A stretch of DNA of 64,000 nucleotides from Amycolatopsis sp. 2-15 (GTDB taxonomy: Bacteria; Actinomycetota; Actinomycetes; Mycobacteriales; Pseudonocardiaceae): the NCBI RefSeq assembly GCF_030285625.1, contig NZ_CP127294.1, forward strand, positions 1,684,001 through 1,748,000, read 5' to 3'. Under the pieces are notes generated by a model. The model was not told where the DNA came from, made no database searches, and saw only the letters and a list, made by a program, of their open reading frames with translations. Both the position numbers and the translations under genes were made by a program. This document shows, piece by piece, positions 1-64,000 of this stretch; positions within the stretch are counted from its first letter, which is position 1; each line of letters begins with the position of its first letter.

Positions 1-95
1 GGGAGTACGCGCTCGCCGGGCCGGCGAGGTACGTCACGGCGTCGGCGACCCTCACCGCCGCGACCTTCTCGGTCGACGGCGGGCACGCGGCCTAA
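1..95 (+). CDS. SDR-family oxidoreductase, C-terminal end only
   Basis: Only the last 30 codons lie in the window, read in the frame that ends at the TAA at 93-95. The translated end contains YVTASATLTAATFSVDGG, which resembles the C-terminus of classical short-chain dehydrogenases, where a strand after YVTG leads into a V-D-G-G motif that closes the nucleotide fold. No catalytic residues are visible. Its stop codon overlaps the stop of the convergent TetR gene. The identification rests on this short tail alone. Confidence 0.5.
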   Translation, partial: EYALAGPARYVTASATLTAATFSVDGGHAA

Positions 96-829
96 CCGGC
101 GTACAGCCCCACGTCGCGGGCCAGGTCGGTGAGGATGGCCTCGAAGAGGATGTCGGGCTTCGACACCGGGATCGGGTAGTTGCCGAACACCTCGAGCGTC
201 ACGTGGCCGTAGAGGCGCGCCCAGAACTGGATCATCAGGTACGTGAGCCCGAGGTCCAGCTTCTCGGGCGCGATCGCGCGGCCCGACTCGCCGAGTACGG
301 CGAGCAGCTCGCTCTGGAACGCGGTGAGGTCGTCGCGCAGCTCGGGCGGGACGACGTCGTTCGGCGGCATCACCAGGTCGTGCGTGGCGAGGACCTGGCC
401 GGCGGCGGCGAGGAAGACACGGCCGAACGGCTCGTCGAGGCGGTGCAGCGCGCTGCCCGCGGTGGTGCCGACGCCGCCCGTGGGCGACGCGAACACCAGC
501 GTGAACTCCTTGGTGTGCGTGAGCGCCCACCGGCGGAAGCCCTTGCAGATCGCGAAGAGCTGCGCCATGCCGTCGTCGGGGAGCACGGCGACGTCCTCGG
601 CCAGCTCGGCGGCGAGATCGGCGATCACGTCGAGGCGCAGGTTCTCGACGAGGTCGTCGCGCGACTCGTAGTAGCGGTACAGGGCCGGCGCGGTGATGCC
701 CAGCTCCCGGGCGATCGCCCGGAGCGTCACGGCGTCCGGACCCTGTTCGACCAGCAGTCTCCGGGCGGTCCGGCGGATGTCCTGCTCGGTAGCCGCTCGC
801 GCGCGGCCCCTTCGCGTGGGGCTGCTCAT
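92..829 (-). CDS. TetR/AcrR-family transcriptional regulator
   Basis: Predicted one-component repressor of 245 residues. After a basic N-terminus, residues about 15-61 form the TetR helix-turn-helix; the recognition segment reads LRAIARELGITAPALYRYY, followed by the usual acidic start of helix 4. The remainder (about 85-240) is a mostly helical ligand-binding and dimer domain of the WHG type, with no ligand evident. It lies 9 bp downstream of the small membrane-protein gene on the same strand, so the two probably share a transcript. It converges with the SDR gene, their stop codons overlapping. Target genes cannot be told from sequence; the neighbouring SDR and its own operon are the obvious candidates. 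Confidence 0.88.
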   Translation of the reverse strand: MSSPTRRGRARAATEQDIRRTARRLLVEQGPDAVTLRAIARELGITAPALYRYYESRDDLVENLRLDVIADLAAELAEDVAVLPDDGMAQLFAICKGFRRWALTHTKEFTLVFASPTGGVGTTAGSALHRLDEPFGRVFLAAAGQVLATHDLVMPPNDVVPPELRDDLTAFQSELLAVLGESGRAIAPEKLDLGLTYLMIQFWARLYGHVTLEVFGNYPIPVSKPDILFEAILTDLARDVGLYAG

Positions 830-838
830 CCGGACATT

Positions 839-1249
839 CTAGGTGGTCGGCACCGTTGTTCCCGCAACAACGCGGCCGGAGAGCAGCCGGGCCTGCAGAT
901 CGGTGAGCGGACGCAGCACCCACATGGCCACCACGGCCATGCCCAGCGCGCAGAAAAAGTGCACGATCCACGCCCCGGCGAGCGACGGCCCACCCCACGA
1001 TTCATTGGCCGTCGAGGGGTCCCAGAACAGGCCGTACGTCACGATCCGCCACACCAGGAACCCGATGAGCAGCGCCAGTGGGATGGCCGGCACGCTCACA
1101 CCGGCCGCGGCCAGGTAACGAGGGGTCCCTTCGCGCGGCGGGACGTGGAGGAGCCGTTCGGCGAGCAGTTGCCGGGCACGTCTGCTGCCGAAACACGCGG
1201 GCAGGGCGAGGAGGGCGTAGAGCACTCGTTTCCAGTCCGAGATCTTCAT
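839..1249 (-). CDS. Small integral membrane protein of unknown function
   Basis: A 136-residue protein I do not recognise. It has a basic N-terminus and two hydrophobic stretches, at about residues 50-72 (VPAIPLALLIGFLVWRIV) and about 92-113 (AGAWIVHFFCALGMAVVAMW), consistent with a two-helix membrane protein. The loop between them is rich in Trp, Asn and Ser. It is the first gene of a probable two-gene unit with the TetR regulator 9 bp downstream, so it may be controlled by that regulator. No catalytic motif is visible. Confidence 0.65.
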   Translation of the reverse strand: MKISDWKRVLYALLALPACFGSRRARQLLAERLLHVPPREGTPRYLAAAGVSVPAIPLALLIGFLVWRIVTYGLFWDPSTANESWGGPSLAGAWIVHFFCALGMAVVAMWVLRPLTDLQARLLSGRVVAGTTVPTT

Positions 1250-1347
1250 GGGTTCGACGCTAGGGATCGTTGAGCTGCGAAAACATCCGGTCGTCCGCCG
1301 AACGGGGTAGGGAAACCTCGACCGCGTTCTGTCACACTTCGTCCGAG

Positions 1348-2364
1348 ATGGACGAAATCACCACGGTCACCTACCCCACGCCCGCCCCGCCGGACGAGGT
1401 GCGGCTGGCGACGTTGCTGCTGCTGGTTCCGGGGCTCCTGATCGCGGGCTTCGGTGGCGTGCTCATGACGGTGAGCCGCGCCGGTCTGTATGCCGGGTCC
1501 GTGATCGCCCTGGTCGGGCTCGTACTGCTGGGCTGCATCCCCATCGGGCGGCGTGGCCTGCGCAAGGAGCGCCTGAGCGTCGAGGTTGCGCCGAGTGGTC
1601 TGCGGTTCCCCGTTCGCGAGGCGCGGCTCGTGCTGCCGTGGGCCGACGTCAGCGCGGTGGCGCTGGTCGAGAAGCACAACCGGGTCGAGGTGTACCTGGC
1701 GCCGGCTTCGGCCGCCGAGGATCGCCTGGTCAAGCGGTTCAGCCGCCGCGGTCCCCACGGCTTCGTCCTGTCGACGCTGTTCGAACCCGACGAGGCCCAC
1801 CGGCTGGCGGCCGCGGTCGAGACGGTGCGGCCGGGGCTGGTGCGGTGGCCGTCTCTCGAGGTCCGGCGCGGCGGGTTCGGCCCGCAGCGCGTGGCGGCGA
1901 CGGTGGTGCGGTGGACCGCGGTGAAGCGGAAGCCGGTGGCCGGCGAGAGCGTGACGGTGCGGGCGAGCAAGGCTTCGGGCGCGCGTCAGGCGGCGATCGG
2001 GGGCACGGTGGCGTTGCTCGCGGCGGTGCTCGTCGTGCGGACGTGGCTGCCGGTCACGGTGCCCGGGCTGATCGCGGTCGCGGTGTGCGTTGCCGCGCTG
2101 GTCTGGACCCGGCACCGCGGCACGCGGGGCGTGTTCACCGTGGACGGCGCGGGCGTGGCGTGGATTCCTCGGTACGACAACGGGGTCGTGGTGCGGCTTG
2201 ACGAGATTTCGGCCCTGACGGCCGAGGCGGGCGGCGTCCTGCGCGTGACCCGGCGCGACGGCGGCGACTTCGTGCTCGCTTCGGGGGTTTCGATGCCGGC
2301 CGCGCGGACCGTGGCCGCACTGGTCGGGGCGCCGCCGACGCCGATCACTCGGGGGGCTACGTGA
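1348..2364 (+). CDS. PH-domain-like membrane protein
   Basis: The frame opens upstream, but the ATG at 1348 gives a 338-residue protein starting MDEITTVTYPTPAPPDEVR, the usual layout of actinobacterial bacterial-PH membrane proteins. Two transmembrane segments near residues 15-62 precede a beta-rich region (about 70-190) with PH-like strands. A second hydrophobic pair (about 218-256) is followed by another beta-rich segment to the end. These proteins are membrane-bound and of unknown role. The gene is divergent from the small membrane protein at 839-1249. No strong Shine-Dalgarno precedes the chosen start, so an earlier start remains possible. Confidence 0.65.
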   Translation: MDEITTVTYPTPAPPDEVRLATLLLLVPGLLIAGFGGVLMTVSRAGLYAGSVIALVGLVLLGCIPIGRRGLRKERLSVEVAPSGLRFPVREARLVLPWADVSAVALVEKHNRVEVYLAPASAAEDRLVKRFSRRGPHGFVLSTLFEPDEAHRLAAAVETVRPGLVRWPSLEVRRGGFGPQRVAATVVRWTAVKRKPVAGESVTVRASKASGARQAAIGGTVALLAAVLVVRTWLPVTVPGLIAVAVCVAALVWTRHRGTRGVFTVDGAGVAWIPRYDNGVVVRLDEISALTAEAGGVLRVTRRDGGDFVLASGVSMPAARTVAALVGAPPTPITRGAT

Positions 2365-2625
2365 TCGGCGCCGGCGACCCGATGCCCTCTCCGGTGCGCT
2401 TCCGGTCGGGGCAACGCCACTGGCTCAAGGACAGTGACGCTCCACAAGAGCGGAACCCGTGTCAGAAGTGACGCCTGGGGGACATGGATCCCCCGATCGA
2501 GTGACGGGCAGCCGCTGCTCGCCTGATTGTCGCACTGGGCGCCGGATAAGTTACAAAAACCTTCACTTTTGCGCACGGACGGTGGGTGACCTGCGCCCGA
2601 GCGCGCCCGTGGCAAGGTGTCGACC
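2365..2625. other. Intergenic region upstream of the ribokinase gene
   Basis: About 260 bases without a convincing gene. It contains a short hairpin, arms GGGGGA / TCCCCC around 2475-2492, that might end transcription of the PH-domain gene but lacks a T-run. An AT-richer patch (around 2545-2572) looks promoter-like but has no clear -35/-10 pair. Confidence 0.4.
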
Positions 2626-3498
2626 ATGTGTGCAGCCGTGCTGGTGGTGGGTTCCGCCAACGCCGACCTCGTCGTCCCCGTCGACCGCCGCCCGGCCGGC
2701 GGCGAAACCGTCCTGGGCGGCGACACCGTGCTGTCGCCGGGCGGCAAGGGCGCGAACACGGCCGTCGCGGCGGGGCGGCTGGGTGCGGATGTCGCTCTGC
2801 TGGGCGCCGTGGGTTCGGACCCTTACGGCGCCCTCCTGCGCGATTCCCTGGCGGGCGCGGGGGTCTCGACCACGTTTCTGCGCGTCGTCGATCGCCCGAC
2901 CGGCATCGCGTACATCACCGTCACTCCCGACGGCGAGAACTCGATCCTGGTCTCGCCTGGCGCCAACTCCGCCCTGACACCCGCGGACATCACGTCCGAG
3001 GCGCTCGCCGGGGCCGCTGTGGTGGTGCTGTCGCTGGAAGTCCCGCTGCCGACCGTCGAGCACGCCGTCCGCCGCGCGGCTGCGGCAGGGGTGACGGTGG
3101 TGCTCAACCTTTCACCCGCCGCCCGGTTGTCCGCTTCGACCTTGGCTGCGGTGGACGTGCTGCTGGTCAACGAACACGAGGCCGCCTACCTCCTCCGCTC
3201 GGACGACGCCGACCCCCGCGAGCTGCTCGATCTGGGCCCACGCGCCGCCGTCGTCACGCTGGGCGCGAAGGGCGCCGTGGTGGTGGACGCCGACGGGGTC
3301 ACGGAGGTCGCGTCGCCGGCGGTCGAGGCCGTCGACACGACCGGCGCCGGCGACGCCTTCGCCGGAGCACTCGCGGCCGCCCTGTCCGAGGGCACCGCAC
3401 TCGTCACCGCGGCGCGGCGCGCGGTGAAGGTCGCGGCGATCAGCGTGACCCGCCACGGGGCTCAGCCGTCGTATCCGTCGTCGGACGAGCTGGAATGA
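2626..3498 (+). CDS. rbsK: Ribokinase-like PfkB-family sugar kinase
   Basis: Predicted to phosphorylate a sugar, most simply ribose to ribose 5-phosphate, with ATP in the cytosol. The PfkB fold is clear: the N-terminal substrate motif GGKGANTAVAA lies at about residues 39-49, and the C-terminal signature DTTGAGDAFAGA carries the catalytic Asp of the anion hole. Length (290) fits ribokinases. I chose the ATG at 2626 because AAGGTG sits six bases upstream; a GTG at 2617 overlaps that site. No ribose transporter is adjacent, so the true substrate is uncertain: other PfkB sugars or nucleosides are possible. Confidence 0.85.
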   Translation: MCAAVLVVGSANADLVVPVDRRPAGGETVLGGDTVLSPGGKGANTAVAAGRLGADVALLGAVGSDPYGALLRDSLAGAGVSTTFLRVVDRPTGIAYITVTPDGENSILVSPGANSALTPADITSEALAGAAVVVLSLEVPLPTVEHAVRRAAAAGVTVVLNLSPAARLSASTLAAVDVLLVNEHEAAYLLRSDDADPRELLDLGPRAAVVTLGAKGAVVVDADGVTEVASPAVEAVDTTGAGDAFAGALAAALSEGTALVTAARRAVKVAAISVTRHGAQPSYPSSDELE

Positions 3499-4162
3499 CC
3501 TGATGGCTTGAGGCCCATGGTCTCCTCGGCGGCGCGTTCAAGCGAGGGCGAGCTTTTGCCTCTCGCGGTTGGCCTTGGGGGCCCTCGCGGTGACCAGGGC
3601 GCCGTCTACGTTCCCCGCTGGACTGACCTGAGGGGCGGGTTCGTCCTCGGCGGCCATCCCCAGGTTGCTTCGGTGGGCCTCTCGCCTTGCCGCTCGTGTT
3701 TCCTGGAACCTCCCCCGTTGCGCGAGGCTTGTTCGGTGGCGATGGATTAGCGCCGGTGCTCTCCACTCGTTGCCGCCTCGGGTTGATTCGCATCCTGACG
3801 GCGCGCCCGGCGAGCGCCTGTGGACCTGGCCCGCGGTCCTCGCTTCGACGCGCACCCTGTCCCGCAGATCTGGACGCCCCTCCGATCCGGCCGCTGTCCG
3901 CCGCCCCGCCCCGAGTTGTCCACAGCGGGTCCCGCTGATCCCGAGTTGTCCACAGATTGCCCACAGCCCGTTTTCAGGCCCCTGACCTCGGTAAAATGGA
4001 GTCGGGGCAGCCCCCCGGAGAGGGTGGGGGTTGTGTTGCGGGCCGGGGAAGGGCGAGCGTCACACGGGATCGGAGCGAGGTAGGAGGTGGCGCGGGTGCA
4101 ACACAGCAAGGAGCGTCGGCGGGTGTGGCCGACGCCGCGAGCCATCCGCAGGCATCTGAGCT
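3499..4162. other. Long gene-poor region between rbsK and ptsP
   Basis: About 660 bases with no gene I can support. The open frames here have atypical composition and no recognisable domain. The left part, about 3530-3680, can be read on the minus strand as a short Lys/Arg-rich peptide; I recall similar sequence scattered in Amycolatopsis genomes, but I see only one copy here. The middle holds a cluster of DnaA-box-like 9-mers (3916-3965). The right end leads into ptsP and should contain its promoter. Confidence 0.5.
3910..3965 (+). promoter_or_regulatory. Cluster of three DnaA-box-like sites
   Basis: Two exact TTGTCCACA 9-mers at 3916-3924 and 3946-3954 and one near match, TTGCCCACA, at 3957-3965, all in the same orientation. 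The first two lie inside a direct repeat of CCGAGTTGTCCACAG, 30 bp apart. TTGTCCACA matches the GC-shifted DnaA-box consensus of actinomycetes. No dnaA or dnaN is nearby, so this is unlikely to be oriC; titration or transcriptional control by DnaA are possible roles. Confidence 0.55.
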
Positions 4163-4176
4163 ATGGTCTAGACCAT
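4163..4176. promoter_or_regulatory. dre-like DasR operator overlapping the ptsP start
   Basis: The perfect 14-bp palindrome ATGGTCTAGACCAT overlaps the first two bases of the ptsP start codon at 4175. Its core TGGTCTAGACCA matches the centre of the DasR-responsive element known from Streptomyces, where the GntR/HutC regulator DasR represses PTS and N-acetylglucosamine genes. A bound repressor here would block initiation of ptsP expression. No dasR homologue is in the window. Confidence 0.75.
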
Positions 4177-5821
4177 GTCTGAGAGCCAGTCCGCCGCCGG
4201 TGTGAGCCTGAGCGGTGTCGCGGTGAGTCCGGGGCGCGCGAGCGGTCCCGTCGTGCGTGTTGCCGAGTCGTTTGGTGAGCCTGCGAGCACGCCCGCGCCG
4301 GCCGACGCGGCCGCTGAGGCCGCCCGGATCGAGCCCGCGGCGCAGGCGGTCGCCGCGCGATTGGAGGCGCAGGCCGGGAGTGCGACCGGCGAGGCCTCCA
4401 CGATCCTCATCGCGACGGCCGCGATGGCCGCCGACCCCGCGCTGGCCACGCAGGCACGGCAGCTGGTGACGGCGCAGAACCTGCCCGCGGCGCGCGCTGT
4501 CTACCAGGCCGCCGAGGGGTTCGCCGAGGCGTTGGCCGCTGCCGGGGGCTACATGGCCGAGCGGGTGCGTGACGTGCGTGACGTGCGTGACCGGCTGGTG
4601 GCCGAGCTGCTCGGCGTCGCGCCGCCCGGGGTGCCGGAGCTGGCCTCGCCCAGTGTGCTGGTCGCCCGGGACCTGGCGCCCGCCGACACCGCCGGGCTGG
4701 ATCCGGCGAAGGTGCTCGCGCTGGTCACCGAGGAGGGCGGGCCGACGAGTCACACGGCGATTCTTGCTCGCGCCCTCGGGATTCCGGCGGTGGTGGCCGT
4801 GAAGGGGATCCTCGACCTCGACGCGGAGGCGCTGAGTGTCGATGGCGACACGGGCCTCATCCAGCCAGTCGACCCAAACGCGCCCATCGTCACCGCCGTC
4901 GCGCAGGGGCCGGCGGAGTGGAACGGCGCGGGCGCGACCGCCGACGGGCACGTCGTCAAGGTCTACGGCAACGTCGGCTCGCCCGCCGACGCGCAGGCGG
5001 CCGCGGACGCGGGAGCGGAGGGCGTCGGCCTGTTCCGCACCGAGTTCAGCTTCCTCGACGCGCCGGCGGAGCCGTCCGTCGACGAGCAGCGCAAGGCGTA
5101 TGCGGCGGTGCTGGCGCCGTTCCGCGGCAAGCCGGTGATCGTGCGGACGCTCGACGCCGGCGCCGACAAGCCGCTCGCCTTCCTCAACCCCGACGACGAG
5201 CCCAACCCGGCGCTCGGCGTGCGTGGCCTGCGGGTGGCGTTCGACCGGCCCGAAGTGCTCGATCGCCAGCTCGAGGCCATCGCCGGGGCGGCCCAGGATT
5301 CGGGCGCGCTGGTCTCCGTGATGGCCCCGATGGTCGCGACGGCCGAGGAAGCCGCGTGGTTCGCCGAACGGGTGCGCGCGGCGGGCATCGAGCGCGCGGG
5401 GGTGATGATCGAGATCCCGGCCGCCGCGCTGTCCGCGCGGGAGATCCTGGACGTCGTCGACTTCGTCTCGGTGGGCACGAACGACCTGGCCCAGTACACG
5501 TTCGCGGCCGACCGCCAGCTCGGCGCCGTCGCGAAGCTGAACGACCCGTGGCAGCCCGCGTTGCTGCGGCTGCTCAAGCTGATCGGCGACGCGGCGAAGG
5601 CGACCGGCAAGCCCGCCGGGGTCTGCGGCGAAGCGGCGGCCGACCCGCGGCTCGCCGTGGTGCTCGCGGGCCTTGGCCTCACGAGCCTGTCGATGAACGC
5701 GGCGGCCGTGCGGGCCGTCGGCGCGTCGCTGGCCGCGGTCACGCTGGCCGAGGCCGAGGCGAAAGCAACCAACGCGCTGGCCAGCGCCGATCCGGTCGCG
5801 GCGCGCGTGGCAGCGAGCTAA
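4175..5821 (+). CDS. ptsP: PTS enzyme I (phosphoenolpyruvate-protein phosphotransferase)
   Basis: First enzyme of the phosphotransferase system: it takes phosphate from phosphoenolpyruvate onto a histidine and passes it to HPr in the cytosol. All family landmarks are present in 548 residues: the phosphohistidine motif GGPTSHTAILAR (His193), the TIM-barrel motifs GVGLFRTEFSF, NPALGVRGLR, GVMIEIPAA and SVGTNDLAQYTFAADR, and the active-site Cys484 in GVCGEAA. The length is slightly below that of enteric enzyme I. HPr and sugar-specific components are not adjacent. The start overlaps a dre palindrome, suggesting DasR control. A short in-frame run of three GTGCGTGAC units (encoding VRD repeats) lies at about 4565-4591, in the His-domain linker. 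Confidence 0.93.
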   Translation: MSESQSAAGVSLSGVAVSPGRASGPVVRVAESFGEPASTPAPADAAAEAARIEPAAQAVAARLEAQAGSATGEASTILIATAAMAADPALATQARQLVTAQNLPAARAVYQAAEGFAEALAAAGGYMAERVRDVRDVRDRLVAELLGVAPPGVPELASPSVLVARDLAPADTAGLDPAKVLALVTEEGGPTSHTAILARALGIPAVVAVKGILDLDAEALSVDGDTGLIQPVDPNAPIVTAVAQGPAEWNGAGATADGHVVKVYGNVGSPADAQAAADAGAEGVGLFRTEFSFLDAPAEPSVDEQRKAYAAVLAPFRGKPVIVRTLDAGADKPLAFLNPDDEPNPALGVRGLRVAFDRPEVLDRQLEAIAGAAQDSGALVSVMAPMVATAEEAAWFAERVRAAGIERAGVMIEIPAAALSAREILDVVDFVSVGTNDLAQYTFAADRQLGAVAKLNDPWQPALLRLLKLIGDAAKATGKPAGVCGEAAADPRLAVVLAGLGLTSLSMNAAAVRAVGASLAAVTLAEAEAKATNALASADPVAARVAAS

Positions 5822-5830
5822 AAAGACGGA

Positions 5831-5867
5831 GCCGGACCCGGCCGACGGATGGAAAACCAGGTCCGGC
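5831..5867. terminator. Hairpin between ptsP and the convergent DUF1707 gene
   Basis: Inverted repeat GCCGGACC / GGTCCGGC with a 21-base loop between two convergent genes. There is no clear T-run, so it is a weaker terminator candidate than the others in this window. Confidence 0.45.
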
Positions 5868-5880
5868 ACCGCATCACTGG

Positions 5881-6534
5881 TCAGCCGAAAAAGCCCCGCC
5901 GAGGGTTGCGGATGACCAGCGAGCCTCCATGGATGCGGCCCGTGATGACGTAGCGCGGGCTGCCGGCGCGGCCGTTGCTGCCGGTCTTGTCGTCGAGCGA
6001 GCCGAACTTGATCTCGGTGATCGCGTTGTAGTCCACCGCGGCCTGCGGCGGGATGATGATCTCGACCGAGCCCCACTTGGAGTCCAGCTCGATCTCGACG
6101 ACCGGCGTCGACACCTGGGCCTCGGTGAAGTCCAGCTTCGTACTGCCGTACTTGTTGCGCACGACCATCGCCGGCGGCACCAGCCACGGGCCGCCGCGCT
6201 GCAGCGACGAGTACTTCGCGTTGAGCTCGAGCCGCTGACCGGGCGCATACGTGCTGGTCGGCGCCTGGTAAGCCGGGTGACTGGGCGCGGCCCCCGGGTG
6301 CAGCAGCCCCGGCAGGTCGGTGAGCACGGCGTTCAGCTCGCCGCGCGTACGCGACGCAAGCGCCTTGTCGGTGCGCTCCGTGAACTCGTCGAGGTTGAGC
6401 ATCCCCAGCCCGATCGCCTTCTGCAGCACGGCGACGACGTGTTCGCGCTCGTCGTCCGACACCCGGATGTCGCGCGCGGTCAACGGCTTCGTCTCGGTCG
6501 CGGTCTCCGCGCCGGTCGTCTCTTCCTCGGCCAT
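5881..6534 (-). CDS. DUF1707 domain-containing protein
   Basis: A 217-residue protein. Residues about 20-73 are a DUF1707 (SHOCT-like) domain: RDIRVSDDEREHVVAVLQ followed by GxLxxDEFxERxDxALxAxTRGEL and a DLPGL end. Such domains are common at the N-terminus of actinobacterial proteins and may mediate oligomerisation. The C-terminal 110 residues form a beta-rich segment resembling the C-terminal domain of LiaF-type proteins. No transmembrane helix is obvious, so it is probably cytosolic or peripheral. It is divergent from the lipoprotein gene, with about 48 bp between their starts. Function is unknown. Confidence 0.75.
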   Translation of the reverse strand: MAEEETTGAETATETKPLTARDIRVSDDEREHVVAVLQKAIGLGMLNLDEFTERTDKALASRTRGELNAVLTDLPGLLHPGAAPSHPAYQAPTSTYAPGQRLELNAKYSSLQRGGPWLVPPAMVVRNKYGSTKLDFTEAQVSTPVVEIELDSKWGSVEIIIPPQAAVDYNAITEIKFGSLDDKTGSNGRAGSPRYVITGRIHGGSLVIRNPRRGFFG

Positions 6535-6582
6535 GTAAACGATGGTAGAACCGTATTTCCCTCGTCAGATCGGGGAAAAACC

Positions 6583-7659
6583 CTGAACAGACCCGTATAT
6601 CGCGCCGGCGTCGCCCTCGTTGCGACGAGCTTCCTGCTGGCCGCGTGTACGGGCGGGATCCCCACCCCGGCCCCCGCGCCGACGACCGAGCGTCCGCAAC
6701 CCGTCGGGCCGACCGGGCCGCCGCCGAGCGGGCTCACCGGGTCGGTCACCACCGGCGGGATCGGCGTGCAGCTGCTGCTCGCCACGTCACCGCCGACCCT
6801 GTTCGACGCCGACACCGGCGCGAACGGCCCGGTGCCCGGCGTGCCGGGCGGCGATCGGCTGGTGGGCGTGCAGCGCGTCGGCCGCACCCCGGTGATCTTC
6901 ACCTCGCCCCGGTGCCAGCAGACCTGCCAGCCGTTCGACGTCTACGCCTACGCGGGCGTCGCCACGCCGCTCGGCCAGGCGGTGAGCCTCGCGCCGGGCG
7001 CCGACGCCAAGAGCGTGTGGGTCATCCGCCAGGACGCCCCGGACAGCTGCCGGCTCGAGCACGTGTCGCTCGCCGGCTCGACGCTGGGCGGCGGCAGCTC
7101 GGCGAGCTGCGCCACGGTCCTGCGGCAGGAGACCTCCCACGGCCTGCTGATCACGGTCAACAACGGCACCGCCGAAACCGTCGACGTCCTCATCGACCCC
7201 GACACCGGACGCACCGTGCAGCAGGCCCCGAGCATCCTCGCCGCGATCGGCGACCGGCTGATCCTCGGCGGCCTCACCGACCTGACGGTCGTCGACCTGG
7301 GCGACGGGAGCCGCAAGAAGATCCAGCCGCCGGTGGTCCAGAGCAATCCCCTGGTCGTCCCGAGCCGGGAAGGCAACTTCGCGGCCGTCGACTTCGGTTC
7401 GCCCGCGTGGCACAGCTCCGACATCCAGACCCGCGACGTGTGGCTGCTCGACCTCACGGACCTGACCTGGCAGCAGGCACCGTCGATGCCGTTCTCCACC
7501 GACAACCTCAAGCGCTCGTCGCTGGACTGGACCGACGACGGCGACCTCGTGCTCGACGACGGGGTGGTCGCGGCCTGGCACCCGGGCGAACCCGCGTGGC
7601 GGCTCGGGAAAGCCAGGCTGGCCGGCGCCCTGCAGACAGCCGCAGTCAGCGCTTCGTAG
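6583..7659 (+). CDS. Predicted lipoprotein with probable CTG start
   Basis: About 358 residues, exported and lipid-anchored: a short basic n-region, a hydrophobic core (GVALVATSFLL) and a lipobox LAAC followed by a Pro/Thr-rich linker. The mature part looks like a beta-propeller-type WD/Kelch-like protein, with repeated strands and DP-D-TG turns, but no known family stands out. No ATG, GTG or TTG occurs in frame before the signal peptide. The CTG at 6583 has GGGGAA a few bases upstream and yields a proper signal sequence, so I place the start there. It is divergent from the DUF1707 gene and converges on the response-regulator gene with a 3-bp gap. Confidence 0.7.
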   Translation: MNRPVYRAGVALVATSFLLAACTGGIPTPAPAPTTERPQPVGPTGPPPSGLTGSVTTGGIGVQLLLATSPPTLFDADTGANGPVPGVPGGDRLVGVQRVGRTPVIFTSPRCQQTCQPFDVYAYAGVATPLGQAVSLAPGADAKSVWVIRQDAPDSCRLEHVSLAGSTLGGGSSASCATVLRQETSHGLLITVNNGTAETVDVLIDPDTGRTVQQAPSILAAIGDRLILGGLTDLTVVDLGDGSRKKIQPPVVQSNPLVVPSREGNFAAVDFGSPAWHSSDIQTRDVWLLDLTDLTWQQAPSMPFSTDNLKRSSLDWTDDGDLVLDDGVVAAWHPGEPAWRLGKARLAGALQTAAVSAS

Positions 7660-7662
7660 CGA

Positions 7663-8313
7663 TCAGTCCTCGTCGAGGCCGTGTTCGATCGCGTACCGCG
7701 CCAGCTCCACGCGGTTGTGCAGCTGCAGCTTCCGCAGCGTCGACTGCACGTGGTTCTCCACCGTCCGGTGCGAAAGGACCAGCCGTTCCGCGATCTGGCG
7801 CGCGGTCAGCCCCTTCGCGACCAGCCGGAGCACGTCCGTCTCGCGTTCGGTCAACCGCGGCGGCGCCGGCTCCGCGGACGCAGGCGCGTCGGCCATCCGC
7901 CGGTACTCCCCCAGCACCAGACCGGCGAGACCTGCCGTGAAGACGGGATCGCCCTCGGCCGTGCGGCGGACGGCGTCCACGAGCTCCGCCACGGACGCCG
8001 ACTTCACGAGGTAACCCGAGGCGCCGGCCTTCACCGCCTCGAGCACGTCGGAGTGCTCGCCGGAAGCCGACAGCACCAGCACGCGCGTGTCCGGCAGCTC
8101 GGTGGTGATCTCGCGCGTCGCGTCGACGCCGGAGGTGCCGTCGAGGTTGAGGTCCATGAGGACGACGTCCGGGCGGACCGTGCGCGCGATCCGCACGGCG
8201 GCGGGGGCGTCGGGCGCCGTGGCGCGCACGTCGAAGCCGTTTTCGCCCAGGTCACGGGCGACGCCGTCGCGCCAGATGGGGTGGTCGTCGACCACCATCA
8301 CGGAAATCGTCAT
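7663..8313 (-). CDS. NarL/LuxR-type response regulator (MacR-like)
   Basis: DNA-binding response regulator of 216 residues. The receiver domain (about 1-120) has the acidic pair D9/D10, the phosphoacceptor D54 in VVLMDLNLD, and a conserved Lys in YLVKSAS. A linker leads to a LuxR-type helix-turn-helix (about 145-205, LTERETDVLRLVAKGLT). The frame is open upstream, but the ATG at 8313 fits the domain start and overlaps the stop of the kinase gene by 4 bp (ATGA), a sign of translational coupling. It acts with the kinase at 8310-9497. The pair resembles the MacRS system of Streptomyces; target genes are not known here. Confidence 0.88.
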   Translation of the reverse strand: MTISVMVVDDHPIWRDGVARDLGENGFDVRATAPDAPAAVRIARTVRPDVVLMDLNLDGTSGVDATREITTELPDTRVLVLSASGEHSDVLEAVKAGASGYLVKSASVAELVDAVRRTAEGDPVFTAGLAGLVLGEYRRMADAPASAEPAPPRLTERETDVLRLVAKGLTARQIAERLVLSHRTVENHVQSTLRKLQLHNRVELARYAIEHGLDED

Positions 8314-9497
8314 CGTCTGCCCCTCGTCTTGTTCGGCAGGGCTTTGTTCGGCCCGCTCTTGTTCGGGACCGGCGTGTTCGGCACGCGCACCTCCCACTCC
8401 GTGCCGCGGCCCGGAGCGCTGTCCAGGGCGGCGGTGCCGCCGAGATCACGCACCCGGCCCCGGATGGACTCCACCACACCCAGGTGCCCGTCGGCCTCCG
8501 CGCGCGCCAGCCGGCCTTCGGGAATGCCCGGGCCGTCGTCGCGAATGCTCACCACGATCTCGCCGCCCAGGTCCTCCAGCAGCACCCACGCGCGGGCATC
8601 GGGACCCGCGTGCTTCTCCACATTGGACAGTGCCTCGCGCGTGACGGCCACCAGTTCCGAAGTCACGTGCGCCGGCAGGTCGACCGTGCCCGCGGGCGTC
8701 GCGACCTGAACCGAAGGCGTGGCGAGCAGCTGCAACGCCGAACGCAGGTCCGCGGTCCCGTTGCTCGCCACCGCCCACGACGGCTCGGTGGTCACCAAGG
8801 CGCGCAACGCGATCTCCTGCTCACCCGCCAGCCGCGCCAGGTCGGCCGCCTCGCCGCCGACCTTCATGCCACGCCGGCGCACGCGCGCGAGGACCTGAAG
8901 CACGCTGTCGTGGATCGAGCGCGCGAGCCGTTCCCGTTCGGCCGTCGCGGCTTCCGTGCGCAACGCCAACGCGAGCGCCTCCGCCGAACGCCGTGCCGTG
9001 GTGGCCGCCATGCCGATCAGCACACTGCTCGCGCAAAGCAGCACGCCGTCACGGAAGACGTCGAGGTCCAGTCGTTCGCGCGCGATGCCGGTGCCGATGG
9101 CGACCACGAGTCCCGCCAGCACCCCGCCGCCCGCGCCGAAGCGCGTCGCCGCCGCGATCGGTCCCACCGCGGCCCACACCGTGGTGATCAGCGGCGCGGC
9201 CTCGGCGTACTGCGTCGGCGACAAGATGAAGGGCGACAACAACATCAGCCCCGTCGTCAGCACGACGTCGAGCACCACCAGCCACCGCCACCGGCCGCCT
9301 TCACGCAGGTAGGCGAGGCCCGACACCAGCGTCCAGCCGCCCATCGCGCCGACGACGGCCCACGCCAGCCACGCACGCTGGAACTCACTGCGGTGGACGA
9401 TCACCACGCCGAGCGCGAACGCCCACGTGACCACACGCAGCAGCACGACCCCGCGCCACAGCGGCGTTGCCGGGTCGCGGGTGGCCGGCGTGCTCAC
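8310..9497 (-). CDS. MacS-like sensor histidine kinase (DUF5931/HisKA_3)
   Basis: Membrane sensor kinase of 395 residues from the GTG at 9497, which overlaps the stop of the AI-2E transporter gene (GTGA). Five or so hydrophobic segments in residues 15-165 form a membrane sensor domain of the DUF5931 type, as in Streptomyces MacS. The HisKA_3 motif ERLARSIHDSVLQ has the phosphorylated His at about residue 196, and an ATPase domain follows with a DDGPGIPEGR G-box. The C-terminus ends in a short Asn/Pro/Lys repeat (PNxxPNK). The stimulus is unknown; the location suggests an envelope signal. Confidence 0.86.
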   Translation of the reverse strand: MSTPATRDPATPLWRGVVLLRVVTWAFALGVVIVHRSEFQRAWLAWAVVGAMGGWTLVSGLAYLREGGRWRWLVVLDVVLTTGLMLLSPFILSPTQYAEAAPLITTVWAAVGPIAAATRFGAGGGVLAGLVVAIGTGIARERLDLDVFRDGVLLCASSVLIGMAATTARRSAEALALALRTEAATAERERLARSIHDSVLQVLARVRRRGMKVGGEAADLARLAGEQEIALRALVTTEPSWAVASNGTADLRSALQLLATPSVQVATPAGTVDLPAHVTSELVAVTREALSNVEKHAGPDARAWVLLEDLGGEIVVSIRDDGPGIPEGRLARAEADGHLGVVESIRGRVRDLGGTAALDSAPGRGTEWEVRVPNTPVPNKSGPNKALPNKTRGRR

Positions 9498-10735
9498 TTC
9501 TCCTCGTCGTCGCCCCGAGTCGGCACTTCGGCTTCGTCGGAGCCCGGCTCGGCGTCGTTGGGTTGCGCCGCTTGGTCGTGGAGCACGTCGACGCTCTCGG
9601 GATCGGGGTCGTGCTCGTGCAGCAGCGACCGGATGCCCGCGTTGAGCACGGCCAGCAGCGGCACGGCCAGCAGCGCGCCGGCGATGCCCGCGGCGACCAG
9701 CCCGGTGGCGATCGCGAGCACCACGGCCAGCGGGTGCAGCCGCACGGCGCGCCCGAGCAGCAGCGGCTGCAGCACGTGGCTTTCCAGCTGCATCACGCCG
9801 ATCACGATCGCCAGCACGATCACCGCGCCGATGAAACCCTTGGTCACCAACGCGATCAGTACCGCGACGCTGCCCGCGATCACCGCACCGATGATCGGGA
9901 TGAACGCGCCGAGGAACACCAGCGTCGCCAGCGGGATCACCAGTGGCACACCGACGATCCACAGCCCGATGCCGATGCCCACGGCGTCGACCACGGCCAC
10001 GGCGGCCGTCGCGCGGATGTAGCTGACGAGCGATGCGAAACCGCGGCGCCCGGCCACGTCCACGCGTTTGCGCACGCGCGTGGGGACGCCGCGCACCAGG
10101 AACGACCAGATCTGGTTACCACCGGCCAGGAAGAAGATCGTGACGAACAGCGTGAGCACGAAGCCGGTGAGGATCTCGCCGACGGTGCCCGCCGTGGTCA
10201 GCGCGGTGTTCGTGAGCGAGGCCTGGTTGTTCTGGATGAAGCCGATCGCGTTGCTCAGGAAGTCTTGGATCTGCTCCTGGCGCAGGTGAATCGGCCCGTC
10301 GGTGAGCCAGTTCTTGATCTGGGTGAGGCTGTTGTTCAGCTGCTGCTGCAGCTGCGGCAGGCCACTGGAGAACTGCGTGATCACGAACGTGAGCAGCCCG
10401 CCCAGCACCGCCAGCCCGGCGATCAGCACGATCGCCGTGGCGAGCCCGCGCGGGAACCGGATGTGCACGAGTTTCTCGACGGCGGGCGCGAGCAGCGCCG
10501 AAAGCAGCAGCGCGATCGAGACCGGGATGACCACCGCCGACAGGTAGCCCATCAGCCAGATCACTGCGTACAGCGCAGCGATCACGACGATGAACCGCCA
10601 GCTCAGGGCCGCGGCCACCCGGAGCCCGCGCGGGACAAGGCCCGTGACGTCGTTTGTCTCGGGGAGGAACGGTTGCTCGCGCCGTCCGCGTGCTGGGTGG
10701 CTCACGGGTCTCACCGTATCGGTCCGCCCTGTCAT
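9494..10735 (-). CDS. AI-2E family transporter (TqsA/PerM-like permease)
   Basis: Integral membrane protein of up to 413 residues with about eight hydrophobic segments: a pair near 45-90, one near 95-125, then a soluble stretch with QLQQQLNNSL, then several helices. The conserved FLGAFIPIIGAVIAG and PLLLGRAVRLHPLAVVLA segments are typical of the UPF0118/AI-2E family, whose members export small molecules or act in sodium/proton exchange; a role in AI-2 signalling is not established in actinobacteria. It is first in an operon with the coupled MacS and MacR genes. A GTG at 10705 is an alternative start, because the ATG lacks a clear ribosome-binding site. Confidence 0.82.
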   Translation of the reverse strand: MTGRTDTVRPVSHPARGRREQPFLPETNDVTGLVPRGLRVAAALSWRFIVVIAALYAVIWLMGYLSAVVIPVSIALLLSALLAPAVEKLVHIRFPRGLATAIVLIAGLAVLGGLLTFVITQFSSGLPQLQQQLNNSLTQIKNWLTDGPIHLRQEQIQDFLSNAIGFIQNNQASLTNTALTTAGTVGEILTGFVLTLFVTIFFLAGGNQIWSFLVRGVPTRVRKRVDVAGRRGFASLVSYIRATAAVAVVDAVGIGIGLWIVGVPLVIPLATLVFLGAFIPIIGAVIAGSVAVLIALVTKGFIGAVIVLAIVIGVMQLESHVLQPLLLGRAVRLHPLAVVLAIATGLVAAGIAGALLAVPLLAVLNAGIRSLLHEHDPDPESVDVLHDQAAQPNDAEPGSDEAEVPTRGDDEEK

Positions 10736-11052
10736 TCCGGGCGAATCGCGGGGCCGCGGGCGGCGGCGCGTCCGGTGGTTCGCCCGAAGTGGCGCTTGAC
10801 AGCCGACTGCGGAGTAACCCCGCTCCGCCAGTGATGATCACCGAAAGTGAGATCAGACCACACTCTGTGTCGTTCACACGATGGTGGCATCAAGTCGTGT
10901 CAAGGATGCGTAACGGGTGTGAGTCCTGGTTCTCTCGGTTCCACACCCGGCGATGAGGAACGCATTTCCGCGATTCCGCGAAAGCCGGCGGGAACATCGA
11001 AACCCCGAAAGTCTTTCCCGAGCCAGACGTTTTGAGTTGAGGAGAAGCACGA
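10736..11052. promoter_or_regulatory. Divergent promoter region
   Basis: About 320 bases between two divergent genes, so it should carry promoters for both. A TTGACA-like hexamer is at about 10797 on the plus strand, but its partner is not evident. An imperfect inverted repeat with TGATC / GATCA arms occurs around 10834-10858. Just before the downstream gene there is a good ribosome-binding site (GAGGAG, about 11040). No gene is supported here. Confidence 0.4.
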
Positions 11053-12117
11053 GTGACGAACGCGGCGAACGAGGGGCGGGGCGCGATGCGCGTCGGCCGT
11101 CTCGCGTCGCGTGCGCTGTTCGTCCTCGGTGGCGCGGTCGCCGCGACCGCCGCCGCGTGGGCCGTCTCCTCCTCCGCCGCCTCGGCCGACACGATCCAGG
11201 CCGGCGACGTCAACGCGAGTGTCACGCCGGTCACCGACGCGACCGTGACCAACCTCGGCGACGTCACGCGCGGTGTCTCGGAGTTCGCCGGCAACGTCGC
11301 CGGTACCGCCGCGGGCGCCGTGCAGAACGTCTCCGCGTGCGAGCAGGACGCCACCACGTGGTCCGAGCCGGGCCATGACCGGCCGATCTGCTCGCTCGAC
11401 CCGCGCGATCACATCGGTGGCCCGCACCGCGACCAGGTGCGCACCACGGCCGACCACGAGGTGTCCGGGCGCGTCAGCGACGCCGTGACCGACCTCGGTG
11501 AAGACGCCGTGCTGCACCCCGCGGCGCGCACGCTCGGCGCGCTCGAGCACATCGCCCGCAAGCCCGAGGACACCCGCCGCGTGATCGACGAGGCCACGGC
11601 CCCGTCGCCCGAGGCGCAGGACTTCGGCCGCAAGGTGTGGGACCTGCTCGACCCGCGCCACACGGGGTCGCTGGTCGACCTCCCCGAGCTCCCGGGCTCG
11701 CCCGTCGAGCCGGCCGCTCCCGTCTCGGCCGCCACCGGCACCACCGGTGACACGGCGCAGAACCTCGGCGCCGCAGCGGTTTCCACCTCCGACGCGCTGC
11801 GGGCGATCTTCTCCCGCTCCGCACACGAGGACTTCGCGGCAGCAGGCGACAGCGTCGACACGCCTTCGCGTGGCGACCACCGCAACCTGCCCGACCCGTT
11901 CTCCCCGGCGCAGCTTCCGATGGCGCCCCCCTCCATCCCGACTGTCCCCGGCGGCGGCAACAACACCGCCCCCGGTGGTCACCTCGACGGCCTCAACTTC
12001 GGTGTCCCCTCCTGGGTCACCGCTGCCGTCGACAACGCCGTGGCGGGTTCGACCCGCGCCGGTGTGCGGCACACGCCGCTCAGCCCGGGCCACCAGCCCG
12101 GCGTCACTCCTGACTGA
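11053..12117 (+). CDS. Secreted Ala/Thr/Pro-rich protein of unknown function
   Basis: 354 residues from a GTG with GAGGAG about eight bases upstream. A basic n-region (RVGRLASRALF) and a hydrophobic core ending ASA at about residue 50 form a long signal peptide. The mature N-terminus is rich in V/T/N/G with motifs such as DVNASVTPVTDATVTNLG and AGNVAGTAAGAVQNVSA, reminiscent of the chaplin-like repeats of the next gene. It continues as a hydrophilic, low-complexity Pro/Gly/His-rich chain without membrane anchor. Two Cys lie in the first third. It precedes the giant chaplin-like gene by 221 bp on the same strand and may be its partner. No known family recognised. Confidence 0.7.
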   Translation: MTNAANEGRGAMRVGRLASRALFVLGGAVAATAAAWAVSSSAASADTIQAGDVNASVTPVTDATVTNLGDVTRGVSEFAGNVAGTAAGAVQNVSACEQDATTWSEPGHDRPICSLDPRDHIGGPHRDQVRTTADHEVSGRVSDAVTDLGEDAVLHPAARTLGALEHIARKPEDTRRVIDEATAPSPEAQDFGRKVWDLLDPRHTGSLVDLPELPGSPVEPAAPVSAATGTTGDTAQNLGAAAVSTSDALRAIFSRSAHEDFAAAGDSVDTPSRGDHRNLPDPFSPAQLPMAPPSIPTVPGGGNNTAPGGHLDGLNFGVPSWVTAAVDNAVAGSTRAGVRHTPLSPGHQPGVTPD

Positions 12118-12124
12118 TTCACCT

Positions 12125-12212
12125 CACCCGCGGGGTCGTTGACGCGCCCTGAAGCCAGAGCACCTTTGTCGTGCCTGCTTCGCGTCACCGACTGAACCCC
12201 GCGGGTTTTCTC
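12125..12212. terminator. Possible long-range hairpin after the secreted-protein gene
   Basis: ACCCGCGGGGT at about 12126 can pair with ACCCCGCGGGT about 70 bases later, followed by TTTTCT. The loop is long, so this is only a possible terminator; it would separate the two secreted-protein genes. Confidence 0.3.
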
Positions 12213-12338
12213 GCGATGCGCCCCTTTTCCGCGCTCGCACCGCACCACCCCTCTGGTGCGCTTTCCCTCAATTGATCACGGCGAAAAGCGCACCTCCACA
12301 AGCCCGCAAGGGAACCCGAAATGAAGGAGAAAAACCCC

Positions 12339-15300
12339 ATGCAGACCTGGGCAAAGCGCGGACTCCAGACCGCGTTGGTCACGGGTGGGTTGTTGATGCT
12401 GGGCACCGGCATCGCCTCGGCCGACGAAAACGTCAACCCTGACACCCCGGCCTCCCCGCTCGACCTCAACGTCACCGTTCCGGTCGACGTCGACAACAAC
12501 GCCATCGGCACCCCGCTGGGTCAGGTGGACGTCCCTGGTTACCAGGGTGAGGTCAGCACCAAGCCCGTCACCTCCGCTGTGAAGGACGCGCTCGCTTCGG
12601 CGAAGGCCCCCGGCGGTGCGGCGAGCAACCTGACGGACAGCCTGCCGAAGGCCGACGCGCCGCGGCAGCTGACGCCGACCCACGACGCCCTCAAGGGCAA
12701 CAAGGTCTCCGGCGACCTCGTCGTGCCGATCCAGATCGTCGACAACGCCGTCGGTGTGCTGGGTGACGCGAACGTCGACGGCAAGTCGCACGAGCAGACC
12801 TACTCGCACAACCAGGACATCGCGACCTCCGGCAAGAACTCCGGGCTCGCGGGCAACGTCGTCGCCCTCGACTGGGCGCTCCCCGTGCAGCTGGCCGGCA
12901 ACGGCGTCGGCCTCGCGGGCGGGTCCGGCGCGGTGCACGGCGGCTCGGCCAGCCAGAGCACCACCGAGACCGGCAACATCGACACCACCGGCAAGGGCTC
13001 CGGCCTGTCCGGCAACGTCGTCGCCGGCCAGTTCGCCACCCCGGTGCAGGTGACCGGCAACGCCGCGTCCTGGATCCTGGGCAACGGCTACAGCCAGTAC
13101 ACCGCCGACACCTCGGCGACCTCGGGCGGCTCCGCGCTGACCGACGGCAAGGGCGGCGCCGGCACCGGCAACGTGGTGGGCGCGCCCATCGCCCTGCCGG
13201 TGAAGTTCAACGGCAACGCCGGTGGCGTGTGGGGCTCGGACGCCGACGCGACGTCCTCCTCCTCGGCCGACGCGAAGGCCGGCGACGAGCGGCCGGGCAG
13301 CCTGGCCGGCACCCCGACCTACCTCGAGACCGACGGTGACCAGTCGTTCCTCGGCGGCAACGCCGCGGCGGCGCAGCTCAGCCCGATCGCGAACGTCGCG
13401 AGCGTGGCGGGTTCGTGGATCGGCAACGCGACGACGGGCATGTCGCCCGAGCGTTCGGTCGGCAGCTCGCACTCGAGCACCGTCGACTCCGGCGGCTTCG
13501 TCAAGACCTCGGGCCAGCAGGCCGCGGGCGCGGGCAACGTGGTCGACCCGGCCGTGGCCCTGCCCGTCGAGGCGTGCGGCGTCGGCGGCACCTACATCGG
13601 CAACGCGCACGCCGCGTGTGACAACACCACCGACGCCAACGCGGGCGACGGCAGCTACACCCGTGGCAACGACACCGTGCTGGGCGGCAACGTCGTCAAC
13701 AGCCAGGTGGCGGGCGCTCCCGAGGTGCACGGCATCGGTGGCAGCCACATCGGCAACGCCTCCGGCACGTCGAACGAGACCAAGACCGTCACGGCCGGTG
13801 GCTACGACGGCAGCCAGGGCAACGACTCCTCGGGCTCGGGCAACGTCGTCCAGGTCCCGGTGGGCGTGCCCGCCGAGGTCTTCGGCGTGGGTGGCTCGTT
13901 CATCGGCCAGGGCTCGGCCGACGCGCACGAGACCAAGGTCGTCCAGGGCGGCGGCGGCGGCAACACCGCCGACGACAACGGCTTCCTCAGCTCGAACCTC
14001 GGCACCGTCCCGGTGTCGGCTCCGGTGCAGGTCTTCGGCATCGGCGGCGCGTTCGTGGGCCAGGGCCACGGCAACGCCTCCGGCGACACCACCTCGGGTG
14101 CCGGCTGGGACACGCACGCGACCGGCACCAAGGGTGCGGGCGCGGGCAACATCATCGAAGCTCCGGTCTCGCTGCCCGTCCAGGGCCACGGGATCGGCGG
14201 CGCGGTGGCCGGCATCGGCACCGCGCAGGCCGACAACCTGACCGACTCGACCGCGGGCGGCCACGCCAGCACCGACGGTCAGGGCGGCGGCCTCGCCGGC
14301 AACATCATCAAGGCGCCGGTCGGCGGTGCGGTGAACCCGTCGGGCGTCGGTGTCGCGGGTGCGGCGCTGGGCCACGCGGCCGGTTCGAACGACGTCGCGT
14401 CGACCGCGGGTGGCGACTCGCAGACCAACGGCGACGCCGGTGCGGTGGCGGGCAACGTCATCGGTGCCGACCCGCTGGCGGCCGTCCCGGTCGTGGCGGA
14501 CTCGGTGTCCGCAGCGGGCGTGTCCTCCGCCGACAGCATGAACACGCAGGACGTGACCGCTGCCGGTGACGACACCACGTCGGGTCTCGAGGGCTCGGTT
14601 TCGGGCAACATCCTCGACATCCCCGTCAGCGCGGTGCCGCACGTGGTGACCAACGCCGTTTCCGCGGCCGGTGTCGCCCACGCGACCGGTGACAACAACA
14701 TCACCGCGACCAACGGTGGGACCCCCACCACCGACGGTGACGGAAGTGCGCTCTCGGGCTACAACTTCTACCACCACCTGCCGGTCAACGTCCCGGTCTT
14801 CGGCGTCCCGCTGGAGCTGCTGGGCACCGCGACCGCGGAGGGCACCGACAACACCGTCGTGTCCGAGCCGTCGATCGACACCCCGCTCGGCAACGAGCTG
14901 GGCGCCGCTCAGCTGCCGGCGCTGCCGGCTCTGGCGTCGCTCCCGACCTCCGGCGCCACGCCGGGTCTGCCCGCGCTGCCGGGTCTGCCCGCCCTGCCGG
15001 ACGCCGGTGCGCTGCCGGGTCTGCCCGCCATGGCGATGCTGCCGGGTGCCGAGCGCGCCGACCTGCCGGTCAGCGGGCTCTCGGGCCTGAACGAGCTGGG
15101 CCAGCTCAAGGGCGCCACCTCCCTGCCGACCGTGTCGGGTCTGGGCAGCGGCGTGCACCTGCCGGGTCTGCCCTTCGGTGGCGAGCGCGCCGACGCTCCG
15201 GCTCTGCCGGCGCTGCCCGCTCAGCTCCCGGTGAAGGCGAACCTGCCGACGCTGCAGCAGCTCCCCGCCGTGACGGCGCTGCCGGCTCTGCCGGGCGTGC

Positions 15301-15485
15301 CCGCCACGCTGCCGACGTCGGGTGTCCCGGCGCTGCCGACCGCGGGTCTGCCGGCTCTGCCGACGCTGCCCGCCGTCCCGGCGCTGCCCGTGGCTCAGGT
15401 CCCGGCGCTGTCGGGCATGGACTCCTCGCCCCTGGCGATGATCCAGCAGCTGGCCGCGAAGGTGACCGGCTTCTTCAAGAAGTGA
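12339..15485 (+). CDS. Giant multi-repeat chaplin-like secreted protein
   Basis: 1048 residues from the ATG at 12339, which has AAGGAGA just upstream; an in-frame ATG 18 bases earlier overlaps that site. A signal peptide (about 1-30, ending GIASA) is followed by about 15 diverged repeats of roughly 50 residues (to about residue 855). The repeat core is SGNVV/GNII, a PVxLPVxxxG strand, a Gly-rich hydrophobic segment (GVGGTYIGNA) and a Ser/Thr/Asp spacer, matching the chaplin domain of Streptomyces hydrophobic amyloids. Only one repeat keeps the cysteine pair (Cys413 and Cys427). A tail of LPALP-type repeats (about 856-1025) ends in a basic amphipathic helix. It is likely a surface protein of aerial hyphae or the envelope. 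A strong terminator follows. Confidence 0.75.
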   Translation: MQTWAKRGLQTALVTGGLLMLGTGIASADENVNPDTPASPLDLNVTVPVDVDNNAIGTPLGQVDVPGYQGEVSTKPVTSAVKDALASAKAPGGAASNLTDSLPKADAPRQLTPTHDALKGNKVSGDLVVPIQIVDNAVGVLGDANVDGKSHEQTYSHNQDIATSGKNSGLAGNVVALDWALPVQLAGNGVGLAGGSGAVHGGSASQSTTETGNIDTTGKGSGLSGNVVAGQFATPVQVTGNAASWILGNGYSQYTADTSATSGGSALTDGKGGAGTGNVVGAPIALPVKFNGNAGGVWGSDADATSSSSADAKAGDERPGSLAGTPTYLETDGDQSFLGGNAAAAQLSPIANVASVAGSWIGNATTGMSPERSVGSSHSSTVDSGGFVKTSGQQAAGAGNVVDPAVALPVEACGVGGTYIGNAHAACDNTTDANAGDGSYTRGNDTVLGGNVVNSQVAGAPEVHGIGGSHIGNASGTSNETKTVTAGGYDGSQGNDSSGSGNVVQVPVGVPAEVFGVGGSFIGQGSADAHETKVVQGGGGGNTADDNGFLSSNLGTVPVSAPVQVFGIGGAFVGQGHGNASGDTTSGAGWDTHATGTKGAGAGNIIEAPVSLPVQGHGIGGAVAGIGTAQADNLTDSTAGGHASTDGQGGGLAGNIIKAPVGGAVNPSGVGVAGAALGHAAGSNDVASTAGGDSQTNGDAGAVAGNVIGADPLAAVPVVADSVSAAGVSSADSMNTQDVTAAGDDTTSGLEGSVSGNILDIPVSAVPHVVTNAVSAAGVAHATGDNNITATNGGTPTTDGDGSALSGYNFYHHLPVNVPVFGVPLELLGTATAEGTDNTVVSEPSIDTPLGNELGAAQLPALPALASLPTSGATPGLPALPGLPALPDAGALPGLPAMAMLPGAERADLPVSGLSGLNELGQLKGATSLPTVSGLGSGVHLPGLPFGGERADAPALPALPAQLPVKANLPTLQQLPAVTALPALPGVPATLPTSGVPALPTAGLPALPTLPAVPALPVAQVPALSGMDSSPLAMIQQLAAKVTGFFKK

Positions 15486-15501
15486 GCATGTAGCTAACCC
15501 G

Positions 15502-15538
15502 AAACGGGCCCGGAAGCAGCCAGCTTCCGGGCCCGTTT
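15502..15538. terminator. Strong bidirectional terminator
   Basis: Arms AAACGGGCCCGGAAGC and GCTTCCGGGCCCGTTT, 16 bp, with a 5-base loop and a T-run on the plus strand and A-run on the other. It sits between the convergent chaplin-like and dioxygenase genes. Confidence 0.9.
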
Positions 15539-15548
15539 TCTTTGTGTG

Positions 15549-16316
15549 TCAGGAAAATTCGAGCGAACGCTTCGCGAGGCCGTGCCAGAACCCGTCGATC
15601 ACGGTGCGGCCGGTCGTTTCGCTCGCGCCGAGCGTGACGAACAGCGGCGCGAAGTGCTCGATGCGCGGGTGCGCGACGGCGGCGGCCGGGGCCTTGTGCT
15701 GGAAGTCGAGCAGTGCGTCGACGTCGCCTCGGCTGATGACCTCGTCGCCCCAGTGGTCGAACTCGGTGGACCACCGCGGCGGCGTGCCGTCGGTGCCGTC
15801 GGTCTCGCGCATGGCGCTGAGGTTGTGGGTGAAGAAACCGCTGCCGATGATCAGCACGCCTTCGTCGCGCAGCGGCGCGAGCTTGCGGCCGAGGTCGAAC
15901 AGCACCTGCGGGTCGAGCGACGGCATCGAGACCTGCAGCACGGGGATATCGGCGTCGGGGTACATCTCGACGAGCGGCACGTACGCGCCGTGGTCGAGAC
16001 CGCGGTCCGGCGCGTCGTGCACCGGCGTGGTTGAGCTCAGCAGCTTGCGGACCTTCGCGGCCAGCGCGGGTGCGCCAGGTGCGGCGTATTTCACCTGGTA
16101 GAAGCGGTCGGGGAAGCCCCAGAAGTCGTAGACGAGGGGGACGGTCTCGGTCGCCGCGAGCGTCAGCGGGGCCTCTTCCCAGTGCGCCGAGACGACGAGG
16201 ATGGCCTGGGGCTTCGGCAGGTCCGCGGACCAGCCGGCGAGCTGCCGCGTCCACCGCGCGTCGTCCGTGAGCGGCGGCGCACCGTGGCTGAGGTAGAGAA
16301 CCGGGGTGCGGGCCAT
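15549..16316 (-). CDS. LigB-family extradiol dioxygenase (DODA/YgiD type)
   Basis: 255 residues, a class III extradiol ring-cleavage dioxygenase-like enzyme; relatives use iron or zinc to open catechol-type rings such as DOPA. The expected metal-ligand motifs are present: LSHGAPP near the N-terminus, VSAHWEE at about 48, GLDHGAYVPL at about 117 and GFFTHNLSAM in the middle. The substrate cannot be deduced. I chose the ATG at 16316, which has GGAGG five bases upstream; another ATG 12 bases earlier overlaps that site. It stands alone between a terminator and the MarR pseudogene region. Confidence 0.88.
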   Translation of the reverse strand: MARTPVLYLSHGAPPLTDDARWTRQLAGWSADLPKPQAILVVSAHWEEAPLTLAATETVPLVYDFWGFPDRFYQVKYAAPGAPALAAKVRKLLSSTTPVHDAPDRGLDHGAYVPLVEMYPDADIPVLQVSMPSLDPQVLFDLGRKLAPLRDEGVLIIGSGFFTHNLSAMRETDGTDGTPPRWSTEFDHWGDEVISRGDVDALLDFQHKAPAAAVAHPRIEHFAPLFVTLGASETTGRTVIDGFWHGLAKRSLEFS

Positions 16317-16385
16317 GCGTGCCTCCAAGTGTTTGAAACTTCAACTACCAGAGTACGTGACGCTGGGGGGCCCGGCGATATTTCG

Positions 16386-16772
16386 TCAGGTGAGGTTTTC
16401 AGCCATTCGCTCGAGGGTGCGGACGGTGATGAGGTAGTCCAGCTCGTCGATGCCGGTCGTGGCTCGGGCGCGCAACGCTCGGACCTCGGCCTAGATCCCT
16501 TGGTGGACTTGCCGGCCTTCGGCGGTGAGCCGGTGGTCCGGGGTGAGCCGGCCGCGGTGGTACAGCTCGTCGAGGTGCCGGGCCATGCTGCCTTCTTAAG
16601 CGACAAAGGGTTTCAGCGTTTCGTCGACTTGTTCTGTGGTGCGCGCGCCTTGTGCGACCGAGTTGAGCACCTGCCACTGCCGGCGGGTGAGGTGGTAGGT
16701 GCCGAGTGGCTGGTCGAGGGCCTTTTCGAGCAACTCGTGGTTGTGCCGGAGCCAGTGGCCGATGGGTTTCAT
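16386..16772 (-). pseudogene. MarR-like winged-helix regulator, broken by two stop codons
   Basis: A continuous reading frame of 129 codons on the minus strand, from an ATG at 16772 to a TGA at 16386-16388, encodes a recognisable MarR-like protein: MKPIGHWLRHNHELLEK, then LTRRQWQVLNSV, then a wing-like part ending in LDELDYL. It is interrupted in frame by TAA at 16596-16598 (codon 59) and TAG at 16491-16493 (codon 94). Both could each arise by single substitutions. It faces the intact MarR gene at 16838 across a short promoter region. I read it as a decayed regulator; sequencing error in two separate places is less likely. Confidence 0.7.
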
Positions 16773-16800
16773 GGATACTCCCTATGTCGAAGAGCAACTG

Positions 16801-16816
16801 CATGTAAATGTACATG
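16801..16816. promoter_or_regulatory. Inverted repeat in the divergent MarR promoter region
   Basis: CATGTA-4-TACATG lies in the AT-rich gap between the broken and the intact MarR-type genes. The position and symmetry suit a MarR-type operator, perhaps for autoregulation. No experimental support. Confidence 0.45.
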
Positions 16817-16837
16817 TATTTCCATGAGAGGACGCCC

Positions 16838-17293
16838 ATGCCGGACCCGGTGGCCGACGTCGAGCGAGCCATGATCGCCATCCGCCGGAGCCAGCAGCGC
16901 CGTGCCCTCACTCGCATCGCCCGTGATCGTGGCCAGCACGCGCTCGACCCGGTGATTGAACTGCTCGACGTCGTCGAGGACTTCGCGGACCGGGGTGACC
17001 CGGCCACCGTCACGTCGCTGGCCACGGCGCTCGGCGTCGATCAGCCGCGCGCCAGCCGTCTCGTCGCCCGCGCCGTCGACCAGGGTGACCTGCAGCGGGA
17101 AGCCGACCAGTCCGACGGCCGTCGTACCGTCCTGGTCCTGACCTCGGCCGGCCGGGCCCGGCTGGACGCGCTGCACACGTTCCGCCGCACTGTCTTCGCG
17201 GAGGCGATGTCCCCGTGGAGCGCGGAGGACCGTGCGACGTTCGCCCGCCTGTTGACGAGTTTCATCACGAACTACGAGGCCCTTTGCCGCTGA
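16838..17293 (+). CDS. MarR-family transcriptional regulator
   Basis: 151 residues starting at the ATG at 16838, which has GAGAGG upstream. It has the MarR winged helix: helices around VIELLDVVEDFAD, the recognition helix region TSLATALGVDQPRASRLV (about residues 53-70) and the wing with DQSDGRRTVLVLTSAGR (about 85-101). It is likely a dimeric DNA-binding regulator. It is divergent from a broken MarR-like gene, with an inverted repeat in the shared promoter. It ends 32 bp before a small protein gene, with which it may be co-transcribed. Confidence 0.88.
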   Translation: MPDPVADVERAMIAIRRSQQRRALTRIARDRGQHALDPVIELLDVVEDFADRGDPATVTSLATALGVDQPRASRLVARAVDQGDLQREADQSDGRRTVLVLTSAGRARLDALHTFRRTVFAEAMSPWSAEDRATFARLLTSFITNYEALCR

Positions 17294-17325
17294 CCGCCCA
17301 GCGTCCCGATGGCAGGGTGATCGAC

Positions 17326-17736
17326 ATGGACGACCCTGACCGGGGCGACGTCGAATCTTTCGCGTCTCCAGCGCAGATCCGCGTGGCTCAGGCTGCCGCC
17401 GCCGCGGCACCGCACGCGGCGGCCTTGATGACCGAACATCTCTCCGACCACGGCGAACTACTGCCGATCATGTACTTCGACACCCTCGGCGTCTGGTATC
17501 TCGCTGCCTGGCGCCGCCGCGACGCCGACCCTGATCAGTTCGCGCAGGCCGGCGCCGTCGCGGCCGTGCTGGACGCCCAGCTCAAGTCCGACCCGGGGCT
17601 CGAGAACGCGATCGCGGTCGGCTTCGTGGAGATGTTCACCTTCCTGCCCGCGTCCGAACAGGCTGCCGCCGCGGCGACGCTGCCGCCTGTCCTGCGGGCC
17701 GAGTACACCGCGATGGCCGCCTGGCGCCCCAGCTAG
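17326..17736 (+). CDS. Conserved small protein (DUF7674-like)
   Basis: 136 residues from the ATG at 17326 with AGGGTGA upstream. Alpha-helical with a central segment LPIMYFDTLGVWYLAAWRR and ENAIAVGFVEMFTFLP, resembling small actinobacterial proteins grouped as DUF7674, a family of unknown role. It has no signal or membrane segment. It follows the MarR gene closely on the same strand and ends 5 bp before the convergent dnaB stop. I name the family only tentatively. Confidence 0.6.
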   Translation: MDDPDRGDVESFASPAQIRVAQAAAAAAPHAAALMTEHLSDHGELLPIMYFDTLGVWYLAAWRRRDADPDQFAQAGAVAAVLDAQLKSDPGLENAIAVGFVEMFTFLPASEQAAAAATLPPVLRAEYTAMAAWRPS

Positions 17737-17741
17737 TCGTG

Positions 17742-19148
17742 CTAGTCGTGCGCGAGGTCGGCGAAGCGGCTGTAGTGCAGCTGGTGCGCGACGACGATCG
17801 TGCTCGTCGGGCCGGCGCGGTGCTTCGCGAGGATGAGGTCGGCTTCGCCGGCACGGGGGTCGTCGCGTTCCCAGGCGTCGGGGCGGTTGATGAGGATGAC
17901 GATGTCGGCGTCCTGTTCTAGGGAGCCGGACTCACGGAGGTCGGACAGCATCGGCTTCTTGTCGGTTCGCTGTTCCGGACCACGGTTGAGCTGGGAGATC
18001 GCGATGACCGGCACTTCGATCTCCTTCGCGAGCAGCTTGAGCTGCCGCGAGAACTCCGAGACTTCCTGCTGCCGGGACTCGACGCGCTTGCCCGACGTCA
18101 TCAGCTGGAGGTAGTCGACGACCACGAGCTTGAGGTCGTGGCGCTGCTTGAGCCGGCGGGCCTTGGCGCGGATCTCCATCATCGTCATGTTCGGCGAGTC
18201 GTCGACGAACAGCGGCGCCTCCGAGACCTCGCTCATGCGGCGGGCCAGGCGGGTCCAGTCGTCGTCGGACATCTTGCCACCGCGCATGTCGGCGAGGCGG
18301 ATCTTGGCCTCGGCCGAGAGCATGCGCATCACGATCTCGGTGCGGCTCATTTCCAGCGAGAAGATGACGCTGGTCAGGCCGTGGCGGATCGAGGCTGACC
18401 GCACGAAGTCCAGGCCCAGCGTCGACTTACCGACACCGGGACGGGCGGCGACGATGATCATCTGGCCTGGGTGCAGGCCATTGGTGAGCTCATCGAAGTC
18501 GGCGAACCCGGTCGGGATGCCCTGCGACTGCCCGCCGCGCGACGCGATCGCGTCGATCTCGTCCATGGTCGGCTGCAGGAGGTCTTCGAGCGCGACGTAG
18601 TCCTCGCTGGTGCGGCGCTCGGTGACGTCGTAGATCGCGGCCTGCGCGCGGTCGACGACCTCGTCGATGTTCGCGCCGTCGGCGGCCGCCGCGCCGTAGC
18701 CGTACTGCACGATGCGCGTGCCCGCCTCCACGAGCCGGCGCAGCACCGCCTTCTCGGCGACGATCTCGGCGTAGTAGCCGGCGTTGGCCGCGGTGGGGAC
18801 GGTCGCGATCAGCGTGTGCAGGTACGGCGCCCCGCCGACGCGGCCGAGCTCGCCGCGGCGCTCCAGCTCCGCCGACACCGTGATCGGGTCGGCGGGCTCG
18901 CCGCGGCCGTAGAGGTCGAGGATGCAGTCGTACACGGCCTGGTGCGCGGGCCGGTAGAAGTCGCCGGGCCCGAGCGCCTCGATCACGTCGGCGATCGCGT
19001 CCTTCGACAGCAGCATGCCGCCCAGCACCGACTGCTCCGCCGCCATGTCTTGCGGCGGCTGCCGGTCGAACCCGCCCGAACCCGGGTCACTCGGCCCCGG
19101 GTCGGAGTCCGCGTCGTACATCGGACCGCGGTCGTCGGTCAGCGCCAC
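17742..19148 (-). CDS. dnaB: Replicative DNA helicase DnaB
   Basis: Hexameric 5'-3' helicase of the replication fork. The N-terminal domain (about 20-130: PPQDMAAEQSVLGGMLLS) is followed by a RecA-like motor with Walker A ARPGVGKSTLG, SLEMSRTEI, Walker B VVVDYLQLM, and the sensor region QLNRGPEQR, QDADIVILINR. No intein interrupts it. The frame extends to a GTG at 19160, but GGAGG lies immediately before that codon. The GTG at 19148 (giving 468 residues) is better spaced; an ATG at 19121 is a third option. Five DnaA-box-like 9-mers lie upstream. Confidence 0.95.
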   Translation of the reverse strand: MALTDDRGPMYDADSDPGPSDPGSGGFDRQPPQDMAAEQSVLGGMLLSKDAIADVIEALGPGDFYRPAHQAVYDCILDLYGRGEPADPITVSAELERRGELGRVGGAPYLHTLIATVPTAANAGYYAEIVAEKAVLRRLVEAGTRIVQYGYGAAAADGANIDEVVDRAQAAIYDVTERRTSEDYVALEDLLQPTMDEIDAIASRGGQSQGIPTGFADFDELTNGLHPGQMIIVAARPGVGKSTLGLDFVRSASIRHGLTSVIFSLEMSRTEIVMRMLSAEAKIRLADMRGGKMSDDDWTRLARRMSEVSEAPLFVDDSPNMTMMEIRAKARRLKQRHDLKLVVVDYLQLMTSGKRVESRQQEVSEFSRQLKLLAKEIEVPVIAISQLNRGPEQRTDKKPMLSDLRESGSLEQDADIVILINRPDAWERDDPRAGEADLILAKHRAGPTSTIVVAHQLHYSRFADLAHD

Positions 19149-19764
19149 CGCCCCGGACACCTCCTCGACCGGCGGGCAAAGCCGCGGTCATCCCCTGCCA
19201 CTCGTCACGTCCTGTGTCGAACGGTGCCGCGCGAGCCCTCCTCGTGCGAACACCTGTTCGAGTATGCCGGATCCTCTCCGACTTTCCCAGCCCAACCGCC
19301 GGGCCCTCCTTGATGATGGACCGGCGTCCCCCTCACCGATGACTTGCCACGCCGGGCGCCACCGTGAGTGCTGGCCGAGAGGGCACGCTAGATCCCCCGG
19401 ACGGACGAGCGCAATTCCGGGTGTTGACCGTCCTGTGGATAACTTGTGGACGACTGGAGGTAACCAGTCACAGGTAGCCGCCAGGCTGTGGACAAGTTGG
19501 GGACAGTCCTGATCACCTTCACGAAATCCCCAGGTCAAGGCCTGTGTAGAGACTGTGGAGAACTTTGTCGAAACTCGTCCGGCGTGTCGCGCTCGGCGCG
19601 TCCTTCGGCGTGTCGTCCGGACGCGTGCACACCTGCCTGTGGATGAATGCTACGGAGCGTAGAGGCGTGACACGGTGGGCTGAACGAGTGGCCACGCCGG
19701 TCGCACACCGGCGTTTCGGTGCTCTGAGTAACCGCTGAGTGAGAACGCGCTGGTAGGCCGCCCG
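19149..19764. other. Non-coding region upstream of dnaB
   Basis: About 615 bases without a supported gene. It contains the dnaB leader, the DnaA-box array, and, at its right edge, the first copy of an 89-bp direct repeat. Open frames here show no recognisable protein. Confidence 0.5.
19434..19646 (-). promoter_or_regulatory. Five DnaA-box-like sites upstream of dnaB
   Basis: On the minus strand: TTATCCACA (19434-19442), TCGTCCACA (19445-19453), TTGTCCACA (19487-19495), TTCTCCACA (19554-19562) and TCATCCACA (19638-19646). The first and third are exact consensus boxes. All five point toward dnaB. They suggest DnaA-dependent control of dnaB, or a DnaA-titrating or initiation-related element. 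Confidence 0.6.
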
Positions 19765-19853
19765 CACCACGAAAACTGAGTGGGGTTCACCTGGCGGCCA
19801 CCTGAACGTGCCGCACTCGAAACCCCACCCGGAGTAGCGCTCTAACGGGTCAG
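19765..19853. repeat. 89-bp direct repeat, copy 1
   Basis: 85 of 89 bases match 20453-20541; the last 74 bases match with one difference. Internally TGGGGTT can pair with AACCCCA, so the unit may fold. The two copies lie 688 bp apart and enclose the DUF3558 pseudogene. Confidence 0.85.
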
Positions 19854-19906
19854 TTTGCGGGGCGGGATCCGGCTGCTTGTTCAGTCCGTCGACGTGGCCT
19901 GCTTGC

Positions 19907-20418
19907 TCATGCGACGTCCTTGAGGTGCCCGCCCATGGCGGTCGCGAATGTCTTTGCGACTCCGCACGGATCGTCCACGTTCTTGCCGGTGCTGATCTGC
20001 GGGATGATCGAGACGGCTAGTTGGTTGGTGACTCCCGCCCAGAGGGTGCACTGCCGGACTTGCGTCCGTCCTGTGCGTCGGCGTAGACCGCCGGGTAGCC
20101 GTCGACATCGGTCGGTTCGAAGTACGCCTGGTTGGACTTCTGTGCGTAGACGTCGCTGATTCCGCCGCTGTTCTGCGGGAGCGGGGTGTCGTGAACAAAG
20201 TTTTGATTGCTGCCGGACGACGTCCAGTTGCAGCTGACCAGGGTCTGGGTGACCTGCTCACCGGGGTAGGCGAGGCCGACTTGAGCTGCTTCGGCGGCGT
20301 TGAGCACCGAGCACGGGTCGCTGACCAAGTCCTGAGTGGGCGCGGGCACCGTGGGTCCGGCTGCGCCATCGGCTGCGCTGCTGGGACTTGGGCTCCAAGT
20401 CTGGTTGATGTCGTCGCG
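19907..20418 (-). pseudogene. Frameshifted, truncated DUF3558 gene
   Basis: A decayed paralogue of the intact DUF3558 gene at 22793-23392. Upstream frame: SDPCSVLNAAEAAQVGLAYPG and GYPAVYADAQDGRKSG, matching the intact protein's SDPCSVLTADGATQVGLALPG and GYPGVFADVQDGRPSG. At about 20050-20055 the frame must shift, probably by one missing base, to reach CTLWAGVTNQLAVSIIP, DDPCGVAKTFATAMGGHL and the stop at 19907-19909. The signal peptide and lipobox are missing; a stop at 20419-20421 closes the frame where they should be. It is enclosed by the 89-bp repeats. Confidence 0.8.
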
Positions 20419-20452
20419 TCATAGCTGATCTTGTTCACGCGGGTAGACCGGC

Positions 20453-20541
20453 CACCACGCAAACCGGGTGGGGTTCACCTGGCGGCCACCTGAACGTGCC
20501 GCACACGAAACCCCACCCGGAGTAGCGCTCTAACGGGTCAG
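20453..20541. repeat. 89-bp direct repeat, copy 2
   Basis: Pair of the repeat at 19765-19853. Its right end includes the TGA stop of the espG-like gene (20538-20540), so the repeat unit is essentially the 3' flank of that gene. This suggests the other copy arose by duplication or recombination. Confidence 0.85.
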
Positions 20542-21356
20542 CCCAGCGCGCTCTGCGCGGTCCGCAACCGATCCCCGATCGCCTTCGGCGTGCCCGGCGT
20601 GAACACGATGAGGGAGTCGTCCCGGCCGGGCCGCTCCTCCATCAGCCAGCGCCCCTCGGCGGTGTCCACGAAGTTGATCGGCTTCGGAATCCGCCGGCGC
20701 CGCCCCCCGTTCGGCCGCGTCGCGACGTACAACGACCCCGCCCCGGTCCGCGGCGCCTTGAGGATCCGCTGAATCTCCTTCAGCGGCGCGAGCGCCTCGT
20801 TCCGCCCGGGCCCCGTCTGCATGATCGAACGCTGCGACACGTCCTCGGACCCCGCGGCGTGCCCGCTTTCGAATTCGCTCTTGCTGGTGACCAGCGGCTG
20901 CCCGGACGCACCCTGGCCTGCGGGCATGAGGTCCAGGAACGTCGGAAGCAGCAGGTCCGGCCGCTGCCGCACCACGGTGACCGTCTGCTCTCCGACGACT
21001 CGGAGCAGCGCGAAGCCGCCGCCGTTCCCGCTCCCGACCAGCACGGCGTAGTTCGAGGGGCTGCCGTCTTCGAACTGCCCGTCGAACCACCCGTAGTACT
21101 CGATCTGCGGGTGGCAGATCGACTCGATGAGCGCCAGCAGGTCGCGGTCCATGCCGCGCGGCCCCATCAGCCCGAGGTCGGTGAGCACCGCGTTGACGTC
21201 CTCGTCGATCCGGCGTTCGGCCGTCGGGTCGTAGAAGGTCGCCATGTCCGCGATGGTCTGATGCGGCTCACCGCCCCGGCGCCTGATCAGGGTGAACAGC
21301 GTCGGGACGGTGAACTTCGTCGGTTGGTCGAGAGTGATCACGTCGTTGGGCCTCAT
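20538..21356 (-). CDS. ESX secretion-associated protein EspG
   Basis: 272 residues of the EspG family, cytosolic chaperones that bind PPE-type substrates of type VII secretion and keep them soluble. The N-terminal region (LDQPTKFTVPTLFTLIRRRGGEPHQT), the central YYGWFDG strand and the C-terminal GRWLMEERPGRDDSLIVFTPG suit the actinobacterial EspG pattern. The ATG overlaps the stop of the upstream PPE-like gene by 4 bp, so production of substrate and chaperone is coupled. An 89-bp repeat begins at its stop codon. No ESX membrane components (EccB-E) are in the window. Confidence 0.85.
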   Translation of the reverse strand: MRPNDVITLDQPTKFTVPTLFTLIRRRGGEPHQTIADMATFYDPTAERRIDEDVNAVLTDLGLMGPRGMDRDLLALIESICHPQIEYYGWFDGQFEDGSPSNYAVLVGSGNGGGFALLRVVGEQTVTVVRQRPDLLLPTFLDLMPAGQGASGQPLVTSKSEFESGHAAGSEDVSQRSIMQTGPGRNEALAPLKEIQRILKAPRTGAGSLYVATRPNGGRRRRIPKPINFVDTAEGRWLMEERPGRDDSLIVFTPGTPKAIGDRLRTAQSALG

Positions 21357-22756
21357 TCACCGATCACGGGTGGCGCGGTCAGCTCGTCGGTGCCGAAGAG
21401 GTCGTTGGCATCCTCTTCGACGAGGTACTTCGTCTGGTGTTCCTCGTCTTCCTGACCCTTGCCGCCCTTGGCGCCGCCGGCACCCATCCCGCCCATGCCC
21501 GACGTCCCGGCCTTGCCGGCCGCGCCCATGCCGCCACCCATCGCGCCGCCGCGAGCACCACCGGCTCCGGCACCGCCGAGGCCTTCCGCGGCACCCGAGC
21601 CGACACCGCCGGAGCCGAAGGCCCCGCCGCCGAACGCACCCGGCCCGAAGCCTGCGACAGCACCCGAACCGGCGCCGCCGCCGCCGAAACCGCCGCCGCT
21701 GCCGCCCGGGCCGAAGCCGCCGGCACCGCCGGGCCCGAACCCGCCGGCACCGCCCGGCCCGAAACCGCTCGAGTCGAACGACGACGGCGTGAAGCCCTGC
21801 GCCGTGGTCGAGTCCGACCCCGGCGGGGTGTACGTCGGCAGGTTGGTGTGGCCTGGCCCATTGGGCCCATTGGGCCCATTGGGCCCGTTCGGGTCGTTGA
21901 ACTGGTCCGTCCCGGTCGGATTCACCGACGGCGGCTTGGCGTCGAACTTCGGCATGTCGGCCGGGTTGAAGCTGCCGCCCCCACCACCGCCGCCGACGCC
22001 GCCACCGCCACCGAAGTTGCCGCCTCCGCCACCACCACCGAAGTTGTTGCCGCCACCGCCGTTCGACAGGTTGTTCCCCTGCCAAGCGCTGTACTGCGGC
22101 AGCTGCTGGGCGTTGCTGCTCGAGGCGTTGAAGTAGGCGGTGTAGGCCTGGACGTTCGACTTCGAATTGTCGTTGTACTGGTTGATCTCGTCGTCTTTGT
22201 CGCTCATCGGGTTGATCCCGTCGAGGAACCCGGCCGACGGCGGGTCCTTCGGGATGTCCTGGACCTTCGACTTGACGGTGTGAAAGCAGTCGACCTGGTT
22301 GCCCAGGTACATGTCGCTCTTACCGAGGTTGCCGGCCGAGTCCTGCAGCCAGATGCCAAGCGGGTGCGCACCGGCCTGGGCGGCCATCGCGCTGGCACCC
22401 TGCCAGGCGGTGTCCATCTTCTTGTTCAGGTTGTCGATGTCGGTGACCCGGCCGCTGTGCACCTCCTTGAGCGCGCCGGCGGCCTTCGCGCCGTTCTCGA
22501 GCGAGGAGGGGTCACCGGCGTGGATCTTCTGGTAGATCGAGTACGCGTCGATCGAGCGGCCACCCAGGTCCGCCGACTGCTGCTGTGCCTCGGGACCACC
22601 GCTGAACAGGCCCACCAGACCACCGGCGATGGCGCCGACGCCGGCGCCCACCGCGGTGCCGACACCGGGAACGACGGAACCGATCGCGGCGCCGTAGCCG
22701 GCGCCGATCGCCATCCCCTTGAGTTCTTTGCCCATGGTGTTGGCGTCATTCCCCAT
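21353..22756 (-). CDS. PPE-like ESX substrate with Gly-rich tail
   Basis: 467 residues. The first 180 are largely helical and start with a Gly-rich hydrophobic patch (VPGVGTAVGAGVGAIAGG), then AWQGASAMAAQAGAHP like the helical hairpin of PPE/WXG-type secreted proteins. The middle is extremely Gly/Asn/Pro-rich, with an NGP tandem and long G runs. The acidic C-terminus (YLVEEDANDLFG, then TAPPVIGE) has a YxxxE type VII signal-like motif and resembles C-termini of other actinobacterial PPE-like proteins. AGGAG precedes the ATG. Its chaperone espG overlaps its end. Confidence 0.78.
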   Translation of the reverse strand: MGNDANTMGKELKGMAIGAGYGAAIGSVVPGVGTAVGAGVGAIAGGLVGLFSGGPEAQQQSADLGGRSIDAYSIYQKIHAGDPSSLENGAKAAGALKEVHSGRVTDIDNLNKKMDTAWQGASAMAAQAGAHPLGIWLQDSAGNLGKSDMYLGNQVDCFHTVKSKVQDIPKDPPSAGFLDGINPMSDKDDEINQYNDNSKSNVQAYTAYFNASSSNAQQLPQYSAWQGNNLSNGGGGNNFGGGGGGGNFGGGGGVGGGGGGGSFNPADMPKFDAKPPSVNPTGTDQFNDPNGPNGPNGPNGPGHTNLPTYTPPGSDSTTAQGFTPSSFDSSGFGPGGAGGFGPGGAGGFGPGGSGGGFGGGGAGSGAVAGFGPGAFGGGAFGSGGVGSGAAEGLGGAGAGGARGGAMGGGMGAAGKAGTSGMGGMGAGGAKGGKGQEDEEHQTKYLVEEDANDLFGTDELTAPPVIGE

Positions 22757-22792
22757 GATGAGCCACTCCTTCTGAGGTGTTCGGGTGCTCGG

Positions 22793-23392
22793 TCACGCCG
22801 CACCCTTGAGGTGTCCGACCATGGCGGTCGCGAACTTCTGCGCGATTCCGCACGGGTTGTTCTTGTTGTCGCCAACGCCGATCGACGGGATCACGGACAC
22901 CGCGAGCTGGTCGGTGACACCGACCCAGAGCGTGCAGGTGCCGGAGGGGCGGCCGTCCTGGACGTCGGCGAACACCCCGGGGTAACCGTCGATCGACACC
23001 GGCTCGAAGTAGACGTCCTGGGCCTTCTGGTCGTAGATATCGCTGATGCCGCCCTTGTTCTGCGGCAACGGGTAGACCGCAACAGAGTTCTGATCACTGC
23101 GGGTCGACTCCCACATGCACCCGGTGAGCTGGCTGCTGCTGGTGTCCTTCTTGCCCGGCAAAGCCAGTCCGACCTGGGTGGCCCCGTCTGCCGTCAACAC
23201 ACTGCACGGGTCGCTCAGCAATGCGTCGGTGGGCAGCGCCGCCGGCACCTTCGGACCCGACCCCGCTGCCGGACTGCTCGCCGGTGCCGAGGACGAGGGG
23301 CTGGTACCGCCGCCGCTCTCACCGCTGCACGCCGTGAGAGCGGCCAGCGCAGCGACGGTTCCGGCGGCGATGCGAACGGTGCGGGAGATCAT
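22793..23392 (-). CDS. DUF3558 lipoprotein
   Basis: 199 residues. A signal peptide with lipobox LTAC (about residue 20) and a Ser/Pro-rich linker precede a DUF3558 domain, with conserved DPCSVL and GYPGVFADVQDGRPSGTCTLWVG segments and a C-terminal NPCGIAQKFATAMVGHL. Such lipoproteins commonly sit beside ESX-associated genes in Pseudonocardiaceae; the role is unknown. It lies 7 bp downstream of the WXG-like gene and 36 bp upstream of the PPE-like gene, all one operon. A degraded copy lies about 2.4 kb away at 19907-20418. Confidence 0.88.
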   Translation of the reverse strand: MISRTVRIAAGTVAALAALTACSGESGGGTSPSSSAPASSPAAGSGPKVPAALPTDALLSDPCSVLTADGATQVGLALPGKKDTSSSQLTGCMWESTRSDQNSVAVYPLPQNKGGISDIYDQKAQDVYFEPVSIDGYPGVFADVQDGRPSGTCTLWVGVTDQLAVSVIPSIGVGDNKNNPCGIAQKFATAMVGHLKGAA

Positions 23393-23399
23393 GCGGGGC

Positions 23400-23759
23400 T
23401 CAGACTCCAGTCTTGATGTTGTCGCGCGCTTCCTGCTCCGCGACGGTGATCTTGTTTTTCGCCGCCTTCAAGGCAGTGATGAAGTTGTTTACGTAGTCGT
23501 GCATGCGCTGGTGCTGGTCCAGCAGTGTCTGCCCCGACGGATTCGCGCCGCCGTTGATGAAGTCGCCACTGGCGAACTCGTCCGCGGGCGCCTTCACCTG
23601 CGCGATCGCCCGAGCGTGGTCGAGGTCGGTTTTCATGTGTACGAGTAGGTCGTGCCACTGGTTGATGACGCTGTCGACCTCGTCCTCGCTGAACTGGTAA
23701 CCGCCGCCGGTTCCGTAACTGCCGACCTTGATCGGCGGAGTGGGTGGAACTTCGGACAT
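23400..23759 (-). CDS. Small WXG100-like ESX protein
   Basis: 119 residues, almost all helical. The helical hairpin carries QWHDLLVHMK, a W-x-x turn of WXG100 style, followed by LLDQHQRMHDYVNNFITALKAAK. A GG-Y-QFSEDE segment near the N-terminus contains YxxxE. It is the first gene of the operon with DUF3558, PPE-like and EspG genes, so it is probably the heterodimer partner of the PPE-like protein for type VII export. The name is by resemblance and position. Confidence 0.65.
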   Translation of the reverse strand: MSEVPPTPPIKVGSYGTGGGYQFSEDEVDSVINQWHDLLVHMKTDLDHARAIAQVKAPADEFASGDFINGGANPSGQTLLDQHQRMHDYVNNFITALKAAKNKITVAEQEARDNIKTGV

Positions 23760-23919
23760 CGGCGTGACCCCCTTTGGCTACTTCTCGCTCCCCAAACGGC
23801 GAGATCAGCAGGTTGGATGGTAACGCACGGCCATTGGTTCCCGCTCGGGTTCAGACGACCTTGTGCGCAGGTCGGAACCGATCTTGTCGCTCGCCCGATC
23901 GGGTGGGTTCACGCAAACG

Positions 23920-23953
23920 CAAAGCGCCCCCGGGAAGACCCGGGGGCGCTTTG
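23920..23953. terminator. Terminator of the ribosomal protein operon
   Basis: Perfect hairpin, 15-bp arms CAAAGCGCCCCCGGG and CCCGGGGGCGCTTTG with an AAGA loop, just after rplI on the minus strand. Confidence 0.9.
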
Positions 23954-23975
23954 CTGGAGCAACAGAAACAAACCG

Positions 23976-24437
23976 TCAGACCGAAGTCGCCTTGACTTCG
24001 AGGCGGACGTCGACCTTCACATCGGGGTGGAGGCGGGCGTTGACGGAGTGCTTGCCGACCGTCTTGATGTGGTCGCGGAGGTCCAGGACGCGCTTGTCGA
24101 GGAGCGGGCCGCCCTGGGCCTTGATCGCGTCGACGATCTCGCCGGCGGTGATGGAGCCGAAGAGCTTCTTCGAGCCCTCCGCCGCCTTGCCCGTCAGCTG
24201 GATGGCGCCGAGGCCCTCGAGGGTCGCCTTGATTTCCTTGGCGTGGTCGAGGTCGCGGATGCGCCGGGATTCCTGCGCGCGCTGAATGGTGCGCACGTTC
24301 TTCTCGGCACCCTTGCTGGCCACGATCGCGTAGCCGCGGGGCAGCAGGTAGTTGCGGGCGTAACCGTCCTTGACCTCGACGATGTCGCCGGGGCCACCGA
24401 GGTTCGCCACGTCGGTGGTGAGAATGATCTTCGCCAT
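23976..24437 (-). CDS. rplI: 50S ribosomal protein bL9
   Basis: 153 residues. It binds 23S rRNA at the base of the L1 stalk. The N-terminal domain carries VKDGYARNYLLPRGYA (about residues 23-38), the bL9 signature, then a long helix and a C-terminal domain with LFGSITAGEIVDAI. Last gene of rpsF-ssb-rpsR-rplI, 11 bp after rpsR and closed by a strong terminator. Confidence 0.97.
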   Translation of the reverse strand: MAKIILTTDVANLGGPGDIVEVKDGYARNYLLPRGYAIVASKGAEKNVRTIQRAQESRRIRDLDHAKEIKATLEGLGAIQLTGKAAEGSKKLFGSITAGEIVDAIKAQGGPLLDKRVLDLRDHIKTVGKHSVNARLHPDVKVDVRLEVKATSV

Positions 24438-24448
24438 GACGAGCCTCC

Positions 24449-24697
24449 TCAGCGAGCGGTCGAGGTGTAGGGCAGCAGCGCCATCTCGCGCGAGTTCTTC
24501 ACCGCGATGGCGATGTCACGCTGGTGCTGGCTGCAGTTGCCGGTGACGCGACGGGCACGGATCTTGCCGCGGTCGGAGATGTACTTCCGCAGCAGGTTGG
24601 TGTCCTTGTAGTCGATCAGTTCCGGGCGGCCCTTCTTCTCGGCCTTGCAGAAAACGCAGACCTTCTTCTTGGGCTTACGGATGGGTGGCTTGGCCAC
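24449..24697 (-). CDS. rpsR: 30S ribosomal protein bS18
   Basis: 82 residues. It binds the platform of the 30S subunit together with bS6. The motifs [18 protein letters not shown] and [18 protein letters not shown] are diagnostic. It keeps a CVFC pair and a C..H pair, so it is probably the zinc-binding form rather than the zinc-free paralogue that actinomycetes express under zinc starvation. Third gene of the operon. Confidence 0.97.
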
Positions 24698-24740
24698 TGT
24701 CTTCTCCTGGATTCAAATCTTGAGGTGTAAAAGTGCGAGA

Positions 24741-25259
24741 TCAGAACGGGGGCTCGTCGGCGAAACCGCCGCCGCCGCCACCGCCCGCGGGCGGAGCGGA
24801 GCCCCACGGGTCGTCGGCCGGCATTCCGCCGCCACCGCCGCCACCGCGGTTGCCACCGCCACCGCCGCCGCCGAAGTCACCGCCGCCGCCACCGCGGCTG
24901 ACCTTGTTGACCTTCGCCGTGGCGTACCGAAGCGAGGGCCCGATCTCGTCGACCTCGAGCTCGACGACGGTGCGCTTCTCGCCTTCCTTGGTCTCGAAGG
25001 ACCGCTGCTTGAGCCGGCCCTGCACGACCACACGGGCGCCGCGGGTGAGCGACTCGGCGACGTTCTCCGCCGCCTGGCGCCAGATGTTGCAGCGCAGGAA
25101 CAGCGCCTCGCCGTCCTTCCACTCGCCGGACTGCCGGTCGAGGGTGCGCGGGGTGGACGCGACCGTGAAGTTCGCGACCGCCGCGCCGGACGGGGTGAAA
25201 CGCAGTTCCGGGTCGGAGGTCAGGTTTCCGATCACCGTGATGACGGTGTCTCCAGCCAC
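24741..25259 (-). CDS. ssb: Single-stranded DNA-binding protein
   Basis: 172 residues from the GTG at 25259. The OB fold (about 1-110: [20 protein letters not shown], then [19 protein letters not shown]) binds ssDNA. The Gly-rich linker (about 118-162) leads to a C-terminal acidic tip ending in DEPPF, which recruits partner proteins. A good upstream AAGGGA and the standard N-terminus support the start. It sits between rpsF and rpsR. Confidence 0.96.
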
Positions 25260-25276
25260 GGGGACGTCCCTTCGGC

Positions 25277-25603
25277 TCAGGCCTTGGCGGCGACGGGCTT
25301 GGCCGCGGCGCGCTTGACCTCGCGGCGCATGACCTTGGTGCGCAGCACGGTCTCCTGCAGCGACAGCTGACGGTCGAGTTCCTTGACCGCGTCGGAGTCG
25401 GAGTTCAGGTCGAGCAGCGCGTAGATGCCCTCGGCGTGCTTCTTGATCTCGTACGCCAGGCGACGGCGGCCCCAGACGTCGACCTTCTCGACGCTTCCGC
25501 CCGAAGTGCGGATCACGTTGAGGAAGTTGTCCAGCGTGGGGGCGACCGTGCGCTCGTCGAGCGTGGGGTCCAGGATGACCATTACCTCGTAATGGCGTGA
25601 CAC
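25277..25603 (-). CDS. rpsF: 30S ribosomal protein bS6
   Basis: 108 residues. It pairs with bS18 on the 30S platform. The [14 protein letters not shown] start, [21 protein letters not shown] centre and RTKVMRRE end are characteristic. AGGAGG lies three bases before a GTG at 25609 and nine before the GTG at 25603; the latter spacing is better and matches the usual MSRHYE-type start. First gene of the operon with ssb, rpsR and rplI. Confidence 0.97.
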
Positions 25604-25707
25604 AACCACTCACCTCCTATGGGCTCGCGGCCACGGACTGTCCGTAGCAGGAGGGTTTGTCCAGGTAAGAGTACCTGGGGTACCGACAGTCTTGTCGGGA
25701 GGCCTTG
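25604..25707. promoter_or_regulatory. Leader of the rpsF operon
   Basis: About 100 bases between the surface-protein gene end and rpsF. The ribosome-binding site AGGAGG is clear. I cannot place a promoter with confidence. Confidence 0.4.
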
Positions 25708-26610
25708 TCAGGAGGCCCGGCGCAGCGCCCAGGTGCGCACCAGCCCGGCCGTCACGCCCGCCAGCACGATCACCGCGAGCAGCATCGGCAGCTGGACGTC
25801 GGACGCGCCGCCGGAGGTCGCCAGCGACTCCGCGTTGCCGGCGTTGCGCACGTCCGGGCCCTGGCTCTGCGTGTCCTGGCCGCCGGTCACGGGCGCGGCC
25901 GAGCCGGGCAGCGTGCCGTTGGCCGGGTAGCGGATGCCGGGGGCCACGGCGGTGCCGGGCGTCGCGGTCGGGATGCCGTTGTAGTCGCGCTGCGGGGCGG
26001 TGCCCGTGGACCCGGGGATCAGGTTCGCGAGCGGCCCGCCTTCCGAGCCCGACGAGGTCGAGGGCGAGGTCGACGACGAGCTGCTGCTCGGCGGCGTCGA
26101 CGAAGACGTCGGTGGCGTGTAGTGCGTGGCCAGCGTGGTCAGGCCGCAGTTCGACGTGACCGAGGTGGTGATCGCGTCGAGGACCTGCTTCTTCGTGTCG
26201 GCGCTCCAGCCGAGCGCGGCGTTGCCCTGCAGCGCCTGGTTGACGGCGCTGCCGATGGCCTTGCCGTCGATGGTGCCGCCCGACGAGCTGGGCACGGTGC
26301 CGACCGTGAGCGTCTTCGCGGACAGCGCGTTGGCCACGCCGTTGGGGTCCACACCGTTGAGCGGGATGAGCCACAACAGCGACTGCTGCTTCGCCGCCGC
26401 GGCCTGCTTCGCGAGCGCGCTGACGGACGAGCCCGGCAACGCGACCGTGTCGCCCATGCTGCCGCTGACCGAGCCCGTGCACTGGTTGGCCAGGGTCGTG
26501 GCCGCCGAAGCGGTGCCCGAGCCGAGGAACGCTCCGCCGGTCACCAGGGCCGCCAGCGCGGTGACGCTGAGTACGCCCCGAGTTCTCAGCCAGGTGGGGT
26601 TCTTCGGCAC
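25708..26610 (-). CDS. Surface protein with signal peptide and C-terminal anchor
   Basis: 300 residues from the GTG at 26610, which has GGAGGA eight bases upstream. A signal peptide (about 1-38) ends ASA. The mature N-terminus has two Cys-containing stretches (NQCTGSV, SNCGLTTL), then a Ser/Pro/Thr-rich wall-spanning linker with DYNGIPTATPG and SLATSGG, then a transmembrane helix and a short basic tail (LVRTWALRR). The overall plan fits a cell-wall protein anchored in the membrane. It is the first of three similar neighbours (with 26695-27636 and 27765-28619). Confidence 0.72.
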   Translation of the reverse strand: MPKNPTWLRTRGVLSVTALAALVTGGAFLGSGTASAATTLANQCTGSVSGSMGDTVALPGSSVSALAKQAAAAKQQSLLWLIPLNGVDPNGVANALSAKTLTVGTVPSSSGGTIDGKAIGSAVNQALQGNAALGWSADTKKQVLDAITTSVTSNCGLTTLATHYTPPTSSSTPPSSSSSSTSPSTSSGSEGGPLANLIPGSTGTAPQRDYNGIPTATPGTAVAPGIRYPANGTLPGSAAPVTGGQDTQSQGPDVRNAGNAESLATSGGASDVQLPMLLAVIVLAGVTAGLVRTWALRRAS

Positions 26611-26694
26611 GAGCGGTGTCCTCCAGGATCTGCGGGCGTCGACCATCGCGACAGGTAAACGAGCGGGACCCCGAAAAGATACTGGTGAGTCGGC

Positions 26695-27636
26695 CTAGCT
26701 CGCAGCGGCCATTCGGCGGAGCACCCAGGTCCGAACCAGGCCCGCACTGACTCCGGAGAGTGCAAGAACTGCCACCAGCACGGGCCAGTCCAACCCGTTC
26801 GTGTGGTTGTCTCCAGTGGGCGGTAACGCCTGCGCCTCGCCCGCGTTCTGAACGCTCGCGTTGCCGCCGGCCGACGGCTGACCCGGGTTCGAGAGGCCGT
26901 ACTGCGGCGCGTACCCGGGAATCTGGCTCCCGTAGCGCAGGGCCGGCGACGGGGAGAACAGCCCGGCCATCGCCATCGGGATGTCGCTGTAGTCGCGCAT
27001 CGGCGAGTAGCCGGTGCTGAACGGCAGGTTCGAGAAGTTCGAGAAGCCCGGGAACAGCGACGCGAGCGCGCCGCCACCGCCCGAGAGCGGCAGCAAAGGG
27101 CTGTTCACCGGCGGGATCGGCGTCTGTCCGGCGGGAGTGCCACCCTGCGGCGCGCCGGGACCGGTCGCCGGCGGCTGCTGCGGGCTGCCGGGGTTCTGCT
27201 GCGCGGGCGCCCCGCCGGCCAGCGCGCGCTGCGTGGAGTCGACGCCCTGCTGCAGCGTGTTCGTGGTTCCCGAGACGGTCTTGTTCAGCGCCCCGGCGGC
27301 CGGTGCGCCGACCACGGGCACCGGCGCGACGACGGTGTCGACCACGTTCACGGTGACCTTGCAGACGGTGCCGAGCAGCGCGTTCACGGTTCCGGTCAGC
27401 ACGCCGGACACCTGGCCGACCACGCCGAGGTCGAGCGGGATCCCCAGCAACGGCGTCGTCGCCTTGACCTTGTCACCCGGCTTCGCGGTGATCGTGGACC
27501 CGCATGGCGTGGTCAGCGTCTCCGGATCCGACACAGCGGACGCCGTACTCGGCGCCGCGAGCGCGGCCGAACCGGCCAGTACGAAGGCGGCAGCTCCCAC
27601 CGCGGTGGCCCTGCGTGTGCGGTGCTGCCTGGCCAT
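26695..27636 (-). CDS. Surface protein with LPPTG-like motif and C-terminal anchor
   Basis: 313 residues from the ATG at 27636, preceded by GGAGGG. Signal peptide to about residue 35 (ASA). The next part contains two Cys and a V/T/P/A-rich chain with RDYSDIPMAMAGLF, related to the DYNGIP segment of the neighbour downstream. Towards the end, ALPPTGDN looks like a sortase LPxTG motif, followed by a membrane helix and basic tail (LVRTWVLRR), the standard sortase-substrate layout. Whether a sortase processes it is unknown; none is in the window. Paralogous to the flanking two genes. Confidence 0.75.
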   Translation of the reverse strand: MARQHRTRRATAVGAAAFVLAGSAALAAPSTASAVSDPETLTTPCGSTITAKPGDKVKATTPLLGIPLDLGVVGQVSGVLTGTVNALLGTVCKVTVNVVDTVVAPVPVVGAPAAGALNKTVSGTTNTLQQGVDSTQRALAGGAPAQQNPGSPQQPPATGPGAPQGGTPAGQTPIPPVNSPLLPLSGGGGALASLFPGFSNFSNLPFSTGYSPMRDYSDIPMAMAGLFSPSPALRYGSQIPGYAPQYGLSNPGQPSAGGNASVQNAGEAQALPPTGDNHTNGLDWPVLVAVLALSGVSAGLVRTWVLRRMAAAS

Positions 27637-27764
27637 CGAGCCCTCCGCCGCGTCCGGTCCGAACCTGTCTCCCCTGGACAACGACGGTAACGGGAACGAG
27701 TGACGCCCGCTCAGCCACCGATGTCAGGCATTCGGGTGGAAGCGGGCGTCACCGCGGGTGTCGA

Positions 27765-28619
27765 TCAGGCGGTCTTGCGGCGCAGCCACGCCCGCACGAG
27801 CGCCGCCGCGACGAGGGCCAGCGCGAGCACCGCGATGAGCATCGGCAGCTTCGCCGGCGGCGTCACGGCCGGCAGCGCTTCGGCGGTGCCCGACTTCTTC
27901 GCGTCGACGGTCGGGACCTGGTCCGCGGGCAGCTGGCCCGGGATGACCTGCGTGATCACCGGCGGCGCCTGCACCAGCCCGGACGGCAGCATGGCGGCGT
28001 TGGTGAAGATGCCCGCGATGGAGTCGATTCCGGACAGGTCGCCAGCGCCGGTGATCACCGGGTCGAGGCTGCTCCCGGGACCGCCGGGCTGTCCCGGTCC
28101 GCCGGGGCCACCGGGTCCACCCGGCGGGATGCCGGGAGGCGTCCCGGGCGGGTTGTCGTCCGGCGGGTTGTCGGTGGGCGGGTTGTCGGTGGGCGGCACG
28201 ACCGGCGCGGTCACGCCGCCGACCAGGCTCTGCGTGGCGTTGCCGACACCGTTGGCCGTGTTCTGCGCGAGCGGGCAGACGGCGTTGGTCGCCGCGTCAC
28301 CGACCACCGGCACCTCGCCGACACCGAGGCCGCGCACCACGTCGCCCACCGGGAGCGTCAAGAGCGGGTTGCTCCCGTCCGACTGCTCGGCCTTCGAGTC
28401 GAGGCCGACGGTGAGACGGTTGGGGGCGTTGAGCGGCGCGCCCGCGTCGAGCGACAGGCCGTTGCCGGACTTGCCGTTCTGCAGCGTCGCCGAGCAGTCG
28501 CCGTTGAGCGTGGGGCTCGGATCCGCGGAAGCCGTGGCGGGGAGCGCGAGCGCGGCCGAGAGAACCGGCAGCGCGGCGGCGATCCCCAACGTGGTGATCC
28601 GGGCGGCGTGCTTCCCCAT
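27765..28619 (-). CDS. Surface protein with C-terminal anchor, third of the trio
   Basis: 284 residues. Signal peptide (1-32, ASA). The mature part has GDCSATLQNG, then a Leu/Val/Gly/Pro-rich segment with a Pro-Gly tandem (about residues 150-180), and ends with a membrane helix and a basic tail (AALVRAWLRRKT). Two Cys lie in positions comparable with those of the two downstream neighbours, so the three look like old duplications. No LPxTG is present. It is divergent from the endonuclease IV gene. Confidence 0.7.
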   Translation of the reverse strand: MGKHAARITTLGIAAALPVLSAALALPATASADPSPTLNGDCSATLQNGKSGNGLSLDAGAPLNAPNRLTVGLDSKAEQSDGSNPLLTLPVGDVVRGLGVGEVPVVGDAATNAVCPLAQNTANGVGNATQSLVGGVTAPVVPPTDNPPTDNPPDDNPPGTPPGIPPGGPGGPGGPGQPGGPGSSLDPVITGAGDLSGIDSIAGIFTNAAMLPSGLVQAPPVITQVIPGQLPADQVPTVDAKKSGTAEALPAVTPPAKLPMLIAVLALALVAAALVRAWLRRKTA

Positions 28620-28731
28620 GCAAAACCCCTCCGTCGGCCCCGAACTGGATCACGGAACGCGCTCACGGTACTCCACGAGCGTCACCAACTGGGGCGTCAG
28701 GTGCGGATTCACCCGGGGGTAGCGTGCTGGC

Positions 28732-29505
28732 ATGCAGATTGGCGCCCATGTCCGCGACGACGATCCGCTGGCCGCTGTCGCCGAGCGAGAAGCCGACGTC
28801 GTCCAGTTCTTCCTGTCCGACCCGCAGGGGTGGAAGGCTCCGAAACCGCACCCGTTCGGGGACGCGATCAAGGAGTCGCCGGTCGAGGTGTTCATCCACG
28901 CGCCGTACCTGATCAACGTCGCGTCGCTGAACAACCGCATCCGCATCCCGTCGCGCAAGAACGTCGCGCAGCACGCCACCGGCGCCGCCGCGATCGGCGC
29001 GAAGGGACTCATCGTGCACGGCGGCCACGTGGGCGCCGGCGACGACGTGGCCGAGGGCCTGGCCAACTGGCGCAAGCTCTTCGAACGCGAAGCGGACAAG
29101 GGCGGCTTCGCCGTGCCGATCCTCATCGAGAACACCGCGGGTGGCGAGAACGCGATGACCCGCGAGCTCGACGTGATCGCGCGCCTGTGGGACGAGGTCG
29201 GCGAGTTCGGCGCCGGGTTCTGCCTCGACACCTGCCACGCCTACGCCGCGGGCTGGGAGCTGGCCGACGCCGTCGAGAAGGTCAAGGCCATCACCGGCCG
29301 CATCGACCTGGTGCACCTCAACAACTCGCGCGACGAGTTCGGCTCCAACCGCGACCGCCACGCCAACGTCGTCGGCGGCGAGGGGACCATCGACCCCGAG
29401 CTGCTCGCCGACGTCGTCCGCAAGGCGGGCGCGCCCGTCGTCGTGGAGACGCCGAGCGAGGGCCAGGCGGCCGACATCGCCTACCTGCGCAAGCAGACCG
29501 CCTAG
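28732..29505 (+). CDS. nfo: Endonuclease IV (AP endonuclease)
   Basis: 257 residues. It cleaves the backbone 5' to abasic sites in base-excision repair. The TIM-barrel metal ligands are seen in order: IGAHV, HAPYLIN, VHGGHVG, ILIENTAGG, GFCLDTCHAYAAG, LVHLNNSRDEFGSNRDRHANV and VVETPSE, matching the Nfo signature including the three-zinc site. It converges on the GT87 gene, their stop codons overlapping. It is an insertion relative to the mycobacterial order. Confidence 0.93.
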   Translation: MQIGAHVRDDDPLAAVAEREADVVQFFLSDPQGWKAPKPHPFGDAIKESPVEVFIHAPYLINVASLNNRIRIPSRKNVAQHATGAAAIGAKGLIVHGGHVGAGDDVAEGLANWRKLFEREADKGGFAVPILIENTAGGENAMTRELDVIARLWDEVGEFGAGFCLDTCHAYAAGWELADAVEKVKAITGRIDLVHLNNSRDEFGSNRDRHANVVGGEGTIDPELLADVVRKAGAPVVVETPSEGQAADIAYLRKQTA

Positions 29506-31094
29506 GACTCGGGCGCGGGAGGCGCCGGGGGCACCGGGGGCACTGTCGGCACAGCCTGGCGGTGCTTCCCGAAGCCCGGGAACGTCACGCGGTCACGCGC
29601 TCGTTCCAGCACACCGCCCGCCGGGTCGTCGTCGCCGGCGAGCCGGATGAGGTCCGTGCGCGGCCGGTAGATCTCGCGGATCACCAGCACGCAGATGCCC
29701 ACCACGGCGAGGTCGCGCACCACGACCGTGCCGAGGAACCAGCCCTCCGGCAGTCCCTTGTGGTCGATGCCGAGGTAGTAGAACATCCGCGGCGCCCACA
29801 CCAGCGCGTCGATCACCATCCAGCTCAGCAGCAGCCGCCAGCGCGGGATCGCGAGCACCGCCAGCGGCACGAGCCACAGCGAGTACTGCGGGCTCCACAC
29901 CTTGTTGGTCAGCAGGAACGCCGCCACCACGAGGAACGCGAGCTGCCCCAGCCGCGGCCGTCGCGGCGCGGTGAGGGCGACGTAGGCGATGCCGGCGCAG
30001 CAGAGCAGGAACAGCACGGCGATCACGGTGTTGAGGATCGCCGGCGTCTGTCCTTTTTGGAGCACGCCGTCGAATCCCGTCCACCCCGTGGTGTAGGAGA
30101 TGACGTTGTAGATCGAGTCGGGATCCATCGGCCGCAACGTGTTGAGCCGGAAGAACTCCCACCACCCGCGCGTGGCCACGAGGATGAACGGCACGTTCAC
30201 GATCAGCCAGGTCAGCACGGTGAACGCCGCGGTTCTGCCCCACGTGCGCAGCTTCCCGGCGCGTAGGCAGAGCACGAACAACACCCCGAGCAACAGCAAC
30301 GGGTACAGCTTCGCCGCGGCGCCGAGCCCCAGCAGCACGCCGGCGATCTCCGGCCGTTTTCGCGACCACGCGAGGATTCCGGCCGCGGTACACGCCGTGG
30401 CGATGGCGTCGAAGTTCGTGAACGCCTGCACCAGCACCAGCGGCGAGATCGCCACCAGCACCGCGTCCCACGGCCGGCGTTTCATCGTGCGCCCGGTCGC
30501 CCAAACAGTGATCAGCCACGCGAGCGAGAGCCAGAACGCGGAGATGTTGAAGTAGATCGCCACCGGCAGCGCGCTGGGGAGCCAGCCGGAGTTCGCGACC
30601 GAGAGCCACCCCGCCGCGAGCTTCGCGTTGATCCACTGGAACAGGCCCGTGACCACGGGGTATTCCATGTAACGGGTCTGGTTCTGCGCCGTCTGCGTGT
30701 CCTCCTGCCAGGACGAGACGTACGGGAAGGTCTTCGGGTCGTTGAGCCGCTCGGAGCTGTAGAGCGGCACGATGTCCGAGTAGCACATCGCGACGAATGG
30801 GCGGCCCGCCCGCCAGTCGAGCTGGCTGGCGCCGCTGGAGTCCTGGTACTGCTGGATGCAGGACGCCTTGCCGAACCAGCACAGCACCAGCGCGAGGACC
30901 GCCAGGCCCAGCCCGACGCGCTGCGGTGACCAGAACCAGTGCCGGCCCACGGCCGCGTGCTCGCCGAGCGGACCGCCGATCGGTCTGGTCGCCGCGGAGG
31001 CCAGCGGGTCGTTCCAGCTCGGCACGATCCGCTCCGCTGGCGTCAGCGTGCGGGGAGCCGCGTCCGGCTCTTCGGCGGTGGCTTGGTCGGGCAC
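29502..31094 (-). CDS. GT87-family glycosyltransferase (Rv0051-like)
   Basis: 530 residues, a polytopic GT-C enzyme of the GT87/DUF2029 type. A cytosolic N-terminus is followed by about ten hydrophobic segments. The first extracytoplasmic loop (CYSDIVPLYSSERLNDPKTFPY) holds the acidic residues typical of GT-C catalytic loops, and GAAAKLYPLLLLGVLFV and TNKVWSPQYSLWLVPL are family hallmarks. Relatives use polyprenyl-phospho-mannose in lipoglycan or wall-glycan synthesis. In mycobacteria the equivalent gene stands beside ponA1, as here. Exact acceptor unknown. Confidence 0.82.
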   Translation of the reverse strand: MPDQATAEEPDAAPRTLTPAERIVPSWNDPLASAATRPIGGPLGEHAAVGRHWFWSPQRVGLGLAVLALVLCWFGKASCIQQYQDSSGASQLDWRAGRPFVAMCYSDIVPLYSSERLNDPKTFPYVSSWQEDTQTAQNQTRYMEYPVVTGLFQWINAKLAAGWLSVANSGWLPSALPVAIYFNISAFWLSLAWLITVWATGRTMKRRPWDAVLVAISPLVLVQAFTNFDAIATACTAAGILAWSRKRPEIAGVLLGLGAAAKLYPLLLLGVLFVLCLRAGKLRTWGRTAAFTVLTWLIVNVPFILVATRGWWEFFRLNTLRPMDPDSIYNVISYTTGWTGFDGVLQKGQTPAILNTVIAVLFLLCCAGIAYVALTAPRRPRLGQLAFLVVAAFLLTNKVWSPQYSLWLVPLAVLAIPRWRLLLSWMVIDALVWAPRMFYYLGIDHKGLPEGWFLGTVVVRDLAVVGICVLVIREIYRPRTDLIRLAGDDDPAGGVLERARDRVTFPGFGKHRQAVPTVPPVPPAPPAPES

Positions 31095-31130
31095 GTCGCG
31101 GATGCTATCTGCCCCCAGGTCAGGCGCCGG

Positions 31131-32198
31131 TCATTTAGGGTCGGAGTAGAACCCGGCAAGCACCTCGAAAGCCCCACCGAGGGCCACGGCTTCCTCGCCG
31201 AGGTCGCTCAGCTCCACGTCGATGCGCTGCCAGTGCGGCACCGGCAGCAGCTCGCGCAGCTGCGCCGACACCGTGTCCCGGTAGACCTCGGGCGCCGCGC
31301 GGATCGTGCGGCCGAACAACACGATCCGCTCCAGGTCCAGGACCTGCACGAGGTCGGCGAGGCCGATCCCGAGCAGGCGCGCGGCCTCGGCCGGCGTGGC
31401 GGCCGAGCGATGCATGATCTCGACGCAACCGCGCCGTCCGCAGGCGCAGCGCGGGCCGTCGTAGGCGATCGTGGTGTGGCCGAACTCACCGGCGTTGGTG
31501 CGCGGGCCGCGGTAGACGTTCCCGTCGACCAGCAACCCGACGCCGATGCCGGTACCCACGAGCACCACGGCAGTCGCGGTCTCCGGCGTGTCGGGCCACG
31601 TGTGGGCGACCGCGGCGGAGTTCGTGTTCTTGTCGAGCGTCACGGGCAGTCCCGTGCGCTCGGCGAGGAGGTCGCGAAGGGGCACGTCGTGCCAGCCCGG
31701 CATGTTCGTGGCGTCGCGGACGCGGCCTTCGCGGTGGTCGAGCGGTCCCACCGCGCCGACGCCCAGGCCCAGCACCCGCGCCGGGTCGACGTCGGTGAGC
31801 AGCTTGCGCGTCGCATCCACCACGGCGGTCACGGCCTGTTCAGGCGTGAAGCCGACGGGCAGCGGACCTTCCACGGTGGCCTCGACCTCGCCGGACAGGC
31901 CCGTGCGCAGCACGAGGAACCCGTCGCGGTCCAGCTGCGCGCCGAGGGCGCACTTCGCCGAGGGCCGGATCCGCAGCTGCGTGCGCGGCTTGCCGACGCC
32001 GGCCGCGGCCTGCCGCTCGACATCGAGCAGTTGCGTCTCGAGCAGCTCGGCGACGATCTTCGACACCGCCTGCTGCGTCAGCCCCGTGCGCTCGGCCAGC
32101 TCCACGCGGCTGAGCCCGCCCGCGCGCAGGATGTGACCGAGCAGCAGCGCTCTGTTGTAGCGGCGCAGCCCGCGCAGGTTGACCCCGGTTTCCGCCAT
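31131..32198 (-). CDS. ROK-family transcriptional regulator
   Basis: 355 residues. An N-terminal winged helix (about 10-70, LSRVELAERTGLTQQAVSKIVAELL) is joined to an ROK domain with LDKNTNSAAVAH, LVGTGIGVGLLVDG and the zinc-binding motif CACGRRGC(V)E near residue 250. After that motif the chain is shorter than in many relatives. Such proteins repress sugar genes and respond to sugars or sugar phosphates. It is divergent from the Gfo/Idh/MocA gene across 57 bp containing an inverted repeat, the likely shared operator. Confidence 0.87.
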   Translation of the reverse strand: MAETGVNLRGLRRYNRALLLGHILRAGGLSRVELAERTGLTQQAVSKIVAELLETQLLDVERQAAAGVGKPRTQLRIRPSAKCALGAQLDRDGFLVLRTGLSGEVEATVEGPLPVGFTPEQAVTAVVDATRKLLTDVDPARVLGLGVGAVGPLDHREGRVRDATNMPGWHDVPLRDLLAERTGLPVTLDKNTNSAAVAHTWPDTPETATAVVLVGTGIGVGLLVDGNVYRGPRTNAGEFGHTTIAYDGPRCACGRRGCVEIMHRSAATPAEAARLLGIGLADLVQVLDLERIVLFGRTIRAAPEVYRDTVSAQLRELLPVPHWQRIDVELSDLGEEAVALGGAFEVLAGFYSDPK

Positions 32199-32231
32199 CC
32201 GGAGATCCTCCCGAAGAACTGGCTAGTTACG

Positions 32232-32242
32232 CAACAGTGTTG
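32232..32242. promoter_or_regulatory. Palindrome between ROK and oxidoreductase genes
   Basis: CAACA-G-TGTTG in the 57-bp divergent gap. Symmetry and location fit an operator for the adjacent ROK regulator controlling both genes. Confidence 0.5.
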
Positions 32243-32255
32243 TTTAATAGGTGGC

Positions 32256-33320
32256 ATGGCTGATGACTTGCGAGTCGGCATTTTCGGTTACGGCATCGGC
32301 GGCCGCGTTTTCCACGCGCCGCTGGTGGCTTCGACGCCGGGCCTGGTGCCCACGGCGATCGTGACGGCGAACCCGGAACGCGCCGGTCAGGCCCGTGCGG
32401 AGTACCCCGGCACCGAGATCGTGCCCGACGCCGACGCGTTGTTCGCCCAGGCGGGTGACCTCGACCTCGTCGTGGTGAGCACCCCGAACCGTACCCACGT
32501 GCCGCTCGCGCTGCGCGCCATCGAGCTCGGCCTGCCCGTGGTCGTGGACAAGCCGTTCGCGCCAACCGCGGACGAGGCCGAGCAGGTCGTGGCGGCGGCG
32601 AAGGCCAAGGGCGTCGGCCTCACCGTCTTCCAGAACCGCCGCTGGGACTCCGACTTCCTCACCGTGCGCAAGGTGATCGAGTCCGGCCGCCTCGGCGACG
32701 TGTTCCGCTTCGAGTCCCGCTACGACCGCTGGGTGCCGAAGATCAAGGACAACTGGCGCGAGTTCGGCGACCCCGCCGAGGCCGGCGGCCTGCTCTACGA
32801 CCTCGGCGCGCACATCGTCGACCAGGCGCTGCAGCTGTTCGGCCCGGTCACGCAGGTCTACGCGGAGGTCGACCGCCGCCGCGCCGGCGTGCAGGTCGAC
32901 GACGACGTGTTCGTCGCGTTGCACCACGCCAACGGCGTGCGCTCGCACCTGTGGGCCTCCGCCTTGGCCGCCACGCGCAACCCGCGCTTCCGCGTGCTCG
33001 GCGACCGCGCCGCCTTCACCAAGTACGGCCTCGACGTGCAGGAACCCCAGATCAAGGACGGCCTGCGCCCCGGCGACGAGCGCTGGGGCGTCGAGCCCGA
33101 GGCCGACGCCGGCACCCTCGGCGTCGACGACGGCACCGACCACACCGAAACCGTGCCCACCGAGGTCGGCCGCTACGAGGACTTCTACGCCCAGGTGCGC
33201 GACGCGTTGCGCGGCGAAGCGGCGTTCCCCGTGGACCCGGCCGGTTCCGTGGCCGCGCTGCGCGTGATCGAAGCCGCCCACCGCTCCGGAGCCGAGGGCC
33301 GCGTCATCACGCTCGACTAG
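32256..33320 (+). CDS. Gfo/Idh/MocA-family oxidoreductase
   Basis: 354 residues from the ATG at 32256 with AGGTGG upstream. The N-terminal Rossmann fold starts GIFGYGIGGRVFHAPL (G-x-G-x-x-G variant) and has the EKP-like motif as VVDKPFA (about residue 100), then the C-terminal domain with GGLLYDLGAHIVDQALQLFG. It resembles dehydrogenases for inositol, sugars or sugar acids using NAD(P). The divergent ROK regulator points to a sugar-derived substrate. Specificity cannot be assigned. A strong terminator follows. Confidence 0.88.
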   Translation: MADDLRVGIFGYGIGGRVFHAPLVASTPGLVPTAIVTANPERAGQARAEYPGTEIVPDADALFAQAGDLDLVVVSTPNRTHVPLALRAIELGLPVVVDKPFAPTADEAEQVVAAAKAKGVGLTVFQNRRWDSDFLTVRKVIESGRLGDVFRFESRYDRWVPKIKDNWREFGDPAEAGGLLYDLGAHIVDQALQLFGPVTQVYAEVDRRRAGVQVDDDVFVALHHANGVRSHLWASALAATRNPRFRVLGDRAAFTKYGLDVQEPQIKDGLRPGDERWGVEPEADAGTLGVDDGTDHTETVPTEVGRYEDFYAQVRDALRGEAAFPVDPAGSVAALRVIEAAHRSGAEGRVITLD

Positions 33321-33388
33321 CTTGCCGCGAGCTCGGCAACCCCCAGTGCCGAGCTCGCGGCCTCCCCCGCTTTTCCTTTGCGGGCGCG

Positions 33389-33433
33389 AAAAAGGCTCCC
33401 CCCGTCCGGAAACCCGGCTGGGGGAGCCTTTTT
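33389..33433. terminator. Bidirectional terminator
   Basis: Arms AAAAAGGCTCCCCC and GGGGGAGCCTTTTT with a 17-base loop, between the convergent oxidoreductase and PBP genes. Confidence 0.88.
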
Positions 33434-33450
33434 CTCTTGCGACTCCCTGG

Positions 33451-36099
33451 CTATTCGTCGGGATCGCCCGTGTCGCCGGGGTCGCCCGTATCGGTTGGAT
33501 CGCCCGAGGGCGTGTTCTTCGGCGGTTTCGGGGTGTGCGTGGGGAACGACGGGAAGTTGCCGCCCGGGCCGCCAGGGCCGTTCGGGTCGCCGGGGTTCAC
33601 CGGGTTGCCGTCGCCGTTACCCGGGTTGTCCGGGTTGTCGGTCGGCGTGATGTCCGACGGCGGGATGTTCGGGTCGCTCGGCGGGCTGATCGGCGGCGCG
33701 GCGTCGCCGATCAGCGACACCTGGGAGAAGCGCTCGGCCGGCTTGCCCGCGAGGTAGTTCGTCATGAACTTCTGCCACAGCGGGCCGGCGATCGTGGAAC
33801 CGAAGATCGGGGTGCTGCCCTTGCCGTGTAGAGCCAGGTCGCCGTCGCCGCCGACCCAGACCGCCACGGAGACCGACGGCGTGTAGCCGACCATCCACGT
33901 CTGCGCGTTGGCGTTCGCCGCCGAAGCCGGCTCACCGGCGCGCTTCGTGTGCTGCTGCGTCCCGGTCTTGCCGGCGCATTCGTGTCCCGACGGGCACTTC
34001 AGCTTCGAGAAGCCGATCACCGGCTCCAACGCGGTGGTCACGTTGCCCGCGATCTGCTTGCTCAGCTCCGGGTCGCCGTCGGCGAACGCCGATTTGGCCG
34101 GCTGTGCCTGAGCTTCGTAGGCCACCTCGTTCTGCGCGTTCGTCACCTTCAGCACGAAGTGGCGGTCGCGCTGCTGGCCGTCGCCGGCGAAGGTGGCGTA
34201 GGCCGAGGCCTGGTCGGCCGGCGTGATCTTCGTGTCGCCACCGCCGAGGGAGATGTTGTTGTTCGAGATGTCGATCTGCGAGTTGCCGCCGCCGTTGTCC
34301 TTGGTCTTGACGCCGGCTTCTTGGGCGGCCTGCTCGACGGGGCCCTGCTTGGTGACGTTGAGGACCATGTCGTAGAAGACCGTGTTGGCCGAGATCTTCA
34401 TGGCCTCGGCGACGGTGCACTGCTCCGAACAGCTGTCGCTGTCACCGGCGTTGCGGACGATGCGCCCGTCGAACTCCCGGTTGTTGCGGCCGTCGAAGGT
34501 CGAGTTGATCCCCTTGCCCATCTTGAGGAACGCCGTGAGGTCGTACGGCTTCATCGACGAACCGGGGTTCTGCGGGGTGTCGGCCCAGTCTCGCGCTTTC
34601 TGTTTCTGGCCGTTCACGTCGACGGTCGTGGGCCCGCCGTAGTACGCGAGCACGCCGCCGGTCTTCGGGTCGACGGCCACGAGCGCGTCGAGCAGCCGGT
34701 TGTCCGACTGCTTCGCCAGCGCGTCAGCGCCCGCCTGCTCGGCGAGATCCTGCGCCTTCTTGTCGATGGTCGTCTGGATCGTGTAGCCACCCGAGTAGTA
34801 CTGGTCGCTCGAGATGCCGTGGGCCTCTAGCTCGGCCTGCACCTGGTCGGAGATGAAACGGTAGGGCGCGCTCGAGTCGTCCTGGTCCTCCGACAGCGGG
34901 ATCGGCGTGGGGAACTGCGCGGCCTTGCGGTCGGCCTCCGTGATGTAGTGGTTTTCCACCATCCGGTCGAGCGCGGTGTTCCAGCGGTCGTGCGCCACCT
35001 TCGAGTTCTCCGAACGGCCCGGCTGCTGGATGAGGCCGGCCAGCAGCGCGGCTTCGGAGAAGCTGAGGTCCTTCACGTCCTTGTGGAAGAAGGCCTGCGA
35101 CGCCGCGCCCACGCCGTACGCACCACGCCCGAAGTAGATGATGTTCAGGTACGCGGTGATGATGTCCTGCTTCGAGTACGTCTGGTTCATCTTGAACGAC
35201 TTCGCCAGCTCGGTCCATTTGCGGGTGAGCGTGGGCGCGTCGTTGTCGGTGGCCTTTTTGATGTACTGCTGGGAAATCGTGGAACCACCACCGGTGCCGC
35301 CGGTGACCTGGTTGTACACGGCCCGCAGGATGCCCGTGACGTCGAAGCCCGAGTTGGTCTCGAACGACGAATCCTCGGTCGCGATCGCGGCGTGCTTCAT
35401 GATGTCGGGGATCTGGTCGGCGGTGAGGATCTGCCGGTTGCCACCCGACGGCACGTCCTTGCCCATCGGGCTGCCGTCGGCGTAGAGGTACGTGACGGCC
35501 TGGCTCTGCCCCTGCGCCACGCTCTGCGGTGAAGGCACGTCGACGCTGAAGTACGTGATGACGAACGCGATCGCGGGGATCACGATGAAGACGCCGACGA
35601 ACGCGTAGATGCTGCGCCGGATGATCTTCCAGCGCCGCTTCTTCTTCTGCGCGGCCGTGAGGACCGGCCGGCCCTTCTTGTCGAGCTCCGGCTCCTCCGG
35701 GTAGACGTCGTCGGGGTCGAGCGGTCCGCCGGCGTCGTACCGAGCGTCGTAGCCGTCGTCGGCGGTGCCGTTGTGCACGTGGTGCGTCATCAGCTCCGGC
35801 TCACGCCGCGGCGGCGGATTCGGGCGACCCCCGCGCGTGCCCGGGGGCGGCGGCTGCCGGAAGCCGGGCGGTGGGGTGCCGGGGCGGTTCTGCGGCGCGC
35901 GCGGCGGCTGGCCCGGCTGGCCGGGCTGAACAGGCTGGCCGGGCTGCGCGGGGTTGCCGGGCGGGGGCGTGCGAGGGGCGTCACCCGGAGGCGGCTGGTT
36001 GCGGGCCCACGGCGGTGGCCCCTGCCGTCCGGCGGGGGGTGGTTGACGCCGCGGATCGGGATCCCGGTCGGGCCAGGAGCGGTTGCGGTCGTCGTTCAC
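33451..36099 (-). CDS. Bifunctional class A penicillin-binding protein (PonA-like), copy 1
   Basis: 882 residues from a GTG at 36099 with AGAGG upstream, matching the neighbouring copy's N-terminus (NDDRNRSWP). A Pro/Gly/Arg-rich cytosolic region (about 1-145) precedes one membrane helix (about 166-190). The glycosyltransferase domain carries ATEDSSFETNSGFD, GGSTISQQYIKKAT and IIYFGRGAYGVG; the transpeptidase domain carries SxxK in PGSSMKPYDL, SxN in KISANTVF and AGKTGTQQ. The acidic C-terminal tail (about 770-882) is Pro/Asp/Thr-rich. It polymerises and cross-links peptidoglycan outside the membrane. Second of two tandem paralogues. Confidence 0.92.
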   Translation of the reverse strand: MNDDRNRSWPDRDPDPRRQPPPAGRQGPPPWARNQPPPGDAPRTPPPGNPAQPGQPVQPGQPGQPPRAPQNRPGTPPPGFRQPPPPGTRGGRPNPPPRREPELMTHHVHNGTADDGYDARYDAGGPLDPDDVYPEEPELDKKGRPVLTAAQKKKRRWKIIRRSIYAFVGVFIVIPAIAFVITYFSVDVPSPQSVAQGQSQAVTYLYADGSPMGKDVPSGGNRQILTADQIPDIMKHAAIATEDSSFETNSGFDVTGILRAVYNQVTGGTGGGSTISQQYIKKATDNDAPTLTRKWTELAKSFKMNQTYSKQDIITAYLNIIYFGRGAYGVGAASQAFFHKDVKDLSFSEAALLAGLIQQPGRSENSKVAHDRWNTALDRMVENHYITEADRKAAQFPTPIPLSEDQDDSSAPYRFISDQVQAELEAHGISSDQYYSGGYTIQTTIDKKAQDLAEQAGADALAKQSDNRLLDALVAVDPKTGGVLAYYGGPTTVDVNGQKQKARDWADTPQNPGSSMKPYDLTAFLKMGKGINSTFDGRNNREFDGRIVRNAGDSDSCSEQCTVAEAMKISANTVFYDMVLNVTKQGPVEQAAQEAGVKTKDNGGGNSQIDISNNNISLGGGDTKITPADQASAYATFAGDGQQRDRHFVLKVTNAQNEVAYEAQAQPAKSAFADGDPELSKQIAGNVTTALEPVIGFSKLKCPSGHECAGKTGTQQHTKRAGEPASAANANAQTWMVGYTPSVSVAVWVGGDGDLALHGKGSTPIFGSTIAGPLWQKFMTNYLAGKPAERFSQVSLIGDAAPPISPPSDPNIPPSDITPTDNPDNPGNGDGNPVNPGDPNGPGGPGGNFPSFPTHTPKPPKNTPSGDPTDTGDPGDTGDPDE

Positions 36100-36332
36100 G
36101 TGCGGATCCTCTTCTCGGACGCGGGCGTGCTGCGGGCGCAGATCCCCTCTCCACAAGGGGACGCACCGCGGGTGGGGTCGGTTCACTCGACCGGCGGGAC
36201 GTATCTCTGGGTAACGGCCCCGGCGCGGCGTGAACCGGACAAAACTACGCCCAGGGTGGCCGCTGAGCGATGTCGCCTGGGTCACTTCGACCGGGTCACT
36301 CCGGGCGTGGGGTCGCGGCGGCCGGGACACGA

Positions 36333-36369
36333 CGAGGGGCTCCCCTCCTGACCGGAGAGGAGCCCCTCG
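36333..36369. terminator. Hairpin between the two PBP genes
   Basis: CGAGGGGCTCC / GGAGCCCCTCG with a 15-base loop just after the upstream PBP gene, on the minus strand. No T-run, but the stem is strong. Confidence 0.6.
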
Positions 36370-36376
36370 GCACGGG

Positions 36377-39300
36377 TTATCCGCCTGGCTGTCTCGGTGG
36401 CGGTGTCACCTCGACGCCTCCGCCGTCGCCGCCTCCGCCGTTACGACCCGGACCGCCGCCGTCGCCGGGGCCACCGCCGAAGATCCCGCCGGGGCGGCTG
36501 GGCGTGGTGGTCTCCGACGTGGTCGTCTCGCTCGATTCCGTGCTCGGCGTGGTGGTCGTCGAGGACGGCGTGGTGGTCGTCGACGACGGGGTGGTGGTCG
36601 TGCTGCTGGGCCGGCTCGAGGGCGTGACGGTGTCGGCGTCCTTGCCGATCGGGTCGACCTTCGGGAACTTCTCGGTGGGCTTGCCCTTGAGGTAGGTGTC
36701 CATGAAGTCCTGCCACGCCGGACCCGCGATCGTGGCACCGAAGATCGGCTTGTTGTTCTTGTCGTGCAACGGCTTGTTGCCGTCACCGCCGATCCACACC
36801 GCCGCGGAGATCGACGGGGTGTAGCCCACCATCCACGTCTGGGCGTTGCGGTCCGCGTAGCCCTTCGGCAGGTTGGTCTGCCCGTGCGGGTCGAACTGCT
36901 GCGTACCGGTCTTGCCGGCGCAGTCGTGGCCGGTCGGGCACTTCAGGTGGGATTCCTTGATGACCGGCTGGAGTGCGTCGGTGACGTTGCCCGCGATCTG
37001 CTGGCTCTTCTGTTCGTCGGGATCGAACGCCGGCTTGCCCTGCAGCGTCGCCTCGTCGAACTCCACCTCGTCCTGGGAGTTGGTGAGCTTCGAGACGAAG
37101 TGCTGCTGGCGGTAGATGCCACCCGAAGCGAAGGTCGCGTAACCCGCGGCCTGGTCCTCCGGGGTCAACGACGTCTCACCACCGCCGAGCGCGATGTTGG
37201 CGTCGTTGACGCCGAGCTTGGCCTTGCCCTTCGGCGCCGGCTGCACCCCGGCTTCCTTCGCGGCTTCGGCGACGGGCGTCGGCTTCGTCACGTTCAGCAC
37301 CATGTCGTAGAACACGGTGTTGGCCGAGACCTCCATGGCCTTCTTGACCGTGCACTGCGGACCACAGCTGGCACTCTCACCCGCGTTGCGGACGATGCGA
37401 CCGCCGAGCTCACGGTTGTTGGTGCCGTCGAACGTCTCGCCGAGCCCCTTGCCCATCTTGAGGAACGCGGTGAGGTCGTACGGCTTCATCGACGAGCCCG
37501 GGTTCTGCGGCGTGTTGGCCCAGTCGTTGGCCAGCGTGTCCTTGCCGTTCTCGTCCTTCACCGTGTTCGGGCCGCCGTAGTACGCGACGACCCCGCCCGT
37601 TCTCGGGTCGACGGCGACCAGAGCTCCCAGGATGTCGGGGTCGGTTTGCCCCTTCATGTTGTCCTGCACGGCCTGCACCGCCGCCTGCTGAGCGGCGGGG
37701 TCGATCGTGGTGTAGATCTTCGCGCCGCTGCCGTAGAGCTTGTCCTGGTCGTAGCCCTTGGCTTCGAGCTCGTCGAGGATGCGCTGCTGGATGAAGTAGT
37801 CCAGCGTGCCCGCGTCCTGCTTGGCCTGTGCGTTCTTGGGGATGAGCTTCGGGAACGTCGCGGCGTCGCGGTCGGTCTTAGAGAGCCAGCCGTTGGCCAC
37901 CATCTGGTCCATCACGTACGACCAGCGTCGTTGGGTGTACGCCGGGTCTTCCGATTTGCTCGGCAGCTGGATCAGTCCGGCGAGCAGCGCCGACTCCGAC
38001 GGGGACAGCTGGCTGACGTCCTTGCCGTAGTAGGCCTTCGCGGCCGCCGCGATGCCGTTGGCGCCGCGGCCGAAGTAGACGATGTTCAGGTAGCCCGTGA
38101 TGATGTCCGATTTGGACTCTTCGTTGTTGAGCTTGAACGACTTCGCGAGCTCGGTCCACTTGCGGGTCAGCGTCGGCGCTTCGTTCTCCGTCGCCTTCTT
38201 GATGTACTGCTGCGAGATGGTCGAACCACCACCGGTACCACCGGTGACCTGGTTGTACACCGCGCCCAGGATGCCCTTGATGTCGAAGCCCGAGTTGGTC
38301 TCGAACGTCTTGTCCTCGGCCGAGTACACGGCGTGCTTCACGACGTCGGGGATCTGGTTGGGCTGCAGCAGCTCGCGGTCGCCGCCCGGCGGGACGCTGC
38401 GGCCCATCACCTGGTTGTTGGCGTAGAAGAACGTGATGGGCTGGCTCTGCAACGCTTTCACGTCCTGCGGGGAAGGAACCTTCACCATGAAGTAAGTGAT
38501 CACGAAAGCGACGGCCGGCACGACGATGAACAGACCCACGCACGCGTACGCGATGCGCCGGATGATCTTCCAGCGGCGCTTCTTGCGCTGCTTCGGCGTG
38601 AGCGGCGGCTTGATCGGCTTGCCGTTCTCGTCGAGCTCGGGGCCCTCGTCCTCGAAGTCGTCCTCGTCCGAGTACTGGGGGTGTTCGGCGTCGTCGTAGC
38701 CGTCGGCGTACCGATCGTCGTAACGGTCGTCGTACGGGTCGTAGCCGAACTCCGTGCCGTTGTGCGCGGCGTGGGTGATCAGGTCCGGTTCACGGTCGGG
38801 ATACGCCGGGGGCGGCGGAGCCGGCCGGCCCTGCGGCGGACGGCGGACGGGACCGGACGGGTTGCGGCCTGGACCACCGGGCCTGGGCGGACCCGGCTGG
38901 CGGAAGCCCTGCGGCGGGCTGGCGGTGGGACCGCTCGGCCCCGCCGGACTTCCACTGGGCGGCGGCGGGGGCGGCGGAGCCTGCCGGCGCGGCGGCATGC
39001 CGCCCTGACCGTTGGCGTTCGGCACGCGCTGGGACTGCTGGGGACGCTGCGGCGGCCGCTGCGGACGGCGCGGGGGCTCGTCAGCCGGCCACTGAGGTTC
39101 TGAGCCGCGTGGTTCTGAACCGCGTGGTTCTGAGCCGCGTGAATCTGCACCGCGGGGGTCTGCACCACGCGGGTCTGGACCACGGCGGTCCGCGCCACGC
39201 GGCTCGTCACCGCTGGGCCACTCGGGCGCGGCGCCACGCGGCTGCCGCGGCGCACCCCCGTTGGGGCTGCGTCGTGGCGGGGCCTGCCGCGGCGGGCGGC

Positions 39301-39412
39301 GGGGGCCGTCCTCGCCCGGCCAGGCGGGACCCGGTTCTTCCTCCGGCCATTGGGCACGGCGAGGTGCATCTGGCTCCTGGCCGGGCCAGGAGCGGTTGCG
39401 GTCGTCGTTCAC
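36377..39412 (-). CDS. ponA: Bifunctional class A penicillin-binding protein (PonA-like), copy 2
   Basis: 1011 residues from the GTG at 39412 with GGAGG upstream. Plan as in copy 1: long low-complexity cytosolic region (about 1-270), membrane helix (about 292-318), glycosyltransferase with SAEDKTFETNSGFD and GGSTISQQYIKKAT, transpeptidase with PGSSMKPYDL, VSANTVF and AGKTGTQQ. The C-terminus carries Ser/Thr-rich and Gly/Pro-rich runs. Its position next to DUF5318, PadR and ino1 corresponds to mycobacterial ponA1. It lies upstream of copy 1 with an intervening hairpin, so the copies may be regulated separately. Confidence 0.92.
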   Translation of the reverse strand: MNDDRNRSWPGQEPDAPRRAQWPEEEPGPAWPGEDGPRRPPRQAPPRRSPNGGAPRQPRGAAPEWPSGDEPRGADRRGPDPRGADPRGADSRGSEPRGSEPRGSEPQWPADEPPRRPQRPPQRPQQSQRVPNANGQGGMPPRRQAPPPPPPPSGSPAGPSGPTASPPQGFRQPGPPRPGGPGRNPSGPVRRPPQGRPAPPPPAYPDREPDLITHAAHNGTEFGYDPYDDRYDDRYADGYDDAEHPQYSDEDDFEDEGPELDENGKPIKPPLTPKQRKKRRWKIIRRIAYACVGLFIVVPAVAFVITYFMVKVPSPQDVKALQSQPITFFYANNQVMGRSVPPGGDRELLQPNQIPDVVKHAVYSAEDKTFETNSGFDIKGILGAVYNQVTGGTGGGSTISQQYIKKATENEAPTLTRKWTELAKSFKLNNEESKSDIITGYLNIVYFGRGANGIAAAAKAYYGKDVSQLSPSESALLAGLIQLPSKSEDPAYTQRRWSYVMDQMVANGWLSKTDRDAATFPKLIPKNAQAKQDAGTLDYFIQQRILDELEAKGYDQDKLYGSGAKIYTTIDPAAQQAAVQAVQDNMKGQTDPDILGALVAVDPRTGGVVAYYGGPNTVKDENGKDTLANDWANTPQNPGSSMKPYDLTAFLKMGKGLGETFDGTNNRELGGRIVRNAGESASCGPQCTVKKAMEVSANTVFYDMVLNVTKPTPVAEAAKEAGVQPAPKGKAKLGVNDANIALGGGETSLTPEDQAAGYATFASGGIYRQQHFVSKLTNSQDEVEFDEATLQGKPAFDPDEQKSQQIAGNVTDALQPVIKESHLKCPTGHDCAGKTGTQQFDPHGQTNLPKGYADRNAQTWMVGYTPSISAAVWIGGDGNKPLHDKNNKPIFGATIAGPAWQDFMDTYLKGKPTEKFPKVDPIGKDADTVTPSSRPSSTTTTPSSTTTTPSSTTTTPSTESSETTTSETTTPSRPGGIFGGGPGDGGGPGRNGGGGDGGGVEVTPPPRQPGG

Positions 39413-39503
39413 GAATGGGCCTCCGAAGGCGGCACTGCCGGCACCGGGGTTCGGGAAAAGCCGGAGCGTGCCGCCCTGTGCTCTGCGGCGGTTTTGGTAC
39501 TCG

Positions 39504-39905
39504 TCACTGGCCCGCTGTCCTCCGCGGCCGGGTGGGCTGGGGCTCGCCCGTGCCGAGGACGTAGGACAGGACCAGGTGATTCCAGTGGCACGTCCGGCAC
39601 ACCTCTACGTCGTAGACGGTGAACTCGCCGAACAGCCCCGCCATGCGGGCCAGTTCGTCGGGTGTCCGCGCCGATCCCGAGACGTGCTTCAGCTCGTCGC
39701 CGTAGACCCACGACACGAGGGTCAACGGCGTCCGGCGGCACATCGGACAGGCGCGGTCGTCCGGCCTGCCGTGGAACTTCGCCGCACGGAGCAGGTACGG
39801 GCTCGCGTCGCACACCTCATGGTCGCCGACGCGTCCGGAGCGGACGCCGGCCAGCAGCGCACGGCGCTGCAAGGCGTAGTCCACGACCTGCCGCTGGGTA
39901 AGCAC
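39504..39905 (-). CDS. DUF5318 zinc-ribbon-like protein
   Basis: 133 residues from the GTG at 39905. CPMC and CRTCHW motifs suggest a zinc-binding fold; the remainder is mixed alpha/beta with LTQRQVVDYALQRRALL at the start and VYDVEVCRTCHWNHLVLSYVLG near the end. It belongs to DUF5318, found in mycobacteria between the PadR and ponA1 genes, the same place as here. Function unknown; proximity to PBPs hints at an envelope link. The frame is open further upstream, but residues before GTG 39905 look unlike the family. Confidence 0.75.
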   Translation of the reverse strand: MLTQRQVVDYALQRRALLAGVRSGRVGDHEVCDASPYLLRAAKFHGRPDDRACPMCRRTPLTLVSWVYGDELKHVSGSARTPDELARMAGLFGEFTVYDVEVCRTCHWNHLVLSYVLGTGEPQPTRPRRTAGQ

Positions 39906-40161
39906 GAGGAACAGAGTACGGGCTCTTCCTGTGTGCGCAGTGCCCCCTGCGCGAGGCCACCCAGGGCGACCATTCGGACACGCCGGAAATTCGATAACTC
40001 TCTGGTGACGTTCCCCTGGTCTGACCACTTCCGGGGGTTACTTCCGCCACTTCGATGTATCGGCGCGATATAGTTGCCGAGTAGGTTCGTGGAGGCGGTC
40101 GCCCCGGTAGCCACTGGGGCAACGGCGGCCGCTGCGGTTTGTTCCCGTGAGGGGGTGCGGT

Positions 40162-40707
40162 GTGCTCGAACTCGCGATCCTCGGGTTGCTGCACGAGGCA
40201 CCCATGCACGGGTACGTGCTGCGCAAGCGTTTGCACGAGACGCTCGGGATGTTCCGGGCGTTCTCGTACGGCTCGCTGTACCCGACCCTGCGTCGGTTGC
40301 TGCGGGCGGGATTCCTCGTCGAGGAGCTCGACGAGGCGGACGACCGGGCCTGGTCCCGGCGCGGCCGCCGCGTCTACAAGCTCACCGCCGAGGGCAAGGA
40401 GCGGTTCGCCGAGCTGCTCGGTGACGCGGGTCCGCAGACCTGGGACGACGAGGGATTCGGCGTCCACCTGGCGTTCTTCTCGCGGACACCGGCCGACGTC
40501 AGGATGCGGATCCTGGAGGGCCGGCGGCGTCGCGTGGAAGAGCGTCGCGAGGGTTTGCGCGAGGCGCTGGCCAGGACCGAGGAGAGGATCGACCGCTACA
40601 CCCGCGAGCTGCACCGGCTGGGACTCGAGTCGAGCGAGCGGGAGGTGCGCTGGCTCAACGAGCTGATCGCGCACGAACAAGCCGAGCAGCGTGACCCGCA
40701 GGAGTGA
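40162..40707 (+). CDS. PadR-family transcriptional regulator
   Basis: 181 residues from the GTG at 40162 with GGGGG six bases upstream; a GTG 15 bases earlier is possible. N-terminal winged helix with MLELAILGLLHEAPMHGYVLRK style start (LELAILGLL is visible) and SYGSLYPTLRRLLRAGFL, the PadR signature, then a helical C-terminal dimer domain rich in Arg/Glu (RRRVEERREGLREAL). It lies just upstream of ino1, as in mycobacteria, and may regulate it or the divergent DUF5318/PBP genes. Confidence 0.87.
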   Translation: MLELAILGLLHEAPMHGYVLRKRLHETLGMFRAFSYGSLYPTLRRLLRAGFLVEELDEADDRAWSRRGRRVYKLTAEGKERFAELLGDAGPQTWDDEGFGVHLAFFSRTPADVRMRILEGRRRRVEERREGLREALARTEERIDRYTRELHRLGLESSEREVRWLNELIAHEQAEQRDPQE

Positions 40708-40779
40708 GGGCGCGCCGCTCGGGCCGCAACGTCGCGGCCAGACCTGCAGATGAAGTAACGGATTGAAGGAGAAACCGGC

Positions 40780-41868
40780 ATGGGCGAGAACCGCCGCGTT
40801 CGGGTGGCCATCGTGGGCGTCGGCAACTGCGCCTCCTCGCTGGTCCAGGGTGTGCAGTACTACCGCGACGCGGATCCCGGCACGCGCGTGCCCGGTTTGA
40901 TGCACGTCCAGTTCGGCGAGTACCACGTCAGCGACATCGACTTCGTCGCCGCGTTCGACGTCGACGCCAAGAAGGTCGGTCACGACCTGTCCGAGGCGAT
41001 CTTCTCGAGCGAGAACAACACGATCAAGATCGCCGACGTGCCGCCGCTCGGCGTGCCGGTGCAGCGCGGGCACACCTACGACGGTCTCGGGCGGTTCTAC
41101 CGCGAGACCATCTCGGAGTCGGATGAGGCGCCCGTCGACATCGTCGGCGCGCTGCGCGACGCGAAGGTCGACGTGCTCGTCTCCTACCTGCCCGTGGGTT
41201 CGGAAGAGGCCGACAAGTTCTACGCACAGGCCGCGATCGACGCGAACGTCGCGTTCGTGAACGCGCTGCCGGTGTTCATCGCGTCGGACCCGGTGTGGGC
41301 CAAGAAGTTCGAAGACGCGGGTGTGCCGATCGTCGGTGACGACATCAAGTCGCAGGTCGGCGCCACGATCACGCACCGCGTGCTGGCGAAGCTCTTCGAA
41401 GACCGCGGCGTGCAGCTCGACCGCACGATGCAGCTCAACGTGGGCGGGAACATGGACTTCCTGAACATGAAGGAGCTCGAGCGCCTCGAGTCGAAGAAGA
41501 TCTCGAAGACCCAGTCGGTGACCTCGCAGGTCGACCGCGAGCTCGGCAAGGGCAACGTCCACATCGGACCGTCGGACTACGTGCAGTGGCTCGACGACCG
41601 CAAGTGGGCCTACGTGCGCCTCGAAGGCCGCGCGTTCGGCGACGTGCCGCTGAACCTGGAGTACAAGCTCGAGGTGTGGGACTCCCCCAACTCCGCCGGC
41701 ATCATCATCGATGCCGTGCGCGCCGCGAAGATCGCGAAGGACCGCGGCATCGGCGGCCCGATCCTCTCCGCGTCGTCCTACTTCATGAAGTCGCCGCCGG
41801 AGCAGTACGACGACTCCACCGCGCGCGACGCGGTCGACAAGTTCATCCGCGGCGAGCTGGAGCGCTGA
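40780..41868 (+). CDS. ino1: Inositol-3-phosphate synthase
   Basis: 362 residues, NAD-dependent conversion of glucose 6-phosphate to inositol 3-phosphate, first step to phosphatidylinositol and mycothiol. [16 protein letters not shown] is the NAD motif; [44 protein letters not shown] and [13 protein letters not shown] are family motifs. AGGAG lies upstream of the ATG. The length fits the shorter actinobacterial form. It follows the PadR gene by 72 bp. Confidence 0.96.
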
Positions 41869-41885
41869 CGCGTTTCCTCGTCGGC

Positions 41886-41919
41886 AGAAGGGCTCCTCGG
41901 TTCACCGGGGAGCCCTTCT
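41886..41919. terminator. Terminator after ino1
   Basis: Arms AGAAGGGCTCC and GGAGCCCTTCT, with a 12-base loop, between the convergent ino1 and HAD genes. Confidence 0.82.
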
Positions 41920-41939
41920 CGATTTCTACCGCCCGATTG

Positions 41940-42581
41940 CTACAGACCGAGCGCCGCGGGGAGCTCGTTGATGTCGCGCACCACGGCGGTGGCCTGCTCC
42001 AGCACGGCCGGGTCCGGCGGGAAGTGCGGGTTCGGCACCGCGTACACGGCCATTTCCGCCGCCAGTGCTGCCTTCAGCCCGTTGGTCGAGTCCTCCACGG
42101 CGGCGGACTGCTCGGCCGGCACGTTCAGCAGCTTCGCCGCGCGCAGGTAGACGTCGGGCGCGGGTTTGCCGGCGCCGACCTCCTCGCTCGACACCGCCAC
42201 GGGCACCAGCGATGTGAGGTCGCAGGCTTGCAGGAATGCCTGGATCAGCACCGGCGGCGACGAGCTCGCGATCGCCACCGGGTAGCGGCGGGCGACGGCG
42301 CGGACCACGTCGGGCGCGCCGTCGATCACGGGCGGGCCCGACGCGTAGCGCTGCGCCATCCGGTCGATCACGGTCCGCGCGATCTCGTCGGGCGTCAGCC
42401 GCGCGCCGAGTGTGCCGACCAGGTAGGCCGCCCACTCGGGAGTGCTCATCCCTTGCTGTGCCCTGGTCGATTCGGGTAACCAGGTACCGCCGTGCTCCGC
42501 GACCACGGCGCGGCGCACCTCGTCCCAGGTTTTTTCGGAGTCCACCAGCACGCCGTCGAGGTCGAAGATCACCGCGTCCAT
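41940..42581 (-). CDS. HAD-family phosphatase (phosphoglucomutase-like subfamily)
   Basis: 213 residues. The nucleophile motif FDLDGVLVDSE is at the N-terminus, with a helical cap, then motif II SSPPVLIQ, Lys in GAGKPAPDVYLRA, and EDSTNGLKAAL (motif IV). It fits the DhaK/PGM-like HAD clan, sugar-phosphate phosphatases or beta-phosphoglucomutases. It converges on ino1. Substrate not determinable. Confidence 0.86.
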   Translation of the reverse strand: MDAVIFDLDGVLVDSEKTWDEVRRAVVAEHGGTWLPESTRAQQGMSTPEWAAYLVGTLGARLTPDEIARTVIDRMAQRYASGPPVIDGAPDVVRAVARRYPVAIASSSPPVLIQAFLQACDLTSLVPVAVSSEEVGAGKPAPDVYLRAAKLLNVPAEQSAAVEDSTNGLKAALAAEMAVYAVPNPHFPPDPAVLEQATAVVRDINELPAALGL

Positions 42582-42620
42582 GGCTGCATCCTAGTCTGTG
42601 AGGCGAATTACTTCGCTACT

Positions 42621-42646
42621 CTAACTAAATTTGTTAGCCTGGCTAA
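42621..42646. promoter_or_regulatory. Overlapping inverted repeats before the MarR gene
   Basis: CTAAC-7-GTTAG (42621-42637) and TTAGC-CTG-GCTAA (42634-42646) overlap and end right at the GTG start of the MarR gene. AT-rich compared with surroundings, consistent with a MarR operator and promoter. Confidence 0.6.
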
Positions 42647-43123
42647 GTGACTTCCGGAATCGTGGATCTCGCGCACCGCCTGTGGCCGGTCGTGTTCCGG
42701 CTCTACTACCTGGTGCGCCGCGAGACTTCGCAGGCGTTGACGCCCACCCAGGGCTCGGTGTTGTCCGAGCTGGTGCGCGTCGGGCCCAGCCGCATGAGCC
42801 GGCTGGCGCAGCTCGAAGGCGTGCGCATGCCGTCGATGACCGACGTCGTCGGGCGGCTGGAGCGGCTCGGGCTCGTGGTCCGGCGCCCCGACCCCGACGA
42901 CGGGCGAGCCGTGCTGGTGGAAGCGACGGAAGCGGGCCAAGGCTTCTACGCCGAGCTCGTTGCCGCTCGCGAAGCGCAGATGCGCGAACGGCTGCTGGAG
43001 CTGACCGACGAGGAGCGCGCCGCGATCGACGCCGCCCTGCCCGCGCTCGGCAAGCTGATCCGCGATTTCCACGTCGTACCAGGGAAGAAAAGTCAGGAGG
43101 AACTGATCAGCGATGAGCGCTGA
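42647..43123 (+). CDS. MarR-family transcriptional regulator
   Basis: 158 residues starting at a GTG, directly after a palindrome. No Shine-Dalgarno is visible, so the message may be leaderless. Winged helix with SRMSRLAQLEGVRMPSMTDVVGRLERLGLV (about 45-74) and the wing PDPDDGRAVLVEATEAG. It overlaps the MFS gene by 11 bp, so it probably represses the exporter and itself, with relief by a drug-like ligand. Confidence 0.88.
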   Translation: MTSGIVDLAHRLWPVVFRLYYLVRRETSQALTPTQGSVLSELVRVGPSRMSRLAQLEGVRMPSMTDVVGRLERLGLVVRRPDPDDGRAVLVEATEAGQGFYAELVAAREAQMRERLLELTDEERAAIDAALPALGKLIRDFHVVPGKKSQEELISDER

Positions 43124-44333
43124 GCACCACTCGAGTCTGCTGGACGCGGTCAAGGGCCAGCCCAAACAGGTGTGGATCACGGCGTTCGCCGCGGTCATCG
43201 CGTTCATGGGCATCGGCTTGGTCGACCCGATCCTGCTGTCGATCGCCAAGGGCCTGAACGCGTCGCCGTCGCAGGTCACGCTGCTGTTCACGTCGTACCT
43301 CGGCGTGCAGGTGATCGCGATGCTGTTCACCGGTTCGATGTCCGCGGGCTTCGGCGCGAAGCGCACCGTGCTGGTCGGGCTGACGTTGATCGTCGCCGCG
43401 ACCGCGCTGTGCGCCGCGGCTGGTTCGATCGAGCAGCTCGTGGGCCTGCGTGCCGTGTGGGGCCTCGGCAACGCGTTCTTCATCGCCACCGCGCTGTCGG
43501 TGATCGTCGGCGCCGCCACGGGCGGGCAGTCCGGCGCGATCCTGCTGTACGAGGCGGCTTTGGGCGTCGGGCTGTCCGTCGGCCCGCTGCTGGGTGCGCT
43601 GCTCGGCACGATCTCGTGGCGCGGCCCGTTCCTGGGCACGGCCGTGCTGATGGCCGGTGCGCTCGTGCTGTGCTCGGTGTTCCTGAAGAGCGACTCGCAC
43701 GAGAAGCGCGAGCCGATCAAGCTGCTCGACCCGATCCGCGCGTTGAAGCACCCCGGCCTGCTGCGCACGTCGGTCGCGTCGGCGCTGTACACGGCGGCGT
43801 TCTTCGCGGTGCTGGCGTGGTCGCCGTTCGTGCTGGGCTGGAGCGCGATCGCCGTCGGGCTGATCTTCTGCGGCTGGGGCCTGTGCGTGGCGGTGGCCGG
43901 CGTCGCGCTGGCGCCGAAGCTCGCCGCGCGGTTCGGCGAACGGCACGCGGCCGCGCTCGCCGTGGTCGGTTACACCGTGCTGATGCTGGTGCTGGCCGTG
44001 CCGAACAAGACGGTCGTGGTGATCGGCATCGTGCTCTCCGGCCTGGTTTCGGGGCTGCTCAACACGTTGTTCACGGGCACCGCGATGTCGATCAGCACCG
44101 CGCCGCGCCCGGTCGCCAGCGCGGGCTACAACTTCTGCCGCTGGCTCGGCGGCGCCGTCGCGGCCACGCTCGTGGGCCACGTCGCCGACTGGCTCGGCTG
44201 GGAGCAGGGGCCGTTCGTGATCGCGGCCGCGCTGTGCCTCATCGCCGCGGTGCTGCTGTCGTTGCGGGAGAAGAAGGCCGACCCGCACGCCGTGCCGAAG
44301 GAAGCCGCTCTGGTGGGCGACGAGGAACTCTGA
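43113..44333 (+). CDS. MFS transporter
   Basis: 406 residues with about 12 hydrophobic segments, a DHA1-type major facilitator likely to export drugs or metabolites with proton coupling. The first segment contains GIGLVDPILLSIAKGL, then LFTSYLGVQVIAMLF and GLRAVWGLGNAFFIATALSVIV, features of drug/proton antiporters. The GTG-started MarR gene overlaps its 5' end. The substrate is unknown. Confidence 0.87.
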   Translation: MSAEHHSSLLDAVKGQPKQVWITAFAAVIAFMGIGLVDPILLSIAKGLNASPSQVTLLFTSYLGVQVIAMLFTGSMSAGFGAKRTVLVGLTLIVAATALCAAAGSIEQLVGLRAVWGLGNAFFIATALSVIVGAATGGQSGAILLYEAALGVGLSVGPLLGALLGTISWRGPFLGTAVLMAGALVLCSVFLKSDSHEKREPIKLLDPIRALKHPGLLRTSVASALYTAAFFAVLAWSPFVLGWSAIAVGLIFCGWGLCVAVAGVALAPKLAARFGERHAAALAVVGYTVLMLVLAVPNKTVVVIGIVLSGLVSGLLNTLFTGTAMSISTAPRPVASAGYNFCRWLGGAVAATLVGHVADWLGWEQGPFVIAAALCLIAAVLLSLREKKADPHAVPKEAALVGDEEL

Positions 44334-44465
44334 ACCCTGCTTCGGCGGGTTCCCGAAGAGCCAGGCGGAAGGGCCGCTTCGGGCTCGCCGGCCGCGTCGG
44401 CGTGCGGTAACTCTTTGGAGTGGCTTCCGCTGCGCCGAACCCGGGCGGAGTAATAGCTTCGATGG

Positions 44466-45920
44466 GTGAGGCGGGCAGGAAAAGTCGCGATCGGACGTTC
44501 GGCGGGCGCGTCGGCCTGCACCCTGGTGCTGGCCGGCGCGCTCGTCGTCCTCCCGGGTTCCGCTCCGGCAGCCGACACCCCGGCGTGCGGCGGAGCGGCC
44601 CCCAACCCGAGCGTGGAGCAGGCGAACGCGCCCGGCGGCGCACCGGCGGGCTACGTGTTCACACCCGCCGCACCCGTGCCGCGCAGCACGCCGCCGGACA
44701 AGGTTCCGAAGCTCGTCACCGACACCGCGCACGCGGCCGACGGCAAGCTCAACGCGCAGATCCAGACGCCCGACGGCCGCGTCAGCTCCGCCACCCAGAC
44801 CTTGCCCGCGGCGCCGGGCGGCATCTACACGCTCTCGGCGGCGACGGGTTCCGTCGGCTCGGCGCTGGCCGACCGCGCCAACGCCCAGGCGACCGGCCTG
44901 CGCTTCACCGATTCCGCCGGCCGCACGCTGCTGGAGAAGTCGCAGAACGTCACGCACGACGTGCAGTCCGACGGCAAACTCGCGCACCAGGACTTCCCCG
45001 CGCAGACGGCGCCGGACAAGACCACGTCGGTGGTGTTCTTCGCGACCACCAACCGCAACTGGGTGATGTGGGACTGCGTGAACCTGCAGCTCGCCGCCTA
45101 CACGGTGAAGCTGGAGGTGCAGAACCCCGCGACCGGTGAGTGGGGCCCGTCGGCCACGATCCCGGCCGGCGAGATCGCGCACTACCGCACGACCGTCACG
45201 AACTCGGGATCGTTGCCGCTGACCGGCGTCCTGCTGAAGGACTCGTGGTGCTCGTCGCTGCCGGGCGCGTTCAGCCTGGCGCCCGGCGCGTCGAACGCCG
45301 TTCCCTGCGACCACCCGAACCTGGCCGAGAACGACACCGGCCACGTGAACAAGGTGCGGATCACCGGCGTCGCCTCGCCGAGCGGCACGCTGGCCGACCA
45401 GTCGGCCACGGCGTCGATCACCGTGACGCCCCTGCCGCTGATCGACAAGATCGGCGACCGCGTGTGGCGCGACACCGACCGCAACGGCCGGCAGCACGAC
45501 GGCGAGCCCGGCGTCGCCGACATTCCCGTGACGCTCAAGGACGGCGCCGGCGGCATCCTCGCCACCGCGAAAACCGCGGCCGACGGCTCGTACCTGTTCG
45601 ACAAGCGCAAGGACGGGACCTACCAGGTCTGCTTCGACGTCTCGCACCTGCCGGACGGGCTCACGGTGACGAAGCAGGCGGCCGGCTCGGCGGTCGACCC
45701 GGCCACGGGCTGCACGGCGGCGTTCACCCTAGGCGGGGGGACGCACGAGAACCTGAACGCGGACCTGGGGCTGGCACCGCCGCCCCCGCCCCCGCCCCCG
45801 CCGCCTCCGGCTCCGGCCCCGACATCGAGCTCGACTCCGCCACCGCCTTCGCCGCCCTCGCCACCTCCTTCCCCGAGCGCACCGCCGCCCCCCTCTGCAA
45901 GCCCGTCACCTTCGGCGTGA
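44466..45920 (+). CDS. Secreted protein with SdrD-B-like domain
   Basis: 484 residues from a GTG; signal peptide to about residue 35. The first part is beta-rich with paired Cys (CGGAAPN, WDCVNLQL). Then a segment resembling prealbumin-like/DUF11 repeats (AHYRTTVTNSGSLPLTGVLLKD), then an SdrD B-like domain (IGDRVWRDTDRNGRQHDGEPGV, then GSYLFDKRKDGTYQVCF) and a long proline/serine tail. There is no membrane anchor or LPxTG, so it is probably released or held by the tail. The poly-Pro end runs into the repeat at 45930. Confidence 0.75.
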   Translation: MRRAGKVAIGRSAGASACTLVLAGALVVLPGSAPAADTPACGGAAPNPSVEQANAPGGAPAGYVFTPAAPVPRSTPPDKVPKLVTDTAHAADGKLNAQIQTPDGRVSSATQTLPAAPGGIYTLSAATGSVGSALADRANAQATGLRFTDSAGRTLLEKSQNVTHDVQSDGKLAHQDFPAQTAPDKTTSVVFFATTNRNWVMWDCVNLQLAAYTVKLEVQNPATGEWGPSATIPAGEIAHYRTTVTNSGSLPLTGVLLKDSWCSSLPGAFSLAPGASNAVPCDHPNLAENDTGHVNKVRITGVASPSGTLADQSATASITVTPLPLIDKIGDRVWRDTDRNGRQHDGEPGVADIPVTLKDGAGGILATAKTAADGSYLFDKRKDGTYQVCFDVSHLPDGLTVTKQAAGSAVDPATGCTAAFTLGGGTHENLNADLGLAPPPPPPPPPPPAPAPTSSSTPPPPSPPSPPPSPSAPPPPSASPSPSA

Positions 45921-45929
45921 CTCGACCAC

Positions 45930-46007
45930 CCCAATGTGGCGTTCGTTGCGTTGAACGCACCGAACGCCACATTGGGTGCGTTGAGCGCAACCAACGCCGC
46001 ATTGGGA
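45930..46007. repeat. Composite inverted repeat (dispersed palindromic element)
   Basis: CCCAATGTGGCGTTCG (45930-45945) and CGAACGCCACATTGGG (45961-45976) form a perfect 16-bp stem around an inner palindrome (TGCGTT / AACGCA), followed by a partial third copy of the pattern to about 46007. I recall similar elements scattered in Amycolatopsis genomes. It can act as a bidirectional terminator after the SdrB-like gene. Confidence 0.75.
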
Positions 46008-46065
46008 CGCTTGCCGTCCAACCCCCGGATGCGAGACTGGGAACAGAGCACCGGGGAGAGGGGCC

Positions 46066-47736
46066 ATGACCACAGCCACCACCGTCACGACGAAATCCGT
46101 GGCGGCGCCCACGCCGTGGCTCAAGTCCCCCACCACCTGGCTGACCTTCGCGACGCTGGCGCTCTACGCGTACCTTTCGTGGCGCCGCCGCTGGATGTCG
46201 GACGACGGGTTGCTCGTCCTGCGCACGGTCCGGCAGATCCTCGCCGGACACGGGCCCGTGTTCAACGTCGGCGAGCGCGTCGAGGCCAGCACCAGCCCGT
46301 TGTGGACCTGGCTGCTGGCCGCGCTCGGCACGATCCCGGGCCCGGCGCTGGAGTGGCTGTCGGTCTTCACCGGGCTGATCTGCGCCGTCGGTGGGCTGTT
46401 CTTCGCGATGGACGGCGCCCGCCGCCTCTACGACAGCCCGGTCGTCCCGGCGGGGGCGCTGATCGTGTGCGCGCTGCCGCCGTTCCGGGACTTCGCGACG
46501 TCCGGCCTCGAAACCGGGCTGGCGATGCTGTGGATCGGCCTGACGTGGTGGCTGCTCGTGCGCGGCAAGGCCCCCAAGGCCACGGCGTTCGTCATCGGTC
46601 TCGGCGTTCTGGTGCGGCCTGACCTGGCGCTGTTCAGCATCGTCGCGTTCGCCGCGCTGGTCTTGCGGCAACGCCCGCGGCTGCGCGCCGGCCTCGGCTG
46701 GCTCGGCGTCGGGCTCACGTTGCCGGTGGCGTACCAGGTCTTCCGCATGGGCTACTACGGCCTGCTCGTGCCGAACACCGCGCTGGCGAAGGAAGCGGGC
46801 ACGAGCAACTGGTCGCGCGGGTTCGACTACCTGCTCGACCTCGTCGACCCGTACTACCTCTGGCTGCCGATCCCGGTGCTGGCGGTCGCCGCGTTCCTGA
46901 GCCGGAAGTCGCGGATCCTCACGCTCACGCCGGTGGCGGGCGCGGTGCTGCTGGCGGCGTACGTGGTGCGTGTCGGCGGCGACTTCATGCACGGCCGGAT
47001 GTTGCTGCCCGCGTTGTTCGCGCTCCTCCTGCCGGTGATGGCGCTGCCGTTGACGCGCAAGACGTTCGCGCTGCTGGCGGGCGTCGCGGTGTGGTCGGTG
47101 GCCGCGGCCGGGTGGCTGCGCGTGCCGTACGCGAACGACCACGCGGCCGTCGGTGTCACCGACGAGCGCGCGTACTGGTCGTGGGTGACCGGGCACGAGC
47201 ACCCAGTGCTGGCGTCGGACTTCCTGGGCGAGCCGGTGATGCGCGCGGCCGTCGACGGCACCGACGCGACGCGTGCGCCGGCCGTGCTCGTGTACAGCTA
47301 CGGGGAAAAGCGCTGGTACACGTTTCCGACGGACCGCCCGTACGTCACGCTCGCGGCCGACAGCATGGGCGCGATCAGCAACCTGGTGTCGCTCGACGTG
47401 CGGGTCCACGACGGCTACGGACTGGCCAGCGACCTCGGTTCGCATTCCACGTCGATCCCCGGCGGACGGCCCGGGCACTCGAAGTGGCTCACCGCCGCGT
47501 GGGAGATCGCGGACGCCGGCCGCGGCGACGTCGCGACCGACGGGCAGCTGCACGTCTTCACCCCGGCCGAGATCGATGCCGCCCGGCAGGCGCTGCGCTG
47601 CCAAGGTGAGCAGAACGTGCTCACTTCGACGCGAAGCCCGTTGACCTTTGGTCGATTCATGGACAATCTCGCGGGATCTTTCAGCCGTACGGGCATCCGA
47701 TTCGACCGCGACCCCCGCGCGGCGGCGTCCTGCTGA
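46066..47736 (+). CDS. AftB-like GT-C glycosyltransferase
   Basis: 556 residues with about ten hydrophobic segments. The extracytoplasmic first loop (MSDDGLLVLRTVRQILAGHGPVFNVGERVEASTSPLWTW) is characteristic of GT-C enzymes such as mycobacterial AftB, which adds terminal arabinofuranose to arabinan with a decaprenyl-phosphate donor; the DD pair is the likely base. The C-terminal third (residues about 350-550) is a soluble periplasmic-type domain. GGGGAG precedes the ATG. It may act in wall arabinan synthesis; exact linkage uncertain. Confidence 0.78.
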   Translation: MTTATTVTTKSVAAPTPWLKSPTTWLTFATLALYAYLSWRRRWMSDDGLLVLRTVRQILAGHGPVFNVGERVEASTSPLWTWLLAALGTIPGPALEWLSVFTGLICAVGGLFFAMDGARRLYDSPVVPAGALIVCALPPFRDFATSGLETGLAMLWIGLTWWLLVRGKAPKATAFVIGLGVLVRPDLALFSIVAFAALVLRQRPRLRAGLGWLGVGLTLPVAYQVFRMGYYGLLVPNTALAKEAGTSNWSRGFDYLLDLVDPYYLWLPIPVLAVAAFLSRKSRILTLTPVAGAVLLAAYVVRVGGDFMHGRMLLPALFALLLPVMALPLTRKTFALLAGVAVWSVAAAGWLRVPYANDHAAVGVTDERAYWSWVTGHEHPVLASDFLGEPVMRAAVDGTDATRAPAVLVYSYGEKRWYTFPTDRPYVTLAADSMGAISNLVSLDVRVHDGYGLASDLGSHSTSIPGGRPGHSKWLTAAWEIADAGRGDVATDGQLHVFTPAEIDAARQALRCQGEQNVLTSTRSPLTFGRFMDNLAGSFSRTGIRFDRDPRAAASC

Positions 47737-47753
47737 CGCTTACGGTGAATCGC

Positions 47754-48431
47754 ATGACCGATCTTCCGCTCGCCCTGGTCACCGGCGCCTCGCGTGGCAT
47801 CGGCGCCGCCGTCGCCCACCAGCTCGCTCCGACGCACCGCCTGCTCCTCGGCGGCCGCGACGAGGCCGCGCTCCAGAAGGTGGCCGCCGAGCTGCCGGGC
47901 GCCGAGCCGTGGCGCGTCGATCTCACGGACGAGGCTTCGCTGGCGGCCGCCGCCGCGCGGATCGACCGGCTCGATGTCCTCGTCCACTCCGCCGGTGCCG
48001 CCCGAATCAACACCGTCGCCGACGCGACCGCCGAAGACTGGCGCGTGAACTACGAGGTCAACGTCGTCGCCGTCGCCGAGCTCACGCGTCTGCTGCTGCC
48101 CGCCCTGCGCGCCGCCCGTGGTCACGTCGTCGTGATCAACTCCGGCTCCGGTCGCACCTCCCGCGCGGGCTGGGGCCCGTACGCCGCGAGCAAGTTCGCG
48201 GTCCGCGCCTTCGCCGACGCGCTGCGCGAGGAAGAACCGGACCTGCGCGTCACCACCGTCTACCCGGGCCGCACCGACACCGACATGCAGCGCGCGGTCA
48301 TCGCCCACGAAGGCGGCGAATACGACCCGGCGCGCTTCCTCCGCCCCGACTCCGTGGCGACGGCGGTGCTCACCGCGGTGAGTGCGAGCCCGGAAGCGCA
48401 CCTGACGGAAGTGATCCTCCGCCCCCGCTGA
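47754..48431 (+). CDS. SDR-family oxidoreductase
   Basis: 225 residues from the ATG at 47754 with GGTGA upstream. Rossmann motif TGASRGIG near the N-terminus, NAG-like VHSAGA at about 80, and the catalytic YAASK at about 145 with an upstream Ser (NSGSGR). NAD(P)-dependent reductase or dehydrogenase; the substrate cannot be told. It lies 17 bp downstream of the AftB-like gene and converges on the amidohydrolase gene. Confidence 0.87.
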   Translation: MTDLPLALVTGASRGIGAAVAHQLAPTHRLLLGGRDEAALQKVAAELPGAEPWRVDLTDEASLAAAAARIDRLDVLVHSAGAARINTVADATAEDWRVNYEVNVVAVAELTRLLLPALRAARGHVVVINSGSGRTSRAGWGPYAASKFAVRAFADALREEEPDLRVTTVYPGRTDTDMQRAVIAHEGGEYDPARFLRPDSVATAVLTAVSASPEAHLTEVILRPR

Positions 48432-48444
48432 CCCGGGCCTGGGC

Positions 48445-49752
48445 TCAGGCGCGCAGCCGGGCCGCGGTGTCGGCGACGGACGCCTGGATCTTCGCGCGGT
48501 CCACACGCGTCGGCTCGGCGTCGGCGACGACCTGTTCGCCCGCGACCCAGACGTCGCGCACGCGGCGGGAACCCGCGGCCCACACGAGGTTCGACAGCAG
48601 CTGCTCGTCGGGCACGTCCAGGCCGGCCGCGAAGGCCGGGTCGTCGAGGTCGACGTGGACGAGGTCGGCCCAGCGGCCTGGCTCGAGGGCGCCGATGTCG
48701 GTGCGGCCCAACGCGTCAGCGCCGCCGCGGGTGGCCATGACGAAGACGTCGGCGGCGGTCAGGACCGTGGAGTCGTCGTTGGCGAGGCGGGCGAGCATCG
48801 CCGTGAGCTGGAGCTCTTCCCACAGGTCGATGTCGTCGTTGGACGCGGGGCCGTCGGTGCCGAGGCCGACGGCGACGCCGGCCGCCCGCAGGTCCTTGAT
48901 GCGCGCGATGCCGGACGCGAGCTTCGCGTTCGAGCCCGGGCAGTGGGCCATGCCGACGCCGCGGGCGGCGAACAGCGCGATGTCCTCGTCGGACAAGTGG
49001 ATGGAGTGCGCGGCGAGCGTGCGGCCGGCGAACACGCCGAGCGAGTCGAGCAGCGCCGGCACCGAGCCGTACTCCTTGCGCTGGGCGAGGTCCTCGTTCG
49101 CGGCCTCCGCCACGTGGATCTGCACCAGCGCGCCGCGCGCGGCCGCCGATTCCGCGGTGGCGCGCAGGCCGTCGGGGTTCAGCATGTACGCGGAGTGCGG
49201 GCCGTAGCCCAGCTCGACGCGGTCGCCGGGGCCGAAGCGCAGGCCGTCGGTGTCGATCCAGCGGTCGATGGCCGCCAGCGACGTCCGCCAGTCCAGGCCG
49301 GGCAGCTCCATCACCGGCGGCGCCACGAGCACGCGCCCGCCGGTGATGAGCACGGCGTCTACGATCTGCTCGCCCTCGAAGTACATCTCGGCGCTGGTCG
49401 TGACGCCGTGGCGAAGCATCTCGACGGAGCCCAGCAGCATGCCGGTCCGCACGTCCTCGGGCCGCAGCTTCGCCTCGGTCGGCCAGATGATCTCGCGCAG
49501 CCACCGCAGCAGCGGCAGGTCACCACCCATGCCGCGCAGCAGCGTCATCGGGCTGTGCGCGTGGGTGTTCACCAGGCCGGGCAGCAGGATCCCACCGAGC
49601 CGCGTCACCTCGCCGGTGGACTCGGGTGCCTCGGCCACCGGGCCCACGAACGTGATCCGGCCGCTGTCGTCGACGTCCACGACGGCGTCGCGCAGCAGCG
49701 AGCAGGCGGGATCGGCGGGCAGGACAACTGGCGCGTGGAAACGGTGCGACAT
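48445..49752 (-). CDS. Amidohydrolase (MtaD/SsnA-type deaminase family)
   Basis: 435 residues. Metal-dependent hydrolase of the cyclic-amidine type. PGLVNTHAHSPM gives the first two His ligands, IHVAEAANED and AAHSIHLSDEDI two further, and LGTDGPASNDDIDLW the catalytic Asp. Relatives deaminate methylthioadenosine, S-adenosylhomocysteine or guanine-like bases, and the substrate cannot be chosen from sequence. The ATG at 49752 fits. A lipoprotein gene ends at 49787, 34 bp upstream on the same strand. Confidence 0.87.
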   Translation of the reverse strand: MSHRFHAPVVLPADPACSLLRDAVVDVDDSGRITFVGPVAEAPESTGEVTRLGGILLPGLVNTHAHSPMTLLRGMGGDLPLLRWLREIIWPTEAKLRPEDVRTGMLLGSVEMLRHGVTTSAEMYFEGEQIVDAVLITGGRVLVAPPVMELPGLDWRTSLAAIDRWIDTDGLRFGPGDRVELGYGPHSAYMLNPDGLRATAESAAARGALVQIHVAEAANEDLAQRKEYGSVPALLDSLGVFAGRTLAAHSIHLSDEDIALFAARGVGMAHCPGSNAKLASGIARIKDLRAAGVAVGLGTDGPASNDDIDLWEELQLTAMLARLANDDSTVLTAADVFVMATRGGADALGRTDIGALEPGRWADLVHVDLDDPAFAAGLDVPDEQLLSNLVWAAGSRRVRDVWVAGEQVVADAEPTRVDRAKIQASVADTAARLRA

Positions 49753-49786
49753 GCGGAGATAGTACGGGCGTCCCAGACAGCCGTGG

Positions 49787-50266
49787 TCAGGGTGTCTTCT
49801 TGATCAGCTTGCCGTCGGCGCCCACGGCGAACCACAGATTGTCCACACCCTGGCCGTCGACGTCGCCCGGACCCTGGTCGCCGACGTAGTAGTACAGCGG
49901 CCACTTCCCGTACTTCGCCTGCTCGACACCCGGGGTGCGTTCCGTCGCCGTCAGCAATTTCTGATCCGTGCCCGCGCCCGCCTGGAAATCCTTGCCGCCG
50001 GTCAGCGCGGGCCACGTGGCGAGGCAGTCGTCGCCACACGTGCTGGTGCCCGAAATGTCATCGGCGAAGGCATAAAGGGTCCTCCCCGACGAGTCCGTGA
50101 GAATGGGGCCGAGGCCGGACTGGCCGATTTTCACGTCACCTGACGAAGCCGGGGAGGCCGGTGACGAACCTTCGGGTGCGGAAGCAGATCCGCTGGTCGC
50201 GGTACTTCCGCAGGCCGCGAGGGTGCCGAGCAGAGCGACACCGGCCAGGACGATCGAGACACGCAT
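49787..50266 (-). CDS. Lipoprotein with Yx(FWY)xxD-type repeats
   Basis: 159 residues. Signal peptide with lipobox LAAC at about residue 19, a Ser/Pro-rich linker, then a domain of the COG4315 type: GRTLYAFADDISGTSTCGDDCLATWPAL and GKWPLYYYVGDQGPGDVDGQG, with the Y-x-[FWY]-x-x-D pattern and a Cys pair. Role unknown, exported. It is divergent from the CHRD gene, with about 140 bp between, so they may be co-regulated. Confidence 0.85.
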   Translation of the reverse strand: MRVSIVLAGVALLGTLAACGSTATSGSASAPEGSSPASPASSGDVKIGQSGLGPILTDSSGRTLYAFADDISGTSTCGDDCLATWPALTGGKDFQAGAGTDQKLLTATERTPGVEQAKYGKWPLYYYVGDQGPGDVDGQGVDNLWFAVGADGKLIKKTP

Positions 50267-50406
50267 GAGAACTCCTCCACCGATTCACGTCGAATTCGCG
50301 ACGAGACACGGCGGGCGCGGCGAACCGGTTCAACCGAGTTTTTCTTGAACCACCGAACGCCGGATTCCGTGTCGGCTGCGGAACCCGATGTGAAAGGACG
50401 AACCTG

Positions 50407-51432
50407 ATGCGAGCACGAATCGCGGCACTGGCCGCGCTGACCGCCGGCCTCGGCCTGCTCGGCGCCGTCACCGCCACCGCCAGCCCCCTGCCCGGCACTC
50501 CGACCACGCCCGACATGCCCGGCATGAGCGGGATGAACATGGACATGCCCGGGATGGACATGTCCGGCACCGGCGCCATGGACACCCCGGCCAAGGCGCC
50601 GGCCAGCCTGTCGACGGCCATCCAGCGATCCCAGCAGAAGCCGATCTTCCTGCAGGCCAAGCTGACCGGCGCCAACGAGGTCCCGGTGGCCGGCCAGCCC
50701 GCCGTCGGCGACCCGAAGGGCAGCGCCACCGGCATCGTCGAGGTGCAGGGCGACAAGGTCACCTACGCGTTCTCGTGGAAGGGCATCAGCGCTCCCACCC
50801 TCGGCCACATCCACCAGGGCGCCGCCGGCGTGAACGGCGACGTGAAGGTGCCGTTGTTCGGCACCGCGATGCCCGACACCGTCACCGCGGCCGCCGGCAA
50901 TGCCACGATCACCGACCAGGCCACGGCCGACGGCCTGCGCAAGAACCCGTCGGGCTTCTACCTCAACCTGCACACCAAGGAGTTCCCCGGCGGTGCCGTC
51001 CGCGGGCAGCTCACGCCGCTGCGCTCCTCGGTCGACATGCTGAAGCTGCTGCAGGGCGGTGGCCTGCACGCGTTCATGTCCGGCAACCAGGAGGTCAAGG
51101 CCGCCCCGGGCGAGCCGAAGGCCGGTGACCCGAAGGCCAACGCCGTCGGCTTCGTCCGCCCGACCGGCACGCAGGTGCAGTTCTCCTTCGCCTGGTTCGG
51201 TTTCCAGCCGACGCTCGCCCACATCCACAAGGGCACCTTCGGCAAGAACGGCGCCGTGGTGGTGCCCCTCATCGGCACGACCGTGCCCGCGGGCGTGTTC
51301 GCCGTGTCCGGCACCGCGACCGGCCTCGACTCCGCTCTGGTGAAGGACATCGCGCGGCACCCGCTGTCGTACTACGCGAACCTGCACGACGCCGCCTTCC
51401 CCGGTGGCGCCGCGCGTGGCCAGCTTTTCTGA
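50407..51432 (+). CDS. Secreted protein with two CHRD domains
   Basis: 341 residues. Signal peptide to about residue 24. A Met/Gly/Pro-rich region (PGMSGMNMDMPGMDMSG) of possible metal-binding character leads to two CHRD domains: TGANEVPVAGQPAVGDPKGSATG with FSWKGI and GHIHQGAAGVNG, then SGNQEVKAAPGEPKAGDPKANAVGF with AHIHKG. Each has the AHIHxG and NLHT/DxxFPGGAxRGQL motif. CHRD is a copper-enzyme-like beta domain of unknown function. It is divergent from the COG4315-type lipoprotein. Confidence 0.88.
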   Translation: MRARIAALAALTAGLGLLGAVTATASPLPGTPTTPDMPGMSGMNMDMPGMDMSGTGAMDTPAKAPASLSTAIQRSQQKPIFLQAKLTGANEVPVAGQPAVGDPKGSATGIVEVQGDKVTYAFSWKGISAPTLGHIHQGAAGVNGDVKVPLFGTAMPDTVTAAAGNATITDQATADGLRKNPSGFYLNLHTKEFPGGAVRGQLTPLRSSVDMLKLLQGGGLHAFMSGNQEVKAAPGEPKAGDPKANAVGFVRPTGTQVQFSFAWFGFQPTLAHIHKGTFGKNGAVVVPLIGTTVPAGVFAVSGTATGLDSALVKDIARHPLSYYANLHDAAFPGGAARGQLF

Positions 51433-51441
51433 GCCGGCAAC

Positions 51442-51479
51442 GAAACCGGGGGCCGGCTCACCAGCCGGCCCCCGGTTTC
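51442..51479. terminator. Bidirectional terminator after the CHRD gene
   Basis: Arms GAAACCGGGGGCCGGCT and AGCCGGCCCCCGGTTTC, loop CACC, between the convergent CHRD and response-regulator genes. Confidence 0.9.
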
Positions 51480-51492
51480 CGTCACGGGAGAC

Positions 51493-52146
51493 TCAGTCCA
51501 CGACCCCGCTGCGCCAAGCCCACGCGGCGATCTCCACACGGTTGCGCGCCCCGACCTTGCCCTGCACCGAAGCCAGGTGCGTCTTCACCGTCGAGAGCGA
51601 CAAGTACAGCTCCGCGCCGATCTCGGTGTTCGTCAGACCGCGAGCGGCGGCCTTCACCACGTCGAGCTCACGCGCGGTGAGAGGCTCGGTCGGCGGGGGC
51701 ACATTGCGCTTATGGCCGTTGGCGCCGTCGAAGTGCTTGAGCAGCCGCACGGTGATCTGCGGCGACACGAGCGCGTCGCCGCGCTCGGCCGCGCGGATGG
51801 CCTCGATCAGCAGCGCCGGGCCGGCGTCCTTGAGCAGGAAGCCGCTCGCGCCGTTGCGCAGCGCGGTGTGCACGTATTCGTCGAGGTCGAACGTGGTCAC
51901 GACCACGACCTTCAGCGGGTCGGTGACGTCCGGGCCGGCGAGCTGCCGCGTGACCTCGAGGCCGTCGAGACCCGGCATGCGGATGTCGAGCAGGCAGACG
52001 TCCGGGCGCAGCTCGCGCGCCTTGGTGACGGCCGAGACGCCGTCGGCGACGTCGGCCACCACCTCGATGTCGTCCTGCGCGTCCAGGATCATGCGGAATC
52101 CCATCCGCACCATCTCCTGGTCGTCCGCGATCAGTACCCGGATCAC
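51493..52146 (-). CDS. NarL-family response regulator
   Basis: 217 residues. Receiver domain with DD pair at about residue 7-8, phosphoacceptor in VCLLDIRMPGLDG (about residue 54) and conserved Lys in GFLLKDAGP. LuxR-type helix-turn-helix at about 150-205 (LTARELDVVKAAARGLTNTEIG). It starts 4 bp within the end of the histidine kinase gene. It acts with that kinase, and probably controls the divergent ABC exporter. Confidence 0.9.
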   Translation of the reverse strand: MIRVLIADDQEMVRMGFRMILDAQDDIEVVADVADGVSAVTKARELRPDVCLLDIRMPGLDGLEVTRQLAGPDVTDPLKVVVVTTFDLDEYVHTALRNGASGFLLKDAGPALLIEAIRAAERGDALVSPQITVRLLKHFDGANGHKRNVPPPTEPLTARELDVVKAAARGLTNTEIGAELYLSLSTVKTHLASVQGKVGARNRVEIAAWAWRSGVVD

Positions 52147-53942
52147 CCGTCATCCCCGTTCGCCTCGAGTGGCAGCCAAGCTTCCACGCGCCAGCCGCCG
52201 TCGGGCCCGCGCCCGGCCGTGAGCCGGCCGTGCAGCAGGGCGACGCGCTCGCGCATGCCGACCAGACCGTAGCCGCCCGACCCGCCGGCCGGTCGGTGAG
52301 CCTGCTCGCGGCCGTCGTCGCGCACCGACAGGTGCAGCTCGCGTCCGGTGACCTCGGCGTGGACCAGCGCTTCCGTCGCGTCGGCGGCGTGCTTGCCGAC
52401 GTTGGTGAGCGACTCCTGCACCAGCCGCAGCGCCGAACGCCCGACCTCGTGCGGCAGGTTCGGCGGCAGGTCCAGCACGAGCGCGGTCTTCACGCCGTGG
52501 TTGGCGCCGTCAACGAGCTTGCGCAGGTCGGCGGCCAGATCCGTGGTGGCTTGCTCGCTCAGGTCGCTCGCGCCGGCGGGCGCGTCGCCACGCATGCTGC
52601 GCACGAGCCGGCGCATCGCCGCGAGCGCTTCCGTGCCGGCGTCCTCGATCCGGCCCATCGCCTCGAGCGCGAGCTGCGGGTTCTTCTCGCCCATCATCCG
52701 CGCGGCCTGCGCCTGCACCACGATGCCGGTGACGTGGTGGGCCACCACATCGTGCAGCTCGCGCGCGAGCGCCATCCGCTCGGTGGTCTGTGCGTCGGTG
52801 ACCGCGGCCTTCATCACCTGCGTGCGCTCGGAGTCGCGGGACCGCAGGAACATGCCGACCGCGATGGAGATGCCCAGCACCAGGCCCGCGCCCACCGCGA
52901 ACGAGCCGATCTCCTGCGGATCGGTGAGCGGGGAGAAGCTCGACCGACGCGTGTTGAGGATGGTCCCGACGGCCACCACGGCCGACAGCACGGCGATGCG
53001 CGGCCACGCCTTCACCAGCGGCACGGCGCGGACCAGGTTCACCACCACGCCGATCCCGGCCGCCATCTGCGCCGGCGGGATCCCACCGGCCAGCTGGTAG
53101 TCGTAGCCCAAGCTCAGGAACGGCATCACCAGCGCCGACAGCAGCATCAGCCCGGCCACGCCCAGCATCGCGTCGCCCGGCCGCCGCGGCGAAAGCACCG
53201 CCGCTACCCCGGCTCCGATCGAGCAGAACAGCACCGGGAAGCCCGATGCCCCGCTGTCGTAGGTGAAGCCGAACTCGAACAGCAGCGTGATCGCGAGCGC
53301 GCCGATCAGCGGCCACTGCCCCATTGCCAGCGCGTTGACGCGACGCAGTTTGCGCAGCCGCTGCTCGCGAACTCCGCGCGGTCCGTCCGACTGCGTGCGG
53401 CCCGCCACCCCGATCACGACGGCCCCCGTGAGCAGGGCGCAGCCGAACAGCATCGCCGACACGATCGAGGACGACGAGATGTCCCCGTAGCTGTAGCGCC
53501 CGAACACCGCGATCAGCGCGCCGACCACGAGCGACGAGATCGCCGCGAACGCGACGCCGGGGCGGGCCCGGCGGGCGAGGTAGTAGACCATCTCCGTGCC
53601 TGCCACCACGTCGGTGATCGAGAGGTTCGCGAGCACGCTCGAATACGCCGGCGTGTGCAGGTAGCGCTGGAAGATCGTGAAGAACGCGAGCGCGAAGGCC
53701 GCGACCATCGCCGCCACCGCCGCGCGCCGGCGCGCCCAGATGGCGCACCCCACCATCGCGAAGATGCCGGGGAACAGGGCGAAGTCGACGAACTTGGGGC
53801 CGTGGTTGTCCAGCGCCGCGTCGGTCACGAACACGAGGTCGAACAGCAGCGCCGCGAGCAGCACCACCACGGGCATGCCGAGGCGGCGCACGACTTCGGT
53901 CACGCGCGTGGAAAAGGAGGAAGACGGCGGAGCTTGGGACAC
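52143..53942 (-). CDS. Membrane sensor histidine kinase
   Basis: About 599 residues from the GTG at 53942; the upstream open frame lacks family similarity, but no strong ribosome-binding site is visible, and a GTG about 30 bases further in is possible. A large membrane domain of about ten hydrophobic segments (to residue about 370) is followed by HisKA_3 (ERMALARELHDVVAHHVTGI) and an ATPase domain (GGYGLVGMRERV). It is paired with the NarL regulator, with an ABC exporter divergent. It probably senses an envelope-active compound. Confidence 0.85.
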   Translation of the reverse strand: MSQAPPSSSFSTRVTEVVRRLGMPVVVLLAALLFDLVFVTDAALDNHGPKFVDFALFPGIFAMVGCAIWARRRAAVAAMVAAFALAFFTIFQRYLHTPAYSSVLANLSITDVVAGTEMVYYLARRARPGVAFAAISSLVVGALIAVFGRYSYGDISSSSIVSAMLFGCALLTGAVVIGVAGRTQSDGPRGVREQRLRKLRRVNALAMGQWPLIGALAITLLFEFGFTYDSGASGFPVLFCSIGAGVAAVLSPRRPGDAMLGVAGLMLLSALVMPFLSLGYDYQLAGGIPPAQMAAGIGVVVNLVRAVPLVKAWPRIAVLSAVVAVGTILNTRRSSFSPLTDPQEIGSFAVGAGLVLGISIAVGMFLRSRDSERTQVMKAAVTDAQTTERMALARELHDVVAHHVTGIVVQAQAARMMGEKNPQLALEAMGRIEDAGTEALAAMRRLVRSMRGDAPAGASDLSEQATTDLAADLRKLVDGANHGVKTALVLDLPPNLPHEVGRSALRLVQESLTNVGKHAADATEALVHAEVTGRELHLSVRDDGREQAHRPAGGSGGYGLVGMRERVALLHGRLTAGRGPDGGWRVEAWLPLEANGDDG

Positions 53943-53997
53943 AACCGAACGGTAGAGGATCTCGGGCCGCGCGCACCTTGGCCAGGTGGTTCGAGCC

Positions 53998-54019
53998 GCA
54001 TCGGCCGATCGGCCGATGC
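53998..54019. promoter_or_regulatory. 22-bp palindrome in the divergent promoter region
   Basis: Arms GCATCGGCCGA and TCGGCCGATGC meet without spacer. It sits about 100 bp upstream of the ABC transporter start and 55 bp upstream of the kinase start, a good position for the paired response regulator or another repressor. Confidence 0.55.
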
Positions 54020-54121
54020 CGGTGATCGTCGGACTGGCCGTCTGCCCGAAGTGGACACCGGCCCCGATCCGTGAAGGTGGTTCCCAACAAAGTCGCAGAC
54101 CAATGAGGGAGAAGCACCCGG

Positions 54122-54817
54122 ATGAGCAATCCACAGTGGACTTCCGGCCCGGTGCTGTCGGGGCGGGGGCTGGTGAAGCGGTACGGCGGGCAGTACGCGC
54201 TGGCCGGTATCGACATCGACATCCAGCCCGGGGACGCGGTGGCCATCGTGGGCCCGTCCGGGTCGGGCAAGACGTCGCTGCTGCACGTGCTGGCCGGCAT
54301 CCTGCGCGCCGACGGGGGCGAGATCCACCTCATGGGCCGGCGCATCGACAACCTGAACGAGAAGAAGCGCAGCGAGCTGCGGCGCACGGAGTTCGGGTTC
54401 GTCTTCCAGTCCGGGATGCTCGTGTCCGAGCTGACGGCCGAGGAGAACGTGGCGCTGCCGTCGCTGCTCGCGGGAAAGGCCCGGCGCGAGTCGATCGCCG
54501 CGGGCCGTGAGTGGCTGGCGCGCCTCGGCCTCGCCGGCAAGGAGCAGCGTCGCCCTGGTGAGCTCTCCGGCGGTGAGGCCCAGCGGGTGGCCATCGCGCG
54601 AGCCCTGACGCACCGGCCGAAGGTGATCTTCGCCGACGAGCCCACTGGCGCCCTCGACACGCGCACCGGCCGCGAGACCATGCAGGCGCTGCTCGGTGCG
54701 GCGCAGGAGTCCGGCGCCGCCGTGATCGTGGTGACCCACGACCGCGAGCTCGCCGAGTCGATGCCCAAGACCGTGGCCATCCGCGACGGCCTCATCGCGA
54801 CGAGGTTGGCCGCATGA
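54122..54817 (+). CDS. ABC transporter ATP-binding protein (MacB-type)
   Basis: 231 residues. Walker A GPSGSGKTS, signature LSGGEAQRVAIARAL, Walker B KVIFADEPTGALD and switch His in VVTHDRELAE. It matches the MacB/LolD type ATPase that works with FtsX-like permeases. The overlap of its stop with the permease start (54814-54817) is a coupling signal. It is divergent from the kinase and probably its target. Confidence 0.93.
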   Translation: MSNPQWTSGPVLSGRGLVKRYGGQYALAGIDIDIQPGDAVAIVGPSGSGKTSLLHVLAGILRADGGEIHLMGRRIDNLNEKKRSELRRTEFGFVFQSGMLVSELTAEENVALPSLLAGKARRESIAAGREWLARLGLAGKEQRRPGELSGGEAQRVAIARALTHRPKVIFADEPTGALDTRTGRETMQALLGAAQESGAAVIVVTHDRELAESMPKTVAIRDGLIATRLAA

Positions 54818-57078
54818 ACTCGCTCCAGCTCGCCCTGCGCGTGCTCCGCGTCGACCGGCGGACCCGCACCTCGGCGATCCTCACCGCGGTCGGCGTCGCG
54901 GTCGCGACCGGGCTCGTGCTGCTGCTGGCGTCACTGCCCTTCGCGACGCAGGTGCGCGAACAGCGCGGCATCTGGCAGTCGTACTACAACTTCGACACCG
55001 GCGGCACGCCCGTCATGCTCGTCACCGGGGCCAAGGACTACTTCCACGGCGAGGAGATCACCCGCGTCGACGTCGCGGTCACCGGCAACACGGCCGGGCT
55101 GAAGCTGCCGGCCGGGATCTCGAAGCTGCCCGGGCCGGGCGAGACGCTCGTGTCGCCCGCGCTGGGCCGGCTGCTGAACAACACGCCGGCCAACCAGCTC
55201 GGCGACCGCTTCGGCAAGCCCGTGGCCGCGCTCGGCGACCAGGCGCTGAAGTACCCGGAACAGCTGGTGGCGCTCGTCGGCCACAGCGAGCAGGAACTCA
55301 GCGCGACGGAGGCCGAACGGGCGACGGAGGCCGTCGCGCAGCCGGTGAGCGCGTTCCCCGACCAGGAAGCGAAGGCGGATCCGATCCTCACGCTGCTGGC
55401 GTGGGTCGGCATCATCGTGCTGCTGGTGCCGAGCCTGGTGCTCGTCGCGTCGTCGGCGCGGCTCACCGCGGCCCGGCGCGAACGCCGGCTCGCCGCGATC
55501 CGGCTGGCCGGCGCGACGCCGGGGCAGGTCACGTCGATGGTCGCGGGCGAAACGATCCTGTCGGCGGGTGTCGGGGCCCTGCTCGGCTTGGCGATCAGTC
55601 CCGCGCTGCACGGCCTGGTGACCTTCGTCCCGTGGGGCGGCGGCACGTGGCTGGCCACGGACTTCACGCTGCCGGTCGCACTCGCGGTGTTCATCGTGAT
55701 CGCCATCCCGGCGCTCGTGGTGCTGGCCGGCGTGCTCGGTCTGCGGCGCGTGCTGCGCAATCCGCTCTTCGCGACCGGCGGCCACAGCGTGAAGCCGCTG
55801 CGCTGGTGGCGGCTGCTCGTCCTGCCGGTGGCGGGCCTGTTCTTCCTCTACGCCGTGACCAGCATGGGTGACAGCGGCGGGCCCAGGATGGTGCTGGTCG
55901 GCCTGTTCCTGCTGGTCGCGTCGGCGATCGTGGTCGGGCCGTGGGTGACCTCGGCCGTCGGCGGTACGTTCGTGCGGGGCTGGCGCGGACCGTCGGCGCT
56001 GCTGGCCGGGCGCCGGCTGCGCGACGACCCGAAGGGCGCCTACCGCGCCACGGCGGGCATCGTGCTCGCGGTGTTCACCGGCTCGATGGCGCTCACGCTG
56101 CTGCCGTCGTTCGAGTCACTCGCCGGTGGCGGGCGGACGTACGCCGACTCGGTGCTCTACGCCGACAGCAGCCCGGACAAGGCCGCGGCCGTCGTGGACC
56201 ACGCCAACTCCACGCTGGCCCGCTACGGCCAGCAGGAACGCGCGATCGCGGTGGGTCAGGTCTACCTGGTGCAGGGCACCGGCGACGAGCGGTCCTACCA
56301 GCGGGCCCTCGTGATGTCGTGCGCCGACGCCGCCCGGCTCACCCGGCTGGGGATCACCGCGGCCGACTGCAAGCCCGGCGTCGGGCTGTACGCACCGTAC
56401 GAGCTGAACGCCGCCGAGTACCACGTGGTCGGTGACCCCGAGCCCACCGACCCGGGCCAGCCGCTCGGTTCGGTGCCGGTCGGGACGTTCAAGATGAGCA
56501 ACGACGTGAGCAGTTCGTACCTGCTCGACCCGGCGGCGGTGCCGGCCGGCGTGAAGCTCGGCGCGGCCACGGTGATCGCCCCGACGACGGACGCCGACCG
56601 CGAGATCGTCCGCACCGCCCTGGCCTCGGCCGCGACGGGCGCGGAGGTCGGCAGCCGCGACCAGTACCTCTACGACCAGCAGACGCAGCTGTCGGACCTG
56701 CGCCGGGTGACCGTGATCGGCCTGGTGGCCGCGGGCATCCTCGCCGGCTGCAGCGCGGCCGTCGCCACGGCCGGCTCGATCATGGACCGGCGCCGGACGT
56801 TCGGGGCCCTGATGGCGGCCGGCACCCCGGTGAAGGTGCTGTCGAGGGCGCTGCGGATGGAGACGGCGCTGCCCGCGCTGGTCGCGACGATCGGCGCCGG
56901 CGTGGTCGGCATCCTCGTCGGGATCGGGCTGTTCAGCACCGCCGGCGAAGGTTCGGTCGTGTTCAGCCCGTGGATCTTCGCCCCGGTCGTGCTCGGCGTC
57001 GGGGTGGCGCTGCTCGGAGCCTCGATCTGCACGCCCGCCCTGCGGCGCGTGCAGGCGGAACCGCTGGCCGACGAGTAG
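54814..57078 (+). CDS. FtsX-like ABC permease
   Basis: 754 residues with about eight transmembrane segments: one at the N-terminus, a group at about 215-360, further groups at about 400-430 and at the end. The duplicated FtsX segments include ERRLAAIRLAGATPGQVTSMV and MDRRRTFGALMAAGTPVKVLS. It forms the membrane part of a peptide/antibiotic-type exporter with the adjacent ATPase. A strong terminator follows. Confidence 0.9.
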   Translation: MNSLQLALRVLRVDRRTRTSAILTAVGVAVATGLVLLLASLPFATQVREQRGIWQSYYNFDTGGTPVMLVTGAKDYFHGEEITRVDVAVTGNTAGLKLPAGISKLPGPGETLVSPALGRLLNNTPANQLGDRFGKPVAALGDQALKYPEQLVALVGHSEQELSATEAERATEAVAQPVSAFPDQEAKADPILTLLAWVGIIVLLVPSLVLVASSARLTAARRERRLAAIRLAGATPGQVTSMVAGETILSAGVGALLGLAISPALHGLVTFVPWGGGTWLATDFTLPVALAVFIVIAIPALVVLAGVLGLRRVLRNPLFATGGHSVKPLRWWRLLVLPVAGLFFLYAVTSMGDSGGPRMVLVGLFLLVASAIVVGPWVTSAVGGTFVRGWRGPSALLAGRRLRDDPKGAYRATAGIVLAVFTGSMALTLLPSFESLAGGGRTYADSVLYADSSPDKAAAVVDHANSTLARYGQQERAIAVGQVYLVQGTGDERSYQRALVMSCADAARLTRLGITAADCKPGVGLYAPYELNAAEYHVVGDPEPTDPGQPLGSVPVGTFKMSNDVSSSYLLDPAAVPAGVKLGAATVIAPTTDADREIVRTALASAATGAEVGSRDQYLYDQQTQLSDLRRVTVIGLVAAGILAGCSAAVATAGSIMDRRRTFGALMAAGTPVKVLSRALRMETALPALVATIGAGVVGILVGIGLFSTAGEGSVVFSPWIFAPVVLGVGVALLGASICTPALRRVQAEPLADE

Positions 57079-57132
57079 CGGGCGGTCCGCCCCTCACGGG
57101 GTGGGGCGGACGCCGGGGGTGAAAAAAGGGGA

Positions 57133-57180
57133 GAAAAAGGGCCGCTGCCGGGGATGGGAACCCGGCAGCGGCCCTTTTTC
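57133..57180. terminator. Strong bidirectional terminator
   Basis: Arms GAAAAAGGGCCGCTGCCGGG and CCCGGCAGCGGCCCTTTTTC (20 bp) with an 8-base loop, between the convergent permease and trmB genes. Confidence 0.92.
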
Positions 57181-57206
57181 ACGGCCGTCTTTTCTCAGAC
57201 AAATTG

Positions 57207-57914
57207 TCAGCGTTTCTCGAAAATGAGGTCGTGTGACACGCGGCCTTCGACGTCGGCACGCTGTTCGAACTTCGTCCGCGGCCGCCATTCGGGCCTCGGC
57301 GCCCAGCCGCCCGGTTCGTCCGCGTAGCGGTTGCGCAATGCGGGCTCGGCCGAACACACTTCCAGCATCTGCTCGGCGTAGTGCTCCCAGTCGGTGGCGA
57401 GGTGGAACGTGCCGCCCTGCGCGAGCCGCGACGCGACGAGAGCCACGAAGTCCGGCTGCACGATCCGGCGCTTGTGGTGGCGCTTCTTCGGCCACGGGTC
57501 CGGGAAGTACAGCCGCACGCCGGCGAGCGCGCCGGGCTCGACGTGCTCGGTCAGCAGCACCACCGCGTCGCCGTGCATCAGCCGCAGGTTCTCCACGCCG
57601 AGCTTCTCCGCGCGCAACATCAGCTGGCCCAGGCCCGGGTCGTAGACCTCGGCGGCCACGTAGTTGAGCTCGGGCGCGGCCGCCGCGAGCTGCGACGTCG
57701 TCTCGCCCATGCCGGAGCCGATCTCCAGCAGCACCGGCGCCTCGCGGCCGAACCACTCGGCGAAGTCGACGGGTCCGGCCGGCAGGTCGGCGACCGTGCG
57801 GCCCAGCCGCGGCCAGTGTTCGTCCCAGGCGCGCTGCTGGCCGACGGTCATCCGGCCGCCGCGGTTGACAAAGCTGACCACGCTGCGCAACCGGGGTTGG
57901 TCCTCGTTCTCCAC
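57207..57914 (-). CDS. trmB: tRNA (guanine-N7)-methyltransferase
   Basis: Methylates G46 in the variable loop of tRNA with S-adenosylmethionine. LEIGSGMGETT is the cofactor motif, RLYFPDPWPKKRHHKRRIVQPDF the TrmB signature, TDWEHYAEQML near the end. The frame extends another 37 codons to a GTG at 58025, but the part before GTG 57914 is not typical. With 57914 the protein has 235 residues. I prefer this start, though no strong ribosome-binding site decides. It follows a frameshifted gene on the same strand. Confidence 0.9.
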   Translation of the reverse strand: MENEDQPRLRSVVSFVNRGGRMTVGQQRAWDEHWPRLGRTVADLPAGPVDFAEWFGREAPVLLEIGSGMGETTSQLAAAAPELNYVAAEVYDPGLGQLMLRAEKLGVENLRLMHGDAVVLLTEHVEPGALAGVRLYFPDPWPKKRHHKRRIVQPDFVALVASRLAQGGTFHLATDWEHYAEQMLEVCSAEPALRNRYADEPGGWAPRPEWRPRTKFEQRADVEGRVSHDLIFEKR

Positions 57915-58037
57915 CCGGACAAGATACTGATCCGGCCAAAAGTAGGCCGACCCCCCACGTGGCACGTAACCGTTGCTACGAAGCCATTCGGCCGTGACTG
58001 TGGTCGGATTGGTAACGATCGGCACAGTACTGGCGGG

Positions 58038-58665
58038 TCAGCGGACGGCTTCGAACTCCCCGAGCCGGGAGCGCAGTCCGGCGAGCCCGGACACGGCGAT
58101 CGGGTGCGGCGTCGTGCCCGTGTGGGCGGGCAGCACGTCGATCCAGCCGGGGTGGCGGTCGGTGTTCAGCACGGTCGTCGGGACGGAGTGCCCGGACTTC
58201 CCGCGCTCGGACGGCATGAACTCCCAATAGCCCGACTCGCCGTCGGCGGCCCACGGCACGAACTCCCAGCCGGAGCGGCGGGAAAGCCAGCTGCTGGATG
58301 CGGTCTTCGATGCGGAACCCGAGCTCACGGGACTCGAGCCGGCCGTTCGCGACGGCGCGCAGCCACCAGGGCGCGGGCAGCGGGCCCTCCATGCCACTGG
58401 CCCTGCGGTAGAGGGCGAGCACCAGGTCTTCGGCCGCGCGGTGCACCCACGCCTGGCGCAGGTCGCCGGGCTTCATCGCGGGCTGCGCGAACCGCGGCAG
58501 CTCGATCGCCTGCGACCATTCGAGGTCCAGCATCGGCTCGAGCCGGGGTTGGGGCGCCGCTTCGCTGCGGCTGTGGGAGGCCGCTTCGCTGTGACTTCTG
58601 GGGGCCGCTTCGCTGCGGGCCGTGGGAATGGGACTCATGAGCCCCTGACCAGCGTCCACCGTCAA
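58038..58665 (-). pseudogene. Conserved actinobacterial gene with a frameshift
   Basis: First half, from a TTG at 58665 with GGAGGTG upstream, encodes MSPIPTARSEAAP, a Trp-rich helical part with ALYRRASGMEGPLPAPWW and RIEDRIQQLAF. Second half, in the next frame, encodes SGWEFVPWAADGESGYWEFMPSERGKSG and ends at 58038 with LRSRLGEFEAVR. One extra base in TTTCCCGCC (about 58285-58295) would split an otherwise continuous protein of about 209 residues. It could be a true mutation or a sequencing error in a C-run. N-terminal 8-residue tandem repeats (SEAAxxxx) are encoded at about 58556-58615. Function unknown. Confidence 0.65.
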
Positions 58666-59137
58666 GGTTCACCTCCGGGGAGCTGAGACGGACGAGCACG
58701 CTCTTGATCTCGAATATCCTGGGGACTTTGCCATTATGTCCGCTCCCTGTGAGAGAAGCCACAACGACTTAACGCGGTCTTAATCCGTTTGCCTCGTGGA
58801 CACCTGTTCTGCACGTGCAGATTAACGCGAATGTGCTCTCGTCGGGCGCCGCGGCGGTTCGCGATCACCACGTCGGCGACGAAGAACGCGAGACAAATGC
58901 CACCGAAATACGCGAGGCAGCCCCGCGGGCCGAAAGCGGGCGTCACGTTCAGCGCCGCCGTCGTGAAATTCTCACCAGTGTCAACGCGGGCGCGGTGCTC
59001 CGCCGCGGCGGCCCGACGCCGACGCCGAGCGGCCCGGTGAGCGCGAACGTCACCGTCTGGCCGGTCGCCCTCGGAGTGCGAGGCGAGGTCGGCGTCCGGT
59101 GGCTCGCCGTGTGCCCGGTGCGGCCGCCGGCAAAACG
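58666..59137. other. Region without a supported gene
   Basis: About 470 bases. An open frame at 58734-58946 (minus) has one hydrophobic stretch and a GTG start, but no family or ribosome-binding site, so I do not call it. An AT-richer part at about 58705-58830 may hold the promoter of the frameshifted gene. Confidence 0.4.
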
Positions 59138-59180
59138 AAAAGATCCGGGTCGCCCCCCGAATTGGCGACCCGGATCTTTT
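59138..59180. terminator. Bidirectional terminator
   Basis: Arms AAAAGATCCGGGTCGCC and GGCGACCCGGATCTTTT with a 9-base loop. Downstream of the ABC-2 permease gene on the minus strand. Confidence 0.9.
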
Positions 59181-59258
59181 TCCTCTCCCCTTTTTCCCCC
59201 GTTCAGCCGGCTTCGGCCCCCGCCGCCTCCGCCCGAACGTCCCTGTGGTGGGTCTTTG

Positions 59259-60008
59259 TCAGGCGTCGCGCTTCTTCGCGACGCCGATCGCGACGGCCAG
59301 GAGCACGACCGCGATGCCCGCGAAGTAGGCCAGTGACCAGCCCTGAGAGAGCACCGCGTCCGACGGCGGCGGCCCCTGCACCACCCCGCCCGCACCGCGG
59401 AGGAACTTCTCCGCGACGTTGAACGGCAGCCACTCGTGGATCTTCGAGCCGACGGTCGGGATGAGCTGCACCAGGCTTTCCACGGCCAGCACGTAGATCA
59501 GCAGCAGCGCGATCGCGCCGGCGCTGTGGCGGATCAGGATGCCGATGGCGACCGCGATCACCGCGGCGAGCGCGAAGAGCACGCCGACGCCGGCGACGTT
59601 GATCCACTCGGCCGAGGTGTCGAGCGCCAGCGCGTCCGACGGGCGGATGGCGTAGCCCAGCGCCCAGGCGCCGAACGCGCCGATCTCGCCGATCACGAGC
59701 GAAAGCAGGGCGACGACGGTGGCCTTGGCCACGAGCACCGACGTGCGGCCCGGCACGGCCTGGAACGTGGTGCGGATGGTGCCGAAGCGGTACTCGGTGG
59801 TCACCGACAGCGCCGCCAGCACCATGATCACGGCGATGCCGAACTGGTAGCCGAACTGCGTCGTCGCGACGTCGATGGCCGCCGTGCTCGGCGCCGCGCC
59901 CGCCACGAGGGCGGAGAAGCCGGCGGTGAGGACGATGGCGATGAGGGCACACCACCACGGTGAGCGGGTGGTGAACAGCTTGATGCGTTCGACCGCGAGC
60001 AGAGTCAT
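59259..60008 (-). CDS. ABC-2-type permease
   Basis: 249 residues with six predicted transmembrane helices: at about 18-40, 55-75, 98-125, 140-165, 172-195 and 220-245. TTEYRFGTIRTTFQAVPGR is the cytosolic coupling-like loop found in ABC-2 exporters. It is downstream of the ATPase gene by 38 bp and works with it. The AT-poor start ATG at 60008 is typical. Confidence 0.88.
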   Translation of the reverse strand: MTLLAVERIKLFTTRSPWWCALIAIVLTAGFSALVAGAAPSTAAIDVATTQFGYQFGIAVIMVLAALSVTTEYRFGTIRTTFQAVPGRTSVLVAKATVVALLSLVIGEIGAFGAWALGYAIRPSDALALDTSAEWINVAGVGVLFALAAVIAVAIGILIRHSAGAIALLLIYVLAVESLVQLIPTVGSKIHEWLPFNVAEKFLRGAGGVVQGPPPSDAVLSQGWSLAYFAGIAVVLLAVAIGVAKKRDA

Positions 60009-60046
60009 GGTTCTTTTCCCCGGAATCCTTGTTGTACGAGTAGTCG

Positions 60047-60988
60047 TCAGCGGGCGGTGGGCTGGAGGGCTTGCTGCGCCTCGGCCTCGAGCCCGGTGTG
60101 GTACTCGACGGAGTCGCCGGTGATCTGCATGAAGGCCTGTTCGAGCGAACCGGTCTGCGGGCTCAGCTCGTGGAGCACGACGTTCGCGGAAGCCGCGAGC
60201 TCGCCGATCTTGGCACTGTCCATCCCGGACACGATGAGCGCTTCGCCCGCGTCGGTCACCTGGGCGCTGGCGCGCACCAGCGCCTCGCGCAGGACGGGCA
60301 GCTGCGGCGAGCGCACCTTCACGGTGTTCTCCGCCGCGCGCGCCACGAACTCCTCGGTGGACGACTGTGCGATCAGCTCACCCTTGCCGATCACCACGAG
60401 CTCGCTCGCGGTCAGCGCCATCTCGGAGAGCAGGTGGCTCGACACGAACACCGTGCGGCCGTCTTCGGCCAGGCGGTGCATGAACTTGCGGATCCAGAGG
60501 ATGCCCTCGGGGTCGAGGCCGTTCACCGGCTCGTCGAACAGCAGCACCTCGGGGTCGCCCAGCAGCGCGCCCGCGATCCCCAGCCGCTGCGACATGCCGA
60601 GCGAGAACCCGCCGGCGCGCTTGCCGGCCACGCTGGTGAGACCCACGACGTCGAGCACTTCGTCCACACGCGACGCCGGGATGCGGTTGGACTTCGCCAT
60701 CCACATCAGGTGCGCGCGGGCCGAGCGGTTGGGGTGCACCCACTTCGCGTCGAGCAGCGCGCCGACGGTACGCAGCGGGTCCTTCAGCTCGTGGTACTTC
60801 TTGCCCCCGATGCGGACCTCGCCGCCGGTGGGGTTGTCGAGCCCCAGGATCATGCGCATGGTGGTGGACTTGCCGGCGCCGTTCGGGCCCAGGAAGCCGG
60901 TGACCTTCCCCGTGGCCACGCTGAACGACAGGTTGTTCACCGCCAGCGTGTTCCCGTAACGCTTGGTGAGACCTGATGCCTCGATCAT
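60047..60988 (-). CDS. ABC transporter ATP-binding protein (exporter)
   Basis: 313 residues. Walker A GPNGAGKSTTMRMILGL, signature LGMSQRLGIAGALLG (variant of LSGGQ), Walker B VLLFDEPVNGLDPEG and switch VFVSSHLLSEM. The C-terminal domain (about 220-313) is typical of DrrA/BcrA-like drug exporters. It pairs with the ABC-2 permease downstream. The upstream gap (60989-61201) holds a palindrome that may bind the adjacent regulator. Confidence 0.92.
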   Translation of the reverse strand: MIEASGLTKRYGNTLAVNNLSFSVATGKVTGFLGPNGAGKSTTMRMILGLDNPTGGEVRIGGKKYHELKDPLRTVGALLDAKWVHPNRSARAHLMWMAKSNRIPASRVDEVLDVVGLTSVAGKRAGGFSLGMSQRLGIAGALLGDPEVLLFDEPVNGLDPEGILWIRKFMHRLAEDGRTVFVSSHLLSEMALTASELVVIGKGELIAQSSTEEFVARAAENTVKVRSPQLPVLREALVRASAQVTDAGEALIVSGMDSAKIGELAASANVVLHELSPQTGSLEQAFMQITGDSVEYHTGLEAEAQQALQPTAR

Positions 60989-61089
60989 CCCTGCTCCCTC
61001 GTTGACGGCTGTGCCGCTTTACCCGGAATATCGTGACTGAGCCGCACCGGTCTTCGCGTCATCCTGTGGGTCGAACTCATCACCCGACC

Positions 61090-61102
61090 TGAGTAGTACT
61101 CA
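61090..61102. promoter_or_regulatory. Palindrome upstream of the ABC exporter genes
   Basis: TGAGTA-G-TACTCA about 100 bp upstream of the ATPase gene, in the gap after the response regulator gene. A related but partial sequence, GTCGTACTCG, lies near 63150 upstream of the kinase gene. Possible binding site of the regulator. Confidence 0.5.
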
Positions 61103-61201
61103 ACCGGCTCGGCGGTTGATGTGCGATCGGTGAAACCCCTGAGACGACCCTGAGCTTCAGAGTCCGAAAGCCAACACAGACCAACACAGTGGATCGAGCG
61201 C

Positions 61202-61858
61202 TCAGCCGAGGCCGGGGCGCGCGAGGCCGGTTTCGTAGGCAAGCACCACGGCCTGCACGCGGTCGCGCAGGTCGAGTTTCGCCAGGATACGGCCCACGTG
61301 CGTCTTCACCGTGGCTTCGGAGAGGAAGAGCGTTTCGGCAATCTCCAGGTTGGACATGCCCTTCGCGATGAGCACGAGAACCTCGCGTTCGCGGTCGGTC
61401 AGCGCCTCGAGCTCGCTCGCGTCGCGCACCGGGGAGCCGCCGGCGCCCACGAAGCGGTCGAGCAGCCGCTTGGTCACCGACGGTGACACCACCGCGTCGC
61501 CCGAAGCGACGGACCGCAGCGCCGACACGAGGTGATCCGGCGGGGTGTCCTTGAGCAGGAAGCCCGACGCGCCGCCCTGCAGGGCCGCGTAGACGTACTC
61601 GTCGAGGTCGAAGGTGGTCATCACCAGCACGCGCGCGGTCCCGGCGGCCACGATCTGCTTTGTGGCCTCCACCCCGTCGAGCACCGGCATGCGCACGTCC
61701 ATGAGCACGACGTCGGGCCGCAGCTCGTCGGCCAGGCGGATGGCCTGCGCGCCGTCGCCGGCCTCGCCCACCACGTCGATGTCGGCCTGCGCGCCCAGCA
61801 CCATGCGGAAGCCGACGCGCATCAGTTCCTGGTCGTCCACGACCACCACTTTGATCAC
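61202..61858 (-). CDS. NarL-family response regulator
   Basis: 218 residues. Receiver with DD at about residue 7-8, phosphoacceptor in VVLMDVRMPVLDG (about residue 53), Lys in GFLLKDTPP. LuxR-type helix-turn-helix at about 150-210 (LTDREREVLVLIAKGMSNLEIAETL). It overlaps the kinase gene by 4 bp. The ABC exporter downstream on the same strand is the likely target. Confidence 0.91.
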   Translation of the reverse strand: MIKVVVVDDQELMRVGFRMVLGAQADIDVVGEAGDGAQAIRLADELRPDVVLMDVRMPVLDGVEATKQIVAAGTARVLVMTTFDLDEYVYAALQGGASGFLLKDTPPDHLVSALRSVASGDAVVSPSVTKRLLDRFVGAGGSPVRDASELEALTDREREVLVLIAKGMSNLEIAETLFLSEATVKTHVGRILAKLDLRDRVQAVVLAYETGLARPGLG

Positions 61859-63093
61859 GGCGCCAACTTAACGGGCAGCACGGCCCGCACCTGCCACCCA
61901 CCGGCGGGCGCGGGGCCCACCTCCAGCGTTCCGCCGTACACGTTCGCGCGCTCCCGCATCCCGATCAGCCCGTTCCCGCCCGCGACCTGCAGCCGCGGGG
62001 CCTTCTTCGACGGCGCAGCGGCGCCCACCGTCACCTGTTCGAGCTGCCGCGCGCGCCCGGCGCCGTCGTCGCGGACGAGCACCTCGACCACGTCGCCAGT
62101 CTTGCTGTCACCCTTGCGGTGCACGCGGACCTCGGCCCGCGCGCCGGTGCCGGCGTGCTTGAGCGTGTTGGTGAGCGACTCCTGCACGATGCGGTAGATG
62201 CCGAGGGAGACGCCGGCGGGCAGGTCGGTGAGGCCTTCACCCACCTCGAGGTCGACGGGCACGCCCGCGCCGCGCATGCGTTCGGCCAGCTCGCCCAGCG
62301 CGTTGGCGTCGGGCTGCGGCACGCGGGGCTCGCCGTCGCCGTGGTCGCCGCGCAGCACCTCGAGCAGCCGGCGCAGCTCGCCGAGGGCGCCGCGGCCCGT
62401 TTCGGAGATCGTGTGCAGCGCGCGGCCGGCCAGCTCCGGGTTCGTCGGCAACGCGAGCGCCGCGCCGTCGGCCTGCACCACCATCACGCTCACGGAGTGG
62501 GCGACCACGTCGTGCAGCTCGCGCGCGATGCGGCCGCGTTCCTCGGCCACGGCGATGCGCGTGGCCTGGTCGCGTTCGGTCTCCAGCAGGTGCAGGCGCG
62601 CTTCCACCTCCAGCTGGTACGCGCGCCGCGCCCCCACGAACTCGCCGAGCGTCCAGCACAGCGCGATGCCGAAGGCGGTGAACAGCGCGTTGCCCAGCCA
62701 CGGTGTCGACTTGTCGGTGAACACCTCGACCCCGGTCAGCAGCACGAGCGCGCCGACGTAGATCAGTCCCTGCTTGCGGCCGATGTAGACCAGGATCGAG
62801 TACAGGCTCATCGCCAGCGCCGCGGCGGAGGAGAAACCGAGCGACAGCGCCCCGTGCGCGATGGCGACGAAGTACACGACATAGGCCGACACCAGCGGTT
62901 TCTTCCGCCGGAACACCAGCGGCACCACCATGGCGACGTCGATCGGCAGCGAGATGAACCACGGCGGCGGGTGGTTCTCGGTCCCGACACTGCCGCCGAC
63001 GAACAGCACGAAGTCGATGAACAGCAGGACCACGGCGAGCAGCGTGTCCCCCGCCATGGGGTGGGCACGCATCCAGAGGCTCAGCCGTCGCAC
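61855..63093 (-). CDS. Sensor histidine kinase (HisKA_3)
   Basis: 412 residues. About five transmembrane helices in residues 10-160 form the membrane sensor domain; HisKA_3 follows with GRIARELHDVVAHSVSVMVVQADGAA (phospho-His near 205) and an ATPase domain (GNGLIGMRERANVYGG). It is translationally coupled to the regulator at 61202-61858. Divergent from the dynamin-like GTPase, with about 125 bp between. Confidence 0.9.
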   Translation of the reverse strand: MRRLSLWMRAHPMAGDTLLAVVLLFIDFVLFVGGSVGTENHPPPWFISLPIDVAMVVPLVFRRKKPLVSAYVVYFVAIAHGALSLGFSSAAALAMSLYSILVYIGRKQGLIYVGALVLLTGVEVFTDKSTPWLGNALFTAFGIALCWTLGEFVGARRAYQLEVEARLHLLETERDQATRIAVAEERGRIARELHDVVAHSVSVMVVQADGAALALPTNPELAGRALHTISETGRGALGELRRLLEVLRGDHGDGEPRVPQPDANALGELAERMRGAGVPVDLEVGEGLTDLPAGVSLGIYRIVQESLTNTLKHAGTGARAEVRVHRKGDSKTGDVVEVLVRDDGAGRARQLEQVTVGAAAPSKKAPRLQVAGGNGLIGMRERANVYGGTLEVGPAPAGGWQVRAVLPVKLAP

Positions 63094-63218
63094 CCGACAA
63101 GATTAGGTCCGCGGCCGGGCAAATCGCGTCATCCTCCGGTAGCACTGTCGGTCGTACTCGCGGTGGTGTGGCATGGCACGATTTCCCGGCGGGACCAGTG
63201 GACGAGAGGGGCGGGGCC

Positions 63219-64000
63219 GTGACGGAGCAGGGGCGCCTCGCGGGCCCGCTGTCGATGTCGGTCGCCAACTTGTGCCACCGGCTCGCCTCGCAGGTCTCGC
63301 CGCGCACGGCCGCCGGGTTCGCCGAAGTGCAGCGCCGGCTCGCAGCGCCGCTGCAGGTGGCCGTGGCCGGGCGGATCAAGTCGGGCAAGTCCACTCTGGT
63401 CAACGCGTTGATCGGCCGCCGGGTCGCGCCCACCGATGTCGGTGAGTGCACGCGCCTGGTCACGCGCTTCCAGTACGGCACGGTCGACCGCGTCGAGGTC
63501 GTGTTCACCGACGGCACCAAGCAGGTGCTGCCGTTCGCCGCCGACGGGTCGATCCCGGCCGAGCTGGGTGTGGACATCAAGAAGGTCTCGCACCTCGAGG
63601 CGTACCTGACCAACGCGGTGCTGCAGGGCATGACCGTGATCGACACCCCGGGGCTGGGCTCGCTCGACGCCGCGTCCGTCTCGCGCACGGAACAGCTGCT
63701 GGGTGCCGCACAGGACGACACCGGTTCGGACAACCTCGACGACACCTCCCGCAACGCCGTCGCCGGCGCGGAAGCCGTGCTCTACGTGGTGACGCAGGGC
63801 GTGCGGGCCGACGACCAGCAGGCGCTCGCCGCGTTCACCGCCGCTACCGCGAGCCGTGAGGCGGGCCCGGTGAACGCGATCGCGGTGCTGAACAAGGCGG
63901 ACACGATCGTCGCGGAGACGGTCGAGGGTTCGGGCGGCGACATCTGGCTGGCGGCGAAGCTGCTGGCGGAAAAGCAGGCGAGCACGCTCAAGCCGCGCGT
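63219..64000 (+). CDS. Dynamin-family GTPase, truncated by the window edge
   Basis: At least 260 residues from the GTG at 63219, with GAGAGGGG upstream; the end lies beyond the window. The GTPase domain shows G1 AGRIKSGKSTLVNAL, G2 region PTDVGECTRLV, G3 IDTPGLGS and G4 NKAD, a P-loop arrangement of the large dynamin-like type, as in IniA/IniC-like and other bacterial dynamin-like proteins. Such proteins act on membranes. It is divergent from the sensor kinase gene and may be a target of it or part of a longer operon. Role uncertain. Confidence 0.85.
   Translation, partial: MTEQGRLAGPLSMSVANLCHRLASQVSPRTAAGFAEVQRRLAAPLQVAVAGRIKSGKSTLVNALIGRRVAPTDVGECTRLVTRFQYGTVDRVEVVFTDGTKQVLPFAADGSIPAELGVDIKKVSHLEAYLTNAVLQGMTVIDTPGLGSLDAASVSRTEQLLGAAQDDTGSDNLDDTSRNAVAGAEAVLYVVTQGVRADDQQALAAFTAATASREAGPVNAIAVLNKADTIVAETVEGSGGDIWLAAKLLAEKQASTLKPR

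Follow-up and report, generated by a model that had tools for sequence, protein, structure and literature searches.

The window analysed here is a stretch of 64,000 nucleotides from the genome of Amycolatopsis sp. 2-15, and all positions refer to it. Two neighbouring genes on its plus strand appear to encode exported proteins. The upstream partner gene (11053..12117, +) starts with GTG and encodes 354 amino acids, with a signal-like N-terminus and no known domain in Pfam or NCBIfam. The downstream gene (12339..15485, +), called the giant here, encodes a chaplin-derived protein with a signal-like leader. Its open frame extends back to an ATG at 12321 (12321..15485, 1054 amino acids), and residue numbers below follow this frame. 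Translation probably starts at the ATG at 12339, giving 1048 amino acids, since AAGGAG, a strong Shine-Dalgarno block, precedes that codon and 7 of 22 aligned sequences have ATA in place of the ATG at 12321; an earlier note on this DNA had placed the start correctly.

The giant is built from a series of distinct segments, all on the plus strand. A conserved leader, MQTWAKRG...ASA (12339..12422), is a signal peptide as judged by eye and is mostly invariant or nearly so across 51 aligned sequences. It is followed by an N-terminal half unit, also assigned by eye (residues 47-71, 12459..12533), and by 13 tandem chaplin-derived units (residues 126-811, 12696..14753) that are supported by a unit HMM, by Pfam, and by shuffle controls. 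The units are 51-62 amino acids long, nine of them exactly 51, and each scores 44-65 bits against the HMM, which was built from these same units. Their pairwise identity averages 0.29 (range 0.14-0.47), and G, A, S, T, and N make up 59% of their residues. A degenerate last unit (residues 812-850 or thereabouts, 14754..14870) is modelled as strands; it scores −2.5 bits against the unit HMM and Pfam gave no match to it. Counting the half unit and the degenerate unit, the earlier description of ‘about 15’ repeats is a fair one. The same description of an LP-rich tail and an amphipathic C-terminus also holds: residues 851-1035 (14871..15425) contain 27 LP dipeptides (P 0.18, L 0.20), and the short end beyond them (15426..15482) is cationic, with a pI of 10.3, and amphipathic by eye.

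In Streptomyces, the coat of the aerial threads is made of chaplin domains, one of which is present in each short chaplin. The ChpA-C model of this domain (PF03777, Pfam cut-off 21 bits) matches the whole giant in five stretches at 32.8 bits (E 6.1e-8), over its cut-off and above shuffled controls, bearing out the earlier suggestion of chaplin-like repeats. At the level of individual units, the suggestion stands for part of the array: searched singly, unit 6 (21.7 bits) and unit 8 pass the cut-off and the other 11 of 13 do not, with units 4 and 10 matching below it and nine giving no chaplin match in Pfam. Cutting the giant into single units drops the preceding part that the ChpA-C model covers. 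As an independent check, an HMM was built from 13 Streptomyces-type domains of eight loci (family f20), whose Streptomyces origin we infer from their chaplins. It finds ten domains in the giant, all in one register, the best at 16.4 bits (E 3.6e-4) and most of the others weak individually (E up to 3.1). Block-shuffle controls, 979 of 1000 of which were scored, reached at best a total of 7.0 bits and 9.2 bits for a domain. When profile is compared with profile, giant units and Streptomyces-type domains have in common a core of 28 columns (95.9%, E 6.1e-9). The cores of the units are hydrophobic (GRAVY 0.53) and the remainder is polar (−0.78), giving −0.04 for whole units. The GN turns are retained to different degrees: strongly at the first (G 90%, N 94%), with partial replacement at the second (G 79%, N 34%), and weakly at the third (G 92%, N 28%). 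Judged on these comparisons of sequence, the repeats of the giant have chaplin domains as their ancestors, through a relationship that is genuine but ancient.

A ChpA-C search of the whole single-contig genome of 10.05 Mb with a limit of E ≤ 10 places its top five matches within the giant open frame, and the sixth, at 14.2 bits, is under the cut-off. The same loose threshold yields matches in 5 of 14 control genomes, none of them over the cut-off. In a class-wide sample of 148 genomes, family f20 contains many ChpA-C domains of about 100 bits, many in short frames, and the chaplin search therefore works. The giant thus appears to be the only convincing chaplin found in this genome, where a very diverged one could be missed.

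Cysteine is confined to one of the 13 units. Unit 6 (13530..13682, +) contains the only pair, Cys419 and Cys433, 14 residues apart; these are the Cys413 and Cys427 that the earlier note, counting from 12339, had rightly assigned to a single repeat. Among 1632 units in the 120 listed homologues, both cysteines are present in 116, the first alone in 2, and the second alone in 19, so that 116 of the 137 units with a cysteine at either place carry both. Independence would predict 9.8 units with both, a value that serves as a guide only, since the proteins share ancestry and the two columns were picked once the data had been seen. Most of the listed homologues have one pair (90 of 120), 17 have none and 13 have two, and the position of the pair varies by protein between units 1, 4, and 6. 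Such a pattern would be expected of a disulphide within the unit whose two cysteines are retained or lost together. The order of the units is also conserved. Compared with relatives as far as Prauserella, each unit of the giant has a mean identity of 0.54-0.86 to the corresponding unit and about 0.29 to non-corresponding ones; in L063 and L066, the two most distant of the proteins compared, this correspondence holds for only 6 of 13 units.

AlphaFold2 (AF2), using 51 aligned sequences, predicts a confident beta-solenoid for the repeat region, and a five-unit piece modelled alone is still confident. The rank-5 model of the giant has a pLDDT of 64. Non-amyloid beta-helices match the five-unit model at least as well as CsgA does, so no specific fold family is claimed, and a search of the PDB by sequence profile gave no match at E ≤ 0.01. 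The predicted solenoid fits a role for the giant as a scaffold.

The partner forms a family of its own. Its homologues have a variable middle, two cysteines in 117 of the 120 listed, and a C-terminal tail, QPGVTPD (12094..12114, +), in 119 of the 120, the window's own protein included. Neither NCBIfam (E ≤ 1) nor PHROGs (E ≤ 0.01) gave a match to the partner, and NCBIfam at the same threshold gave none to the giant. The earlier note saw in the AGNVAG motif a resemblance between the two proteins. This does not survive comparison: the best BLASTP match has an E value of 0.30 and lies outside that stretch, homology between partner and giant was rejected, and the partner is not chaplin-like.

The two genes are consistently paired. 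Named loci were kept as the best 80 of 178, a few of them from the same genome, and in all 80 an upstream open frame ends in [QR]PGxxPD (QPGVTPD in 64), with 84-251 bp between the partner stop and the giant. As a control, the pattern was absent from 80 upstream reverse strands and 160 downstream strands. It occurs once in the genome of the window. Across 80 genomes of the family, a slightly wider pattern gave 42 matches, spread over 40 genomes, and the reversed pattern gave none. By hand count, 35 of the 42 lie no more than 300 bp upstream of a match to the giant or its leader, three lie within 2 kb, and four have no such neighbour. This exact pattern is missing, again by hand count, from 12 of the 44 family genomes with a strong giant match. 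An upstream match to the partner itself was found in 41 of 44 usable loci (of 48, four having been dropped when the start pattern was not found), with none there in L045, L053, and L065. One locus, L160, has a 484-amino-acid protein with the same leader and no chaplin units, about 216 bp after a QPGITPD end, an arrangement which indicates that leader and tail may be present where the solenoid is missing. L161 and L163 likewise encode shorter proteins that lack chaplin units and carry this leader or one resembling it. Of the whole system, least is known about the partner family.

Between the two genes, the intergenic region (12118..12338, +) has a Shine-Dalgarno block conserved in an alignment of 22 sequences and a strong predicted RNA structure (z −4.67, a stability reached by none of 200 shuffles). 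The region includes a GC stem and, after it, a U run, as if limiting read-through. Upstream of the partner lies a conserved, unstranded element, TGTGTCGTTCACACGATGGTGGCATCAAGTCGTGTC (TGTG...CACACGATGG..GGCATCAAG; 10866..10901). Its core, CACACGAT, is found upstream in 34 of 45 sequences (the raw tally of 35 includes one that falls on the start codon of the giant itself) and in 69 of the 80 kept loci; of the 10 sequences scored as lacking it in the first set, several were too short upstream. GTGTNNNTCACACGAT occurs once in the genome, and a regulon search with the element returned this locus only. The element is possibly a promoter or operator. A divergent open frame of 413 amino acids (9494..10735, −) starts near it, and either gene may be served. 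CGTAAC, which we take to be the −35 box of sigma-BldN, was tried as an upstream candidate and dropped, being present in 2 of 27 sequences only.

The giant family is widely conserved. There are 396 homologues at E ≤ 0.001, of which 120 were listed, and the closest among the matches listed is an Amycolatopsis protein with 97% identity. A giant is present in all 60 sampled genomes of the genus; in a family sample of 80 genomes, 63 have some match (leader-only matches included) and 44, by hand count and with the own genome included, have one at E ≤ 1e-50. The 80 kept loci span one unplaced MAG and 13 genera: Amycolatopsis, Prauserella, Saccharomonospora, Qaidamihabitans, Herbihabitans, Haloechinothrix, Thermocrispum, Actinophytocola, Lentzea, Umezawaea, Tamaricihabitans, Labedaea, and Saccharothrix. 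Second copies also occur. One genome (G039) encodes a diverged second giant of 1219 amino acids with several Cys pairs (L165), five of the 60 genus genomes have a match similar to it (33-36%, frames of 1212-1267 amino acids), and another genome (G012) has a further copy (46-49%) with an internal stop. Databases mostly call these proteins ‘PE-PGRS family protein’ or ‘beta strand repeat-containing protein’, with ‘chaplin’ appearing once among the names listed, and a literature search of open-licence PMC papers brought up no paper on the giant that we recognised among the matches listed.

Our main reading, to which we give a probability of roughly 55%, is that the giant is a chaplin-derived exported solenoid that forms a surface coat with a dedicated partner. 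The leader would export the protein, and the 13 units would fold into one long beta-solenoid rod, each contributing a chaplin-like segment of about 28 residues and a polar segment of Gly, Ser, Thr, Asn, and Asp. The LP-rich tail may act as a spacer, with the cationic C-terminus as a putative non-covalent anchor at the envelope. Solenoids would then pack on hyphae to give a coat, as small chaplins do in Streptomyces. The partner could be a dedicated secreted assembly factor, cap, or linker, recognized via its fixed C-terminal tail. The sequence comparisons establish the origin from chaplins, the tandem layout, the broad conservation, the pairing of the genes, and the paired cysteines; the solenoid and export are predictions, and anchoring, packing, a coat function, and the role of the partner go beyond these as inferences. 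A bolder version, which we hold only tentatively and think rather unlikely, is that the Pseudonocardiaceae swapped numerous small chaplins that assemble by themselves for a two-gene system of a covalent, pre-registered solenoid and its secreted partner, with dedicated machinery for export and assembly that would read the nearly invariant QPGVTPD tail and the equally conserved giant leader; L160 keeps a tail of this type and the leader, with no solenoid.

Other explanations deserve consideration. The giant might instead be an adhesin or cell-wall spacer, a beta-solenoid of chaplin origin that stays a single non-polymerising rod and does not make the surface hydrophobic. One-to-one conservation of units among nearer relatives suits a rod whose length is fixed, the units combine an acidic character with nearly neutral hydropathy, and the resemblance of the five-unit model to non-amyloid beta-helices points the same way. 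Set against this are the chaplin ancestry of the protein, the lack of any other chaplin found in the genome for the job of coating, and the available part of PMC4255298, which names chaplin-like proteins in several other genera and none of this family. We regard a rod of this kind as doubtful and a coat as the better account.

A further possibility, which is improbable in our estimation, is that in the cell most of the repeat region lacks a fixed fold, being disordered or flexible, and that the AF2 solenoid is an artefact. AF2 over-predicts beta-solenoids for perfect repeats, according to the portion of PMC11795689 available, and both the composition of the units and the pLDDT of the rank-5 model would be in keeping with disorder. 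However, units that are 29% identical differ from the perfect repeats described in that portion, the prediction drew on 51 aligned sequences, the short piece is confident by itself, and conservation unit by unit, along with paired cysteines, suggests structure. Very improbable indeed is a PGRS-like glycine-rich protein whose chaplin match is an effect of composition. The common database name speaks for it, as does the sole other Pfam hint on the units, PGRS on unit 3, yet at 15.7 bits this falls under its cut-off of 27 while ChpA-C exceeds the threshold set for it; lower scores come from shuffles that preserve local composition, no PE domain is matched, and the leader matches those of polychaplins. 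The earlier note had named two outcomes that would have counted against it, no chaplin match and a better match to an unrelated family, and neither was found. Its observation is borne out, on a firmer basis than that note could offer.

Many Amycolatopsis relatives, some of them antibiotic producers, grow aerial hyphae. The giant is a natural candidate for a missing coat, hidden under misleading database names, and the conserved pair of giant and partner may be the surface coat of these relatives. In the accessible part of a survey of Streptomyces development genes that includes A. mediterranei (PMC4255298), no chaplin is named in this family. A covalent array of amyloid-type units would also offer a test of whether fusing subunits, rather than polymerising them, builds a functional amyloid, and the partner, with its fixed C-terminal heptapeptide, represents a protein family without a domain match in Pfam, NCBIfam, or PHROGs.

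Several known systems invite comparison with the giant. Of the functional amyloids CsgA of curli and FapC, CsgA resembles the five-unit model no better than non-amyloid beta-helices do. PE-PGRS proteins of mycobacteria have glycine-rich repeats and the database label in common with it, and the PE domain had no Pfam match on the giant at E ≤ 1. The Streptomyces chaplins ChpA-H have the core of about 28 residues, with GNxVQxPVxxPVxxxGN in Streptomyces-type domains, a signal-like leader, and a first cysteine at the same or the next position; they differ in a cysteine spacing of 18, compared with 14 in unit 6, and in being more hydrophobic. The long ones carry two domains (PMC13251363, in the part available) and are sortase-anchored (PMC4255298 and PMC13251363, likewise), whereas the sortase motif L[PA]xTG is absent from the giant.

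Another close parallel is with the polychaplins (‘chaplin family protein’) of Nonomuraea, Planomonospora, Streptosporangium, and Microbispora, members of the Streptosporangiaceae. Like the giant they consist of tandem chaplin units, and their leader is homologous to that of the giant (hhalign 95.4%, E 1.7e-8), so both of these defining features are present in the giant. Searched with the giant-family unit HMM, four polychaplins show 4-7 units each, and three of the four read have an LP- or AP-rich tail. A cysteine spacing of 14 predominates in polychaplins (672 of 780 intervals) and is also the commonest in giants (77, then 54 at 15, counted over 165 partly redundant rows of listed homologues and loci, some from the same genomes). 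The differences lie in the number of units (4-10 strict-core units per protein compared with 12-14 units in the listed giants), in the Cys pair, which 700 of 801 strict-core polychaplin units keep and few giant units possess, and in a TM-like C-terminus (mean hydropathy 1.6 over 19 residues within the last 60), found in 118 of 120 listed polychaplins and in none of 120 listed giants. A common C-terminus, suggested by eye from ‘GM[DN]SS’, was unsupported (hhalign 0.1%), and no significant partner match was found around the four polychaplin loci examined. One polychaplin (L075, genome G158) is 346 amino acids long and combines four units with a linker rich in Glu and Pro and a C-terminal stretch that is hydrophobic. 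The earlier emphasis on unusual length calls for correction, as multi-chaplin proteins of 436-782 amino acids (among 120 listed of 711) already exist in many Streptosporangiaceae. A long chaplin in itself is not new, and the giant is a variant within the chaplins, not a separate kind of protein. What appears to be new here is an array with one-to-one unit matches among nearer relatives and cysteines almost only as pairs, a beta-solenoid confidently predicted by AF2, which tends to over-predict this fold, and a partner gene that precedes the giant in all 80 kept loci.
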